In this document: piece after piece, positions 1-54,788 of the stretch
Layout of the letters: each line of letters opens with the position of its first letter
Numbering within the stretch: position 1 is the first letter of the stretch
Position numbers and translations under genes: made by a program
Assembly: GCA_021324265.1 (NCBI GenBank)
Contig: JAJPJK010000014.1
Coordinates: 1 to 54,788 of the forward strand
Source: Thermoproteota archaeon
GTDB lineage: Archaea; Thermoproteota; Thermoprotei; Gearchaeales; Gearchaeaceae
Length of the DNA stretch: 54,788 nucleotides
Direction: 5' to 3'
The notes under the pieces: model-generated
Databases searched by the model: none
Told to the model about the DNA's origin: nothing
The model's input: only the letters and a program-made list of their open reading frames with translations

Positions 1-1050
1 ATCACAGATAATTTTAATATAAGACTTGGAATCCTCGATGAGACTTTTTATCCCAATATCTAGCTCACCTTTAACAACTTTAAAATTTTTTGCTTCTTTC
101 TCTTTTAGACCAAAAGATGCAACTTTATGTTCGGTATGGATTACATACGGATACGCTTTTTTCCTAAACTTTATATGTTTGCCCAAAGCATTAAGTGCTG
201 CAATTCTCCCTTGTGATTTCGCAACATTCGCAATGCCCGCCCCTACTAGATCTCCTGCGCCGAAGATATTCTTTTTAACCATAAGATATGCGTTGACATT
301 AAGATTATCTAAAAAAAGGCTGTCCTTATTTGGGATCCAGCCTATGCACGATATAACAAGATCAGCTCTCACTTCTTCTTTACCACAAATGACGCGAAAA
401 TCTTTATCTTTTTCTATCCCTTTGACCTCCGTATTCAAAAATACGTGTATGCCTCTATCTCTGAGACTCCTTAATACAATTTCTGATATGTCTTCATCCT
501 CCAAGTACAATATTTTTTCTTTTTTCTCAATTATCGTGACTTTACAGCCCAGATTATAGAAGATTTCAGCTAACTCTAACCCTTCTGGACCTCCTCCTAT
601 TATTAATATTTTTTCAGGTAGTTCTTCAAGGTTGAGAAGTTCATCGCTATATCTTAGATATTCGGACCCAATAAAAGAAGGCTTAAGAGGCTTGGATCCA
701 GTACATAATATAAGCTTATTTTGCCCCAGTTCTATCTTTCTATCTTTCAGCCTAATCTCCTTATCCGAAACTAAGCATTTTTCATTCACGAAGTCGATAC
801 CATTGGCAGCAAGTAACTTTTCATATTTAGATTTGATTGAAGTAATTTTGAACTTGGCTTCTTTGACTAGTTGACGATACTCAACTCTTCTTTTCGTTAT
901 TTCAAGCAAGATTTTCGTGGGTATACATGTTTTATTAACAAAATTGCCTCCCAATTGATTATCAAATAATGTTGTATTGATACCCATTGAAGCAGATGTG
1001 ATGGCAGCCTCAAGGCCAGCTATTCCTGCGCCCACAATGTATATGTGCAT
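1..1050 (-). CDS. Dihydrolipoamide dehydrogenase-like flavoprotein with altered redox motif (3' end cut by window edge)
   Basis: The reading frame is open for 350 codons from the ATG at 1050 to the left edge, so the C-terminus lies outside. It has the order of pyridine nucleotide-disulfide oxidoreductases: an N-terminal FAD motif GAGIAG (residues 7-12), the redox region, a second NAD-binding GGGPEGLELAE, then a GAGDLVGAGIANVAKSQG-type FAD motif and the beginning of the dimerisation domain. The redox region reads GGNFVNKTCIPTK: the first cysteine of the usual GGTCLNVGC pattern is Phe37 and only Cys42 remains, so a normal redox disulfide cannot form. It is transcribed away from the HMG-CoA reductase gene. 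The fold assignment is firm; the substrate is unknown. Lpd-like quinone reductases that lack the disulfide are a possible parallel. Confidence 0.85.
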   Translation of the reverse strand, partial: MHIYIVGAGIAGLEAAITSASMGINTTLFDNQLGGNFVNKTCIPTKILLEITKRRVEYRQLVKEAKFKITSIKSKYEKLLAANGIDFVNEKCLVSDKEIRLKDRKIELGQNKLILCTGSKPLKPSFIGSEYLRYSDELLNLEELPEKILIIGGGPEGLELAEIFYNLGCKVTIIEKKEKILYLEDEDISEIVLRSLRDRGIHVFLNTEVKGIEKDKDFRVICGKEEVRADLVISCIGWIPNKDSLFLDNLNVNAYLMVKKNIFGAGDLVGAGIANVAKSQGRIAALNALGKHIKFRKKAYPYVIHTEHKVASFGLKEKEAKNFKVVKGELDIGIKSLIEDSKSYIKIICD

Positions 1051-1098
1051 TATTTAAAAATACTTTAAGAATATTTCTTGATATTCCATTATAGCTAG

Positions 1099-2322
1099 AT
1101 GGATGAATTAATCGAGAAAATAAAGAAAGGAGAATTGAAGATGTATGAACTCGATGACTTCACCAAGGATGTCAATAAGGCTGCTGAAATTAGAAGGAAA
1201 TACCTCATGGAGATTTTCAATATAGAGCTTAGTAAGATAGGTGAGTACAGTATAGATCTCAATTTAACCTACAAGAAGAATATTGAAAACGCAATCGGCT
1301 GCGTTCAAATACCTCTAGGCATCGCAGGACCTTTGCTTATAAATGGAGAATTCGCAAAGGGCAACTTTTTTGTACCGCTGGCTACGACTGAAGGCGCATT
1401 AGTTGCTAGCGTAAACAGAGGATGTTCTATATTGACTTCTTCAGGTGGGGTACAAGCTAAGGTGATCGATGATAAAATGACAAGAGCACCACTTTTCAAA
1501 GTTAGTGGAATGAAGAGGGGATTGGAGATTATAGGTTGGATTAAAGAGCACTACGAAGACTTAAAAGAAAAATTTCAAGAAGGATCAAGACATTTACAAT
1601 TGAAATCCATAAAACCTTGGCTGATAGGAACGAATTTATGGCTAAGGATTGAAGCAGAAACCGGAGATGCAATGGGGATGAACATGGTTACCATAGCCTC
1701 AGAAAGGATGGCTAGGTACATAATCGAGCATAATTCAGATCTTTCTTTGGTGGCATTGAGTGGGAATCTATGCACTGATAAGAAACCAGGCTCAATAAAC
1801 TGGCTCTTAGGAAGAGGAAAAAGTGTAATAGCTGAAGCCTTCATCGAAAGAAAGATACTTGAAAACAGGCTCAAGGTTACCCCGAGAGAAATAGTAGATG
1901 TGAATAATAGAAAGAACATCTTGGCAAGCGCTTTTGCCCATGCATATGGATTAAACGCACAGATAGCTAATATAGTAGCTGCGATCTTTTTAGCAACTGG
2001 TCAAGACGCAGGGCAATTGACAGAATCTTCAATGGGTATTACCTATGCTGAAGAAACGGGAGAGGGTCTCTATCTATCTGTCTATTTACCCTCCTTAGAA
2101 GTAGGTACTGTAGGTGGCGGTACACATCTACCAACTCAGAGAGAGGCTTTACGCTTGATAGGATGTGAAGGAGGCGGTGAGAAACCTGGAAACAATGCAA
2201 AAAAGCTTGCTGAAGTAATTGCTAGCACCTGTCTCGCTGGCGAATTATCACTCCTATCAGCACTAGCAAAAAATGAACTTGCAAAGGCTCATGAAAAATT
2301 AGGGAGAGCTAAAACAAAATGA
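1099..2322 (+). CDS. hmgA: 3-hydroxy-3-methylglutaryl-CoA reductase, class I
   Basis: Reduces HMG-CoA to mevalonate with NADPH, the committed step to archaeal isoprenoid lipids. The 407-residue product carries the class I signatures in order: IPLGIAGP (71-78), ATTEGALVASVNRG with catalytic Glu98, the NADPH-binding DAMGMN (190-195), CTDKKPGSINW with catalytic Lys228, GQDA with Asp303, GTVGGGTHLPTQ, and the C-terminal catalytic His398 in AKAHEKLGR. All catalytic residues of the class are therefore present. Length fits archaeal single-domain enzymes without the eukaryotic membrane anchor. The next gene starts four bases before this stop, so the two are probably cotranscribed. Class I rather than class II is clear from the DKKP and GTVGGGT motifs. 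Confidence 0.97.
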   Translation: MDELIEKIKKGELKMYELDDFTKDVNKAAEIRRKYLMEIFNIELSKIGEYSIDLNLTYKKNIENAIGCVQIPLGIAGPLLINGEFAKGNFFVPLATTEGALVASVNRGCSILTSSGGVQAKVIDDKMTRAPLFKVSGMKRGLEIIGWIKEHYEDLKEKFQEGSRHLQLKSIKPWLIGTNLWLRIEAETGDAMGMNMVTIASERMARYIIEHNSDLSLVALSGNLCTDKKPGSINWLLGRGKSVIAEAFIERKILENRLKVTPREIVDVNNRKNILASAFAHAYGLNAQIANIVAAIFLATGQDAGQLTESSMGITYAEETGEGLYLSVYLPSLEVGTVGGGTHLPTQREALRLIGCEGGGEKPGNNAKKLAEVIASTCLAGELSLLSALAKNELAKAHEKLGRAKTK

Positions 2323-2912
2323 GCTTTCAAGTGAAAAGAGCCTTTAGAAGAATTAATAGATCATGGCTTAACCCAAGCTCTTTTATAATAGAATTCAACA
2401 TTGAATATGACTATGCAGGGCCTATAGCTCTTCTAATTCTTTATGCATTATGTGGCTTCATTTTCATGACAATAAGGCAAAGCCTTGGCGAGGAGAATCT
2501 GCTAAATATTCTAATTAACGGTTTCCTCAACTTAACCGAGTTCATATTGACTCCGCTAATTGTTATGGCTTTTATATCATTCTACAAAGTAAAAATTAAT
2601 TTTAAAAGAGATTTTGCATTGATAAGTTATAGTTTCTCTATAAGAATAATTTTTTATATTCTTAATACAATACTTTTATATATTTTTTTATATTTCTATC
2701 AAAACTCTATTATTGGTGCGGCAATTCAGATATTTTTCATAATTTCCACTACATGGTCATTGACGCTGCAATTCTACTACTTAAGAGCGGATAAAGGTAT
2801 AAGATCGTTTACGCTACTATTTATGATAATGCTTTCATGGATTACAGTCTTCGCTGCCGTCCAGATCATAATTTACATACTGAACACATTTGGACTTTTC
2901 AAAATATCCTGA
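2319..2912 (+). CDS. Polytopic membrane protein, possibly Yip1-like
   Basis: A 197-residue protein with about five hydrophobic segments (roughly 36-54, 72-92, 105-130, 132-150 and 162-190) after a basic N-terminus. Its ATG lies in an ATGA overlap with the HMG-CoA reductase stop, which implies translational coupling. The spacing of the segments and the short basic loops recall archaeal Yip1-domain proteins, but I see no diagnostic motif and treat that as a guess. Coupling to the first committed gene of lipid synthesis makes a role in membrane organisation or lipid handling conceivable; this is inference from context only. Confidence 0.6.
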   Translation: MSFQVKRAFRRINRSWLNPSSFIIEFNIEYDYAGPIALLILYALCGFIFMTIRQSLGEENLLNILINGFLNLTEFILTPLIVMAFISFYKVKINFKRDFALISYSFSIRIIFYILNTILLYIFLYFYQNSIIGAAIQIFFIISTTWSLTLQFYYLRADKGIRSFTLLFMIMLSWITVFAAVQIIIYILNTFGLFKIS

Positions 2913-2984
2913 TGGAAATTATCAGACCGAAAATTAATTTTCCATAAGATAATTAAATTAATATCGATATGACGGACTATTTTC

Positions 2985-3221
2985 GTGTCGGTTAAGAGGT
3001 TGACTATAAAAGATTTGGATGAAAAGATGCAAGGAATAAATGCAGAGGTAAATAAACTAAATCTTGAACTTGCCCAAGTAAAGGACGAATCGAAAAAATT
3101 CGAGGAAACAAATTCAAAAGTAGAGGAGCTTAACAAGAGAGTTGATAAATTAGAAAAGAATCTCGACGAAATTTACAGCTACCTCCAAAGATTATACGAC
3201 TATCTAATTAAGAACCTCTGA
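2985..3221 (+). CDS. Small coiled-coil protein
   Basis: A 78-residue, highly charged protein that is almost entirely heptad-patterned (Leu/Val/Ile at a/d positions from residue 5 to the end), so it should form a long helix and a coiled coil. It would start at a GTG; the only nearby ATG (2970) is in another frame and stops immediately. A 14-bp palindrome lies upstream at 2929-2942. The 3' end overlaps the 3' end of the convergent truD gene by 14 bases. No family is recognised. The composition (Lys/Glu-rich, regular heptads) argues for a real gene, but its shortness keeps confidence moderate. Confidence 0.6.
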   Translation: MSVKRLTIKDLDEKMQGINAEVNKLNLELAQVKDESKKFEETNSKVEELNKRVDKLEKNLDEIYSYLQRLYDYLIKNL

Positions 3222-4572
3222 AAGATTTACCAAAATAAGAACCAGCAAACGGCTGCTTCATGATCTCTCGAAGGTAGGTTGTGGCATAGGATCCACGATA
3301 AAGAGCAAACTTAACGGAAAGAATATAAGAGCCTGTGATTTGATCTTCAAGCAGATCATACTTTAACTCATCAAGCAGCTTAAGATCCAAACGTCTATAT
3401 GAGCCCTTAAGCCCCACAAATTTATCTCCCAGCCATAGTTTGAAATCTGAAGGACGAATACCATCCTTAACTAGCTCTTCTCTTTCCATATCGCCCATTA
3501 CACCCCCGCTTAACTTTGCTCTATAGCCCATAACAGGCAAGACGAGCGCTAGTTTATTTTTTTCTACTAATTCCCTTGCTCTCTGCTTATCAATATCAGT
3601 ACCAACTCTGAAGGCATAAAAAACTGGAAGACCGTAATCCAAAGGAGAAACCAAATCACCTTCTTCCAAGCTCAGCAACTTCGCTCTCAAGCGAGAAGAA
3701 AGAAAGCGATTAAAAAGATAAGAAGAGTAAGCTTCGATGAATAATCTCAGAGCACCAGCAGGTAATTTGCTAATTGCTCCTGAATAATCTTTAGGGTGAT
3801 GCAGTAAGTATTCGAGTACCATTCTTTCATAGAGAAGCGACTCAGGAAGATATTTTAGTGTTTCAGCCGGGTCATTTGTATCCATGAATATTTTTCTCGC
3901 AAAAATATGATCTTCAGGCTCAAGCGGGTCTATAAAACCAACAAGATAATTTATAGCTTTTTCGTAATCCCCTTTTATTATTGATTCGCCTATTTTATGC
4001 GTGACAGGTCTTGGCATTCCAAAGCGTTGATAACCGAAATAGTTAGGTATAAATGAAACTTTCTTAAATTCCTCGAGTACTTCCACGACCTTATCCTTTT
4101 GCAAAGGTACGTTTCTAATGACTACTTTAAAATTATTTCCAAGGTGTTGACCCAATCTTGCAGGTCCATAACCTAAAGAACAGGCCAGCGGTTCAACTTT
4201 TCTCAGTTTTAGGTCTTTTACATCTTTTTCTACTACATTTTTCAAGGTAAAGCACTGCACAGCTATGGCTCTTCTGTCCTTAATACCGTAAACCCCAATA
4301 TCAGAGAATTTTAGCTTAAATTTCTGCATCAATGCAATCATTACGTCGCTAGTAGTTATGTTCCTCTTTTTTATTGCTACGTAAAGATACTTCCCTTTAT
4401 TAGGCAACCTAAACTTGAAATTTCCATTTACATCCAGTATCGTTCCATCTCTAAGAATTTCTTCAACTATGAAATCCTCAGCACTTTGCTTTATTACGCC
4501 AAGTAGAGGATAAGAATGGGATGCGAAAAATTCAATGCCTAGTTCCTTCTCAAATTCATAAGCTTGCAACAT
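3208..4572 (-). CDS. truD: tRNA pseudouridine(13) synthase TruD
   Basis: Isomerises uridine to pseudouridine at position 13 of tRNA. The 454-residue length suits archaeal TruD. The catalytic aspartate is Asp99 in the family motif GIKDRRAIAVQ, followed by the conserved GNNFKVVIRN strand and the PNYFGYQRFG motif that marks the family; the TRUD insertion domain lies between that motif and the C-terminal part. The ATG overlaps by one base with the stop of the upstream regulator gene, so the two form a unit. The 3' end converges on the small coiled-coil gene with a 14-base overlap. No key residue is missing. Confidence 0.95.
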   Translation of the reverse strand: MLQAYEFEKELGIEFFASHSYPLLGVIKQSAEDFIVEEILRDGTILDVNGNFKFRLPNKGKYLYVAIKKRNITTSDVMIALMQKFKLKFSDIGVYGIKDRRAIAVQCFTLKNVVEKDVKDLKLRKVEPLACSLGYGPARLGQHLGNNFKVVIRNVPLQKDKVVEVLEEFKKVSFIPNYFGYQRFGMPRPVTHKIGESIIKGDYEKAINYLVGFIDPLEPEDHIFARKIFMDTNDPAETLKYLPESLLYERMVLEYLLHHPKDYSGAISKLPAGALRLFIEAYSSYLFNRFLSSRLRAKLLSLEEGDLVSPLDYGLPVFYAFRVGTDIDKQRARELVEKNKLALVLPVMGYRAKLSGGVMGDMEREELVKDGIRPSDFKLWLGDKFVGLKGSYRRLDLKLLDELKYDLLEDQITGSYILSVKFALYRGSYATTYLREIMKQPFAGSYFGKSFRGS

Positions 4573-5411
4573 TACATGATAAATAAGACGTTATATAGAA
4601 TTTGTGTGCCCACAAAAGATAGAAGTAATATTATAAGTGAAATCATAAAAGCAGACTCGATTCTTATATTACCAAAGTAAAAAATTCCTGTTGTAAGCAT
4701 TGTAAAAGAAAAAAACATAGGAAACAGATATATTATAAAATATGTAAGGAAACCTATAGTAATGAAAAAAGTATTATATAAAGCAAAATAAATTAATGAA
4801 AATAGCACTACGGGTAAAAATGAAAATAATACAGCTAAACAAAATTTTTCGGTATCTTTAATAAATCCAAATATATTACCTAGAAAATATGAAATAGATA
4901 CTACAAAGAATAGATTGATTGATACAAATAATAATTGTTGGGATAGATCAATGCTTACATAAGGAGGCATCATGAATAAAGCTACAGGAATGAGCCTGCT
5001 TACTGCTAAAGATGGCAAACTTAATAGTAAGAATAATAAGATTACAGATATCGTGGAAGGCTTGTTGAGTTTTTCTATAATTCTCATAAGAGGGATCGGG
5101 AAAACAATTGGGACTGAAAATACCAGCGAGGCGAGTGAAGATGGGATTGACTGTATTCCCTTACTTTCCTCTAGCAAAAGAAAGTAAATTTTTTTCCCAA
5201 CCTGAGTTAACTTATATTTGCCATCATCGGATTTTTCTACAATTCCTTGAAGCTTTTTAAGTGCATCATAAAAAGTACCAGGTGAGACATCCAACTTCTC
5301 TATCAGCTCTGTAGCCTTATATGTACCATTTTCGCCGAGTAAGAAGATGATCCTTCTAGAGGTTGAACTTGAGGCTATCTTATAATACTTAGATAGAAGA
5401 TCGTCGTTCAC
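4572..5411 (-). CDS. Membrane-anchored winged-helix transcription regulator
   Basis: A 279-residue protein with two parts. Residues 1-75 look like an ArsR/MarR-type winged helix: helix SSTSRRIIFLLGENG, a recognition helix near SPGTFYDALKKLQ, and a wing around SDDGKYKLTQVGKK. Residues about 88-279 are strongly hydrophobic with roughly six membrane segments and no recognisable enzymatic motif. Such HTH-plus-membrane proteins act as one-component regulators or membrane sensors in archaea, and that role is inferred. The start is a GTG; a TATA-like CTATAAAAG lies about 28 bases upstream, which supports it. The gene is directly upstream of truD with a one-base overlap. Its signal is unknown. Confidence 0.75.
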   Translation of the reverse strand: MNDDLLSKYYKIASSSTSRRIIFLLGENGTYKATELIEKLDVSPGTFYDALKKLQGIVEKSDDGKYKLTQVGKKIYFLLLEESKGIQSIPSSLASLVFSVPIVFPIPLMRIIEKLNKPSTISVILLFLLLSLPSLAVSRLIPVALFMMPPYVSIDLSQQLLFVSINLFFVVSISYFLGNIFGFIKDTEKFCLAVLFSFLPVVLFSLIYFALYNTFFITIGFLTYFIIYLFPMFFSFTMLTTGIFYFGNIRIESAFMISLIILLLSFVGTQILYNVLFIM

Positions 5412-5434
5412 GCCTATTTAAAAAATGAGTCTAA

Positions 5435-5465
5435 CTATAAAAGAATTTCCTACAAACTTTTATCT
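5435..5465. promoter_or_regulatory. Divergent promoter elements between the membrane regulator gene and valS
   Basis: Two TATA-like boxes sit back to back in the 78-bp spacer. CTATAAAAG (5435-5443) is centred about 28 bases before the regulator's GTG on the minus strand. CTTTTATCT (5457-5465) is centred about 29 bases before the valS ATG on the plus strand. Both distances fit archaeal leaderless transcription. Seen by eye; not experimentally shown. Confidence 0.5.
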
Positions 5466-5489
5466 TCCAATGTCTATTTCTTTCCCATA

Positions 5490-7880
5490 ATGCTACGTAA
5501 TTACGATTATAAATTCATAGAACAAAAATGGCAAAAGATATGGGAGAATGGGGGAATTTATAGATTCGACCCTAGTCATAACAAGGTATACGCTATAGAC
5601 ACGCCGCCACCTTATCCGACTGGCGAATTAACGCCTGGAAATGCTTTGAATTATATTTATTGCGACATAGTAGCGAGATATAAGCGAATGAAAGGATATT
5701 CTGTATTGTTTCCAATAGGATTCGATTGTCATGGTTTGCCCACTGAAGTGAGAGTCGAGAACATCATTAAGAAAAAACGCAATGAAGTAGACTGGAGAGA
5801 GTTTAAGGAGCTTTGCTCAAAGTACACTGATATATGGATTGAAGCAATGGTTAAAGATTACAAAAGACTTGGAATATCTTTCGATTGGAAACTTAAATAT
5901 GTTACCAAAGACCCAAGTTACTGGAGAAAGGTACAGCTCTCATTCATCCTAATGTACAGAAAGGGATTGATATACAGAGCAGAGCATCCTGTATACTGGT
6001 GTCCTAGATGCGAAACAGCAATCGCTGAGGCTGAGGTAGAATATAACCAAGCCCAAAGAGAACTATACTATATCAAATTTACAGTCGCTGATAGGGATCT
6101 AATCATTGCAACAACAAGACCAGAATTGCTCGCAGCTATTGTGGCTGTAGCAGTACATCCTGAAGATGAAAGATACCAAGCTATTATAGGAAAAATTGCT
6201 AAAGCTCCTCTCTATGAAAGAGAGGTACCAATTATAGCAACCCCAGAAGTCGATCCAAACTTCGGGACCGGAGCGATGATGATCTGTACATATGGAGATA
6301 AGAGAGATTTCAGGCTACAAAAGAGGTACAAATTACCTTTTATCAAACTCGTAAACAAAAATGGAACAATAAGCGAAGAAGGGAGGTGGATATCAGGGCT
6401 TAGAATAGAAGAAGCTAGAAAGAAAATTGTTGAGATGTTGAGAGAGCAAAATCTTCTAATTAAACAGGAAATGATAATGAGTGAGCAAGGTACTTGCTGG
6501 AGATGTCATACGCCTGTAGAAATAATTGCAGAAAAGCAATGGTTCGTTGCTACAACTAAACTTGCAAGTAAGATACTAGAAATAGCAAACAAGGAAATAA
6601 GGTGGATTCCTGAATACCAATACAAAAGATTGGAGGATTGGGTAAATTCACTTGACTGGGACTGGGTGATTTCTAGACAGAGAGTTTTTGCAACACCTAT
6701 ACCTATATGGTATTGCAAATCATGCGGAGAGACGATAGTTGCGGATGAATCTTGGATACCGATAGATCCAAGACTGGAGCCTCCTAAGATTGAAAAATGT
6801 CCCAGATGTGGAGCTAAAGAGTTCGAAGGAGAGAAAGACGTTATGGATACTTGGATGGATTCAAGTATAACCTGTGCTGTGCATGCGGGATGGCCTGACA
6901 ACTTCGATGAACGACTTTTACCTGCAGACCTGCAACCTAATGGTTACGATATAATAAGAACTTGGGATTATTACCTACTTGCTAGGCATCTCGCACTTTT
7001 CAACAAACCAGCTTTCAAGCTCGCATTAATAAATGGAATGGTAAGAGGTACAGATGGCAGGATGATGCATAAGAGCTATGGCAACGTAATACCTTTAGCG
7101 GAGCTTTTGGATAGATATGGCGTTGATGCATTTAGACTCTGGGCTTCAGGTTCTGTAAAAACAGGCTCCGATGTTACTGTTCGATTTGAGGATTTGGACT
7201 TCAACAAGCGTTTCCTTATAAAGCTCTGGAACGCTGCAAAATACGTGCTAACCTATACGAAGCCAGTAAACGAGGAAATTAAAGTTGAGAAGCTCATTGA
7301 TAAATGGATCCTTAATGAATTGCACAAAACAATAAATAAGATCAATAATGCCATGGAAGAGTTTCAGTTTTTCGAGGCATTAAATGAATTGAGAAGTTTC
7401 GTATGGGATAAATTCTGCGACGAGTATTTAGAGGCTATTAAATATAGAACCGCAAAAGAAGACAAGGCTGCGTATTTTGTAGCTAGATACGTATTATTCA
7501 ATATCATCATTCTCTTAGCTCCTTTTGCTCCATTCATTACAGAAGAAATATTCGAATATTTAGAAAAAGGGAAGAGTGTCCATCAAGCTAGATATCCAGA
7601 GAGTAAACCTATAGATGAGGAAGCAATACAAAAAGGCGGTATAATTGTTGGGATCATTTCTGAACTAAGAAGAAAGAAAGTTGCTTCTAGAGTATCGCTA
7701 GCCAGCCCAATTAAAAAAGTCACGATTTTTTCAAAAGAATTCGCTGAATTACTGAAAGAGGGATATGAAGACATAAAGAATGTATTAAGAATAGAAGAGT
7801 TAAACATTACTTCTGAGGGAAGAGGTAATATTGAGAGCGAAGCGTTAAAAGGAGTTACCTATGATATCACCTTCTCTTAA
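5490..7880 (+). CDS. valS: Valyl-tRNA synthetase, archaeal type with divergent HIGH motif
   Basis: Charges tRNA-Val. The 796-residue protein has the class Ia layout: Rossmann start, CP1 editing domain with ATTRPELLAAIVAVAVHPED, zinc-binding CPRCET and CKSCGE/CPRCGA knuckles, GFDCHGLPTEV, a KMSKS-type loop reading MMHKS with the second lysine kept, and a helical anticodon-binding domain. The position that should hold HIGH reads TPGN (residues 48-51, in PTGELTPGNALN), so the first histidine is Thr. The glycine of the motif is kept. Everything else looks functional and the gene is intact. No second ValRS is visible in the window. The C-terminus overlaps the convergent GlmU-like gene by 14 bases. 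Confidence 0.93.
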   Translation: MLRNYDYKFIEQKWQKIWENGGIYRFDPSHNKVYAIDTPPPYPTGELTPGNALNYIYCDIVARYKRMKGYSVLFPIGFDCHGLPTEVRVENIIKKKRNEVDWREFKELCSKYTDIWIEAMVKDYKRLGISFDWKLKYVTKDPSYWRKVQLSFILMYRKGLIYRAEHPVYWCPRCETAIAEAEVEYNQAQRELYYIKFTVADRDLIIATTRPELLAAIVAVAVHPEDERYQAIIGKIAKAPLYEREVPIIATPEVDPNFGTGAMMICTYGDKRDFRLQKRYKLPFIKLVNKNGTISEEGRWISGLRIEEARKKIVEMLREQNLLIKQEMIMSEQGTCWRCHTPVEIIAEKQWFVATTKLASKILEIANKEIRWIPEYQYKRLEDWVNSLDWDWVISRQRVFATPIPIWYCKSCGETIVADESWIPIDPRLEPPKIEKCPRCGAKEFEGEKDVMDTWMDSSITCAVHAGWPDNFDERLLPADLQPNGYDIIRTWDYYLLARHLALFNKPAFKLALINGMVRGTDGRMMHKSYGNVIPLAELLDRYGVDAFRLWASGSVKTGSDVTVRFEDLDFNKRFLIKLWNAAKYVLTYTKPVNEEIKVEKLIDKWILNELHKTINKINNAMEEFQFFEALNELRSFVWDKFCDEYLEAIKYRTAKEDKAAYFVARYVLFNIIILLAPFAPFITEEIFEYLEKGKSVHQARYPESKPIDEEAIQKGGIIVGIISELRRKKVASRVSLASPIKKVTIFSKEFAELLKEGYEDIKNVLRIEELNITSEGRGNIESEALKGVTYDITFS

Positions 7881-9072
7881 ATATAGCTTTCTGAATTCCA
7901 GCTTCTTTTCTATCTTTTTCAGTGAATTCAAATACTTTTTTAAATAAATTAAGCTCGTCTTGACCTAAAGTTACCTTCTTGCTTTCCATAAACCTTTTAG
8001 CTGTCTCGATAGCTGATTCCAAAAAAATTTCATAACCTTTTTTCTCAAACCCTGACCACAAAGTGAAGCTTGGCACAGAGCGATCCAAGAAATAAAGAAT
8101 ATTTGAAGAGAATCCTACACTTAAACCACTAAAGATCATAGCTGATATCGATGTTTTAACATGATCCCCAACTATGACTCCCAATTTGCGCATACCAGTT
8201 TTAACCAAGCTATGCATGTCATCGAACTTGATTTCACCGTATGTATTCTTTAAATTCGATACCACTGTATGCGCACCTACATTCACCCACTCACCTATAT
8301 AGGAATCACCGATATAGCTTTGGTGTCTGCTTGAAGTATAATCTAAAATTATTGAATTCGTAACTTCTCCTCCTATTGTACAATGCTTTCCTATGTAAGA
8401 TCGCCTTATGTTCGAACCCGTTACTAGTGTTGTGTGAGACCCTATATAGCTTGGTCCTTCTATCCTAGAGAAAGCTTGAATATAAGCCCCATCGCCTATG
8501 AAAACAGGTCCTTCGCGAGTATCAATGACAACATCAGGTTCAAGATAAAATGAACCATTGGAAATAATAGGATATTTTCCAATCCTATTGCTGGATAACT
8601 CAACTTTTTCGTAGATGTTTGATAATAAAAGAAGGTCTTCGAAAAGCATCGCTTTATTGTGCTTTATTAGGTCATAAACTCCGTTAAGTAATTTTGCCTC
8701 ATAATTGAGCACCGAACCTTTCTTTAATGCAAGCTCTTTATCACCTGAATAAGCTAGTATTTCTTCGCCGCATTTTATGACAAAATCTTCAGTGCCAATA
8801 TTTAGCAGCTTTTCAATGAAGGATTTTTCTACGACGAAGTTTTGTAAAACTATTATGCCTTCATGCATTTCGTTTACATTTCCATCCAAGATTGGATTCC
8901 TTACCACAAGCTTTGGAACCGAATTTGTTAGAATTTTAAATCTGTCTATGTTTGACATGGCCCCAATGATGAGTTTGAAAGAAGGTCTTGAAAGCGTCAA
9001 AGGGAAAAATCTTTTATATGCTTCTCCTTCATCGAATGTGAACTCCACATTCTTTAAAGTACTTATAAGCAT
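7867..9072 (-). CDS. GlmU-like sugar nucleotidyltransferase/acyltransferase with left-handed beta helix
   Basis: A 401-residue protein. The N-terminus contains FFPLTLSRPSFKLIIGAM, close to the LLPLTxTRPxxxLRxG opening of the alternative GlmU family better known from Bacteroidetes. Residues about 170-340 carry hexapeptide repeats of a left-handed beta helix (GPVFIGDGAYI, GPSYIGSHTTL, RSYIGKHCTIG, SYIGDSYIGEWVNVGAHTV), including the RRSYIGxHCxIGG and RHQSYIGDS stretches typical of GlcNAc-1-P uridyltransferase/GlcN-1-P acetyltransferase proteins. The likely role is making an activated sugar such as UDP-GlcNAc for glycosylation. The N-terminal half lacks the classic GxGTRM loop, as in the alternative family. 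No sugar operon surrounds it. Confidence 0.72.
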   Translation of the reverse strand: MLISTLKNVEFTFDEGEAYKRFFPLTLSRPSFKLIIGAMSNIDRFKILTNSVPKLVVRNPILDGNVNEMHEGIIVLQNFVVEKSFIEKLLNIGTEDFVIKCGEEILAYSGDKELALKKGSVLNYEAKLLNGVYDLIKHNKAMLFEDLLLLSNIYEKVELSSNRIGKYPIISNGSFYLEPDVVIDTREGPVFIGDGAYIQAFSRIEGPSYIGSHTTLVTGSNIRRSYIGKHCTIGGEVTNSIILDYTSSRHQSYIGDSYIGEWVNVGAHTVVSNLKNTYGEIKFDDMHSLVKTGMRKLGVIVGDHVKTSISAMIFSGLSVGFSSNILYFLDRSVPSFTLWSGFEKKGYEIFLESAIETAKRFMESKKVTLGQDELNLFKKVFEFTEKDRKEAGIQKAIFKRR

Positions 9073-9090
9073 AAAAAAATGGTAATTACT

Positions 9091-9531
9091 ATGCGTTTAA
9101 AATGGTTAATGGTACCGCTGCTACTGATCATTCTACTAGGCATGATAGCCAATGTAAAGGCGGATGCTTTCATCGATTACAGCTTTGATCAAAAAAGAAT
9201 CATAATTACAGTTAATTACGGTATAAATGAACAGGACAAACCTAAAATCCTAGAAGTCTATGTCAACCACACACTTTATAGGGTATATTACTTCAGCGAC
9301 AACGAGAGTTTCCCGAAATACATCTACATAAACATGACAATAACAGGTTTTACTTCATTGTCGGTAAGGGCATATTACTCAATAACAGGATGGAGCAAAG
9401 AAAACGAAATTTACGTTAACAGCACAACTTATACAGAGCCTAACCTCAATCTTGGAAGAGAAATTGCGTTAATAATAGGAGTACTTATTCTTATCATAGC
9501 TATAATATTACTCTTTAGAAGAAAAAGCTAG
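9091..9531 (+). CDS. Small secreted protein with C-terminal membrane anchor
   Basis: I place the start at the ATG 9091 (146 residues): it gives a clean signal peptide (MRLKWLMVPLL... ending near NVKADA) and puts a TATA-like CTTATAAG about 26 bases upstream. An in-frame ATG at 9079 is possible. The body of about 90 residues is beta-rich and has several Asn-X-Ser/Thr sites (NHT, NES, NMT, NST). A single C-terminal membrane helix (ALIIGVLILIIAIILLF) is followed by the basic tail RRKS. The topology is thus outside domain, anchor, short cytoplasmic tail. No family is recognised. It is transcribed divergently from the GlmU-like gene, which is compatible with a glycosylated surface protein but proves nothing. 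Confidence 0.7.
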   Translation: MRLKWLMVPLLLIILLGMIANVKADAFIDYSFDQKRIIITVNYGINEQDKPKILEVYVNHTLYRVYYFSDNESFPKYIYINMTITGFTSLSVRAYYSITGWSKENEIYVNSTTYTEPNLNLGREIALIIGVLILIIAIILLFRRKS

Positions 9532-9971
9532 AGAGAATAGATCTGGCTTCTATCAGATCTTTCCTCTCTAATCAAAAGGGATGAAATATCTAGCTTTTGT
9601 TTATCCTTAACATGATTGAGGAAATCGCTCGTGTGCTTTATATCGAACTCGATCAAATCTATCATAAGCTTCCATATCTTCGAATAAATCTCTTCTAACA
9701 TCTCTTTAGGCATAACAGATATTATGGCTGGGTTTTGTAACCAATTCTCAAATCCTTTAATCGTGCGACTAATATGCTGGCATGCAGTTCTAGAAGCTAG
9801 CAATAAATTAAGCCTGTCAGCATCCTTATAATTCTTCGATTCGTAACTCTTAACAGCAATTTCAAGAATCTTCTTCTGCTCATTCACCCAATCTTGCATA
9901 CTTCTTACGAAGGTCTCGTTAAAGGCCATGTATAACATCTTATTCTGCTGTAGCGTATTTAAACTTAACAA
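9528..9971 (-). CDS. Conserved archaeal protein, DUF2153-like
   Basis: A 147-residue, mostly helical cytosolic protein without membrane segments. The pattern W-V-x-x-Q-K near the start, ADRLNLLLASRTACQHISRTIKGFENWLQ in the middle and MPKEMLEEIYSKIWKL after it resemble the crenarchaeal DUF2153 family as I remember it; the function of that family is unknown. The gene overlaps the end of the secreted-protein gene by four bases and is divergent from the methyltransferase gene 42 bases away. The start ATG (MLSLNTL) is the first one in frame; a second Met is at residue 12. Confidence 0.65.
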   Translation of the reverse strand: MLSLNTLQQNKMLYMAFNETFVRSMQDWVNEQKKILEIAVKSYESKNYKDADRLNLLLASRTACQHISRTIKGFENWLQNPAIISVMPKEMLEEIYSKIWKLMIDLIEFDIKHTSDFLNHVKDKQKLDISSLLIREERSDRSQIYSL

Positions 9972-10013
9972 GGCAAAGTTTTTTAAGAGTCTTGAATAAA
10001 AAGTTTAGTAGAA

Positions 10014-10523
10014 ATGACAGACAACTACATTCCTGAAGTACCATTTGTTCCAACGCCTGAAAATGTTGTTAGGAAAATGCTCCAACTCGCTGAACTCAAG
10101 CCTAAGGAAAAACTCGTTGATTTAGGTGCAGGAGATGGAAGAGTGCTTATAATTGGCGCTACAGAGTTTAAAGCGATGCCATGCATTGGAGTTGAGATAA
10201 GATCTGAGCTTGTTAAGACGATAAAGGAGAAAATTAAAAAGATGAATCTTGACGGCTATGTTGAAATAATTCAAGGTAATATGTACGAATACCCATTGAC
10301 AGATGCCGATGTTGTTACTCTATACTTATTGACAAGCGTTAATGAAAAACTAAAGCCCAAATTGGAAAGAGAATTGAAAGCGGGGGCAAGAGTAGTAACG
10401 CATGACTTTGAAATGCCAGGATGGATGCCTTATAAGGTAGAAGAAATTTATGATTCGGGGAGGACGCATAAAATCTATGTTTACAAAATGCCTCCCACAA
10501 AAAAGAGCCTTTTCTACAAATAG
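10014..10523 (+). CDS. Class I SAM-dependent methyltransferase, aKMT4-like protein lysine methyltransferase
   Basis: A 169-residue Rossmann methyltransferase. Motif I is VDLGAGDGRVL, the acidic end of strand 2 is GVEIRSEL, and motif IV lies near DADVVTLYLL. The N-terminal VPFVPTPENVVRKMLQLA and the short overall length match the crenarchaeal broad-specificity lysine methyltransferase aKMT4, a Dot1-like enzyme that methylates chromatin and other proteins. Two features of the family are visible: no added substrate domain and the NxxL segment after motif IV (TSVNEKLKPKLERELKAG). Methylation of many proteins is the known role in Sulfolobus; that this copy does the same is inference. The 3' end overlaps the convergent small gene by 10 bases. 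Confidence 0.75.
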   Translation: MTDNYIPEVPFVPTPENVVRKMLQLAELKPKEKLVDLGAGDGRVLIIGATEFKAMPCIGVEIRSELVKTIKEKIKKMNLDGYVEIIQGNMYEYPLTDADVVTLYLLTSVNEKLKPKLERELKAGARVVTHDFEMPGWMPYKVEEIYDSGRTHKIYVYKMPPTKKSLFYK

Positions 10524-10774
10524 GTAGAATTTTCAATAGCTTTTTGTAGATAATTCAGCATTTTTATGAAATTGAATTCGTCATTTTTCTTCAAAAATAC
10601 TAAGACATGCTTATCGTTAGTATATTGAACGAATACCTTTATCATTTGAAGTTGGATTTTTTTACCTTCACTATTAAGTCTTCCGTCTGAAATATAGTAA
10701 GAAAAGTTCCTTTTACTTTCTTCCAAAAGCGAGATGAGTTTTCTTCTTAAGTTAGGATCGTTTTCTTTTTTCAC
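10514..10774 (-). CDS. Hypothetical small protein
   Basis: An 86-residue, charged protein with no membrane segment. It appears to have a helical N-terminus (PNLRRKLISLLEESKR), a beta-rich centre (NFSYYISDGRLNSEGKKIQLQMIKVFVQYTNDKHVLVFLK) and a helical C-terminus. No family is recognised. It converges on the methyltransferase gene with a 10-base overlap and is divergent from the winged-helix gene 38 bases upstream. The coherent mixed alpha/beta composition favours a real gene. Confidence 0.55.
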   Translation of the reverse strand: MKKENDPNLRRKLISLLEESKRNFSYYISDGRLNSEGKKIQLQMIKVFVQYTNDKHVLVFLKKNDEFNFIKMLNYLQKAIENSTYL

Positions 10775-10812
10775 AAAGATTTATTTCAAGAACGGTATTT
10801 ATAGACGAGTTT

Positions 10813-11337
10813 ATGGGCGAAGACCAACTGGATGAACTTTCAAGAGAATTATTAGATATACTCAAAAAGAAAGGTTACTTATCTATCCAAGAAATGCTGG
10901 ACTGGATTAAATCGAAAAAAGGCAGTACGTTAGTATTGAGTGCTCTTATTTCAGAACTGGAGAGCAAAAATTTAATAAAAAAAAGTGGTTATTGGGAAAA
11001 TTCTGAACCTCTTTTTCCTTTACCTAAGCAAATAGAGTTGCTAAAGAAAGAAGAGAGCATTATAAAACAGCAACCTATCCAAGAACAAAAGGTTGAAATT
11101 AAACCCAGAAATGATGCAGAAGAAAGAATACTGGATTATCTAGCACGCTATTACAGCGTAGGCGAACTTAGGCTAAGACTTGAGATGGGAAATAAAATAA
11201 AAGAAATAGATCCAATCTTAAGAAGTTTAGAGGAAAGAGGATTGATTATCTGGGATAGAGAATTAGGTGTTATTACCGCGAGCGAAAAACTAATGAGTAA
11301 CTACAAGAGGACAAAGAATATTCTTGATGTGCTTTAA
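10813..11337 (+). CDS. Protein with two winged-helix-like domains
   Basis: A 174-residue soluble protein. Residues 5-60 (ELLDILKKKGYLSIQEMLDWI...SALISELESKNLIKKSG) and residues 102-165 (AEERILDYLARYYSVGELRLRLEM...ILRSLEERGLIIWDRELGVITAS) each show the helix-helix-helix-wing pattern of winged-helix domains. They are joined by a polar linker rich in Lys, Gln and Glu. No DNA-binding specificity or effector domain can be read. It could be a transcription factor, or a structural protein of a nucleic-acid machine like other tandem winged-helix archaeal proteins. It converges with the S25e gene with a four-base overlap. Confidence 0.6.
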   Translation: MGEDQLDELSRELLDILKKKGYLSIQEMLDWIKSKKGSTLVLSALISELESKNLIKKSGYWENSEPLFPLPKQIELLKKEESIIKQQPIQEQKVEIKPRNDAEERILDYLARYYSVGELRLRLEMGNKIKEIDPILRSLEERGLIIWDRELGVITASEKLMSNYKRTKNILDVL

Positions 11338-11660
11338 GCAGCTACAAATATTGGGTTCCTAGAAGATTTATAAGCGTATTTGATAACCCCTTCCTTCTCC
11401 AAAGACTGAAGTATGCGTTTTGCTTCACCCATTTTTATCCCATATTTAGATGCAATTACCCATGGAGATAAATATGGAGTTTCCTTCACTTCAGATTTAA
11501 CAGATTCCAGTATTTGTTCATTTATTACAGCTTGACTTTGCCTTTCCTTTTTCTCTGCTATACGTTGCTGTTCTTTTTTCTGTTTCTGGGCAGATTCTTT
11601 TAGAGCCTTTTCTTGACGCTTTGCTAATTGAGCAATACCCTTCTTGCCTTTTCCACCCAT
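11334..11660 (-). CDS. rps25e: 30S ribosomal protein S25e
   Basis: A 108-residue protein with the S25e architecture: a basic, Lys/Gln-rich N-terminal helix beginning MGGKGKKGIAQLAKRQEKA, followed by a winged-helix domain (residues 45-108) with the conserved PYLSPWVIASKYGIK and ILQSLEKEGVIK segments. S25e is a eukaryote-like small-subunit protein present in TACK archaea and absent from bacteria. It shares a short divergent spacer with the first ATP synthase gene. Nothing unusual is seen. Confidence 0.88.
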   Translation of the reverse strand: MGGKGKKGIAQLAKRQEKALKESAQKQKKEQQRIAEKKERQSQAVINEQILESVKSEVKETPYLSPWVIASKYGIKMGEAKRILQSLEKEGVIKYAYKSSRNPIFVAA

Positions 11661-11679
11661 ACTATTACAATATGCTAGA

Positions 11680-11692
11680 AATATTAATAAAC
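11680..11692. promoter_or_regulatory. Shared AT-rich promoter element between rps25e and atpH
   Basis: The element AAATATTAATAAA is nearly symmetrical. It is centred about 26 bases before the S25e ATG on the minus strand and about 28 bases before the atpH ATG on the plus strand, so one TATA-like block may serve both directions. This follows from spacing alone. Confidence 0.4.
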
Positions 11693-11714
11693 TTCTGCGA
11701 AGAACTGAGAATAA

Positions 11715-12029
11715 ATGAGCAAGATCAAAAGCATCGTAGATATCCTTGCTGAATTTGAAAAGGGCCTAGACGAGGTTGATAAGTTATCCGAGGAATTAAA
11801 GCTTAAGATCTTGAACGACATAGAAATCCAAGCGAATAGTAAATCACAAGAAATAATCGAAGAATTCAAAAAAGAGAAAGAGAAACAATTCAAGGAAGAA
11901 GAAGAGAAGGCAAAGAGAGATGCTGAAAAAATTATGAAAGAAGGAGAAAAAACATTAGAGGCTAAAAGAAAAGAACTGGAAAAGAAATTGGAATTGGCAA
12001 AAAATAAGGCAATAGAACTACTATTATGA
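11715..12029 (+). CDS. atpH: A-type ATP synthase subunit H (peripheral stalk coiled coil)
   Basis: A 104-residue protein that is almost one continuous charged helix (EEFKKEKEKQFKEEEEKAK...KKLELAKNKAIELLL), matching subunit H (AhaH), which pairs with subunit E in the peripheral stalks of the A-ATPase. Assignment rests on the coiled coil, the length and the position at the head of the ATP synthase cluster. Its stop overlaps the atpC start in ATGA. No globular domain or membrane segment is present. Confidence 0.8.
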   Translation: MSKIKSIVDILAEFEKGLDEVDKLSEELKLKILNDIEIQANSKSQEIIEEFKKEKEKQFKEEEEKAKRDAEKIMKEGEKTLEAKRKELEKKLELAKNKAIELLL

Positions 12030-13060
12030 GCAATTTTTACAGGGCGGGAAGAGCTAGAGCAAAGAAAGGATATTTGATAAGTGAAGAGATGATCGAAGGA
12101 CTTATAGAGCAAAAGACCATTGACGATGCCATCGAGATTTTGAAATCAACCGATTATAAAAAAGAAATCCTTGAGATTTCACAACCTTATAAACTTGCTG
12201 AAATCGAACAAGCCCTTCAAAAAAATCTTATAAGACATTTCTTTGAATTAATCACCACTAGCGCATATTCCAATATACTTCTAGCTTACTTTCACAAATT
12301 TGTAGCTAGGAATCTGAAAATAGTGCTCAAGGGTAAAGCGTTGAATAGGAAATATGAAGAACTTTACAAAAGCATAGTCCTTGATGCTGAAGCCTATCTT
12401 GGAAGAAGAGATCTTGTGGTTAAGACGCTCGAAGCACCATCTTTAGAAGAAGCAGTTCAAGTACTTAGCAGATATTCTTTTGGAAAAGAGGTTAACCTTG
12501 CTTATAACGCATATAAAGAAAGCAAGAGTTTATCCGTATTTGATATAATTCTTGACAGAGCTTGGGTGAACATGCTTATAGATGCCCATATATCGAGTGG
12601 AATTAAAGATAGAGAAGATACTAAAGATTTGGTAGGTTTTGAAGTAGATAGCTACAACATTCTTGGTTTGCTCAGAGCCAAATTCTTGGGCTTAAGTGCT
12701 AGCTTCCAAAAAGAAATACTAGCAAAGAAAAGCTATTATGTGGATCAGGACCTACTTTCCAACATAATAATAACAGAATCACTAGAATCATGCTATCAAA
12801 TCCTCAAGGGCTCTTATTATAGGCAACTCATTGGTGAAGAGATAAAAGAAAAAGAGGATATTGAAAAGTTAGAAGAGGGATTTAGAAAGTTAATTTTCCA
12901 GACGGCTAAGTCCAAGTTCGTGAAAAATCCTCTTAGCTTGGGAGAAGTTTTGGCATTCGTCAAACTTAAAGAATTTGAAATACACAATGTTATGACAATA
13001 CTGTTTGGAATAGAAAATGGCTTGGAAGCTAAGAGGATAAGGGAAAAACTACTTATTTAA
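12026..13060 (+). CDS. atpC: A-type ATP synthase subunit C (central stalk socket)
   Basis: A 344-residue helical protein starting SNFYRAGRARAKKGYLIS, the usual opening of subunit C/d, which links the rotating K ring to the central stalk. The typical segments YNILGLLRAKFLGLS and the C-terminal EFEIHNVMTILFGIENGL (the family's ExxNLRxIxxGKxxG position) are recognisable. It overlaps atpH by four bases and runs 12 bases into the 3' end of the oppositely oriented atpI gene. The gene order H-C departs from the common H-I-K-E-C order. Confidence 0.85.
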   Translation: MSNFYRAGRARAKKGYLISEEMIEGLIEQKTIDDAIEILKSTDYKKEILEISQPYKLAEIEQALQKNLIRHFFELITTSAYSNILLAYFHKFVARNLKIVLKGKALNRKYEELYKSIVLDAEAYLGRRDLVVKTLEAPSLEEAVQVLSRYSFGKEVNLAYNAYKESKSLSVFDIILDRAWVNMLIDAHISSGIKDREDTKDLVGFEVDSYNILGLLRAKFLGLSASFQKEILAKKSYYVDQDLLSNIIITESLESCYQILKGSYYRQLIGEEIKEKEDIEKLEEGFRKLIFQTAKSKFVKNPLSLGEVLAFVKLKEFEIHNVMTILFGIENGLEAKRIREKLLI

Positions 13061-15082
13061 TCTGAATTTTACTTTCGTCACCAGCCCTTCTGTATTGAAA
13101 GGTCTAAAAGGTTTACCTTCTCCGTAGTAGAATTTCGTGAACCACTCATATAGATGAAGCCTGAGCGCTTGAATGAACACCACAAAACCTTCGAGTGCAG
13201 CTATTCCTAAATTCCCTAATACCAACGCTACTCCAACTACGATCGTGGTTACAATAGGATTACCCAAGTATAGGTTAACTACAGAGCTCAAATAAAGTAA
13301 GAAGACAGAGTGAACGATTACGAGTATTGCAAGCCTTAAATAGCTTATGGTATTTGATAGGAGCCTCGTGATTGAATCAAATACCTCCATTGCTCCCTCG
13401 CCTAGTAAAGCCTTAGTATCGATATGTTCATGGCCTTCTAACTTATGAGCGATATATCTTGCTGTAAGAATCAAGATAAGACCTATCAATGCAGTGACTG
13501 AGAAAACTTTAGAATAAATATAGGCAGGTATTCCGAAAATGGTTTCTGCACTAGAGCTGTAAGCAGCTATATTCATTTGGAATACCCAGAGTCCATATAG
13601 AAGAAAAACACCTGAAATGTAAAAGATCAAGTACGAAATCGCCATGACTAGATCTTCCATATTGCTCGCCCTTAAACCATTGAATAATCTTATTCCCATG
13701 CCCAAAATTAGATGGACTATTCCAATAATGATACTTATAGCCAGAACAAATGTTATGCCTTCTGAATTTATTCCCTGCCCATGTTTGACCAATTCAATTA
13801 CTGGCTGATAATGTAGAAAAGGTATTGGGAAGCCAAAAAATTCGTTATGAAGAATTCCAAAAAAAGCGCTAGAAATACCTATACAAGTTAAAAGTATCCC
13901 CCACTGCCTCAAGTTACCAACACTTCTGAAATAAAAGAACAAACCTAAGGCCATTACCAACAGTCCGCCTCCGAGATCTGCATACATGAATCCATAGAAG
14001 AAAGTAAAGAAAATGAAAACAAATGGAGTTGGATCCAATTCGTTATAATTAGCAGGACCTTGCATGAAGGTTATGTTTTCAAAGGATTTAATTATACCTC
14101 TATTCACGATCAAGGAAGGAGCTTCCTTTTCATTGATTTCTTCGAATTCAATAAAGCTATCATCTGAGATCAACTTAACGAATTCGCTTTTAGACCTCAG
14201 AGGTATATATCCTTCAATAATAACAAAATTCTTAAGCGGTCTGGAGAGCTTTACATTGACAATATTAAGATATTGAAGATTGGCCAGCTCGTATAAAGAT
14301 ATTATTTCGTAGTATTTCATTTTGCTCTCATAAGCAAGCTTCAATTCTAGCTCGCTTACCTTTGCTTGTAATTCTTTTATTTTTTCATCGACCTTTTTCA
14401 GCTCATCGCCTATTGAGACATGCTCATATGGTATCTTTATCTGCACGATCTCCAAACCGCTCAAAATCCTGTTTATCTTTTCAGCTTGTTCGTTCCTTGA
14501 AATAATTAGAACAACAAACACATCACTCTTAACCTGTTCACTTACCAGAATTGCGTTTTCAGAGAGACTTTTCTTAAGCTCATTTAAAGTCTTAGAGTTT
14601 GTAGCTATGAATATCATGAAAAATCTTTTTATCCTCCTCACCTCTTCAAAATCTACACCTAACGAACGTAGGTATTCCAAATTGCGTCTATAGTTAGAAA
14701 GTTCAGATAGTTCTTTGGTATACTTCCTCTTATCTTCTATGAGAGGATAAATTACAGAATCGAGTTCGGACATCTTTTTCCTTATCTCGTTCACAAGTTC
14801 CTTGAAGTCGGTGAATTCATAGTCATATCTCTTTAGATGGACTCTATTCATTAAATAATCCATGACGCCGAATTCCCTCTTTATTCCCAATTCATTGGCG
14901 TAATTATCTAGTTGAGCCGAGATTCTACTGAGAATTTGCATATACTCCTCTGTATTTTGCACTCTATCTTGCCCTGCTTCAATGGTGTGAAACAACTTAA
15001 ATTCTATGAGTTTAGAGATTACATTGTCTATTCGCTGAACATCAGTTAATAGTGTAGCTTTTACCAGTTTTTCAACCGGCAC
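13049..15082 (-). CDS. atpI: A-type ATP synthase subunit I (a-subunit, membrane ion channel), on the opposite strand to the rest of the cluster
   Basis: A 677-residue protein with a soluble N-terminal arm (1-330, long coiled-coil segments) and a membrane half with about seven or eight helices that begins at TPFVFIFFTFFYGFMYADLGGGLL. The conserved C-terminal helices include NTISYLRLAILVIVHSVF with the channel arginine, and GFVVFIQALRLHLYEWFTKFY with the second arginine, both needed for ion translocation. The start is a GTG (second residue Pro). All neighbours of the ATP synthase run on the plus strand; this gene sits reversed between atpC and atpF and converges with atpC by 12 bases. Confidence 0.95.
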   Translation of the reverse strand: MPVEKLVKATLLTDVQRIDNVISKLIEFKLFHTIEAGQDRVQNTEEYMQILSRISAQLDNYANELGIKREFGVMDYLMNRVHLKRYDYEFTDFKELVNEIRKKMSELDSVIYPLIEDKRKYTKELSELSNYRRNLEYLRSLGVDFEEVRRIKRFFMIFIATNSKTLNELKKSLSENAILVSEQVKSDVFVVLIISRNEQAEKINRILSGLEIVQIKIPYEHVSIGDELKKVDEKIKELQAKVSELELKLAYESKMKYYEIISLYELANLQYLNIVNVKLSRPLKNFVIIEGYIPLRSKSEFVKLISDDSFIEFEEINEKEAPSLIVNRGIIKSFENITFMQGPANYNELDPTPFVFIFFTFFYGFMYADLGGGLLVMALGLFFYFRSVGNLRQWGILLTCIGISSAFFGILHNEFFGFPIPFLHYQPVIELVKHGQGINSEGITFVLAISIIIGIVHLILGMGIRLFNGLRASNMEDLVMAISYLIFYISGVFLLYGLWVFQMNIAAYSSSAETIFGIPAYIYSKVFSVTALIGLILILTARYIAHKLEGHEHIDTKALLGEGAMEVFDSITRLLSNTISYLRLAILVIVHSVFLLYLSSVVNLYLGNPIVTTIVVGVALVLGNLGIAALEGFVVFIQALRLHLYEWFTKFYYGEGKPFRPFNTEGLVTKVKFRLNK

Positions 15083-15104
15083 GATCCTATTTGTGGCTTA
15101 AAGT

Positions 15105-15114
15105 TATTAAAAAT
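15105..15114. promoter_or_regulatory. Shared TATA-like element between atpI (minus) and atpF (plus)
   Basis: TATTAAAAAT lies in a 49-base divergent spacer. Its centre is about 22 bases from the atpF ATG and about 28 bases from the atpI GTG. Read on either strand it is TATA-like, so one element could drive both genes and keep the inverted atpI coordinated with the rest. Spacing evidence only. Confidence 0.4.
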
Positions 15115-15131
15115 TAACGCTAAAAAGACCT

Positions 15132-15431
15132 ATGAAAAGGATCGTTGTAATAGGAGACGAGGAGTTTGTAGTAGGCTTCTCTCTTGCAGGTTGTGAGGGA
15201 TATATTGAAAACAAGTCTGAAAGAGTTCTTCGATTAGTAAAGGAGCTTATCGAGAAGGGAGATGTGGGATTAATATTACTCGATGAAAGAGTGATTGGAG
15301 AAAAGAAAAAGGAAATTCAGGAATTAAAGATGAAGAGTACATCCACTATTATCTATGAAGTCCCAGGGCCGGGAAGTGCAAAAAAGACAGAGGATTATAG
15401 AAAACTAATAAGACAAATACTTGGATTCTAA
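15132..15431 (+). CDS. atpF: A-type ATP synthase subunit F
   Basis: A 99-residue alpha/beta protein beginning KRIVVIGDEEFVVGFSLAG, the family signature of subunit F, which binds the central stalk subunit D and modulates ATPase activity. The strand GLILLDERVIG and the C-terminal PGPGSAKKTEDYRKLIRQILGF also fit. It begins the second, colinear part of the operon and is followed after three bases by atpE. Nothing is missing. Confidence 0.92.
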   Translation: MKRIVVIGDEEFVVGFSLAGCEGYIENKSERVLRLVKELIEKGDVGLILLDERVIGEKKKEIQELKMKSTSTIIYEVPGPGSAKKTEDYRKLIRQILGF

Positions 15432-15434
15432 GCT

Positions 15435-16028
15435 ATGGAAGCTCTTAAAAGAATGATTGAAGAGAATAGCGAAGTTACGAAGAATAAAAACCTTGCTGAA
15501 ATAGATAAATTAACTGTCCAAATAAACAAAATACTAGAGAAATATATTCAAAGTACGCTAAGCAAGTTGAAAGAAATAGAAGAAGACTATTCACGCAAGA
15601 TAGATTCGATGAAAAAAATGATCGTAAGCAATGCAGAGATCAATGTCAGAAATTCTTTACTTAAGCTCTACAGCGAATATGTAGATAAAGCATTGAATTC
15701 AGCACTTGAGGATATAGGTAAGGATAGAAAAAGATATCTCCAGAGCCTGGAAAAACTCGTATCAGAGGCTATTGAAAATGTAGGGGAAAAGAAGGTAAAA
15801 ATCTTTTGCAATGGTTCAGATGAAAAAGAAATTAAGAAAATTGCAAGCAAAATTCAGAAAGAAAGAGGTATAGAAGTTGAGGTTATAAGTAAAGAAGTAA
15901 GCAAATACGGCGGTGTAATAGCAGCTAATTCTGACGAAACAGTTTTTTATAATAATACCGTGGAAGCAAGACTTGAGAGGATGAAAGAGGATATAAGGAA
16001 AGTCCTTGGTGATATCTTGAGGGATTAG
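15435..16028 (+). CDS. atpE: A-type ATP synthase subunit E (peripheral stalk)
   Basis: A 197-residue protein: a long N-terminal helix (1-110, coiled coil that pairs with subunit H) and a C-terminal globular domain with a [16 protein letters not shown] and [25 protein letters not shown] pattern, the latter being the well-conserved subunit E signature (GGVxxxxxDGxxxxNxTxExRLE). It forms the peripheral stalk that holds the A3B3 head. It lies between atpF and atpA with 3-base and 1-base gaps, so it is cotranscribed. Confidence 0.92.
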
Positions 16029-16029
16029 A

Positions 16030-17808
16030 ATGAGCCAAGAAAAAGGTAGGATAACTTGGATTAGCGGTCCTACAGTAAGGGCCGAAGGTCTAGAAGGAGT
16101 AAAAATGTTCGAAGTAGTGTTTGTAGGCGAAGAAAGGCTAATCGGTGAAGTGATTGCAGTATCTGGTGATAAAGCTGTAATTCAGGTTTATGAAACTACT
16201 AGTGGTTTGAAGCCTGGTGAACCTGTATACAGATCCGGGGAACCTCTTTCTGTTATGTTAGGCCCAGGTATCATTGGTAGAACGTATGATGGTGTCCAGA
16301 GACCACTGGATGTCATTGCCACTAAGATTGGGCCTTTTGTAAAACGAGGAATTCAGGTAGATCCTATACCACTTGATAAAAAATGGTATTTTGAACCTGT
16401 TCTTAAGATTGGAGATAAGGTCAGAGGAGGATATGTTGTCGGATATGTGCAAGAGACCCCTCTAATAAAGCATTCAATTTTAATTCACCCAGAAGTAAGT
16501 GGCAAAGTTAAAAGCATTGTTAAAGAAGGTGAATATACCGCTAATGATGTAATAGCAGAAATTGAGAAAGATTCTGAGGTTTATAAAGTTAAGCTCTATC
16601 ACAGGTGGCCTGTAAGAAAGCCTAGGCCTTACGTACAAAGGCTCGAACCTGAAGTGCCTCTAATCACAGGGATGCGAATAATAGATACGCTCTTTCCTGT
16701 AGCAAAAGGAGGGACGGCAGCAATCCCTGGTGGCTTCGGTACAGGAAAAACAGTTACACTTCATCAAATCGCTGCTTGGTGCGATGCAAGAGTTGTAATA
16801 TACATAGGATGCGGTGAAAGAGGGAATGAAATGGCTGAAGTTTTAGTTAAATTCCCTGAACTAACCGATCCTTATAGCGGTAGGCCATTGATGGAACGAA
16901 CAATTTTGATAGCAAATACTAGCAATATGCCGATTTCTGCAAGAGAGGCGAGTATTTACACTGGTATTACTCTTGCAGAATATTATAGAGACATGGGTTA
17001 TGATGTTGTGCTTGTTGCTGATTCAACCAGCAGGTGGGCTGAAGCACTTAGAGAAATAAGTGGTAGGCTGGAAGAGATGCCAGCGGAAGAAGGATTTCCA
17101 CCGTATCTAGCATCAAGGCTTGCTGAGTTCTATGAGAGAGCAGGTCGAGTGGTCACATTCACACAGAATAATTCAATCGGTTCTGTAACCGTCGTAGGCG
17201 CAGTTTCACCTCCAGGCGGGGATTTCTCTGAACCAGTAACAGTGCACACTTTGAGGTTTGTAAGGACATTTTGGGGTTTAGATAGTGCGTTAGCATATTC
17301 AAGACATTACCCAGCAATAAACTGGATAATCAGCTACTCGCTCTATGTAGATGCAGTAGCAAGATGGTGGGAAAAGGAAGTAGAAAAAGGATGGCCTGAA
17401 CTAAGAAGAAAGATGCTAGAGATCTTACAAAAAGAAGATGAATTAAAAGAAATAGTTAAGCTCTTAGGTCCTGAGGCATTGCCCGATAGCGAAAAATTAG
17501 TATTGGATGTAGCGAGGATTATAAGAGAAGGATTCTTACAACAAAATGCGTTCGATCCTATAGATAGTTATTGTTCAGTTCAAAAGCAATACAAGATGCT
17601 CAAGATGTTTATGGAGTTTTATGAGAAAGCAAGGATTGCTCTAGAAAAGGGCGTTCCTCTATCTTCTATTCGAGCACTTCCAATAATCGCTAAAATGATG
17701 CGTGTAAGGTATACGGTTCCAAACGAAAAATTCATAGAAGTAGATAGCATTTCACAAGAAATAAATGATTCAATCAATAAACTTTTAGAGGGGATGAAAA
17801 GTGGCTAG
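16030..17808 (+). CDS. atpA: A-type ATP synthase catalytic subunit A
   Basis: A 592-residue catalytic subunit. The N-terminal barrel is followed by the non-homologous region (about 115-190, with [13 protein letters not shown]) that separates A from B subunits, the P-loop GGFGTGKT (234-241), the catalytic-Glu strand [10 protein letters not shown], the Walker B strand [20 protein letters not shown], and the C-terminal helical domain. The P-loop differs from the usual archaeal GPFGSGKT at two places: Gly235 for Pro and Thr238 for Ser. No intein is present. The stop overlaps the atpB start by eight bases. Confidence 0.97.
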
Positions 17809-19189
17809 CGGTGGTCTTGAATACTATTCAGTAAAAGAAATAAAGGGGCCTCTGTTAGTTGTAGAAGGTGTAAAGAATGTTTCATACGATGAGCTTTTAG
17901 AAATCGAAACCTCTACTGGTGAAAAAAGACTTGGAAAAGTCCTCGAAGTAGGATATGGCCTTGCAATCGTACAAGTTTTTGAAGGTACTACTGGCCTTGC
18001 TGTGAAGGGTACAAAGGCAAAATTCTTGGGAAGAACAATGGAGACACCGGTCAGTGAGGATATGCTTGGAAGAATATTTGATGGGCTGGGAAGACCTATA
18101 GACGGCTTGCCGCCCATAATACCTAGAGATAGACTCGACGTAAACGGATCCCCTATCAATCCAGAAAGAAGAGACTATCCTACAAACTTCATCCAAACAG
18201 GCATATCTGCTATCGACGGCATGAACACATTGATCAGAGGTCAAAAGCTACCTATATTTTCAGGAGCTGGGCTACCTCACAACATGATAGCTGCGCAAAT
18301 TGCTAGACAAGCAACTGTACTAGGCCAAGAAGAAGAATTCGCAGTTATTTTCGCGGCCATTGGAGTTCAAAATGATGAAGCTTCTTTCTTCAAGAAAAGT
18401 TTAGAAGAAACAGGGGCCATAAAAAGGAGCGCGTTATTCTTAAACCTTGCAGATGATCCTGCTTTTGAAAGAATTATTACACCTAGGATTGCACTTACTT
18501 TAGCCGAATACTTAGCTTTTGAAAAAGACATGCATGTTTTAGTGATCATTACAGATATGACCAACTACGGCGAGGCATTGAGAGAAATAAGTGCTGCGAG
18601 AGAGGAAGTGCCAGGTAGGAAAGGATACCCAGGATATCTCTACACCGATCTTGCGACGATATATGAAAGAGCAGGTAGGATAAAGGAAAAGAAGGGGAGC
18701 ATAACCCAAATGCCAATTCTTACAATGCCTAATGACGATATAAGCCATCCTATACCTGACTTAACTGCCTATATAACTGAGGGTCAAATTGTATTAGGGA
18801 GAGAATTGCATAGAATCGGTATTTATCCACCAATAAACGTGCTTATGAGCCTCAGTCGACTGATGAGGGATGGAATAGGTGAAGGAAAGACAAGGGCAGA
18901 CCATCCAGATGTCTCAAGCCAACTTTATGCATCATATGCAAGAGCACAAGAACTTAGATCGCTTGCACTGATAGTAGGAGAATCAAGCCTTACACCTGTC
19001 GATTTAAAATACTTAAGATATGCAGAGGCATTTGAAAAGAAGTTCCTTGCACAAGGTTACTATGAAAATAGGGATATATTCAAAACTTTGGACATAGCTT
19101 GGGAAATTCTATCTATGCTTCCTGAACAAGAACTTACGAGGGTCAAAGAAAAATACATTAAACAATACTACAAGAAAACTGCAGAATAA
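17801..19189 (+). CDS. atpB: A-type ATP synthase regulatory subunit B
   Basis: A 462-residue non-catalytic nucleotide-binding subunit. It has [41 protein letters not shown] (positions about 130-160, in place of a P-loop, as expected for B), [47 protein letters not shown]-type conserved blocks and the PTHPIPD-like [15 protein letters not shown] region. The start is a GTG inside the end of atpA; the purine-rich AGAGGGGA seven bases upstream is a good ribosome binding site and decides this start. It alternates with subunit A in the A3B3 head. Confidence 0.97.
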
Positions 19190-19190
19190 A

Positions 19191-19844
19191 ATGTCACAGG
19201 GATTTGGAGGAAAGGTACTCCCAACTAAGATAAATTTAATAAGGCTTAAAAGAAGCTTAGCTTTCGCTAAAAGAGTAAAGAAAATTTTAGAAGATAAGAG
19301 AGAAGTAATTTTACATGAGCTAGAAAAGCTAACAGATGAGATTTCTGAAGAAAGCAAGAAAGTTTGGGATCAACTATTTGAGGCTTATGATTCAATGTAC
19401 TCAGCCTACATGAGTATGGGTCCACTTAACATCAACTCACTAGCAATCACTACGCCTCAAAGGTTGGGTGTAGAAATCAAGGAAGAAAATTTGATGGGTG
19501 TAAAAGTTTCAAGATTGAAATTAACGAATTTAGAAAGTACGCCACAATATGGGTTTTTAGATTCTTCCAGTGCACTTGATAAAGCTATAAAAAAATTCCA
19601 AGAAACCCTTCCATTACTAATAAGTAGCGCTGAAAAAGAGAATGCAATATACAGACTTGCTGAAGAACTAAGAAAAACTCAAAGACAAGTAAATGCATTG
19701 AAATACGTGATCATTCCAAACTATGAAAAAATGATCTATAACATTATGAACTCGATTGAAGAAAGAGAAAGAGAAGAATTCGTAAGATTGAAAAAGATTA
19801 AAGCTGTATTAGAAAGGAAGAGTAAATATGGAGGAAAAAGTTAA
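19191..19844 (+). CDS. atpD: A-type ATP synthase subunit D (central rotor stalk)
   Basis: A 217-residue helical protein starting with PTKINLIRLKRSLAFAKRVKKILEDKREVI, the family's conserved PTKxxLxxLKxxLxxAxxGxxLLKxKRD opening. Long N- and C-terminal helices make the rotating shaft; the C-terminal half has NALKYVIIPNYEKMIYNI, matching the RRVNALEyviiPxxxxtI signature. Its last 17 bases overlap the start of a tiny coiled-coil gene. Complete and intact. Confidence 0.95.
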   Translation: MSQGFGGKVLPTKINLIRLKRSLAFAKRVKKILEDKREVILHELEKLTDEISEESKKVWDQLFEAYDSMYSAYMSMGPLNINSLAITTPQRLGVEIKEENLMGVKVSRLKLTNLESTPQYGFLDSSSALDKAIKKFQETLPLLISSAEKENAIYRLAEELRKTQRQVNALKYVIIPNYEKMIYNIMNSIEEREREEFVRLKKIKAVLERKSKYGGKS

Positions 19845-19971
19845 GCAAGAGTTCGAATTGATAAAGCAGAGATTCGAACAGTACAAAGTAGAATATAAGA
19901 AGGAAATTGAGAAGAAAATAGAAGATTTGAAGGCAAAGGTTTTTAAAGAACTAGAGAAAACCTTATCTTAA
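19828..19971 (+). CDS. Tiny charged coiled-coil protein inside the ATP synthase operon (47 aa)
   Basis: A 47-residue frame between atpD and atpK that is easily missed. The protein is Glu/Lys-rich and helical throughout, with hydrophobic residues at heptad spacing (Val5, Phe9, Ile12, Phe16, Tyr19, Val21, Ile27, Ile31, Leu34, Val38, Leu42). It starts at an ATG 17 bases before the atpD stop and ends one base before the atpK ATG, so the three genes are tightly packed. It may be an extra short stalk helix (a subunit G- or H-like partner), or a small assembly protein. The position and the composition support translation; the role is inference. Confidence 0.65.
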   Translation: MEEKVKQEFELIKQRFEQYKVEYKKEIEKKIEDLKAKVFKELEKTLS

Positions 19972-19972
19972 T

Positions 19973-20269
19973 ATGTCGAGCAAGTATGCATACTTATTGA
20001 TTGGAATTATACTCCTAAGTCTTGCAACACGCGCTGTAAGTGCACAAGGATTGACCACAGGTGAAGGATTAAAACTTGTCGCAGCAGGCCTTGCATTCGG
20101 ATTAGCTGCTATAGGTGCCGGACTGGCAATTGGCTATTCAGGTGCAGCATCGATAGCTGTTGTCGCTGAAAAGCCTGGAATGAGAGCTTGGAGCTTTATA
20201 ATATTGGGTCTTTCAGAAGCACTCGCAATATACGGACTGGTCATTGCGTTCTTATTGATCTTCACGTAG
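19973..20269 (+). CDS. atpK: A-type ATP synthase subunit K (membrane rotor ring proteolipid) with cleavable signal peptide
   Basis: A 98-residue proteolipid. Residues 1-24 look like a signal peptide ending AVSA, as in crenarchaeal K subunits, followed by two membrane hairpin helices. Helix 1 is Gly/Ala-rich (GLAAIGAGLAIGYSGAASIAV), and helix 2 holds the ion-carrying Glu82 in LGLSEALAIYGLV. There is one hairpin per subunit, so a ring with many carboxylates is expected. The Gln in helix 1 and the Glu-Ser/Thr pair that mark Na+-specific rings are not seen, which favours protons; this reading of specificity is tentative. Confidence 0.93.
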   Translation: MSSKYAYLLIGIILLSLATRAVSAQGLTTGEGLKLVAAGLAFGLAAIGAGLAIGYSGAASIAVVAEKPGMRAWSFIILGLSEALAIYGLVIAFLLIFT

Positions 20270-20290
20270 GGAAAAAGATTAAAGAGAGAT

Positions 20291-20434
20291 TTATTTAATT
20301 CCTTTTCTGAAATAAGCGCCGCACTTAGAGCATTTGAATAAGCCCATTGTCTGAGATTTCTTGCCCTTTGGTGCTAATACCCAAGTCTTTATTGGGGTCT
20401 CTACATTGTTGCCGCATTTTGGACAGGCCACCAT
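20291..20434 (-). CDS. Cren7-like chromatin protein carrying a zinc ribbon (47 aa)
   Basis: A 47-residue protein too short for most ORF callers. Residues 13-43 align without gaps to the core of the crenarchaeal chromatin protein Cren7: TPIKTWVLAPKGKK and GLFKCSKCGAYFR parallel Cren7 PEKVWALAPKGRK and GLFKDPETGKYFR (recalled from memory). The DNA-contacting Trp26, Leu28, Pro30, Lys31, Lys34, Leu40 and Arg51 of Cren7 correspond to Trp18, Leu20, Pro22, Lys23, Lys26, Leu32 and Arg43 here. Two CxxC pairs (Cys4/Cys7 and Cys35/Cys38) occupy the two ends of the barrel and should bind one zinc. It has its own TATA box at 20458-20464 and converges on atpK 21 bases away. DNA binding is inferred. Confidence 0.78.
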   Translation of the reverse strand: MVACPKCGNNVETPIKTWVLAPKGKKSQTMGLFKCSKCGAYFRKGIK

Positions 20435-20457
20435 CGGATTGTTATTCGATGCGCTTC

Positions 20458-20464
20458 ATATAAA
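20458..20464 (-). promoter_or_regulatory. TATA box of the Cren7-like gene
   Basis: ATATAAA on the plus strand reads TTTATAT on the minus strand. It is centred 27 bases before the ATG at 20434, the distance expected for a leaderless archaeal transcript, and confirms the short gene's start. On the other strand ACTTAAATC (about 20474-20482) sits roughly 26 bases before the nnr ATG. Confidence 0.55.
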
Positions 20465-20503
20465 TTTGATGGTACTTAAATCGCTGGACAAGGTTTTACA
20501 GTT

Positions 20504-22003
20504 ATGATAAGTCTAAAGGAGATGATAGCCCTTGAAGAGAATGCTGAGGAAATCGGATTGAGCAGGAAACTGCTCATGGAAAATGCAGGCTCAGCAATCG
20601 CTTCTTATCTTAAAACAAAAGGCTTAATCAATGACGTTATGCTTGTAGCTGGAACGGGAAACAAGGCAGGGGATGGCTTCGTCGCATTAAGACATATCTT
20701 AGCTTTCGGTGGAACATGTAAGGTCTTGCTTGCAGAACGCGAAGAAAACCTTAGAACGCAAGAGGCAAAAGAAAATTTTAATGTTCTCAAGCAAATCCCA
20801 AGTCTCAAAATTTTTATTGCTCAGGATCTAAGCGACGAAGATATAAGAAGTCTATTCAGAAAAGCTAATGTTATAATAGATGGGCTTATAGGAACAGGAC
20901 TAAGAGGGAAATTATCCTACAGGATTCTAAGACTTATAAGGCTCATCAATGAAGCTAACTGCTTCAAACTATCGATAGATATACCTACGGGCATAGATCC
21001 TGATACCGGAGAGAATGCAGGTGATTATGTAAGAGCTAACGTGGTTATTACGATGCATAGGATGAAAAAAGGGCTTATAAAATATAAAGAGCAGCTTGAA
21101 ATCCATGAAGCGAATATAGGCATACCTCTCGAACTTGAATACATTGCAGGAAGAGGTGATGCCAAGATCTTATTCGATTCGAAGCCCAAATATGCCAAGA
21201 AGGGTGATGCTGGAAGATTACTCATAATAGGTGGCTCAAAGGTTTATCACGGTGCACCAATCCTTGCAGGCTTAGCAGCGTTGAGAAGCGGTGTAGATCT
21301 TGTATATATGTATCTCCCATATAAAATTGCCGATATAGCGCGAAGTATATCTCCGGAATTCATAGTCTTTCCATATAACGATGAAGAACTTACCTTAAAA
21401 GCAGCTGAAGAAGCAACACAGATTATTGAAAAAGTTGATACAATCTTAATAGGTAATGGTATTGGGTTAGGGCATGATGAAGCTGTAGAAAAAATTTTCG
21501 AAATAGCTGAACAAAACAATAAGATAATAGTAGCTGATGCAGACGCCTTAAAAACGAGAGCTGTAAAGAAGAATTGGAAGATGAAAATTGTCTATACTCC
21601 TCATGTGGGAGAATTCAAGATCATGACCGGTGTGGAATTGAAGAGTTATGATGAAATAAAGGAAAGGATGAAACAAGTTGAGGAGGCAAGTAATAAATTA
21701 AACGCTATATTTCTAGTCAAAGGTCATTACGATATAATAAGTGATGGGAAGAAGACAAAAATATGCAAAGGTGGGACGCAAGCTATGACAGTAGGGGGAA
21801 CTGGAGATGTTCTAGCTGGATTATGTTCAGGTCTAATCGCGAGAACGAAAAAAGTCTTCGAAAGTTCGATTGCTGCGTCCTATATAAATAAAAAGGCTGG
21901 GGAAAGGGCTACTGAAAAGTATGGTAATCAAATAAAAGCCTCTGATTTAGTCGAATTTATACCCAAAATTATAAAAGAGTTGGATCCTACATATCAAAAC
22001 TAA
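20504..22003 (+). CDS. nnr: Bifunctional NAD(P)HX epimerase/dehydratase
   Basis: Repairs hydrated NADH and NADPH. The 499-residue fusion has an N-terminal YjeF_N epimerase (1-215) with LLMENAG, GTGNKAGDGFVALRHL-type and LIGTGLRG motifs, and a C-terminal ribokinase-like ADP-dependent dehydratase (220-499) with GRLLIIGGSKVYHGAPILAGLAALRSG, the ADADAL loop, TPHVGEF and the catalytic GGTGDVLAGLCSG. All motifs needed by both halves are visible. It stands alone as a gene, divergent from the Cren7-like gene. The neighbouring nicotinate phosphoribosyltransferase also serves NAD metabolism, but it is on the other strand and not in the same operon. Confidence 0.95.
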   Translation: MISLKEMIALEENAEEIGLSRKLLMENAGSAIASYLKTKGLINDVMLVAGTGNKAGDGFVALRHILAFGGTCKVLLAEREENLRTQEAKENFNVLKQIPSLKIFIAQDLSDEDIRSLFRKANVIIDGLIGTGLRGKLSYRILRLIRLINEANCFKLSIDIPTGIDPDTGENAGDYVRANVVITMHRMKKGLIKYKEQLEIHEANIGIPLELEYIAGRGDAKILFDSKPKYAKKGDAGRLLIIGGSKVYHGAPILAGLAALRSGVDLVYMYLPYKIADIARSISPEFIVFPYNDEELTLKAAEEATQIIEKVDTILIGNGIGLGHDEAVEKIFEIAEQNNKIIVADADALKTRAVKKNWKMKIVYTPHVGEFKIMTGVELKSYDEIKERMKQVEEASNKLNAIFLVKGHYDIISDGKKTKICKGGTQAMTVGGTGDVLAGLCSGLIARTKKVFESSIAASYINKKAGERATEKYGNQIKASDLVEFIPKIIKELDPTYQN

Positions 22004-22010
22004 CGAAAAA

Positions 22011-22019
22011 TTTAAAAAT
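22011..22019 (+). promoter_or_regulatory. BRE/TATA box for the 76-residue protein
   Basis: TTTAAAAAT preceded by the purine-rich CGAAAAA is centred 25 bases before the ATG at 22040. This is the textbook archaeal BRE-TATA spacing for a leaderless mRNA and supports that ATG. Confidence 0.5.
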
Positions 22020-22039
22020 GAAAATTCTTTTAATAATCA

Positions 22040-22270
22040 ATGCCTCAATGGAAGATGACTCGGAGGGGTTATCCTCTCCACGAGGATATCAAAGATGCAA
22101 TAAGGGAGGCCTTATCAAAGGGTGACTACTTACCCTTTCGACTATGCGAAGAGGTCAGTAGTATTCTTAAGAGAAAAGGGTACTACACTGGGCATATCAA
22201 TGTTAAAAAAGTTTGGAAGCTATACCAAGAGTTAATAAAGGAAGAATTAACTCTTAGCAATCCTGTTTAA
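22040..22270 (+). CDS. Small basic conserved-looking protein
   Basis: A 76-residue protein starting MPQWKMTRRGYPLHEDIKD. It contains helices DIKDAIREALSKGDYL, LCEEVSSILKRKGYYTGHINVKKVWKLYQELIKEE. The segment KGYYTGHINVKKVWKLYQEL suggests a compact helix-turn-helix-like unit. No family name can be given. A good TATA box is placed 25 bases upstream. Its 3' end overlaps the convergent nicotinate phosphoribosyltransferase gene by 24 bases. Confidence 0.6.
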   Translation: MPQWKMTRRGYPLHEDIKDAIREALSKGDYLPFRLCEEVSSILKRKGYYTGHINVKKVWKLYQELIKEELTLSNPV

Positions 22271-23446
22271 TTGTTCTAAGACATATTTTTTGACCTCCTT
22301 TTCGCCTTGTAATTCTCTTATAAGTTTACCTTTCTCGATGAATTTCTTTAAAAGAGGTTCTACTTCGCCACCACAATATTTGCACTTTTCAGGTGCAGGA
22401 TCGGTAAATAATTTGATTTCGTCTCTAAAACAACTCAAGCATCTGTAAACCTGTTTTCTTCCAGGTAGCTTAGACCTTTTGGAATATGGCACACCTTCCT
22501 TCTCTACAATATCAAAGGCTAAATCAACAGACGGAGGAAAAGCTATGGCTGTACCAACGCCGTATATATCTACAAGGTCCCTAGTTAAAGTAATCGTGTC
22601 TTCATCTACTCCGCTACTGAGAATTATTTTCGCATCTTTAAGGCCGTTTATATCAAGAATCCATCTGATTTCTTGTAGTAATTTCCTGATATCACCCCTT
22701 CTAGAACTGGGTGTATCTAGCCTTACTCCAGCCAATCTTTTTCCTAATGTTTTTGCAGCAAGCCAAACTTCGGTCCTTTCATCATACATCGTATCACAAA
22801 GTAGATATCTTGGAACTTCCTGAGGCATCACCTCATCAAAAGACTTCCATGCTTCCTCAACTTTATCGAATATTAAAGTAAGCTCATGGGGCATCGTACC
22901 GACTGGCTGTATCTTCAATAATTCAGAACCCAATACACCAGATACAGCATCACAACCTCCAATATAAGCAGCTCGATCAGCTAAAGGAGCTAATGCGGGA
23001 TGGATCGATCTTATACCGAAAAATATAACTGTTTTATCTCCTGCAGCGAGTTTTATACGAGCAGCCCGTGTAGCGATGCTTACGTATTGCCTTAATATAC
23101 CATCGATAATGGGTTCATATACACCGAATTCCCTATAAGGCCCTTTTATGCTGAATACTGGTTCATAAAGCCTGAATATAGTGCCCTCATCCATTGCATA
23201 GACATCGACATTTTTTCCAATGAATAAATTCAAAACTTCATTAAGACCACAAAAAACAGCCCATTCATAATTTTTAGGAAAACTATAAGAATGAACATCC
23301 ATTGTTACCTCAATATCTAGCTTCCCTTTTTTCTCCAAGACTTGATAAGTTCTAATGTAGTAAATGTCTGTAACTTTTCCTTCTAAAATTTCCTCTTCTG
23401 TTGCTATGAAGAATTTCCTACTCATTGATATTTTTTGTGACAGCAT
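22247..23446 (-). CDS. pncB: Nicotinate phosphoribosyltransferase, archaeal type with C-terminal zinc knuckle
   Basis: Makes nicotinate mononucleotide from nicotinate and PRPP, the salvage entry to NAD. The 399-residue length and motifs match the archaeal enzyme typified by Thermoplasma acidophilum: ATRAARIKLAAGDK, FFGIRSIHPALAPLADRAAYIGG, GTMPHEL with the catalytic-site His, RLDTPSSRRGD for phosphoribosyl binding and the ILSSGVDEDTI phosphate loop. The C-terminus carries CLSC...KCKYC, a four-cysteine zinc knuckle known from that family. It runs towards the 76-residue gene with a 24-base overlap and is preceded nine bases upstream by a FAD oxidoreductase gene on the same strand. Confidence 0.93.
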   Translation of the reverse strand: MLSQKISMSRKFFIATEEEILEGKVTDIYYIRTYQVLEKKGKLDIEVTMDVHSYSFPKNYEWAVFCGLNEVLNLFIGKNVDVYAMDEGTIFRLYEPVFSIKGPYREFGVYEPIIDGILRQYVSIATRAARIKLAAGDKTVIFFGIRSIHPALAPLADRAAYIGGCDAVSGVLGSELLKIQPVGTMPHELTLIFDKVEEAWKSFDEVMPQEVPRYLLCDTMYDERTEVWLAAKTLGKRLAGVRLDTPSSRRGDIRKLLQEIRWILDINGLKDAKIILSSGVDEDTITLTRDLVDIYGVGTAIAFPPSVDLAFDIVEKEGVPYSKRSKLPGRKQVYRCLSCFRDEIKLFTDPAPEKCKYCGGEVEPLLKKFIEKGKLIRELQGEKEVKKYVLEQLNRIAKS

Positions 23447-23455
23447 CCATAAAAA

Positions 23456-24679
23456 TCATGCGAACCTTCTCATTGAAAACAAATCATAATCATGCCTTCC
23501 TTTTTCTAAGAGTTCAACAAGAAGCCTTGAAGAGAAGGGTGCTAGGCAAACACCAACTCTGCAATGGCCAACATTTATGAAAAGATTGTCTTTTATTCTA
23601 TCTATTATAGGCATCAGATCAGGAGTGCACGGCCTAGAACCCAGCCATGTTTCAATGACTTTACAGTTCTTAGCATTAGGAATGTATTGTATAAGCTTCT
23701 CATGAAGAAAATCAAAGCATTCCTTCCTTGGTTCATCTCTTACCCCTGCGAATTCTAAAAAACCAGTTGCTTTAAGATTGCCCTCTTCGAGTTGGGCAAT
23801 TGAGATCCTATAATCTCCAGCAGATATATGATGTTCTAGTTCTACTTTTGCATCTGTTATTACTGCATAACCTCTACCTGCAATAACGGGTACTCTCAGA
23901 TTAAGGGATTTGTATATTTCTTTGTGAGCGCCAGTAGCTATCACAAAAAAGTCTGCCTTCACCTCACTCTTATTTGTTGAAAGTGATGATACCCTCGATC
24001 CTTGAAGTTTGAAGCGCAGTGCTCTTTCTTCAAAGAAATTTACACCTGAATCACGCATATAAGAGATGAGTTTAAGCATTAATTTCCTTGGATCTAGACT
24101 GGCTTCCTCTGGATAAAAGATGCCTCCTACGATTTCTTTGTTTAGGTTAGGTTCCAATTCTAAAACAGATTTCGCATCCATGATTTCAAAACTTCCTAAT
24201 TTAGGATAATTCTCAAGCCTAGCAACTCTCTTATCAAAGTTTTCCTTGGCTAGATATACCTCTATTAGGCCATCTTTTTTAAAATCAAAATTGATCTTCT
24301 TAGAAAGCATATCATACCATTCAACAGCTTCCTTTATCATGTCATAAACAAGTTTCATTATTTCTTCTCTCATGGCCAGCGAACTTTTCCTAACATAGGA
24401 CCAAATCCAATTCAGATTCTTAAAAAAAGAAGAAGTAGATATTCTAATTCCTGAATTTTTAGAAAACATCCACTTAGAAATGTCCTTGATGGTTCCAATA
24501 GATGGAGAAAGTGCGCTATATGTAGGTGATATTAATCCTGCATTGTTCCAAGATGCTGCACTCTGATAAGGGCTGTCATCGATGAATATGACATTATATC
24601 CTTTCTCTAACAATCTATAGCCAGTAGTTAAGCCTACTATTCCGCGTCCTATGATTGCAATAGTTTCCTTACCCATCAA
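23456..24679 (-). CDS. FAD-dependent oxidoreductase, DadA/glycine oxidase-like
   Basis: A 407-residue member of the D-amino-acid oxidase/DadA superfamily. The FAD motif is IIGRGIVGLTTGYRLLEKG with Asp ending the second strand (FIDD), followed by AASWNNAGLISP (the conserved AS.xNxG segment). The C-terminal substrate/flavin signature is WLGSRPCTPDLMPIIDR and NLFINVGHCRVGVCLAPFSSRLL. No signal peptide is present. It is divergent from acyl-CoA dehydrogenase and lies in a group of flavoenzymes with ETF, so ETF is a plausible electron acceptor, as for dimethylglycine/sarcosine dehydrogenases. Whether the substrate is an amino acid or an N-methylated amine cannot be read. Met1-Met2 gives two equivalent starts. 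Confidence 0.82.
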   Translation of the reverse strand: MMGKETIAIIGRGIVGLTTGYRLLEKGYNVIFIDDSPYQSAASWNNAGLISPTYSALSPSIGTIKDISKWMFSKNSGIRISTSSFFKNLNWIWSYVRKSSLAMREEIMKLVYDMIKEAVEWYDMLSKKINFDFKKDGLIEVYLAKENFDKRVARLENYPKLGSFEIMDAKSVLELEPNLNKEIVGGIFYPEEASLDPRKLMLKLISYMRDSGVNFFEERALRFKLQGSRVSSLSTNKSEVKADFFVIATGAHKEIYKSLNLRVPVIAGRGYAVITDAKVELEHHISAGDYRISIAQLEEGNLKATGFLEFAGVRDEPRKECFDFLHEKLIQYIPNAKNCKVIETWLGSRPCTPDLMPIIDRIKDNLFINVGHCRVGVCLAPFSSRLLVELLEKGRHDYDLFSMRRFA

Positions 24680-24740
24680 TCTAATTATCTTATATCATTT
24701 AAGAAGCATTGCAAATATATTACAGAAATCTTAGTAGATT

Positions 24741-25943
24741 ATGGAGTTTTCATTCAACGAAGAAGAGAGAATATTTCAAGAAAGTGCTAGCGAATTCTTG
24801 AAGCGCGAGCTCAGACCAATTGCTAGGAAGATCGATGAAGAAAAAAGAATCCCAATGGATTTCATAAAGAAGTTTGCTTCACAGGGATATCTTGGCTTAC
24901 TAAACTCCCCGAAGCTAGGCGGTGCAGGTGCTACACTCAAAATGGCTGCCATTCTTGCTGAAGAAGTTGGCAAAAATGATATAAGCCTTGCAACTGCAGT
25001 TTTCTATCTTCTGAATACTGCGTGGAGCTATATCTTGGAAAAGTACGGAAAAGCAGATGTAGTAGAAGAGATAATACCCCGCCTCGTTAGAGGGGATGCC
25101 TTCGTTGGAATTTGTTCTACAGAACCACAAGGAGGTTCTGATGTTGCTTCCATAAAGACAGTAGCCAAAAAAATAGACTCAAAATATGTATTGGAAGGAG
25201 AAAAGATCTACATAAGTGAAGTAAGGGAAATTTTGGATAATGATGGCGGATTATTAACACTCGTCAAGACACGACCTGAGTTTAAACATAAAGGAATTTC
25301 TATGATTTTCCTACCTTTGAAGAAAGTCAAGAACTTCGAAGTCTCTTACCTAGATAACATGGGCAGAATGGGGATATCTACTTCTATTCTGCGCTTCAAA
25401 GGTACTGAAGTAGAAGAAAGATATCTCATTGGTGAAGAGAATAGAGGATTTTATTACGCAATGGAGGGCTTTGTAACTGCTAGAATACTCGTAGCTGCAT
25501 CATGCATAGGAGCAGCAGAATCAGTCTTAGAGCGCGGCATGGAATACATCAAGAATAGAAATGCTTTCGGAATGCCTTTAGCAAAATATGAGGGCATTCA
25601 ATTCCCTCTTGTGGACTTGTATTCTAAATTGGAAGCAATTAAATTGCTCGTATTCAAAGCAGCATGGCTCTATGATGAGATGAGAAATGGCAGAGCAAGC
25701 TACAGAGAGGTAACAAAGTATTCCGCGATGAGCAAGTTGCTTGCACCGAAGCTTGCAATAGAAGTAATGGAAGAAGTCATGACTTGGCTTGGAGGATATG
25801 GATATACGAAAGAAGCTGGCATAGAAATGGCGCTTAGAGGAGTCTTATCATACTACGTAGGAGCTGAAGGTGCAGCGAACATCATGAGAATAATAGTAGG
25901 TAGAGAATTGCTAGGAAGCGAGTTCGTGCCCTATAAAGAATAG
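24741..25943 (+). CDS. Acyl-CoA dehydrogenase
   Basis: A 400-residue FAD enzyme that forms a 2-enoyl-CoA and passes electrons to ETF. It shows the family order: N-terminal helical domain (EEERIFQESASEFLKRELRP), GICSTEPQGGSD for FAD/substrate binding, the beta domain (YVLEGEKIYIS), RNAFGMPLAKYEGIQFPLVD, GGYGYTKEAGIEM, and the C-terminal helix YYVGAEGAANIMRII. In this helix Glu of AEG occupies the catalytic-base position of the usual IYEGT. IsNG-type WITNA before the linker is replaced by EKIYISEVREI, a modest deviation. Its 3' end abuts the ETF alpha stop by one base. The acyl substrate is unknown. Confidence 0.92.
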   Translation: MEFSFNEEERIFQESASEFLKRELRPIARKIDEEKRIPMDFIKKFASQGYLGLLNSPKLGGAGATLKMAAILAEEVGKNDISLATAVFYLLNTAWSYILEKYGKADVVEEIIPRLVRGDAFVGICSTEPQGGSDVASIKTVAKKIDSKYVLEGEKIYISEVREILDNDGGLLTLVKTRPEFKHKGISMIFLPLKKVKNFEVSYLDNMGRMGISTSILRFKGTEVEERYLIGEENRGFYYAMEGFVTARILVAASCIGAAESVLERGMEYIKNRNAFGMPLAKYEGIQFPLVDLYSKLEAIKLLVFKAAWLYDEMRNGRASYREVTKYSAMSKLLAPKLAIEVMEEVMTWLGGYGYTKEAGIEMALRGVLSYYVGAEGAANIMRIIVGRELLGSEFVPYKE

Positions 25944-26882
25944 CTACTTAATTTTCTTCATTTTTTTGACAAGTTTTGGAATGAACTTGTGTATATCTGT
26001 AATAGCATAATAATCACAAAACTTAAAGAGAACAGAATCTGGATCTTCATTCAATGCTACTATCATTTTGGAACCTTGAATACCGCTAACATGGTCAATG
26101 TCTCCTACCACCCCTAACTCAAGCAAGACTTCAGGCTTTATTTTGAGATTTGAATATCCTACCCATTCTTTGAGCCAGTTCCTTGCAAAGATCGTTTTGT
26201 CCCCTACGATTTCTGCTTTCATCAATGTTGCAAGTTCATTGATATCTTTTAGTTCCTTCTCTTCATGGATGTTTTCACCTATGCATATTAAGCGATTTTT
26301 ATCGCTAAGTTCTCTGTAACGCATCGAAAGAACAGTTTTATCTCGAACAATTATCCTTGAATGTGTGATCTGTGCTTTGATTTCCTCTACTTGCGCTTGG
26401 GTATCAGAGAATTGCCCTTCAAAGTTCAACTCATCAAAGGAAATTATTGCGGGGAGATTTGCTTCGAGCGAAGATGTGAGAAGACCACCATATGAAGACT
26501 TTTCCGCCAATAACTTATTAGCCTCAACTCTGAAATCTCTGCAACCAACTATAAAGGGCGCTCCTATTTTTGAAGAAAGTCTTGCACCTATCTCTCTATC
26601 TTCGATCTTGTCGCCGAGGAAAATTATGTCGTATTTATATTTTTTGAAACATTCAAGTAAGGCATTTGCAAAACCTTCCATATCATAATTCATCAGATTG
26701 ATGTTCGTAACGATAAGAAGCTTATTTAGTTTTAGCTTTCTCAAGGATTCAATAATATCATCTCCGAAATAGTATCTAAAAGCTAATCCGTGTAGCTCAT
26801 CACCCTCTTTCAGATAGTGATTTGATTTGGAAACTAATCTAGCTAAAGAATCAAAATCGGTTGAGAAACAAGCAAACTTCAT
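25944..26882 (-). CDS. etfA: Electron transfer flavoprotein alpha subunit, divergent
   Basis: A 312-residue protein with an N-terminal alpha/beta domain and a C-terminal FAD domain ending DHVSGIQGSKMIVALNEDPDSVLFKFCDYYAITDIHKFIPKL, which is clearly the ETF alpha/FixB C-terminus (canonical HLAGM...IVAINKDPxAPIFxxADY). The segment before it, where the family has the flavin-contacting RxIGQTGKxV, reads NWLKEWVGYSNLKI, so the Gln-Thr pair is lost. It overlaps the upstream ETF beta gene by four bases; both are transcribed together. Partner dehydrogenases are probably the neighbours. FAD binding mode may be unusual. Confidence 0.88.
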   Translation of the reverse strand: MKFACFSTDFDSLARLVSKSNHYLKEGDELHGLAFRYYFGDDIIESLRKLKLNKLLIVTNINLMNYDMEGFANALLECFKKYKYDIIFLGDKIEDREIGARLSSKIGAPFIVGCRDFRVEANKLLAEKSSYGGLLTSSLEANLPAIISFDELNFEGQFSDTQAQVEEIKAQITHSRIIVRDKTVLSMRYRELSDKNRLICIGENIHEEKELKDINELATLMKAEIVGDKTIFARNWLKEWVGYSNLKIKPEVLLELGVVGDIDHVSGIQGSKMIVALNEDPDSVLFKFCDYYAITDIHKFIPKLVKKMKKIK

Positions 26883-27583
26883 TTCCTTATCAGATCTACT
26901 ATCTTATCAGCTAGATCGTCGTAGGAATTATACTCTATAAGCGTGGGCCTCTTGGATAAGTTATTCTTCGTCTCATTTACCTTTAACTTCTTCGCTATTT
27001 CCTTTATGCCAAGGAATTTGGAATCCCAAATAGTAACCTCTTTAGGTTTTACATCTCTAAGTATTGCTACTGAAGAATGAAGGGCATCGAGCATACTTAC
27101 TACCACAGGAACCCTAGATTCTTTGAGATAGATACTTTCATAATAAACACACTCACATATTATTCTGCTATCTTCACTCCATGCTCTGATTGCCCTAGGT
27201 ATGTGGGGCAAATTCAATTTGTCAGCCACTAAATACGGGAGTAGCCAATCAGGGTCATCTTGCAAATATTCACCGAACATTATCAAATCAAAAGGCCTAG
27301 ATTTCCTTATGGCTGAAATCAAGAGGTCGGCCTTAGAATATACATCCAAATTTGTGAACATATCATCGCTTAGCAATGTAGCATGAGTTGCACCATATAA
27401 TTGGCCTAGAAGACTCACCATCTGCTTATCGCCTATTGCAAAAACTTCTACATCTCCTCCTCTAAGTTTGATCATCTTGGAAGCTTCTGCGAGGGCTACT
27501 TTCTCAGAACGTTCAATATCTTCGTTGCTTGAATCCCTAAAAGTGCTTTCAACTGCTCTTCTAACGAATACAGCAATCCTCAT
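26879..27583 (-). CDS. etfB: Electron transfer flavoprotein beta subunit, divergent
   Basis: A 234-residue ETF beta/FixA-type protein. It starts MRIAVFVRRAVES, has ALAEASKMIKLRGGDVEVFAIGD and the adenine-binding region FDLIMFGEYLQDDPDWLLPYLVADKLNLPHI, which stands where the family has GxQSxDGDTGQVGPxLAExLGxP. The TGQV portion that binds AMP or FAD phosphate is replaced by DPDW. Order and spacing still make the assignment clear. It heads the two-gene operon with etfA and is divergent from the proline dehydrogenase gene. Confidence 0.87.
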   Translation of the reverse strand: MRIAVFVRRAVESTFRDSSNEDIERSEKVALAEASKMIKLRGGDVEVFAIGDKQMVSLLGQLYGATHATLLSDDMFTNLDVYSKADLLISAIRKSRPFDLIMFGEYLQDDPDWLLPYLVADKLNLPHIPRAIRAWSEDSRIICECVYYESIYLKESRVPVVVSMLDALHSSVAILRDVKPKEVTIWDSKFLGIKEIAKKLKVNETKNNLSKRPTLIEYNSYDDLADKIVDLIRK

Positions 27584-27607
27584 TAGACAATAGAATAAAT
27601 CAACTTT

Positions 27608-27615
27608 TTTAAATT
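27608..27615 (+). promoter_or_regulatory. TATA box of the proline dehydrogenase gene
   Basis: TTTAAATT is centred about 24 bases before the GTG at 27635. The spacing suits a leaderless transcript and supports that GTG as the start. Confidence 0.5.
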
Positions 27616-27634
27616 TACCACTCGAAAACTCTTA

Positions 27635-28480
27635 GTGAATTACGACTACTTAATACCATTCGTTAGAAGATGGGTAGCAGGAAAAACTCTGGAAGAAGCT
27701 ATTAACGTTGCTAAAAATGCGAATTCCAATGGATATTTCGTCGTACTTAATTATCTAGGAGAAGAATTAACCGACCCCAGTGAAATTAAGTTTACAGTTT
27801 TCGAATATAGGAGAATAATGGATAGAATAATAAGAGATAAAATTAATGCTGCAATTGCGTTGAAGCCTACACAGTTAGGTCTTTGCATGGGCGAAGAAAT
27901 CTACATAGAAAACTTAGCAGAGATCATCAATTATGCGAAAAAAAGGAACATCATGGTTTGGATAGATATGGAGAGATCAATATACTTAGATAGCACTATT
28001 AGAACATATTTAGATTTTCTCAAAGAATATAGAGAACTAGGCGTAGCGATACAAGCTTATATGAGAAATGCCATAGAGCTAGCTAAGCTGGTCGCAGAAA
28101 AAGATGGATTTATAAGGCTTGTTAAAGGTGCTTACAAAGAATCTCCTGAAATTGTTTTCACAGATAAGGAGGAGATAAGGGAAAACTACAAAAAAGTAAT
28201 GAAGTATCTTTTTGAAAAAAAAGTAAGGCTTGAGCTAGCTACTCATGACGAGAAACTTGTATATGAAGCGATTAAGCTAGTCTTGAAGACGAATCACAAC
28301 ATAGAGTTTGCATTTTTAAGAGGTATAAGAAACGATTTGAAAAGATGGCTGGTAAAAGAAGGAATGCGTGTCGTCGAATACATACCTTACGGCCCTTCTT
28401 GGAAGGATTATGTTTATAGAAGGATTAGGGAAAAGCGATCAAATATTTTATTGGCTCTTACTTCTGTATTTACTAAGTAA
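27635..28480 (+). CDS. Proline dehydrogenase (FAD barrel)
   Basis: A 281-residue single-domain PRODH, oxidising L-proline to pyrroline-5-carboxylate. The TIM-barrel motifs are all visible: IAIKPTQLG-like IALKPTQLGL, VWIDMERS, AIQAYMRNA, RLVKGAYKE, LATHDE, EFAFLRGIR and the C-terminal VVEYIPYGPSWKDYVYRRIRE with the arginines that bind the proline carboxylate. Length matches monofunctional archaeal and Thermus/Deinococcus enzymes. The start is a GTG with a TATA box upstream. The convergent archaemetzincin gene overlaps its 3' end by 33 bases. A pyrroline-5-carboxylate dehydrogenase is not in the window. ETF or a quinone may accept the electrons; this is inferred. Confidence 0.92.
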   Translation: MNYDYLIPFVRRWVAGKTLEEAINVAKNANSNGYFVVLNYLGEELTDPSEIKFTVFEYRRIMDRIIRDKINAAIALKPTQLGLCMGEEIYIENLAEIINYAKKRNIMVWIDMERSIYLDSTIRTYLDFLKEYRELGVAIQAYMRNAIELAKLVAEKDGFIRLVKGAYKESPEIVFTDKEEIRENYKKVMKYLFEKKVRLELATHDEKLVYEAIKLVLKTNHNIEFAFLRGIRNDLKRWLVKEGMRVVEYIPYGPSWKDYVYRRIREKRSNILLALTSVFTK

Positions 28481-28960
28481 TTTTTTGCAATCAGTACAGT
28501 ACCTTCGAGATTTTCTATCAGTATCCTCAATCGTGTTACTAAAATACATTACACAAGATCGATTTTTGCAATGCCCAAGACCTAGCATGTGACCTAGTTC
28601 ATGCATGACCTCTTTTTCCAGCCTTTCCAACATTTTGAAACGGTCTTCATCTAGCCCATAGAAACTCGTTTTCAATCTAGCTAAAGAAACAATTGCTTTA
28701 TTACCATATGCTACACCGAAACAATAATTGAACGCTGGAACGAATATATCAGGCTCAACGATTAAAAGATGAAGCTCATCCTTGTCTCCAAACATGTCGA
28801 AAATTTTCAATGCGTTATACTGATTCCTTTCTTTATTGAATGCACTTGCAAGGTCGATTTCTATATTTTTATGAGATACTTGTAAATATTCAAGCTCCTC
28901 TTTGATAATATTACTTAAATCGATAGCATCCATATTTGCGAAATATATTTGCAATCTCAT
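28448..28960 (-). CDS. amzA: Archaemetzincin zinc metalloprotease
   Basis: A 170-residue protein with the complete archaemetzincin zinc pattern: HELGHMLGLGH (His120, Glu121, His124, His130), directly followed by CKNRSCVM (Cys131, Cys136, Met138 of the Met-turn) and CTDC (Cys155, Cys158), the four-cysteine structural zinc site. It is a cytosolic metalloprotease of unknown substrate. Its ATG overlaps the stop of hjc in ATGA, so it is translated after the resolvase. Start choice follows that coupling. The 3' end overlaps the proline dehydrogenase gene by 33 bases. Confidence 0.95.
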   Translation of the reverse strand: MRLQIYFANMDAIDLSNIIKEELEYLQVSHKNIEIDLASAFNKERNQYNALKIFDMFGDKDELHLLIVEPDIFVPAFNYCFGVAYGNKAIVSLARLKTSFYGLDEDRFKMLERLEKEVMHELGHMLGLGHCKNRSCVMYFSNTIEDTDRKSRRYCTDCKKLLSKYRSKSQ

Positions 28961-29280
28961 GGCTTCCAGTTATTTTCTTTAACCACGTAATCTTTAACTT
29001 CATCAACCTTCATAAAAATCCACTCTCCATTATATACTGCTAGAACGGCTTCTTTTTTCTCATAGGCATCGAACATATCAAGCCATTCGAAAAGCCTTTT
29101 AACCTGTATCCCTTTTACCTTATTTTTCCCAAACTTAACCTCAAATACTGCTATTCTATTGCCTTTTGTTGCGATTACATCAATAACGCTAGCTGGAACC
29201 CGCTTACTTTTCCATCCTCTAGATTCTAAAAATTTTACAAGTTTTCTCTCGTATCGCTTTCCTTTTTCTCTTGCTGACAT
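28957..29280 (-). CDS. hjc: Holliday junction resolvase Hjc
   Basis: A 107-residue nuclease of the archaeal Hjc family, which cuts four-way DNA junctions during recombination. Catalytic residues of the PD-(D/E)xK-type core are in place: Glu11 in RYERKLVKFLESRGW, Asp34 in SVIDVIAT, and Glu47/Lys49 in FEVKFG. RVPASV is the usual loop between helix and strand. It is coupled to amzA by a four-base overlap and divergent from ileS. The fit to the family is good in length and motifs. Confidence 0.92.
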   Translation of the reverse strand: MSAREKGKRYERKLVKFLESRGWKSKRVPASVIDVIATKGNRIAVFEVKFGKNKVKGIQVKRLFEWLDMFDAYEKKEAVLAVYNGEWIFMKVDEVKDYVVKENNWKP

Positions 29281-29313
29281 ATAAATGCCTTCTTACTATA
29301 ATGAAATTATAAT

Positions 29314-32300
29314 ATGAAAATAAAGGTACTCAGCAACAAATATGACCCATTAACAGTGGAAGAAGAAGTGATAAGATTTTGGAATGACAACGACATTTAT
29401 AGAAAGATAAAGGAAAAGAATAAGGGTAAAAAGAAGTTCTACTTTCTTGATGGCCCTCCATATGTTACAAACCCAATCCATGTTGGGACTGCTTGGAACA
29501 AAATCATAAAAGATTCATATTTGAGGTTCTATAGACTGAAGGGTTATGATGTTTGGGATATACCGGGCTTCGATATGCATGGTTTACCAATAGAGGTTCA
29601 AGTTGAACAAAGGTTGAAAATCAATACCAAAAAAGATCTTGAAAGATTCGGAGTTGATAAATTCATCCAAGAATGCAGAGAGTTTGCTTTGAAGAACTTG
29701 AAAATACAGGAAAACCAATTCAGAGAACTGGGTGTTATGATGGATTGGGAAAATGCATACATGACTATAAAGAACGAATACATTGAAGCAGTATGGTATT
29801 TCATCAAAAAAGCACATGAAAAAGGGCTACTGTATAAAGGCAGTCGAGTTGTACATTGGTGCCCAAGATGCGAAACTGTGCTCTCAGGTTATGAAGTTGC
29901 GGAAGGCTACAAAGATAGAAGAGATCCTTCAATATACGTGAAGTTCAAATTACAAGATGAAAATGCGTATCTCCTTATCTGGACGACCACGCCTTGGACA
30001 CTTCCATCAAACGTTTCAGTTGCAGTGCACCCAAATGAAGATTACGTATATGCCGAAGATACGAATGGTGAAGTCATGATTTTTGCAGAAAAAAGGCTAA
30101 TTGAAATAGAGAAGGAAACAGGTCACAAGTTCAAGATCCTTAAAAAGATTAAAGGTAAAGAACTGGAAGGAAAGCGCTATATAATGCCTCTTGCTGCGAT
30201 TCTAGACCTTCAGAAAAAGATAGACCACAGAGTAATTTTGAGCGAAGAATTTGTCACTATGCTAGAAGGAACAGGTTGCGTCCATATGGCGCCTGGACAT
30301 GGTATCGAGGATTTCGAATTGGGTAAGCGTTACAATCTTCCTGCATTTTCACCTGTAGATTCTGCGGGAAGGTTTACAGAGGAGGTTGAAAATTACAAGG
30401 GCCAATATGTATTTGAAGCAAATAAAGTGATAATAGAAGACCTCAAAGCACTTAATGCTTTGCTTTATGCAGGAACAATCGATCACAGGTACCCGCATTG
30501 CTGGAGATGCAAAACTCCCTTAATCCTTAGAATGTCTGACCAATGGTTCCTCGATGTGCCTAAAATAAAAGATAGATTGATTGAAGAAGCAAAGAAGATA
30601 AACTGGGTACCGAATGGATCACTTGAAAACAGAGTGATTCCTTGGTTATCTAACGCACATGAATGGGCACTGAGCAGGCAGAGATACTGGGGGATACCCT
30701 TACCGATATGGGTATGTGAAAAATGTGACCACTTACACGTTATAGGAAGTCTTCAAGAACTATTGAGTAAGGCCATAAAATTGCCTTCTTCTCAAATAGA
30801 TCTCCACAAACCTTGGGTTGATGGTGTTGAGATAAAATGTGAAAAATGTGGTTCAACAGCAAAAAGAATACAAGATGTCCTCGATGTATGGGTGGATTCT
30901 GGCTCTGCCTCATGGGCAAGTCTAAGCTATCCTTCAAAAAATGATAATTTTGAAAGACTATTTCCAGCAGACTTCATAGTTGAAGGGCCTGATCAGATAA
31001 GAGGCTGGTTCTATAGCCTTCTTGTAGCAGGCACTGTTACACTAGATAGCGCACCTATGAAAAACGTGCTAATTCATGGATGGTCACTAGATGAAACTGG
31101 AAGAGCAATGCACAAGAGTTTAGGTAATGTTATTAATCCCGATGAGGTCATACCGAAATTCGGCAGAGATACGCTGAGAATTTACGAATTATCTAACACC
31201 ACATGGGAAGACTTAAAATTTTCTATGGCAAAATTGCAGGAATTCTTCAAAACCACTAACATTATCTGGAACACATTTTATTTCGCTTCACTTTACATGA
31301 ATATAGATAATTATGATCCTACAAAATTCCAAAATAAAGAAAATTTAGAGCCTGAAGATGTTTGGCTACTAAACAAGATAAATGAAGTGAAGAAAAAGGT
31401 TGAAGAGCATTTCCTAAAATTTGAGAACTTCGAAAGTCTCAGAATTTTACTCAACTTCATTGTCGATGATGTCAGCAGATGGTACATTAGGTTGATAAGA
31501 AGGAGAGTATGGATAGAAGAAAGCGATCCCTCAAAAGAAGCAGCGTACTATACCCTTTACAAAGCTCTGAAAGAATGGCTCATCATGTTTGCTCCTTTCG
31601 CACCATATATCACTGAAGCTATTTATCAAAAGATGTTTAGGGAAATAGAGAAAAAGGAAAGCGTTCATCTTTTAGATTGGCCTGTGGCAGAAGACTATGA
31701 TGCTGAACAACTTAAAGAAATGGAAATAGCTAAGGAAATAGTTTCCAAGGCTGCAGCACTAAGGATGAAAAGAGGGATAAAGTTAAGAAGACCTGTTAAA
31801 AGAGTTATAATCCTACCTAAAGATGGGGAAACAAAGAAAGTAATTCAAAAATATGCTAAACTGATAAAGGATCAAGTAAACACTAAAGAAATAATAATCG
31901 AAGAGGGTGATGAGAAGCTAGATGAATTAAAGGAACAAAAAGTGAAAATAAACTACGAGATCGCTGGGCCGTTGCTTAAAGGTAGCCTAAAAGATTTGGA
32001 AAATTATTTGAAAACATCAAGAATAAAGGAGCTCAAACAAGAATTGGAATCTAAAGGGGAGATAGAAATACGGATCAAGGATAAAACGATAAACTTAAGA
32101 AAAGATATGCTCAGTTTCACAGAAGAACTCAAAGAAGGTTTTGGAGGCATTGAATCTCAATACGGAAAGATATTCATAGACTTTGCCATTGATGAAGAAA
32201 TAATAGCAGAGAGTCTTACCAAGGAGGTCGTTAGGCGTATACAGATGATGAGGAAAATGGCTAACCTTAATGTAACTGAAAAGATAAAAGTAAAGATAAA

Positions 32301-32472
32301 AACTCCAAGCGATGAAGAAGCACGTCTCTTAAAAAGCAAGTTGGAATATCTTAAGAACGAAACTTTAAGCGATGAGATAGAAATACTCACCAAGGAAGCA
32401 GAGTTGAGCGGTATATTAGTTAGAGATTGGGAAATTGATGAAGAAATTTATTCCATAGCGATCTCAAGATGA
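29314..32472 (+). CDS. ileS: Isoleucyl-tRNA synthetase
   Basis: A 1052-residue class Ia enzyme. The HIGH-equivalent reads HVGT (56-59) in PIHVGTAWNKIIKDS, a form I recall as usual for archaeal and eukaryotic IleRS; the KMSKS-equivalent is AMHKSLGN. The CP1 editing domain has WTTTPWTLPSNVSVAVHP, zinc knuckles read CPRCE and CEKC...CEKCG, and the C-terminal extension is long, as in the archaeal/eukaryotic type. It is divergent from hjc. Nothing is broken and no mupirocin-specific judgement is made. Confidence 0.96.
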   Translation: MKIKVLSNKYDPLTVEEEVIRFWNDNDIYRKIKEKNKGKKKFYFLDGPPYVTNPIHVGTAWNKIIKDSYLRFYRLKGYDVWDIPGFDMHGLPIEVQVEQRLKINTKKDLERFGVDKFIQECREFALKNLKIQENQFRELGVMMDWENAYMTIKNEYIEAVWYFIKKAHEKGLLYKGSRVVHWCPRCETVLSGYEVAEGYKDRRDPSIYVKFKLQDENAYLLIWTTTPWTLPSNVSVAVHPNEDYVYAEDTNGEVMIFAEKRLIEIEKETGHKFKILKKIKGKELEGKRYIMPLAAILDLQKKIDHRVILSEEFVTMLEGTGCVHMAPGHGIEDFELGKRYNLPAFSPVDSAGRFTEEVENYKGQYVFEANKVIIEDLKALNALLYAGTIDHRYPHCWRCKTPLILRMSDQWFLDVPKIKDRLIEEAKKINWVPNGSLENRVIPWLSNAHEWALSRQRYWGIPLPIWVCEKCDHLHVIGSLQELLSKAIKLPSSQIDLHKPWVDGVEIKCEKCGSTAKRIQDVLDVWVDSGSASWASLSYPSKNDNFERLFPADFIVEGPDQIRGWFYSLLVAGTVTLDSAPMKNVLIHGWSLDETGRAMHKSLGNVINPDEVIPKFGRDTLRIYELSNTTWEDLKFSMAKLQEFFKTTNIIWNTFYFASLYMNIDNYDPTKFQNKENLEPEDVWLLNKINEVKKKVEEHFLKFENFESLRILLNFIVDDVSRWYIRLIRRRVWIEESDPSKEAAYYTLYKALKEWLIMFAPFAPYITEAIYQKMFREIEKKESVHLLDWPVAEDYDAEQLKEMEIAKEIVSKAAALRMKRGIKLRRPVKRVIILPKDGETKKVIQKYAKLIKDQVNTKEIIIEEGDEKLDELKEQKVKINYEIAGPLLKGSLKDLENYLKTSRIKELKQELESKGEIEIRIKDKTINLRKDMLSFTEELKEGFGGIESQYGKIFIDFAIDEEIIAESLTKEVVRRIQMMRKMANLNVTEKIKVKIKTPSDEEARLLKSKLEYLKNETLSDEIEILTKEAELSGILVRDWEIDEEIYSIAISR

Positions 32473-32510
32473 AAAGTTTAAGTAAATGAAGGAGTAAAGA
32501 TGCGTGCTAT

Positions 32511-33392
32511 ATGCATGCAGCAGTAATAGACCACAATACAACACCAACTTTTACAAGCCTGAGTATACTTAGATCGCTAAAGCAGCGATCCCACCATGCT
32601 TATTATTTGCCTATAGATAAACTATCATGCACAATATCCAAAGAAGGAGTGGAAGTTAAGTTTCAAGATAAATCCATCAAGATAATCGATGTCTTCTTTC
32701 TTAGAGCTATGGGGAATATCTTAAATTCAGAACGATTCGAGTACAGAGTAAATCTCCTTAAAAGTTTAGAAAGCATGAATAAGGTCATAATAAATCCCAT
32801 CGAAGGATATTTGAATGCAAGGAATAAGTTCACCTGTTTAAGTATGCTTGCAGCTAAAAACATCAATGTGCCTGAGACATTAATAACCGAGAGCGAGTTC
32901 ATGGCATATGATTTCATAAAAAAGATGGGGAAATGCGTAGTTAAGCCTATGATGGGATCTAGAGGAATAGGAAGTTTTTTAGTAGAGGATCCCGACTTGG
33001 CTTTTAGAAGATTACAAGAACTCAAAGAAAAAGGATATGCATTATACATACAAAGATACGTTAACAAGCCTGGCAGAGATTTACGAGTATTCGTTGTAGA
33101 TGGAGAGGTCATTGGCGTTATGGCTCGTGAATCTAACGGATGGAAAACCAACATTTATCAAGGAGCCAAAGGTATAGCTATTGAAGCTGATGAAGAATTG
33201 AAGGAATTAGCTATAAGGGTGAACCAAGAATTAGGCTTACTTTACAGCGGGATCGATATTGCAGAAGAAAACGGGAAGTATTACGTCCTAGAAGTAAATG
33301 CTTCGCCCATTTGGCTCGAATTCCAAAAAGTTACTAGGATAAATCCTGCGGAAAAGCTCGTCAATCTGGCAGAAAAGATCATAAAAAATTAA
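32511..33392 (+). CDS. RimK-family ATP-grasp amino-acid ligase
   Basis: A 293-residue ATP-grasp protein. The N-terminal Rossmann part ends in VFFLRAMGN. The ATP-binding core shows KCVVKPMMGSRGIGSFLV (the RimK/LysX glycine loop), YIQRYVNKPGRDLRVFVVDGEVIGVMAR and the metal-binding ENGKYYVLEVNASPIW. This family includes LysX/ArgX, the tetrahydromethanopterin ligase MptN, CofF and RimK, all of which add glutamate or a related amino acid. No LysW carrier is seen nearby, and the organism seems to use folate, so the substrate is undecided. It follows ileS by 38 bases on the same strand. Confidence 0.85.
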   Translation: MHAAVIDHNTTPTFTSLSILRSLKQRSHHAYYLPIDKLSCTISKEGVEVKFQDKSIKIIDVFFLRAMGNILNSERFEYRVNLLKSLESMNKVIINPIEGYLNARNKFTCLSMLAAKNINVPETLITESEFMAYDFIKKMGKCVVKPMMGSRGIGSFLVEDPDLAFRRLQELKEKGYALYIQRYVNKPGRDLRVFVVDGEVIGVMARESNGWKTNIYQGAKGIAIEADEELKELAIRVNQELGLLYSGIDIAEENGKYYVLEVNASPIWLEFQKVTRINPAEKLVNLAEKIIKN

Positions 33393-33463
33393 GATTTAAG
33401 CCGTTATTTTTTGGATTTTTCCATCAGATAACATATTTTATATTAAAAAAATGGGAGTACTCG

Positions 33464-33784
33464 ATGAAGATGATAACTAGCATCTACCTAGCCAACGTAG
33501 TTACATGGATACTGATATTTGCAATTGTAGCTATTGTAGTACAGAAAAAAGTAGGGGTTTTAGGTTTTACCATAGGTGTGGGCGGTGCATTGATGATATT
33601 GTTCTCTGTGCTCCAAGATGCCTATAATCTAGGTCCTACTTTTCTAGCGTACTTTCCATTGAATGCATACACTGTACCCATGGCCATAGCAACACCGAGT
33701 TTAATAACCGCACTCTTCGCTATAGTGAGCTTTCTGTCTACATTTTTCATCGAAAGAGAGTTTTACAAGAGCACTATAAGGTAG
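33464..33784 (+). CDS. Small three-helix membrane protein
   Basis: A 106-residue protein with about three membrane helices (residues 7-27, 31-50 and 72-95), a basic loop QKK between the first two and a charged C-terminus EREFYKSTIR. No motif is recognised. It lies alone between the RimK-like ligase and SahH, preceded by a T-rich stretch (33403-33421) and followed by a T-run. The hydrophobic pattern is regular enough to accept it as a gene. Confidence 0.6.
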   Translation: MKMITSIYLANVVTWILIFAIVAIVVQKKVGVLGFTIGVGGALMILFSVLQDAYNLGPTFLAYFPLNAYTVPMAIATPSLITALFAIVSFLSTFFIEREFYKSTIR

Positions 33785-33795
33785 ATAAAACAATC

Positions 33796-33802
33796 TTTTT
33801 TT
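33796..33802 (+). terminator. T-run terminator candidate
   Basis: Seven consecutive T in CAATCTTTTTTTAC, 12 bases after the stop of the small membrane protein gene and before ahcY. Archaeal RNA polymerase can stop at such T-runs without a hairpin. Weak evidence by itself. Confidence 0.35.
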
Positions 33803-33824
33803 ACTTTATTCTTTATACCTTTTT

Positions 33825-35066
33825 ATGCCTTACAAAATAAAGGATCCTAACTTAAGCGATAAAGGAGAATTGGATATATCGTGGGCTTCTTCAAGAATGC
33901 CAGTATTGAATTTAATAAGGAAAGAATTTGAAAAAGAAAAACCTTTTAGGTCAATTGTAATTGGGGCATGTCTTCACGTTACAAAAGAAACAGCAGTTTT
34001 AATGCTTACCTTGAAGGCCGGAGGCGCTGAGATATACTTAGCTGGCTCAAACCCGCTTTCTACACAGGATCATGTAGCAGCCGCACTCGTAAAAAACGGC
34101 ATAAACGTATTCGCATGGCGTAAAGAAACAGAAGAGGAATATTATTGGTGTATAGATAAAGTAATTGAAGCTAGACCGGATATAACATTGGATGACGGAG
34201 CAGATCTAACTGCAGAAATCCATAAAAAAGGTTTAAAAGTCAAAGGAGGCACGGAAGAAACTACTACTGGAGTTATAAGACTAAGAGCTCTTGAGAGAAA
34301 CGGCGAACTGAAGTATCCAATAATAAGCGTTAACGATGCATATACGAAGTTTATGTTTGATAACAGATATGGAACTGGACAGAGTACAATTGATGGCATA
34401 TTGAGGGCTACATCGGTGCTAATAACAGGAAAGAAATTCGTCGTATGTGGCTATGGTTGGGTTGGAAGAGGAATAGCTATGAGAGCAAAGGGGATGGGTG
34501 CTGATGTAATCGTTACAGAGGTTGATCCTATAAAGGCTCTTGAAGCTGCAATGGATGGTTACAGAGTGATGAGTTTGAGGGAAGCGGCAAGGATTGGAGA
34601 TATATTTGTGACAGCCACAGGAGATATTAATGTAATAAGAAGAGAACACTTTGAACTTATGAAAGATGGAGCGATACTTGCCAATTCAGGTCATTTCAAT
34701 GTGGAAATTTCAATTAAAGATCTTGAAAATTTGAGTGTAAATAAGAGAGAAATAAGGGAGAACGTACAAGAATACACCCTTAAGAATGGTAATAGGCTTT
34801 ATCTTCTTGGAGAAGGAAGATTGGTAAACTTAGCCTGCGCTGAAGGCCATCCTAGCGAAGTCATGGATCTCTCATTTTCCTTACAGGCACTTTCTGCAAG
34901 ATATTTAGTCGAGCAAAGTGAGAAGCTTGATATAAAGGTCCATAAAGTGCCATACGAGATTGATAAAAGAGTTGCAGAGCTTAAACTAAAGAGCCTAGGT
35001 ATCGAGATAGATAAGTTGACAGAAGAACAAGAACAATATTTAAGAAGTTGGACTTTAGGTACTTAA
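33825..35066 (+). CDS. ahcY: S-adenosylhomocysteine hydrolase
   Basis: Splits S-adenosylhomocysteine to adenosine and homocysteine, removing the product inhibitor of methyltransferases. The 413-residue protein has [33 protein letters not shown], the DDGADL loop, [10 protein letters not shown], the NAD-binding [27 protein letters not shown], and SGHFNVEI (with the conserved His). Length agrees with archaeal enzymes, which lack the bacterial insertion. Its last four bases overlap the convergent rnhB stop. Confidence 0.96.
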
Positions 35067-35704
35067 AAATCTGTAAGTCTCGTTTCCGATATTCTTTTTA
35101 AACTCTTCCAAGTCCTCCGTACTTCCATAGGCAACTCATTTTTTTCAATACAGTGTTTGATGAATTCCACAGTTCTGGGATCGCTTGGATAGCCTGAACC
35201 AAAGTCACCATACTTTTCTTGAAGAAATTTTATCTCTTTATCTCTTGTTACCTTCGCAAGGATTGAGGCCGCGGATACTTGAATATATGTCTCATCTGCT
35301 TTGATCTCGCATATTATGTTATATTCTTTTCCGAGATATTTCTTAAGCATATTTAAAAAGCGCGCTGCATCGCGCATTGGAGAATCAATGTAAATTTCAT
35401 CAGCATAAATCTCAGAGATAATCTTTGCCATGTATTGAGCTTCAAGACCAGTTATCTTAAGTTTAGATGAAACAGCATCATCAATTTCTTTTGGACTCAC
35501 AATATATATTCTGTAGCCTTTTGCCAAATTCAGAATTGCATGATATAACTTTTCTCTTGAACGTACTGAAAGTTGCTTTGAATCCTTGACGCCCAACTCC
35601 TTCAACTTTAAAAGATCTTTTTCCTCAAAAGAACAACCAGCGATAACCATAGGACCTATAAGAGGGCCTCTTCCAGCCTCATCTATGCCAAGAGTTATCA
35701 TCAT
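35063..35704 (-). CDS. rnhB: Ribonuclease HII
   Basis: Removes RNA from RNA-DNA hybrids. The 213-residue protein begins with the signature [18 protein letters not shown] holding the catalytic Asp-Glu pair; further acidic residues are in IYIDSPMRD and [21 protein letters not shown] (the conserved Asp plus SAASIxAKVxRD block). [14 protein letters not shown] completes the family pattern. It is convergent with ahcY and divergent from nth 25 bases away. Intact. Confidence 0.96.
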
Positions 35705-35729
35705 ATAATATGCGAACTTTACTAAAATA

Positions 35730-36407
35730 ATGGTTTGGGATAGAGAGAAAGTAAAACTAATGTTCGAGATTCTCTCGAAGAGTTATGATATCATACCTGA
35801 GGAATATGTCTCGCTTTGGGCTTATTTAACCTACAAAGACCCATTTAAGGTTCTTGTAGCTACAATTCTTTCTCAGAGTTCAACAGATAAGGCAGCTCTT
35901 AAATCATTTAGGAAACTCGATGAAAGTCTAGGAATCGAACCCTCTAAACTAAGCAAAGCAAAATTAGAAGATATAATTAAAGCGATCGAAGAATCAGGAT
36001 TACAAAACCAAAAAGCACGTGCAATAAAAAAACTCGCTGAAATAGCAAAGGAAATCGATTTAGAAAAAATTTTAAAGGAAGGTATCGATTCTGCAAGAAA
36101 AAAACTCATCGAACTTCCAAAAGTTGGATATAAAACCGCTGATGTATTACTAGCTACTTTTGGAATGCCAGTTATACCCATAGACACACATGTTGAAAGA
36201 GTTGTCAAGCGTTTAGGTATTGTAAGAAGTGAAGCAAAATATGAAGAAATAAGGATGAAACTTGAGGAGATAATACCTGATCAATACAGACATAAAATTC
36301 ACCTCTTGCTTATTGCACATGGAAGAGCTATATGCAAGGCAAAAACCCCGTTATGTTCTAAATGCGCACTCTATGATCTTTGTGAATACCCAAAAAAACT
36401 GAAATAA
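35730..36407 (+). CDS. nth: Endonuclease III-like DNA glycosylase/AP lyase
   Basis: A 225-residue base-excision repair enzyme for oxidised pyrimidines. The helix-hairpin-helix reads LPKVGYKTADVLL with the catalytic lysine in place, and PIDTHVERVVKRLG supplies the catalytic aspartate. The C-terminus has CKAKTPLCSKCALYDLCEY, the Cx6Cx2Cx5C ligand set of a [4Fe-4S] cluster. LSQSSTDKAA corresponds to the family's LSqQTsD. The stop is followed 21 bases later by a C/D-box sRNA candidate. Confidence 0.95.
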   Translation: MVWDREKVKLMFEILSKSYDIIPEEYVSLWAYLTYKDPFKVLVATILSQSSTDKAALKSFRKLDESLGIEPSKLSKAKLEDIIKAIEESGLQNQKARAIKKLAEIAKEIDLEKILKEGIDSARKKLIELPKVGYKTADVLLATFGMPVIPIDTHVERVVKRLGIVRSEAKYEEIRMKLEEIIPDQYRHKIHLLLIAHGRAICKAKTPLCSKCALYDLCEYPKKLK

Positions 36408-36428
36408 GAGGTGCTTTATATGAATTTG

Positions 36429-36482
36429 AGGATGAACGTCCTGAATGTCTGATGAAAAGATGATGAACGCTGGTATTGCTGA
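36429..36482 (+). ncRNA. Candidate archaeal C/D-box sRNA (2'-O-methylation guide)
   Basis: The 76-bp gap between nth and the topoisomerase gene has the full box order of an archaeal C/D sRNA: C-like AGGATGA (36429-36435, one mismatch to RTGATGA), 13-nt guide, D' CTGA (36449-36452), 6-nt spacer, perfect C' ATGATGA (36460-36466), 12-nt guide ACGCTGGTATTG (36467-36478), perfect D CTGA (36479-36482). Guide lengths and the D'-C' spacing match the L7Ae-bound class. The D box ends two bases before the antisense stop codon of the topoisomerase gene. No clear terminal stem is seen, which is common. Targets were not identified by eye. Confidence 0.65.
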
Positions 36483-36483
36483 A

Positions 36484-38199
36484 CTACTTAGCTGAAGAGG
36501 CCAGCACTGTAGAAATATCATCTATCTTTTGTTTGCATTTTTCAAATAGGTTATAATACAATGCCAATGATTCTTGAAGTGCCTGGCTTTTTTCTAATTT
36601 CTCCTTCTCTATTAGTTGCATCTTATCCTCAACCATTTTCCTAGTAGCAGGGGTCACTAATTGTTCATCAACTTTTTTCAACGACTCAATAAACGACATC
36701 CCCAAAGGAGTAGGTCTGAAAGTACCTTTCTTTTTTTCAGCATAGCCCCTATTCACGATAAGAGTAGGAAAGATTGCTCTAGTAGCATCAGTACCAATTC
36801 CGTTCTTCTCCATCAAATCAAGAAGATCAGATTCGCTCAGCCTTGGAGGAGGTTTTGTCTCTTCTTCTATGAGTTCGAGCTTTATGACTTTAATCCTTTC
36901 ATTTTGAACTAAGGTTGGAATCCTTTCTTCTTTAGGCTTGAAGTAATTGAATAAGGAATAAAAACCCATTTCTCTAATGAACTTTCCTTCTGAATGAAAA
37001 ATCAAATCACCGAGAAGGATGCTCGCCTTTTGATAAGTTAAAACGGCATCTTTCATAAATGCATTTGCAACATAACGCTTGGCTATGTAATCCCAGATAT
37101 ATTTACTAACATCCTTTGCGAAATATGGCGATATTGGATAGATAGGCGGATGTGCCCCATCATCGAGATCACCGTTTCTAGGATTCGCATAACTTGAAAA
37201 GTCTATGTTTTGCAATAAACCGCTCTTTTGCACAGCTCTAAGCGGTGATAGGAAATCGAAACCTTGCCTGTACCTATTGGTATCAGTTCTAGGATATGAT
37301 ATATAACCTTCTGAATAGAGCTTCTCCATGATTGAAAGAATTTTTGAAGCAGAAAGCTTAGTTAGCTTGGTCAAATCTTTGAGTGCATCGTCTGTTCTAA
37401 GAGGGAGGGGCCGCCTTACTTCTTTGGACTCCTCATGATACTCTTTAACTATTGCATTGTCGAGCTTTTTTAGATCCTCATATTTCTTCATTGCCTTTTG
37501 TTTGTCATCGAAGTGCTCACTTAGTGCTTTGAACTTAATGCCATTTTTTTCAAGCGTAAGCTTAAAGTACCAATACTTTGTAGGTTTGAAATTCTGGATT
37601 TCTTTTTCCCTTTCAACGATGAAATAAAGCGTGCAAGTTTGGCATGACCCCCAACTTATGAGACCTTTGTATCCTTTTCTACTTGACCCAAGAGTTAAAA
37701 GTCTAGTAAATGAAGCGCCAGTTATGAGATCGAAGTCCCTTCTGAATGTCGCTTTATCTACCCATCTCCAATTGAGATCGTTTTCAAGCCTGCTCCATGC
37801 TTTTTGAAGTTCGACTCTGCTAGTCGAATTGAATCGCATCCTATAATATTTGGCGTAGACCCCACGAATTGAACGGTAGATAGATAAAATCTCATATCCT
37901 ATCAACTCGCCTTCATGATCATTATCTGTAGCGATAACAAGTTCGCCAGGGTAATTCTTAAATACCTTTACTAAGTTTGCATATGCCGCCCTATCTTTTA
38001 TGACTGTGACTACTTTATTCACTTTGAATATTTCGGCAGGATCACTTCTACTCCAATTCTTAAAACTCAATGGTAAATCAGCTTCAAATACGTGTCCTCT
38101 TACACTTGTAACAATTGCACTCACCTTTATGCTTTGGAAGAAAGCCCTTAAAGAACGAGCTACACTTGCTTTTTCTGCCACAACAATGTATTGAGTCAT
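36484..38199 (-). CDS. Type IA DNA topoisomerase, short form
   Basis: A 571-residue topoisomerase. The N-terminal TOPRIM domain has VVAEKASVARSLRAF and ATDNDHEGELIGYEI (acidic DxD-E set). The active-site tyrosine is in GYISYPRTDTNRY, and the C-terminal part of the core contains LMEKNGIGTDATRA and NRGYAEKKKGTFRPTPLG. It stops soon after the core and has no C-terminal zinc ribbons, so it is shorter than bacterial TopA and most archaeal Topo III-like proteins. It is the last gene of a leftward series that begins with purH and overlaps the upstream gene by four bases. Confidence 0.92.
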   Translation of the reverse strand: MTQYIVVAEKASVARSLRAFFQSIKVSAIVTSVRGHVFEADLPLSFKNWSRSDPAEIFKVNKVVTVIKDRAAYANLVKVFKNYPGELVIATDNDHEGELIGYEILSIYRSIRGVYAKYYRMRFNSTSRVELQKAWSRLENDLNWRWVDKATFRRDFDLITGASFTRLLTLGSSRKGYKGLISWGSCQTCTLYFIVEREKEIQNFKPTKYWYFKLTLEKNGIKFKALSEHFDDKQKAMKKYEDLKKLDNAIVKEYHEESKEVRRPLPLRTDDALKDLTKLTKLSASKILSIMEKLYSEGYISYPRTDTNRYRQGFDFLSPLRAVQKSGLLQNIDFSSYANPRNGDLDDGAHPPIYPISPYFAKDVSKYIWDYIAKRYVANAFMKDAVLTYQKASILLGDLIFHSEGKFIREMGFYSLFNYFKPKEERIPTLVQNERIKVIKLELIEEETKPPPRLSESDLLDLMEKNGIGTDATRAIFPTLIVNRGYAEKKKGTFRPTPLGMSFIESLKKVDEQLVTPATRKMVEDKMQLIEKEKLEKSQALQESLALYYNLFEKCKQKIDDISTVLASSAK

Positions 38200-39152
38200 T
38201 TTTTAAGGCTTCTCAATACTTTATTTATGCAGCCATATCTTGGACTGAAATAACTGGTAAAGATCAAGTTAGCAATTGAGAACACAATTAGTATTAGTCC
38301 GATTAGACTAGATGAGACAAAATATAGGAATATTGAAGGAATAAAAGGTGTCAACATGCTAGCCAAAGGCCCTGCTAGGAACATTAATGCATATCTTTCT
38401 TTTGTTGCCTTGGTATTTTCCCTATCTATTTTGATACCGAAGGTAAAGGCGAGCATCCTTATCCTCTCCGGTATCCAAGAAATCAAATAGAGATTAGAAA
38501 GACCTAGATAATAGTATTTGAATCTAATACCTAAAGCACGCCCTAATAAAAAATGTGCCAGATCATGTGTAGAATACCACAATAAGATCCAAGATACAAG
38601 TCCTATGAGAAAATCTATAACAGGATTCCCTGTTATGAAAAGTAGCAAAATAATAGCGAATAAAGTTAAAAAAGAAAGTAGCAAGGTGCCTTTATTAACC
38701 TGCATTTTAAATGGGTCTTTGAAAGATGGCTCACCTATGTTATTGAAAAGCTTTAAGAGAGAACGGTTTCGATATTCTATGATCTCTTCAACGTATTTTC
38801 TAGCAAACCTATCGCCTAAACCATCAAGAACAGTTTCGAATTCGATTTCGTCTTCGATTACAATATCTTCATTTACCTCCTTGAATCTATGGTAATTCCT
38901 CCAACTTTTAACGAAAGGGCCCTTCAGTTCATCGACAATTTCCTCATGTTCCTTAATGCCTATTATTTTCAAAGTAAAATTCATACGTTGACCAAATAGC
39001 AAGAGTTTAACTTTGTAATCGCCATTATGTTTTTTAATCTCAGGTTTCAGATCTGAAGGATAAACCTTGACTATATTATTGGGGTCAAGAAAAAAATTGA
39101 ATATATCTTTCTTCTTTACTCCTTTAATCCTTACTTCCTTCCTTATCAACAT
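38196..39152 (-). CDS. Fusion of an SRPBCC (START-like) domain and an M50-like membrane domain with HDxxH
   Basis: A 318-residue protein. Residues 1-145 look like a START/SRPBCC lipid-binding fold (EVRIKGVKKKDIFNFFLDPNNIVKVYPSDLK, later VIEDEIEFETVLDGLGDRFARKYVEE...FRNRSLLKL-type helix). Residues 157-318 are hydrophobic with about six membrane segments. The sequence HDLAHFLLGRALGIRF (196-211) parallels the HExxH helix of site-2 proteases (HELGHxxxARxLGIRV), with Asp197 instead of the catalytic Glu, and LAGPLASMLTPF resembles the M50 AGPlaN segment. No NPDG-type third ligand is found, so activity is doubtful. It overlaps the Rieske gene by 29 bases and the topoisomerase gene by four. The family calls are by eye. 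Confidence 0.62.
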   Translation of the reverse strand: MLIRKEVRIKGVKKKDIFNFFLDPNNIVKVYPSDLKPEIKKHNGDYKVKLLLFGQRMNFTLKIIGIKEHEEIVDELKGPFVKSWRNYHRFKEVNEDIVIEDEIEFETVLDGLGDRFARKYVEEIIEYRNRSLLKLFNNIGEPSFKDPFKMQVNKGTLLLSFLTLFAIILLLFITGNPVIDFLIGLVSWILLWYSTHDLAHFLLGRALGIRFKYYYLGLSNLYLISWIPERIRMLAFTFGIKIDRENTKATKERYALMFLAGPLASMLTPFIPSIFLYFVSSSLIGLILIVFSIANLIFTSYFSPRYGCINKVLRSLKK

Positions 39153-39468
39153 CAGCCTTCCTTTTTACATAAAGATATCCGTTTATTACCTTAACTTCAT
39201 AAATTGGTTCATCCTCAAGAGGTTCTACGAATTCGGCTTTTCCGGTCTTCAAATCCCATATAGAACCATGACCTGCACATTTTATCTTTGTATCTATAAG
39301 CTCCCCCTCAGAGAGATCCCATTCTTCATGCTTGCAATAGGCATATATGCCATAGAATTGACCATTGACATTTGCTATGACTATTTCTTCTCCATCAACT
39401 TCGGTCTTAACAAGCTGATGCTCCTTAACATCACTTGCCTTGAGATTAGTTTTCTTAAAACCCTCCAT
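39124..39468 (-). CDS. Rieske [2Fe-2S] ferredoxin
   Basis: A 114-residue soluble Rieske protein. The ligand pairs are CKH (Cys45, His47) and CAGH (Cys64, His67), the latter followed by GSIWDLKTGKA as in ferredoxin components of dioxygenases and nitrite reductases. The linker between the pairs has the expected length of 16 residues. No signal peptide or membrane anchor is present, which excludes the respiratory type. It lies 10 bases after folP and overlaps the SRPBCC/M50-like gene, an unusual setting. Its redox partner is not encoded nearby. Confidence 0.9.
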   Translation of the reverse strand: MEGFKKTNLKASDVKEHQLVKTEVDGEEIVIANVNGQFYGIYAYCKHEEWDLSEGELIDTKIKCAGHGSIWDLKTGKAEFVEPLEDEPIYEVKVINGYLYVKRKADVDKEGSKD

Positions 39469-39478
39469 AACTCTACTT

Positions 39479-40573
39479 CTATTTCAATGTATATAATTTA
39501 TTCCTGAAAAAAGAACTAAGTTTGGCAACTCTAACAGACTCCTTAATATCATGTACTCTTGCTATGTTAGCTCCGTTGATAACCGCTAATACAAGCGCAG
39601 CTAGAGAAGCTTCCAATCTTTCCTCAACAGGGAGATCGAGTATTTTGCCAAGGAAGGACTTTCTGGAAATCCCTACAAGTATTGGAAGTCCGAAGATTTT
39701 CAATTCTTTAAGCCTAAGGATGAGCTCTACATTCTGTTCAACCGTTTTCCCAAAACCTATTCCTGGATCAATAATGATTTTGCTTTCTTTAATGCCAATT
39801 TGCTTAGCATAATCAATTCTCACATACAAAGATCTTAAAACATCTATCACAACATCTTGATAATGAATGTCTTTTTGCATGATTCTTGGATTTCCTCTCA
39901 AATGCATGAGCACAATTGGAATATCATACTTTCTTGCAATCTCTGCCATCCTTAAATCACCAACGAGGCCAGTAACGTCGTTAATTAAATCAGCACCAAG
40001 TGCAATGCATTCCTCAGCGACTCTACTCTTATAAGTATCCACGGATATGGGTATGTCGAACTCTTTCTTTGCATACTCTACTAAAGGCAAGATACGCCTC
40101 AGCTCTTCTTCTTCAGAAATCCTTATCGAGCCTGGTCTTGTTGATTCGCCTCCTATATCAATCATATCTGCACCTTCTTCATAACATTCTTTAATACGCT
40201 GTTTCGCTTTTTCAAGATCAAAATACCTACCCCCGTCATAAAAGGAATCTGGTGTAATATTCACAATCCCCATGATGTAAGCTTGCTTGCTGAAATCGAA
40301 AATTCTGTTCCCAATCTTCATAGAGGTGGGAAATGAATCAAGATTATTGATTAACTTTTTCAAGTGAGAAATGAAACCATCTTCTTCGAGAGATCTAAGT
40401 GAATTTATATCAAATGTCTTTATCAATGCTTCATACTTTGAATCGCTGAGCTCGCTTACTTTGATTTGAGGAAAGATCTTCTTTAATTTTAGGACAGCAG
40501 CGTCGTCGATTTCTTCAAATATGACATCAAAATTGTTTTGAGATATTTTTATGAAAACTCTGCCAGAATTCAC
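39479..40573 (-). CDS. folP: Dihydropteroate synthase with N-terminal extension
   Basis: Joins the pterin pyrophosphate to p-aminobenzoate. The catalytic barrel occupies residues about 90-364: MGIVNITPDSFYDGG, DIGGESTRPGS, ISVDTYKSRVAEECI, LINDVTG, IVLMHLRGNP, IIDPGIGFGKT, PILVGISRKSF and the C-terminal NGANIARVHDIKE. All pterin and pABA loops are present. About 90 residues precede it (FIKISQNNFDVIFEEIDD...) without recognisable motif; similar extensions exist in some bacterial DHPS. The gene overlaps folC by four bases and precedes the Rieske gene. This supports true folate, rather than methanopterin, as one-carbon carrier. Confidence 0.93.
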   Translation of the reverse strand: MNSGRVFIKISQNNFDVIFEEIDDAAVLKLKKIFPQIKVSELSDSKYEALIKTFDINSLRSLEEDGFISHLKKLINNLDSFPTSMKIGNRIFDFSKQAYIMGIVNITPDSFYDGGRYFDLEKAKQRIKECYEEGADMIDIGGESTRPGSIRISEEEELRRILPLVEYAKKEFDIPISVDTYKSRVAEECIALGADLINDVTGLVGDLRMAEIARKYDIPIVLMHLRGNPRIMQKDIHYQDVVIDVLRSLYVRIDYAKQIGIKESKIIIDPGIGFGKTVEQNVELILRLKELKIFGLPILVGISRKSFLGKILDLPVEERLEASLAALVLAVINGANIARVHDIKESVRVAKLSSFFRNKLYTLK

Positions 40574-41907
40574 AGCGGATCGCTCACGCTTAGCTCATCT
40601 GGCATTTCATTTAAGAGGAATTCCCTAGCTTCTGCAACAGTAAATACAGAGCCGGTAACCAATATAGGACTGTTGAAATTCATATCGGCAAATTTAACAG
40701 CTTCCTTAACATCGTCAATAAGATAATAAGGAATCTTCAGATTCAATTCCTTAAGAGCCATTGCAAGTTGCTCTTTTTTGAAAGCTCTATTCATTACTTT
40801 ATGTTCAGTGAAGATGAATGTATTTGCAATATCAGATATATTCCTGATCATACTCTTACAGTCTTTATCGCTGGAAATACTAAGAATGACAACAAACTCT
40901 TGATTGAAATTATCCTTCAAAAATTCACATATTGCCTTCATTGCGAAAGGATCTTTGGCACAATCTAAAATGATCATGTTATTCCTCTTAACAATCTCCA
41001 ATCTGCCGTTTATCTTCGCTTCAGAAAGGGTTCTTCTAATGATTTTCTCTCTAAAGTCATAACCAAGCATATCTAAAAGCTCTATCATAGCTATAGCTAC
41101 TGAACAATTGCTGAACTGATGATAGCCTAAAAGACTGGTTTCGAGACCTTCAAAATCGTAAATCAGGCCATGATAGTTAAATACATTAGAAGATAGGTCA
41201 CTTTTGATTTTTTCGTATCTTATGTCAAAGCCTCGATCGCTGCCTACCCTAAGCAGAGTTGAACCCACTTTTTCACATTCCTCATGAACAACTTTTGCAG
41301 CATTTTCACTTGTTTCTCCCAATACTAAATAAGCATCTTTCCTAGCTATTCCTGCCTTATTCCAAGCGATTTGCTCAACTGTATTCCCTAAAATATTTGT
41401 ATGCTCCAAATATACTGCAGTTATTGCAGAAATACATGGATTGAGAACATTAGTAGCATCATATCTTCCTCCTATGCCGACTTCATAAACGCACATGTCA
41501 CAGTTTTCTTCGAGGAAGTAAAGCATGGAAAGCGCAGTTGTGAATTCAAAGAAGGTTGGATGATAATCGGAATTCTCCATTTTCGAGTAGACATAGTTAG
41601 CTAAATCAAGCAACCTTTCCTTTTCTATTTCTTTAGAATTTACACAAATGCGCTCAGTATATCTGTGAAGATGGGGTTTCCAGAAGCGACCTACCTTATA
41701 ACCTTCATTCTCTAGTATTTTAGATACAAGATAAGTCACAGACCCTTTTCCTCCGCTTCCTGTTATTAGTACACAATTTATTCTTTCTTGGGGATTACCT
41801 ATTAACTTCAAGAGCCCTTTTATATTATCTACACCATAACTCATACCGAAACGTTTTAGATTGTAAAGCCAATTCAAAAATGCTGGATATGATTTGAAGA
41901 CTGCCAT
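40570..41907 (-). CDS. folC: Folylpolyglutamate synthase/dihydrofolate synthase
   Basis: A 445-residue Mur-ligase-type enzyme. The P-loop is ITGSGGKGSVTYLVSKIL (canonical TGTNGKGS), then KPHLHRYTERICVNSKEI, FEFTTALSMLYFLEENCDMCVYEVGIGGRYDATNVL and the AVYLEHTNILG and IAWNKAGI motifs that identify FolC; the C-terminal ligase domain has ILDCAKDPFAM, parallel to the DGAHNP motif but altered. It adds L-glutamate to dihydropteroate and/or to folate. The stop overlaps the folP start and its ATG is immediately after the purH stop, so purH-folC-folP are one unit. Confidence 0.92.
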   Translation of the reverse strand: MAVFKSYPAFLNWLYNLKRFGMSYGVDNIKGLLKLIGNPQERINCVLITGSGGKGSVTYLVSKILENEGYKVGRFWKPHLHRYTERICVNSKEIEKERLLDLANYVYSKMENSDYHPTFFEFTTALSMLYFLEENCDMCVYEVGIGGRYDATNVLNPCISAITAVYLEHTNILGNTVEQIAWNKAGIARKDAYLVLGETSENAAKVVHEECEKVGSTLLRVGSDRGFDIRYEKIKSDLSSNVFNYHGLIYDFEGLETSLLGYHQFSNCSVAIAMIELLDMLGYDFREKIIRRTLSEAKINGRLEIVKRNNMIILDCAKDPFAMKAICEFLKDNFNQEFVVILSISSDKDCKSMIRNISDIANTFIFTEHKVMNRAFKKEQLAMALKELNLKIPYYLIDDVKEAVKFADMNFNSPILVTGSVFTVAEAREFLLNEMPDELSVSDPL

Positions 41908-43407
41908 TTAATGTCTAAAAGATCTTACTCCAGTAAATATTAAAGATATATTATGTTCGTTAGCAGCACTAATGACTTCTTCATCTCTTATCGAACCTCC
42001 AGGTTCAATAATCGCACTGATGCCTTTACTGGCTGCTAGATCTATACTATCTCTAAACGGGAAAAAGCCGTCAGAAGCAAGTACAGCATTTCTCGCTTTT
42101 TCACCAGCGTTTTCTAGAGCGATTCTAACAGATGCGACTCTATTAGGCTGACCGCCACAAATGCCTAGTGATACTTCATTCTTCGCCACCACAATCGCAT
42201 TCGAAAAAACATGCTTCACTACTTTCCATGCAAATAACAAATCCTTCATTTCAGAATCATTAGGCTTTCTAGTAGAAACAACTTTGAGAGATGAAGGATC
42301 GATTTCAATTGTATCTGATTCTTGGAAAAGTATTCCATTTGCAATATCTCTAATATTGTAACTATACTTAATCTTGTTTCCCAAATTTGGTATTCTGACC
42401 AAACGAGTCTTCTTCCTCTTACTTAATATTTTCAAGGCTTCCTCATCAAAACCTTTTGCCACAATTACATCGAAGAAGTGTTGTGAAATAACTTCTGCCA
42501 AGTCTTTATCTACAAATGAACTTAGACCAACCACACCTCCATATGCAGAAATAGGATCTGCTTCATATGCCTTAATAAAAGCTTCTTTTATATTACTAGC
42601 CCTAGCTACGCCGCATGGATTCGTATGCTTTATGATGGCACATGTATTAGAACCCAAATCTGCGAGTAAAAGTATGATACGGTTTATGTCTAAGAAATTG
42701 TTGTAAGACAATTCATCTTTCAAAAGTTCATAATCGAAGGATTCATCTTCTACATTTTTGAAAATGTATGCTTTTTGATGCGGATTTTCACCATATTTAA
42801 GTTTCTTGCCCTCTTTTAAAAGAATAAATAAAGATAGCATTTGGGTAAAATTTTCATAAAGATATGAATATGCTTTAGCTTCATAATTCAATAAATATTC
42901 AAAACCTTTGAGCGCAAGTCTTTTTCTTGTCTCGATACTTATTTCTTTATTTTCACTTAGCTCTTTTAACACTTCAGCACAGCTTTCCTCATCTACAATA
43001 AGTGTGACATACTTGAAGTTCTTTATTGCACTGTTTATTAAAGTTCTCCCCCCTATATCTAGCGATTTCAAAAAGTCTTCGATGTTATTATACTTCGTTT
43101 CATAAAGATTTACAACTACATAATCGATTAATCCATAGCTTTCTATTTCTTTAAGTTCATCTTTATTTTCACGATCACATAAGATCATGGAATGAATTAC
43201 ATGATTTAGTGTCTTCACCTTATCGAAGAGTAATGAAGAGAAACCTGTTATCTTGCTAGTAGGGAGTACGCTGATTTTGTTATCTTTTAAGAAACGATAA
43301 GTACCCTCTGTAGCGAGAATGATAATTCCATTATTGTTGAGAAATCTGGCGAGCTTAATATAGCTACTTGCCTTATTTGTAAGAGAAAATAGGGCAAATC
43401 TTTGCAT
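41908..43407 (-). CDS. purH: Bifunctional AICAR transformylase/IMP cyclohydrolase
   Basis: Carries out the last two steps to IMP using 10-formyl-tetrahydrofolate. The 499-residue protein has the N-terminal MGS-like cyclohydrolase domain (1-190, LATEGTYRFLKDNKISV, DIGGRTLINSAIKNFKYVT) and the transformylase domain with KLKYGENPHQKAYIF, CAIIKHTNPCGVA, AYGGVVGLS, and the C-terminal LASDGFFPFRDSIDLAASKGISAIIEPGGSIRDEEVI-type block. All diagnostic motifs are present. Archaea more often use PurP and PurO, so a full PurH is notable. It is divergent from purC over a 69-base promoter spacer. Confidence 0.96.
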   Translation of the reverse strand: MQRFALFSLTNKASSYIKLARFLNNNGIIILATEGTYRFLKDNKISVLPTSKITGFSSLLFDKVKTLNHVIHSMILCDRENKDELKEIESYGLIDYVVVNLYETKYNNIEDFLKSLDIGGRTLINSAIKNFKYVTLIVDEESCAEVLKELSENKEISIETRKRLALKGFEYLLNYEAKAYSYLYENFTQMLSLFILLKEGKKLKYGENPHQKAYIFKNVEDESFDYELLKDELSYNNFLDINRIILLLADLGSNTCAIIKHTNPCGVARASNIKEAFIKAYEADPISAYGGVVGLSSFVDKDLAEVISQHFFDVIVAKGFDEEALKILSKRKKTRLVRIPNLGNKIKYSYNIRDIANGILFQESDTIEIDPSSLKVVSTRKPNDSEMKDLLFAWKVVKHVFSNAIVVAKNEVSLGICGGQPNRVASVRIALENAGEKARNAVLASDGFFPFRDSIDLAASKGISAIIEPGGSIRDEEVISAANEHNISLIFTGVRSFRH

Positions 43408-43429
43408 AGCTATTTAGACCATGAAGTGA

Positions 43430-43450
43430 TTAAAAACTTGATTTAAGGAT
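43430..43450. promoter_or_regulatory. Divergent promoter between purH and purC
   Basis: The 69-base spacer holds ATTAAAAAC (43430-43438), which reads as a TATA-like box 27 bases before the purH ATG on the minus strand, and TTTAAGGAT (43442-43450), centred about 31 bases before the purC GTG on the plus strand. The two boxes nearly touch, so a regulator bound between them could control both halves of the module. No operator symmetry is evident. Confidence 0.5.
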
Positions 43451-43476
43451 AAATTTCATTAAAACATTGTTTAATT

Positions 43477-44313
43477 GTGGAACTCAAATTGTTGAGAAGA
43501 GGGAAAGTAAAAGATGTTTATGAGTTAGATGAAGAGAGATTAATATTCATCTTCTCAGACAGAATATCCGCTTTCGATGTAGTTTTGCCTTCAGTTGTTC
43601 CATCAAAAGGTCACGTTCTCCTAAAGTTCAGCGAATTCTGGTTCAAATATCTTAATTTTCCGAACCATATGCTAGCTGTCCAAGAGCCGAATTCAATGGT
43701 AGTGAAAAAGTTGAGAATGATACCTTTAGAATTCATAGTTAGAGGTTACATATATGGGTCATTCTACGAAAGACTGATTAAGGGAGAATTGAAGCTGGAC
43801 GTGAAACCCATCCTTGCTAAGAAGCTTGATAAGCCCTTCTTTGAAACTACGACTAAATATGAAGAAAAAGACGTACCGATTTCTAAAGAGGAAGCTATAG
43901 AAAGAGGATGGATAAATAAAGAGGATTACGAATTTCTCGAAAAGGTATCAATAAACCTGTATGAAAAGATGTACGAAAGAGCTATCAAAGCTGGTTTTAT
44001 TCTCGCAGACATAAAATTCGAATTCGGGAAAGATAAGAACGGTGAAATTCTTCTTGCAGATAGTATAGGACCTGATGAATTCAGACTTTGGCCGATTGAA
44101 AAATATGAAGAAGGCAAGTTACAGGAAAGCTATGACAAACAGCCAGTTAGAGATTGGTTGATTAAGATAGGCTATAGAGATAGACTTGAAGAAGCAAGGA
44201 GAAGGGGAGAGAAAATTCCTGAACCGCCTTCTTTGCCTAATTGGCTAATAGATGAAATTAAAAGGAGGTATGTTGAGGCATATGAAAGGATCAGCGGAGA
44301 AAAAATTGCCTAG
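43477..44313 (+). CDS. purC: SAICAR synthetase
   Basis: A 278-residue ATP-dependent ligase joining aspartate to CAIR. The family motifs are RRGKVKDVYELDE, IFSDRISAFDVVLPSVVPSKG, PLEFIVRGYIYGSF, the FETTTKYEEKDVPIS loop and LADIKFEFG...LADSIGPDEFRLWP with the metal-binding acids. The start is a GTG; no earlier ATG is in frame. It opens the rightward purine series and its 3' end overlaps purM by at least 32 bases. Confidence 0.96.
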   Translation: MELKLLRRGKVKDVYELDEERLIFIFSDRISAFDVVLPSVVPSKGHVLLKFSEFWFKYLNFPNHMLAVQEPNSMVVKKLRMIPLEFIVRGYIYGSFYERLIKGELKLDVKPILAKKLDKPFFETTTKYEEKDVPISKEEAIERGWINKEDYEFLEKVSINLYEKMYERAIKAGFILADIKFEFGKDKNGEILLADSIGPDEFRLWPIEKYEEGKLQESYDKQPVRDWLIKIGYRDRLEEARRRGEKIPEPPSLPNWLIDEIKRRYVEAYERISGEKIA

Positions 44314-45355
44314 GACATACAAGGAAGCAGGAGTAGATGTGGAAGCTGTGAAGAAGATACATAAAGAGTTCGGAGAGATATTCAGAGCTAAAGCCGAATA
44401 TTCTGAATTCAGACCACTTTTACAGATAGGACACTATGCAGGAGTATTGGAATTCGGCGATCATTGTTTTGCTTTACATGTAGATGGGGTTGGTACTAAG
44501 ATACTGGTTGCCCAGATGATGAATTATTTTGAACCGATCGGCTATGATTGCGTGGCCATGGGAGTTAATGACATAATTTGCATAGGTGCAAAGCCAGTAG
44601 CTTTCCTTGACTACCTAGCTATAGAAAAAGTCAACAAAAAAGTCATAACACAAATTGCTAAAGGAATAAGTAAAGCTGCTGAAGAGAGCGGTGTTTATGT
44701 ACTTGGAGGAGAAACAGCTATAATACCTGAAATTATAAAGGGTGCAAGAAAACAAATTGGTTTTGATCTCGTTGGCATGACATTCGGTTACTTAAGGAAG
44801 GAAGAGCTCATTGACGGTTCTAAAATTACAAAGGATGATCTAATCATAGGCCTAGAGAGTAGTGGTTTACATAGCAATGGTTACACACTTGCAAGGAAAA
44901 TACTTCTTGAAAAGTATAGTTTGACAGAAAAAATCCCTGAGATAAACGGAATATTGGGTGAAGAATTATTGAGGCCTACGAGAATTTATGTCAAACCTTT
45001 ACTACAAGCGAAGTCAGAGGTACCTTTGAAAGGTGTAGCACATATAACGGGAGGAAGTTTTACAAAGCTCCTGAGACTAGCTAAAAACAAAAAGGTAGGC
45101 TTTTTACTGGATAAATTTCCTCCATTCCCTGCTATTTTCAAACTAATTATGAAAACAGGGAAAATCTCCATTGCTGAAATGTTCCGGACTTTTAATTGCG
45201 GTATTGGAATGTGCATTATAACGGATAAAAAACACGCGGAAAGAGCATTAGATATTTTCAGGGCCCATAAAATAAAAGCCAGCATCATAGGAAGAGTTGT
45301 CGATACATATGGAGTTTTTGTAAAATATAAAGGTAGAAAGTTAGTTATAGCATGA
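44282..45355 (+). CDS. purM: Phosphoribosylformylglycinamidine cyclo-ligase (AIR synthetase)
   Basis: Forms the imidazole ring of AIR with ATP. Motifs: RTYKEAGVDVEA, HVDGVGTKILVAQMM, DCVAMGVNDIICIGAKPVAFLDYLA, VYVLGGETAIIPEI, GLESSGLHSNGYTLAR, GVAHITGGSF and the C-terminal FNCGIGMCIIT. The frame is open from 44252, but GGAGGT at 44264-44269 fits a start downstream of it: the ATG at 44282 (12-base spacing) gives MKGSAEKKLPRTYKEAG, the usual distance to the motif; the ATG at 44270 touches the SD. I prefer 44282. It lies in the end of purC and three bases before purF. Confidence 0.93.
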   Translation: MKGSAEKKLPRTYKEAGVDVEAVKKIHKEFGEIFRAKAEYSEFRPLLQIGHYAGVLEFGDHCFALHVDGVGTKILVAQMMNYFEPIGYDCVAMGVNDIICIGAKPVAFLDYLAIEKVNKKVITQIAKGISKAAEESGVYVLGGETAIIPEIIKGARKQIGFDLVGMTFGYLRKEELIDGSKITKDDLIIGLESSGLHSNGYTLARKILLEKYSLTEKIPEINGILGEELLRPTRIYVKPLLQAKSEVPLKGVAHITGGSFTKLLRLAKNKKVGFLLDKFPPFPAIFKLIMKTGKISIAEMFRTFNCGIGMCIITDKKHAERALDIFRAHKIKASIIGRVVDTYGVFVKYKGRKLVIA

Positions 45356-45358
45356 AAA

Positions 45359-46792
45359 ATGATAAAGGAACACTGCGGGGTATTAGGTGCAGATTTTAAG
45401 ATATCTTCTGATCCTTCAAAAATAGTATATAACGCGCTCATATCTCTTCAGCATAGAGGACAAGAATCGTATGGCATTGCATTTTTGGAAGGAAAAAAAG
45501 TAATTGTAAAAAAGGAACTAGGCTTAGTTGATCAAAATTTCATTTTAGAAAATGTTAGACAGGTTAGAAGGGTTATAGGTCATGTTAGATATTCAACGAC
45601 TGGATCAACAACACAGGAGGATGCGCAACCTTCGCATTATAAAGTTGATGGATTCGAAATAGCACTTTGCTTTAACGGTAATATAGTTAATTTTATGCAA
45701 CTGCGAAAGGAGCTAAAAGAGAAAGGTTACCAATTCAGAAGCAATGGAGATGGAGAAGTGTTCGCTGCTTTCATTGCAGAAAGGTATAAAGAATACAAGG
45801 ATTATGAAAAGGTCATCGATGATGTATTCAATAAAGTAGAAGGCGCATACTCAACAACTTTTTTGGCAAACACAGGAGAACTAATAGCTTTCAGAGATCC
45901 GTTCGGTTTTAGACCATTGAATATCGGTACAGATAGAATGGGTAATACACTTATAGCTTCCGAAACAGTTGCTTTTGATGCCAATGACTTTGAAGAGTTT
46001 TATTCAGTTAATCCTGCAGAACTCATAATAATTGGAGAAGACACCGTTCAATCAAAAATACTGCGAAATGTTAATAGGAGGTATCATTGCATGTTCGAAT
46101 TCGTTTATTTTAGCAGACCCGATAGCATATTCGAAAATAAAACGATTTATGAAGTGAGATGGAATTTGGGTAAAGAACTCGCAAATACCTATGCTACTGA
46201 TGCAGATGTCATAGTTCCAATACCTGATTCTTCAAGACCTGCAGCTGAAGCAATTTCAAGAGTTACAGGCATTCCTGTAGTAGAAGGTTTAATAAAGAAC
46301 AGATACATCGGAAGAACCTTCATAATGCCTAAGCAAGAACAAAGAGAGAAGAATGTAAAATTGAAACTAAATGTGGTAAAAACACTTGTAAAGGGCAAGA
46401 AAGTTTTGCTTGTAGATGATAGCTTAGTTAGAGGTACTACGATAAAAAGGATAGTCGAAATGGTTAGGAAAGCTGGAGCTGCAAAAGTTTATGTATGGAT
46501 AACTTGTCCTCCGATTATCTCACCATGCTTTTATGGAATAGACATCGCAATCCATGGCGAGCTAATAGCAAGTAAGAAAAGCGTAGAAGAAATAAGGAAA
46601 GAAATCGGTGCAGATCAGCTATGTTATCAAACACTAGAAGGTCTTAAAAGAGCAATAGGCCTTGGTGAGAACATTTGTACTGGTTGCCTTACAGGAATAT
46701 ATCCTACAAATTTAGCTCAGAAACTTTCTGATGAGCTTAGGAATAGAGAAGATAACGAAAAAAGATATTGGGAAACAGAAATTAATGCATAA
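45359..46792 (+). CDS. purF: Glutamine PRPP amidotransferase
   Basis: Commits PRPP to purine synthesis. The mature nucleophile is Cys6, so a five-residue propeptide (MIKEH) must be removed; CGVLGA, LQHRGQESYGIA and HVRYSTTGSTTQEDAQP follow. The phosphoribosyltransferase domain has VPIPDSSRPAAEAISRVTGIP and the PRPP loop VLLVDDSLVRGTT. Cysteines in RYHCMF, ITCPPI and the pair ICTGC match the four ligands of the [4Fe-4S] cluster in the Bacillus-type enzyme, which makes it oxygen-sensitive. The last eight bases overlap purD. Confidence 0.96.
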   Translation: MIKEHCGVLGADFKISSDPSKIVYNALISLQHRGQESYGIAFLEGKKVIVKKELGLVDQNFILENVRQVRRVIGHVRYSTTGSTTQEDAQPSHYKVDGFEIALCFNGNIVNFMQLRKELKEKGYQFRSNGDGEVFAAFIAERYKEYKDYEKVIDDVFNKVEGAYSTTFLANTGELIAFRDPFGFRPLNIGTDRMGNTLIASETVAFDANDFEEFYSVNPAELIIIGEDTVQSKILRNVNRRYHCMFEFVYFSRPDSIFENKTIYEVRWNLGKELANTYATDADVIVPIPDSSRPAAEAISRVTGIPVVEGLIKNRYIGRTFIMPKQEQREKNVKLKLNVVKTLVKGKKVLLVDDSLVRGTTIKRIVEMVRKAGAAKVYVWITCPPIISPCFYGIDIAIHGELIASKKSVEEIRKEIGADQLCYQTLEGLKRAIGLGENICTGCLTGIYPTNLAQKLSDELRNREDNEKRYWETEINA

Positions 46793-48107
46793 GGTTCTTT
46801 TGATCGGTGAAGGAGGTAGGGAAGCAGCGATTGCAAAAAGTCTATCCAAGAACGGCGCTAAAATCTTCGCCTACATGAGCTTTGTAAACCCAGGCATAGA
46901 AAAGCTTGCTGAAAAGGTCGAAATCGGCCCTTTGGCAGATTTTGATAAAGCCTTTCATTTTGCAAAAGAAAATAACGTTGACTTTGCAATCTGTGGTCCT
47001 GAAGCACCGCTAGTAAATGGCATCGCAGACTATTTCGAAGAAAGGAAGATACCATTTGTGGGACCAAAAAAGGAAGTAGCACAAATAGAGGGAAGCAAAG
47101 CCTTTGCGAGAGATCTAATGAAACGTAACAAAATAGATGCTTATCCCGAATTCAGAATCGTAGAAACTATTTCAGAGGCAGAGAAAGCGATTAAAGAACT
47201 AAAGGATTACGTGATAAAGCCAGATGGTCTCACGGGAGGAAAAGGAGTGAAAGTTTTTGGAGAACATCTTAAATCAGATAGCGATGCCTTGAAATATTGC
47301 GAACAAGTATTGGCTCAACATAGAAAAGCGGTAATAGAAGAAAGAGTGGATGGCGAGGAATTCGTATTACAATGCTTTTATGATGGGAACTCAATAGTTC
47401 AGATGCCCCTTGTACAAGACCACAAGAGGGCGTTAGACGATGATAATGGAGAAAATACAGGCGGAATGGGGTCTATAAGTGATTCTGACCATTTATTGCC
47501 TTTCATAAGCAAAGAGCTGAAGGAAAAAGCCCTAGAGATAGTTAAGCAAACAATGCTTGCCCTTGAAAAGGAAAAGGGTATGAAGTATCGTGGAATCATA
47601 TACGGCCAGTTCATGCTTAGCAGGAAAGGACCAATCATAATTGAATACAATGTCAGATTCGGAGATCCTGAAGCGATCAATGTACTTTCCTTGCTTAACA
47701 GCGATTTCTTAAACGTATGCTACAAAATAATTGAGGGTAATCTAAGCCCTAGCGATGTAATTTTCCAAAGAATGGCAACAACGTGTGTTTATCTTGTACC
47801 AAAAGGATATCCAACCAATCCTGCTAAGGATATGCCAATTGAGGTGGATGAAAATAAAATATACGAAAAAGGAGTAGAATTGTACTACGCTTCAGTTAAA
47901 AGAATAGGGAAAGGATTGTATACTACTAGTTCAAGGAGTATAGCTTTGCTTGCTAAAGGAGAAAGTATCTATGAAGCGAGTGAGAAATGCTATAGTGTTG
48001 TGAACCATGTAAAAGGAGAACTGCATTATAGAAGAGACATAGGCACGAAGAAATTAATGGAAAAGAGAATGGATAGACTAAGGAAATTGGGTATTCTGAA
48101 GTGGTGA
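46785..48107 (+). CDS. purD: Phosphoribosylamine-glycine ligase (GAR synthetase)
   Basis: An ATP-grasp ligase of 440 residues when started at ATG 46785 (MHKVLLIGEGGREAAIAK), the normal beginning of PurD. The open frame reaches back to 46731 inside purF, but that would add 18 non-homologous residues; the start at 46785 leaves an 8-base overlap with the purF stop. Motifs: GPEAPLVNGIADYFE, GPKKEVAQIEGSKAFARDLM, YVIKPDGLTGGKGVKVF, VEERVDGEEFVLQCF, NTGGMGSIS and YNVRFGDPEAINVL. Complete; no purE or purN fusion. Confidence 0.95.
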   Translation: MHKVLLIGEGGREAAIAKSLSKNGAKIFAYMSFVNPGIEKLAEKVEIGPLADFDKAFHFAKENNVDFAICGPEAPLVNGIADYFEERKIPFVGPKKEVAQIEGSKAFARDLMKRNKIDAYPEFRIVETISEAEKAIKELKDYVIKPDGLTGGKGVKVFGEHLKSDSDALKYCEQVLAQHRKAVIEERVDGEEFVLQCFYDGNSIVQMPLVQDHKRALDDDNGENTGGMGSISDSDHLLPFISKELKEKALEIVKQTMLALEKEKGMKYRGIIYGQFMLSRKGPIIIEYNVRFGDPEAINVLSLLNSDFLNVCYKIIEGNLSPSDVIFQRMATTCVYLVPKGYPTNPAKDMPIEVDENKIYEKGVELYYASVKRIGKGLYTTSSRSIALLAKGESIYEASEKCYSVVNHVKGELHYRRDIGTKKLMEKRMDRLRKLGILKW

Positions 48108-48949
48108 TCATATTTGATGGTTATAAAAGGAGAGATGAAATATTAAACAGTCTAAAACCTCGTATCGATTATCTTCTAAATAAGAAAGTTAAGCCCAAGT
48201 TAGCGATTGTAAACATAGGCAGAAATCCTGCTTCGATAAGTTACATAAAAATGAAGATACAAGCACTTAAGAAAATGAACTTGGATTATGAATTCTTGAA
48301 TTTCGAAAGCATAGAAGAGAATGAAATTATTGAAGTAATAAAGAAACTAAACGAAAATCCTGCGATCAATGGGATATTAATCCAAATGCCTCTGCCACAA
48401 AACTTGGATCAGAAAAAGGTACTCAATTCCATTCACCCTTTGAAAGATGTAGATTGTTTAACTGAAACAAATCTTGGTAAATTGATGCACAAGGATGAGA
48501 TTCTAGCACCATGCACTCCGAAAGGTATCTTGGATATCCTTGAAAGCTCCAACATAGCTTTGGAGGGAAAAGAAGTTGTGATCATCAATAATAGCGTTCT
48601 AATAGGCAAACCACTATCTATAATGCTTACAAATAGATTTGCAACTGTAACGATCTGCCACATAAAAACTAAGGATATCAAAGAACATACAAAGAGAGCA
48701 GATATAGTTATAACAGCTACAGGTGTCCCGAATCTAATAAGGAATGAACATATTGAAGAAGGTGTTGTTTTGATCGATGCCGGATTTTCTAAGGTAAATG
48801 ATAAATCAGTGGGAGATGTTGACTTCGATAACGTTAAAGACAAGTGTAGTTTGATAACTCCTACGCCTGGTGGAGTAGGACCTATGACTGTGGCAATGCT
48901 CGTAAATAATCTCATTGTTTGTACAGAATTACAAATTGGTATAATATGA
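48101..48949 (+). CDS. folD: Methylenetetrahydrofolate dehydrogenase/methenyltetrahydrofolate cyclohydrolase
   Basis: Interconverts 5,10-methylene-, methenyl- and 10-formyl-tetrahydrofolate. The 282-residue protein has GRNPASISYIKMKIQAL with the catalytic tyrosine and lysine, GILIQMPLPQ, HPLKDVDCLTETNLG, APCTPKGILDILE and TPTPGGVGPMTVAMLV, the second family signature. The Rossmann part shows VVIINNSVLIGKPLSIMLTN, where the usual GRSxxVGxP has N in place of G-R. It starts at one of two adjacent GTGs (48101 or 48104) inside the end of purD, so the start is uncertain by one codon. It feeds 10-formyl-folate to PurN and PurH. Confidence 0.94.
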   Translation: MVIIFDGYKRRDEILNSLKPRIDYLLNKKVKPKLAIVNIGRNPASISYIKMKIQALKKMNLDYEFLNFESIEENEIIEVIKKLNENPAINGILIQMPLPQNLDQKKVLNSIHPLKDVDCLTETNLGKLMHKDEILAPCTPKGILDILESSNIALEGKEVVIINNSVLIGKPLSIMLTNRFATVTICHIKTKDIKEHTKRADIVITATGVPNLIRNEHIEEGVVLIDAGFSKVNDKSVGDVDFDNVKDKCSLITPTPGGVGPMTVAMLVNNLIVCTELQIGII

Positions 48950-49581
48950 AAAGAAAACTTCGCATCGCAGTTCTTGCATCTACGAAAGCAACGGATATGC
49001 AGGCTATCATCGATAAGATAAACAGCGGAGAGCTTAATGCAGAAATTGTTTGCTTGATAAGCAACAAAAGCAATGCATATGCGCTTGAACGTGCTAGGAA
49101 ATATGGAATAGAAGCTATATTCATTGATCCTAAAGGAAAAACGCCAGAAGAATATGATACCACTATACTCAACGAACTCAAAAAAAGAAACGTAGATCTA
49201 GTTTTACTCATTGGGTATAACCGCTACATAACAAAACCGCTTATAGATGAGTACAGATATAAGATAATGAACATTCATCCTTCTTTATTACCTGCATTCC
49301 CAGGTTGGGATAAGGATGTCCACAGAGCTGTATTAGAATATGGGTGCAAAATTACTGGATGCACGTTGCATTTCGTAGATGAAAAACTTGATGCAGGACC
49401 TATAATACTACAAAAAGCAGTTGAAGTAATGGAAGATGATAGCATTGATAGTCTGAAAGAAAGGGTACAAAAAGCTGAACAAGAAATAATCCTTGAAGGA
49501 ATAAAACTTTTCATGGAAGGGAGATTGAAAGTAGAAGGAAATAGAGTAAGAATACTCAAAAATGGGCCCGCTGGGATTTGA
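48946..49581 (+). CDS. purN: GAR transformylase, folate-dependent
   Basis: A 211-residue formyltransferase using 10-formyl-tetrahydrofolate. I use ATG 48946, which overlaps the folD stop in ATGA and gives MKRKLRIAVLASTKATDMQAI; the frame also extends back to 48919 but that adds nine unconserved residues. The catalytic set is present: MNIHPSLLPAFPG (Asn, His), HFVDEKLDAGPIILQ (Asp). The phosphate loop reads STKATDMQ instead of the commoner SGxGSNxQ. The stop lies inside the 3' end of the antisense tRNA gene. This is the last gene of the rightward purine series. Confidence 0.93.
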   Translation: MKRKLRIAVLASTKATDMQAIIDKINSGELNAEIVCLISNKSNAYALERARKYGIEAIFIDPKGKTPEEYDTTILNELKKRNVDLVLLIGYNRYITKPLIDEYRYKIMNIHPSLLPAFPGWDKDVHRAVLEYGCKITGCTLHFVDEKLDAGPIILQKAVEVMEDDSIDSLKERVQKAEQEIILEGIKLFMEGRLKVEGNRVRILKNGPAGI

Positions 49582-49636
49582 ACCCAGGACCCCCCGGTTA
49601 TGAGCCGGGTGCTCTACCTAGCTAAGCTACGGGCCC
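49563..49636 (-). tRNA. tRNA with CAU anticodon (elongator Met or Ile2), no intron
   Basis: A complete cloverleaf: seven perfect acceptor pairs (GGGCCCG / CGGGCCC), D stem GCTT/GAGC, anticodon stem CCCGG/CCGGG with loop CTCATAA, variable loop of five, T stem CTGGG/CCCAG with loop TTCAAAT, discriminator A; CCA is not encoded. The anticodon is CAU. The initiator hallmark of three G-C pairs next to the loop is absent. Elongator Met cannot be told from Ile2 (which would need agmatidine at C34) by eye. The 3' 19 bases overlap purN on the other strand. Confidence 0.93.
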
Positions 49637-49662
49637 TATCTTCATATATCTTGGGTTAGTAT

Positions 49663-49989
49663 TTATTTTTCCTCCTCTTTTATTTCCTTCTCATCTAAGA
49701 CTTCTATTAAAGGCTTTCTTTTCACTACACCTTCAGTTTGCTCTCCTTCTACTTCGATCTTCCCTCCCTCAATAGTGATCTCTGCATTAGGATACATGCT
49801 TTCCAGTTCCTGTCTTAGCTTTCTAACATCTGTATTTTTATCTGCTTTGACATGAACCTTTGTCTTACCACCACTTGAAACTACACTTATTGAATAACCT
49901 CCACCGAATTCAGGGAATGAATCTATATCACCGAATATATCTCTCAATATATCTTCAAAGGGATCTTTTTTCTTCTTGCTCATAATCAA
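49663..49989 (-). CDS. Small acidic protein of unknown function
   Basis: A 108-residue cytosolic protein with a basic start (MSKKKKDPFEDILRDIFGDID), a compact beta-rich core (GYSISVVSSGGKTKVHVKADKNTDVRKLRQELESMYPNAEITIEGGKIEVEG) and an acidic tail ending EKEIKEEEK. Similar domains with a DPFEDIxxDIF opening seem to occur in other TACK archaea, but I cannot name the family. The start could be Met1 (49989) or Met3 (49983). It sits between the tRNA and the M20 gene on the same strand, 26 bases from the latter. Confidence 0.6.
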   Translation of the reverse strand: MIMSKKKKDPFEDILRDIFGDIDSFPEFGGGYSISVVSSGGKTKVHVKADKNTDVRKLRQELESMYPNAEITIEGGKIEVEGEQTEGVVKRKPLIEVLDEKEIKEEEK

Positions 49990-50015
49990 ATAATCAAATG
50001 AGATTGGAATAAATT

Positions 50016-51440
50016 TTAAGCTTCTGCAATGTTATAGAGTATTAAAGCAAAAGATTTCTCCATACTTCTTAGGCCTCCAGTAGGACCGTCTTCGCCTATG
50101 ACTAAATACTCGTTGGGGCTATGAGCTAGGCCGCCATGACCAAGGCCGCCAACGATAAAGGGCAAATTAAGAGGAGGATCGTGAAACATTGAAAAAGGTG
50201 CGCTTCCTGCTAGTGTTGGCCATATTTCAGGCTTTTTGCCTAGCTGTTCAATGGATTTCAGAAGCGCTTGAACATACTTATCCTTATAACTCATCCTTGC
50301 TGGATTGTAACCTACTTCGAGCATCCTTATTTCAACCTCCTTGAAGCCTGCTTTATCCAAATGCCTCCTTATCATAGGCAACACATCCTTAGCTTGCATG
50401 TTGGGAACAAGCCTAACATCCATCTTAGCAGTTATCTTATGTGGTAGAAGAGTCTTCGTTCCCTCTTGGATATAGCCTCCCCATATACCATCGATGTTCA
50501 AGGTAGGTGAAAAGAGATAAAGCTTAAGCGCTTCGATGCCATGCTTTCCTTCTATGAATTCTTTTATCTTAAGCTGCTCTTTTATAGCTTCTTCATCGAA
50601 CGTCTTCTCTAGTTCCTTCAAAAGATACTCATCTTCTTCATTGGGCACAGCTACCTTATCATAGAATCCATCTATTAGCACTTTGTTTCCATCCTCGCTA
50701 GTCATCGAAGATAATGCATGTATGAATCTCCATACAGGACTATCAACCCATGCCTTATTACTACCATGAATACCGAATTTGGTTGGACCTTTCCCCCATT
50801 TTTCTCCAGAGAGTTCGAGTTCAAAATATACGATGCCCTTTACTCCCAAATGAATTATAGGCTTCCCTTTTCTATTTTCTGCAGCCGTGGGGAAGTAAAG
50901 CAAATCGGCCTTCTTAAGCTCATTTTGATATTTCTCCAAAAATTCTGGAAGATGTCTGCTTCCAAGCTCTTCTTCGCCTTCTGCGACAAAGATTAAGTTA
51001 ACTGGCAATTCGCCAGCTACATCCTTTATCGTTTCAACGACGTTAAGAAAAGCTGCCAAAGGGCCTTTTGTATTCGTGGCGCCTCGTGCAACTAAAGTAT
51101 CGCCAAATGGAGGCATATTTATCACTCTGCCCTCGAAAGGAGGGGCAAGCCAGCCTTCCTCATCGGCGGGCATCGTATCATACATCATGTATATTAGTAT
51201 CGTCTTTTCTGCATTCGCGTTATATTTTGCAAACACAACAGGATTCCCGCTTGTTTCAACAAGCTTAGCTTCTGAACAACCTATTTCTAAGAACATATCC
51301 TTTACCAGCTCAGCACAGTCTCTTACGCCTATATTGAGTGGGCTTACAGAAGGTTGTCTTATCAACCTTTGAATACGCCTTATATGATTTTCATATCTCG
51401 CATTTATAGCTTCGAATATTCTAGGGAGATGGGTATCCAT
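50016..51440 (-). CDS. M20-type amidohydrolase/peptidase with altered metal-binding residues
   Basis: A 474-residue M20-fold protein with catalytic domain, lid (about 210-350) and return of the catalytic domain. The second metal ligands are altered: the motif normally GHYD reads MMYD (Met86 for His), RGATDDKG reads RGATNTKG (Asn123 for the bridging Asp), and the late Asp position reads PTAAEN. EGEEELGS keeps the catalytic Glu pair, and the C-terminal GLGHGGLAHSPNE keeps the histidine. The same MYD...N(S/T)KGPL pattern occurs, as I recall, in a subgroup of M20 proteins, so it is probably a subfamily trait rather than decay. The frame is intact. Substrate unknown. Confidence 0.78.
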   Translation of the reverse strand: MDTHLPRIFEAINARYENHIRRIQRLIRQPSVSPLNIGVRDCAELVKDMFLEIGCSEAKLVETSGNPVVFAKYNANAEKTILIYMMYDTMPADEEGWLAPPFEGRVINMPPFGDTLVARGATNTKGPLAAFLNVVETIKDVAGELPVNLIFVAEGEEELGSRHLPEFLEKYQNELKKADLLYFPTAAENRKGKPIIHLGVKGIVYFELELSGEKWGKGPTKFGIHGSNKAWVDSPVWRFIHALSSMTSEDGNKVLIDGFYDKVAVPNEEDEYLLKELEKTFDEEAIKEQLKIKEFIEGKHGIEALKLYLFSPTLNIDGIWGGYIQEGTKTLLPHKITAKMDVRLVPNMQAKDVLPMIRRHLDKAGFKEVEIRMLEVGYNPARMSYKDKYVQALLKSIEQLGKKPEIWPTLAGSAPFSMFHDPPLNLPFIVGGLGHGGLAHSPNEYLVIGEDGPTGGLRSMEKSFALILYNIAEA

Positions 51441-51538
51441 ATAGAAATATTATTTGTTGAGATAAGTAGTTTCAATGCATAGTCCTTAGTAGAAGAAGAT
51501 ATGATCCTAAAAACTGAATTAAATAAAAGAAAATTTTT

Positions 51539-52984
51539 CTAGCAATAATTCGGATTGACTGTCGTATTTAATTTACAATGAAGTACATTGGGCCAAAAAT
51601 AAAAGATCGAATTGGGTACCACGTAATTATTGCCGCCGAATTGATACTGAACATTAGTACCTTCATAATACACATAAACATCATATGGCGCAGGTTTTAG
51701 CATAAAATAAAATGCTGACACAGATAATTGAATACTCGTTGTTTGGATAATGAATTCGAGATTAGGCAAAACTGGTGCGGCCAGCAAGGCGGCCTCAGGA
51801 GCTACGGCTGCAATTAAAGCAGCAACTGGCATTGATACCACTAAATTTGGAAGAACATTGTTAGATACTAAAAGATCTAAAAGATTATAGGAATAGCTGT
51901 TTCCTTTTTGTATATATAGTAGATTTTGTGCATAGCTCCAGTCAAATTTCTCATAAAGATTAGTTGAATTATACAAAACAGGTAAATAATTATTTTGTAT
52001 CACTCTTATATCCATTCCAGTTACTAAAACTTGGTCAGCGTAACCTAGGAATATCCCAGTATTTGTCATAACGGTATAATTGGCCAGCGCTAGCTGTGCG
52101 TTAATATAAATATCCTGAGTAGCTGGATATTTACCTGCAAGTTGACCGAATGGAACACTAACATTTTCTTTCATTGAACTATACGAGAGCGTAATGCTTG
52201 GACCTGGTATATCATAGCTTATACTAGCATATTTAAGATCGACTCCTTCAGCAATGTCCATTGACAACGTTGTGCTTTGGGATGTTAATAACAACAGTTC
52301 TATTCCCCCGCCTAGATAAGATTGCAAACCTTCATTATAAATCTCATTAGCGTCGACTTCCATTAATGGTAATGGACCAACTTTATCGCTAGAGGGATAA
52401 TAAACAACCCAATTCAAAACATATATAATACTACAATCAAGAGTTACACATTTAAATTGAGATACAGTTGTCGTTGTATCTGCAATATGAAAGTTTTTGC
52501 TAATTTTTGTAATATTAATTATTTTATTTTGATTGAATATAACAGGCTGTGCGAAGCCTATGCCTTCCAAGATTTGGGCAGGGCTATAGCTTATAGCAAA
52601 GCTTTGTGTTCTCAGTATAATTGAGCCTGATTCATTATAAGCATAGGAAGCGAAGCCTATTAAAGAAGGATGGATGTAATCTCCATATTTATCGAACCAT
52701 GCTTGAGCTATTTGCTTTAGATCGCCAGTAGCGATAGTTACAATTGCAGGACCGTTGCTAGAGCTTATGAAGCCTCTAGAGATTTCTTTGAAAACGGTTC
52801 CATTTGGGCTTGGATAAAAGGCATAAAGCTGATAAAAAACGTGATCCAAAGGCTTAAGATTTTTATCAAGGAAAACAATTGAGATATATTCTTCGGAGAT
52901 AGATAAATTTAAAGGAGTTGCAATTAAAATTGTAATAACTAACAATATTGAAAGAATTGTAACAATAAAAAGAAGTTTTGCCAT
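51539..52984 (-). CDS. Secreted/surface protein, paralog 1 of a tandem pair
   Basis: A 481-residue protein: an N-terminal hydrophobic segment (5-27, signal peptide or anchor), then a conserved N-terminal region (EEYISIVFLDKNLKPLDHVFYQLYAFYPSP, FDKYGDYIHPSLIGFASY) shared with the neighbour, a central region with LNWVVYYPSSDKVGPLPLMEV and YDIPGPSITLSYS, a hydrophobic Ala-rich stretch near residue 390 and a C-terminal cysteine pair (C473 and C481). Asn-X-Ser/Thr sites are frequent. No family is recognised; it looks like a beta-rich surface-layer or adhesion-type protein. A TATA box lies 26 bases upstream. It shares a large repeat with the other paralog. Confidence 0.72.
   Translation of the reverse strand: MAKLLFIVTILSILLVITILIATPLNLSISEEYISIVFLDKNLKPLDHVFYQLYAFYPSPNGTVFKEISRGFISSSNGPAIVTIATGDLKQIAQAWFDKYGDYIHPSLIGFASYAYNESGSIILRTQSFAISYSPAQILEGIGFAQPVIFNQNKIINITKISKNFHIADTTTTVSQFKCVTLDCSIIYVLNWVVYYPSSDKVGPLPLMEVDANEIYNEGLQSYLGGGIELLLLTSQSTTLSMDIAEGVDLKYASISYDIPGPSITLSYSSMKENVSVPFGQLAGKYPATQDIYINAQLALANYTVMTNTGIFLGYADQVLVTGMDIRVIQNNYLPVLYNSTNLYEKFDWSYAQNLLYIQKGNSYSYNLLDLLVSNNVLPNLVVSMPVAALIAAVAPEAALLAAPVLPNLEFIIQTTSIQLSVSAFYFMLKPAPYDVYVYYEGTNVQYQFGGNNYVVPNSIFYFWPNVLHCKLNTTVNPNYC
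52644..52725. repeat. Exact 82-bp direct repeat, copy 1 (inside surface paralog 1)
   Basis: Every base from 52644 to 52725 equals 54526 to 54607. It encodes the FDKYGDYIHPSLIGFASY region of both surface proteins. The flanking sequence is related but diverged. Confidence 0.9.
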
Positions 52985-53004
52985 GATTATTCTACAATTT
53001 TGAA

Positions 53005-53014
53005 ATATTTAAAT
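53005..53014 (-). promoter_or_regulatory. TATA box of surface paralog 1
   Basis: ATATTTAAAT (minus strand ATTTAAATAT) is centred about 26 bases before the ATG at 52984, the leaderless spacing. The rest of the 412-base gap to the next paralog holds the two remnants listed next. Confidence 0.5.
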
Positions 53015-53031
53015 CTTATTGAGCACATTCG

Positions 53032-53148
53032 GTGGTCAAATTCAGCAACGATAAAATCAAATATTATGTGCCTCTTCCTATGATCGCCTTGGAACTTAAT
53101 ATAAACTATGAATTCATCACAAGCGTCTTAGACATAAACTACCCTTAA
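53032..53148 (+). other. Short open frame, possible gene remnant
   Basis: A 38-residue frame starting with GTG in the gap between the surface paralogs. The peptide has a plausible protein-like run (KIKYYVPLPMIALELNINYE) reminiscent of the helical C-terminal part of some dehydrogenases, but nothing specific matches. It stops at TAA and has no SD or TATA box. Because it lies next to a CitE-like fragment in the same direction, it may be another gene scrap. Very uncertain. Confidence 0.25.
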
Positions 53149-53185
53149 TTGCAAAGAGATCCACACACAGAGTTTAATTGAAGAA

Positions 53186-53371
53186 ATGGCATTTCAATGT
53201 ATGAGAGAGCATAGATGCATGCCCTTCACGCCTGGAAACGATGAGAAAAAGATTACGAAGCTAAGTTCCATAGCAGTCGATGCAATTGTGCTGGATCTTG
53301 AGGATTCAGTCTCAGTAGAAGAGAAGACAAAGGTTAAAGAAAATAATCATCATTTAAAATTTCAGCAATAG
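53186..53371 (+). pseudogene. Truncated CitE/HpcH-HpaI aldolase-family fragment
   Basis: The 61-residue frame contains CMPFTPGNDEKKITKLSSIAVDAIVLDLEDSVSVEEK, which matches the N-terminus of citrate lyase beta/malyl-CoA lyase-like proteins (RSxLFxPGNxxKxxxKAxxLxADAvvlDLEDSVpxxeK). The family is about 270-300 residues long; here the match ends about 45 residues in and an unrelated tail and stop follow. The acidic, metal- and CoA-related positions of the remaining barrel are gone, so it cannot be a working enzyme. The fragment lies between the two tandem surface genes on the opposite strand. Confidence 0.65.
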
Positions 53372-53396
53372 TTAGGAGTTAACGATAACCTGCACG

Positions 53397-54788
53397 CTAT
53401 ATAACCGGTTGAATGTAGAATATTGAGGTGGGAACATTATATACTTGCCCATTATAGATATATTTTGCACTTATGTCATAATATACGTCAATAACGAGAT
53501 TGCTTGGAGCAAAATAAAGTTCTAATAGAACAAATAAAGATTCTGTTAAGCTAATATTTGAAGTTTGGATCATAAAATCCAAATTGGCGAGAATACCCTC
53601 AGTCAATATGTGTATCCAACCAGGAGGCTCAAGTATAGCTATTAGTGGACCTAAAAGCCCTAAAAGGGGCACAGCTATTCTAAGGCCTGGTAACACGTTT
53701 GTTGTTACATCTAGATTTCGAATAAGTATAGATTGTCCAGAAAATACGTACCCGCCAAAAGATGCATTATCCCAATTAAACGGTATGTAAAGTTTTGCAG
53801 TGCTAAAGAAGACTGGAAGTGTTTGAGAGTTATCAGGTGCTTTCTCGATCAACAATCCTGTCGGGATTAATTGTATAGAATACCCTAAATAAACAGGCGG
53901 AGTATAAGGATTAGACATATCCCATGCTGTGAAGTTAGCCAAAGCAACCTGCGCAACTACATATATATCTTGAGTAGAAGGAGATATGCCGCCAAAATCA
54001 GCTTTTATCTCGTTAGCTATTGTACTTTGCGAAAGTGTTATGCTTGGGCCCGGAGTATCATAGCTTATTCCTGCACCTTTAAACTCAAATCCCTCTGAGA
54101 TGGAAAAGCTTAGTGTTGTAAACGATGACACGTTCATGTAATAATCCAAAAATCCAAAAATGTAGTTCTGGTACCCAAGTGAATATACTGAAGTCGCATT
54201 AACTTCCATTAAAGGAATTGGGCCCATAGAATTCTGAGAAGGATAATACACAACCCAATTTAGATCGTAACCAATGTAACATATTCCCTGTGGATAATTA
54301 TAACATGGTCTATATGCGCTATAGTTTGTAACCGTTGTACTCGTCGTTGTCGTAGTTAGTACTTCATTATTTATACCTTTCGTTATCTTTGTTAGATCTA
54401 TAATTTTTGGTTGATCAAACGCTATAATCTTAGTAAGCCCTTTTCCTTCCAATACCTCCAAGGGATCGTACGTTAAAGTAAAACTCTTTTGATATAGGAT
54501 TAAGGAATTTGATTGATTCTCTATGTAGGAAGCGAAGCCTATTAAAGAAGGATGGATGTAATCTCCATATTTATCGAACCATGCTTGAGCTATTTGCTTT
54601 AGATCGCTAATATCGATCGTTGCTATTGCAGGGCCATTGCTTGCTCTAATAAAGCCATTTGAAATTTCCTTGAAGACAGTTCCACTAGGACTGGGATAAA
54701 AGGCGAAGAGCTGGTAATAAACGTGATCCAAGGGCTTCAAATCCTTATCTAGGAAAACAATTGAGATATATTCTACATTGTTTAGCAA
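53397..54788 (-). CDS. Secreted/surface protein, paralog 2 (5' end cut by window edge)
   Basis: The frame is open to the right edge, so the signal peptide of this paralog lies outside; 463 residues are visible. It is clearly related to paralog 1: EYISIVFLDKDLKPLDHVYYQLFAFYPSP, FDKYGDYIHPSLIGFASY, LNWVVYYPSQNSMGPIPLMEV, YDTPGPSITLSQS and TQDIYVVAQVALANFT recur in the same order. The central region has a Thr-rich stretch (VLTTTTTSTTVTNYS), a likely O-glycosylation linker, and the C-terminus is longer in hydrophobic segments (ILEPPGWIHILTEGILANLDF). No family is recognised. Visible start codons here are artefacts of the edge. Confidence 0.72.
   Translation of the reverse strand: MLNNVEYISIVFLDKDLKPLDHVYYQLFAFYPSPSGTVFKEISNGFIRASNGPAIATIDISDLKQIAQAWFDKYGDYIHPSLIGFASYIENQSNSLILYQKSFTLTYDPLEVLEGKGLTKIIAFDQPKIIDLTKITKGINNEVLTTTTTSTTVTNYSAYRPCYNYPQGICYIGYDLNWVVYYPSQNSMGPIPLMEVNATSVYSLGYQNYIFGFLDYYMNVSSFTTLSFSISEGFEFKGAGISYDTPGPSITLSQSTIANEIKADFGGISPSTQDIYVVAQVALANFTAWDMSNPYTPPVYLGYSIQLIPTGLLIEKAPDNSQTLPVFFSTAKLYIPFNWDNASFGGYVFSGQSILIRNLDVTTNVLPGLRIAVPLLGLLGPLIAILEPPGWIHILTEGILANLDFMIQTSNISLTESLFVLLELYFAPSNLVIDVYYDISAKYIYNGQVYNVPTSIFYIQPVI
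54526..54607. repeat. Exact 82-bp direct repeat, copy 2 (inside surface paralog 2)
   Basis: Second copy of the repeat at 52644-52725, same orientation. Distance between copies is 1882 bases. It lies within the conserved N-terminal domain of paralog 2. Confidence 0.9.

Follow-up and report, generated by a model that had tools for sequence, protein, structure and literature searches.

An archaeal fusion of an SRPBCC domain with a site-2-protease-like membrane core that lacks the catalytic glutamate

Described relatives and the fusion gene

SRPBCC proteins possess a cavity fold for hydrophobic ligands. In Sulfolobus, CoxG-like proteins are membrane-associated and anchor the G3PDH (PMC11962113). 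The metal ligands of the site-2 protease (S2P) SpoIVFB are H43, H47 and D137, E44 is catalytic and the exchange E44Q abolishes activity; the reentrant beta hairpin of S2P has been described in the same work (PMC11486902). According to a description from 2022, no pseudoenzyme other than EGY3 is homologous to the plant S2P proteases (PMC9355673). A protein joining an SRPBCC domain to an S2P-like core was not found described in the open literature searched, and the conserved SRPBCC–pseudo-S2P fusion presented here is apparently undescribed so far.

The window, i.e. the whole analysed stretch of 54,788 nucleotides from an archaeon of the Thermoproteota, contains this fusion gene as an open reading frame (ORF) of 318 amino acids (aa), just as a first-pass annotation made from the sequence had claimed. 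To judge from its orthologs across many families, the ORF is real far beyond chance. The genes around it are:

36484..38199, minus strand: type IA topoisomerase (PF01131), downstream of the fusion gene; context
38196..39152, minus strand: the whole SRPBCC and S2P-like fusion gene; 318 aa ORF with orthologs, AF2 pLDDT 91.4
39124..39468, minus strand: Rieske ferredoxin (PF00355, E 6.2e-13); context, not a conserved partner
39479..43407, minus strand: FolP (TIGR01496), FolC-like (PF08245/PF02875) and PurH (PF01808) genes, upstream; context

The ATG of the fusion gene lies inside the end of the Rieske ORF, with an overlap of 29 nt, and is closely preceded by AAAAAGGAAGG. Its stop codon overlaps the start of the topoisomerase ORF by 4 nt, so that the overlaps named by the annotation are present on both sides. 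The series on this strand runs from PurH over the FolC-like protein (a Mur ligase), FolP, the Rieske protein and the fusion protein to topoisomerase IA; PurC, PurM and PurF are encoded divergently from PurH, the FolC-like protein and FolP.

Two domains in one chain

The AF2 model of the whole protein (pTM 0.82) shows a helix-grip pattern in the N-terminal half and, in the membrane half, an M50/S2P-like core of four helices whose TM2 and TM3 are separated by a beta hairpin (AF2/DSSP). The elements, all encoded on the minus strand, are:

38733..39152, minus strand: residues 1-140, SRPBCC (START-like, CoxG-like) soluble domain; Foldseek against the PDB, PF10604/PF03364 in homologs
38640..38699, minus strand: residues 152-171, TM1; AF2/DSSP
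38535..38624, minus strand: residues 177-206, TM2 with HDLAH; AF2/DSSP, PF02163 match
38553..38567, minus strand: residues 196-200, HDLAH motif; H196 and H200 putative metal ligands, D197 at the position of the catalytic Glu
38427..38522, minus strand: residues 211-218 and 236-242, beta strands between TM2 and TM3; resemble the S2P reentrant hairpin; AF2/DSSP
38352..38402, minus strand: residues 251-267, TM3 with AGPLAS; AF2/DSSP, PF02163 match
38235..38306, minus strand: residues 283-306, TM4; AF2/DSSP
38229..38234, minus strand: G307-C308, putative third metal ligand where the helix breaks; conservation in 48 intact homologs, AF2 break at 307

The soluble half had been called START-like, and this assignment holds at the level of the fold. 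In a Foldseek search of the N-terminal half against the PDB, the top 50 matches are exclusively SRPBCC-type folds (E from 6.6e-6), headed by the COXG-family protein APE2225 (2ns9, E 6.6e-6). The same protein is the best sequence-profile match, at a non-significant E of 0.079. A Pfam search with the window protein alone gave no SRPBCC-clan match in this half; in the homologs PF10604 was found in 21 of 30 (best E 2.5e-8, with L009 and L032 exceeding the cut-off) and PF03364 in 11 of 30. PF06240 (COXG) was detected in a single member of the 30 (E 0.15), and the START family proper is absent from the matches listed for this half. On the predicted fold, the N-terminal half is thus best named SRPBCC/CoxG-like rather than START proper. 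The putative role of a lipid sensor, proposed for the fusion from the beginning, is plausible.

The C-terminal half, modelled alone, reaches a pLDDT of 95.4 (AF2). After TM4 the helix breaks at G307 and is followed by a basic helix (308-317). The side that carries the SRPBCC domain, the hairpin and the C-terminus also carries the positive charges, and because of this charge distribution the SRPBCC domain, the hairpin, the metal site and the C-terminus are predicted to be cytosolic.

The M50-like nature claimed for this half finds support of moderate strength. PF02163 was detected in 27 of the 30 members (best E 1.4e-7), with matches confined to the first half of the profile; the window protein scores 22.6 bits, below the cut-off of 27.2. 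The best credible PDB matches of the membrane half are SpoIVFB and two RseP structures, and the suggested comparison of the predicted structure with the S2P core gave a resemblance to SpoIVFB with a TM-score of 0.49 over 156 columns (probability 0.89, E 0.39). No match had an E-value < 0.001, and the structure ranked first (5iqj) was set aside for its rmsd of 15. Very unlikely is a membrane half not of S2P descent, in which HxxxH and AGPLAS would be convergent. This explanation can draw on the Foldseek E-value for SpoIVFB, on the weak hhalign results against archaeal M50 alignments (probability 28% with E 6e-4, and 1.7%) and on the divergent membrane-only members, which have no Pfam match; however, L009 passes the PF02163 cut-off with 29.2 bits in a match running from HDLAH to the AGP motif, and three of the five best fold matches are S2P structures. 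Kinship with the S2P proteases is therefore likely, not overwhelming, as it relies on modest scores of models and profiles.

Active-site positions and distribution of the family

The HDxxH pair of the first-pass annotation is present as HDLAH, and a survey of homologs shows how firmly it is kept. No variation occurs among 48 intact homologs at H196, H200, S303 and G307. All 48 carry C or D at position 308, and at position 197 they have D, C, S, T or G but never E (0/48). The loss of the canonical catalytic Glu is thereby confirmed for the whole set. The accompanying statement that the third metal ligand is absent is probably wrong: from its place at the break after TM4 and its conservation, C308 appears equivalent to D137 of SpoIVFB. 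Since H196, H200 and G307 are invariant, 308 is always C or D and 197 is never E, the ligand positions are kept while the position of the general base drifts. The fusion protein thus probably still binds a metal, and the simplest reading of these patterns is that metal binding was kept and the general base lost or replaced.

The combination HD and GC is found in 26 of 28 fusions; the membrane-only forms mostly show HC and GD or HD and GD. The fixation of D197 in these 26 fusions hints at a chemical function and is compatible with catalysis. An active intramembrane metalloprotease using Asp instead of Glu and gated by a lipid bound to the SRPBCC domain would agree with this fixation and with the kept ligand positions. 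It is nevertheless decidedly unlikely: among the solo relatives position 197 is C, S or T, so the family is not acid-dependent there, and in the fusions the Asp ligand is replaced by Cys. The exchange of Asp and Cys between HD/GC fusions and many HC/GD solo forms was also considered as evidence of a contact between 197 and 308. It was rejected, because site 308 changes once on the tree and a test of independent pairs is powerless; the covariation rank of the pair is 145 of 13041.

A similar layout was noticed by eye in the DUF3267 putative zincin peptidases (PF11667). Archaeal members from the class of the window (L086-L095) combine HExxH with a Gly-Asp motif in the final helix of the core. 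Kinship with them was discarded at an hhalign probability of 2.5%, and none of 30 members of the present family matched PF11667.

The same fusion recurs, by homology, across several deep archaeal lineages, and the question of its conservation elsewhere is answered by about 28 homologs from other archaea (roughly 30-40% identity) with the SRPBCC domain and the S2P-like core. The carriers are Caldarchaeum, Calditenuaceae, Pelearchaeum, Nitrosocaldus and groundwater Thaumarchaeota/Nitrososphaeria bins; most belong to Caldarchaeum/Calditenuaceae, to Nitrosocaldus or to basal archaea resembling Nitrososphaeria. Homologs of the membrane domain were found in 26 of 44 genomes in the class of G076, 16 of 300 in that of G359 and 8 of 257 in that of G395; in the window's own class (81 genomes) the window protein is the only intact member. 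Membrane-only members have a length of ~180 aa. On the tree the fused rows cluster tightly within the membrane-only forms (3 changes compared to 17.5 after shuffling), and the fusion is, on this phylogeny, old and nested among relatives that also lack the Glu. The branch of the window protein is long and falls outside the other HD/GC members (95/81), which led to the rejection of recent horizontal transfer or contamination; an old horizontal transfer of the gene may have occurred.

Divergent paralogs of ~240 aa exist in the window's own genome (L115, G000:C2:10629-11075) and in two family members (L113 in G002, L114 in G001). In L113 and L115 the second His is gone (HTPIQ, HPVIQ), as is the G-[C/D] site; HTLSH is retained in L114, where SD replaces G-[C/D].

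Genomic context, proposed mechanism and known systems

The purine/folate and Rieske surroundings, to which the first-pass annotation had tied the gene, are real in the window but not general. Across 25 named loci the gene neighbourhood shows no conservation, and nearly all relatives have different neighbours. G001, a genome of the same family, possesses the purF-purM-purC/purH-folC-folP block with neither the Rieske gene nor the fusion gene nor the topoisomerase gene beside it. The operon was therefore rejected as functional context and is incidental to the fusion gene. In the window the Rieske, fusion and topoisomerase genes (36484-39468) lie downstream of folP; as this trio is not found there in G001, it seems to have been added to an old purine/folate cluster in a lineage-specific manner.

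The Rieske gene adjoining the fusion gene in the window would fit a CoxG-like membrane anchor or scaffold, which recruits a soluble (redox) enzyme as the Sulfolobus proteins anchor G3PDH (PMC11962113) and uses the S2P core as a mere anchor. This is unlikely, because no recurrent Rieske gene, nor any other recurrent redox neighbour, was found beside the homologs, and the retention of H196, H200 and C/D308 across distant lineages is unexpected for a mere anchor.

Other neighbours recur locally. A small DUF6789-like membrane-protein gene overlaps the fusion gene in Nitrosocaldus, in G141 (an f39 genome of a Calditenuaceae-like family) and in G490 (an f62 genome), in two gene orders; elsewhere it is unlinked or absent, and the protein is a weak lead for a partner. 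Examples from two separate lineages, with both gene orders, are L034:10948-11418 and L156:7882-8322, and in both loci a pyrimidine-dimer glycosylase gene (PF03013) lies beside the pair. In three Nitrosocaldus loci, and in this lineage only, a PurE-like gene is located directly upstream. Groundwater Thaumarchaeota have a Snf7/ESCRT-III-like gene (PF03357, E 0.0022, below the cut-off) directly after the fusion gene or the membrane-only form (L031:4374-5006, L053:10609-11241).

The best explanation for the whole, with a probability of roughly 45%, is a metal-binding, non-canonical S2P scaffold combined with a cytosolic domain for a hydrophobic ligand, without canonical peptide cleavage. The cytosolic SRPBCC domain would take up an isoprenoid, a quinone or another lipid. 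The bound ligand would then be presented to, or signal through, a metal-bound pseudo-S2P core, a minimal four-helix unit with a metal site of His196, His200 and presumably Cys308 and no catalytic Glu, which would not perform the canonical cleavage of peptides.

Rather unlikely is a lipid- or quinone-handling membrane metalloenzyme with a His2-Cys/Asp site, evolved from the S2P scaffold, which would modify an isoprenoid or quinone handed over by the fused cytosolic SRPBCC domain, with D197 as ligand or base, and would no longer cut peptides. The invariant ligand positions, the fixed D197 of the fusion clade and the location of the SRPBCC domain on the side of the predicted site agree with such an enzyme, as does a gene resembling geranylgeranyl reductase (by reading of the sequence) ~1-2 kb upstream in three Calditenuaceae loci. 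However, no metabolic neighbour is conserved and the membrane-only forms work without a fused carrier.

If the preferred reading of a non-proteolytic, metal-binding scaffold is true, then kept ligand positions, a Glu that never occurs and a fused domain of lipid-binding type would mean that the S2P scaffold was repurposed in Archaea, and hydrophobic-ligand binding and the S2P scaffold would be tied together in one chain. The family is experimentally tractable, with membrane-only members of this small size.

Among the known systems, the CoxG/SRPBCC proteins (APE2225, 2ns9; CoxG of M. smegmatis, 8uds) are the best fold matches of the N-terminal half and, where CoxG-like, are membrane-associated like the fusion protein. 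In contrast to the window protein the known CoxG proteins have no fused S2P-like core, and the similarity in sequence is not significant. The DUF3267 putative zincin peptidases share the order of an HExxH and a later Gly-Asp motif close to the core's end, but keep the Glu. EGY3 is likewise an S2P homolog predicted to be inactive (PMC9355673); this chloroplast protein of plants has no reported SRPBCC domain and is likened to the archaeal family by description only. With the M50/S2P proteins SpoIVFB, RseP and mjS2P the family shares HxxxH in TM2, the beta hairpin between TM2 and TM3, the AGP motif in TM3 and, presumably, the position of a putative third ligand where the helix breaks towards the end of TM4. 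It differs from them in the absence of the catalytic Glu from every intact homolog, in a putative third site of Cys or Asp without the LDG motif, in having only four TM helices and in the SRPBCC domain fused to them.
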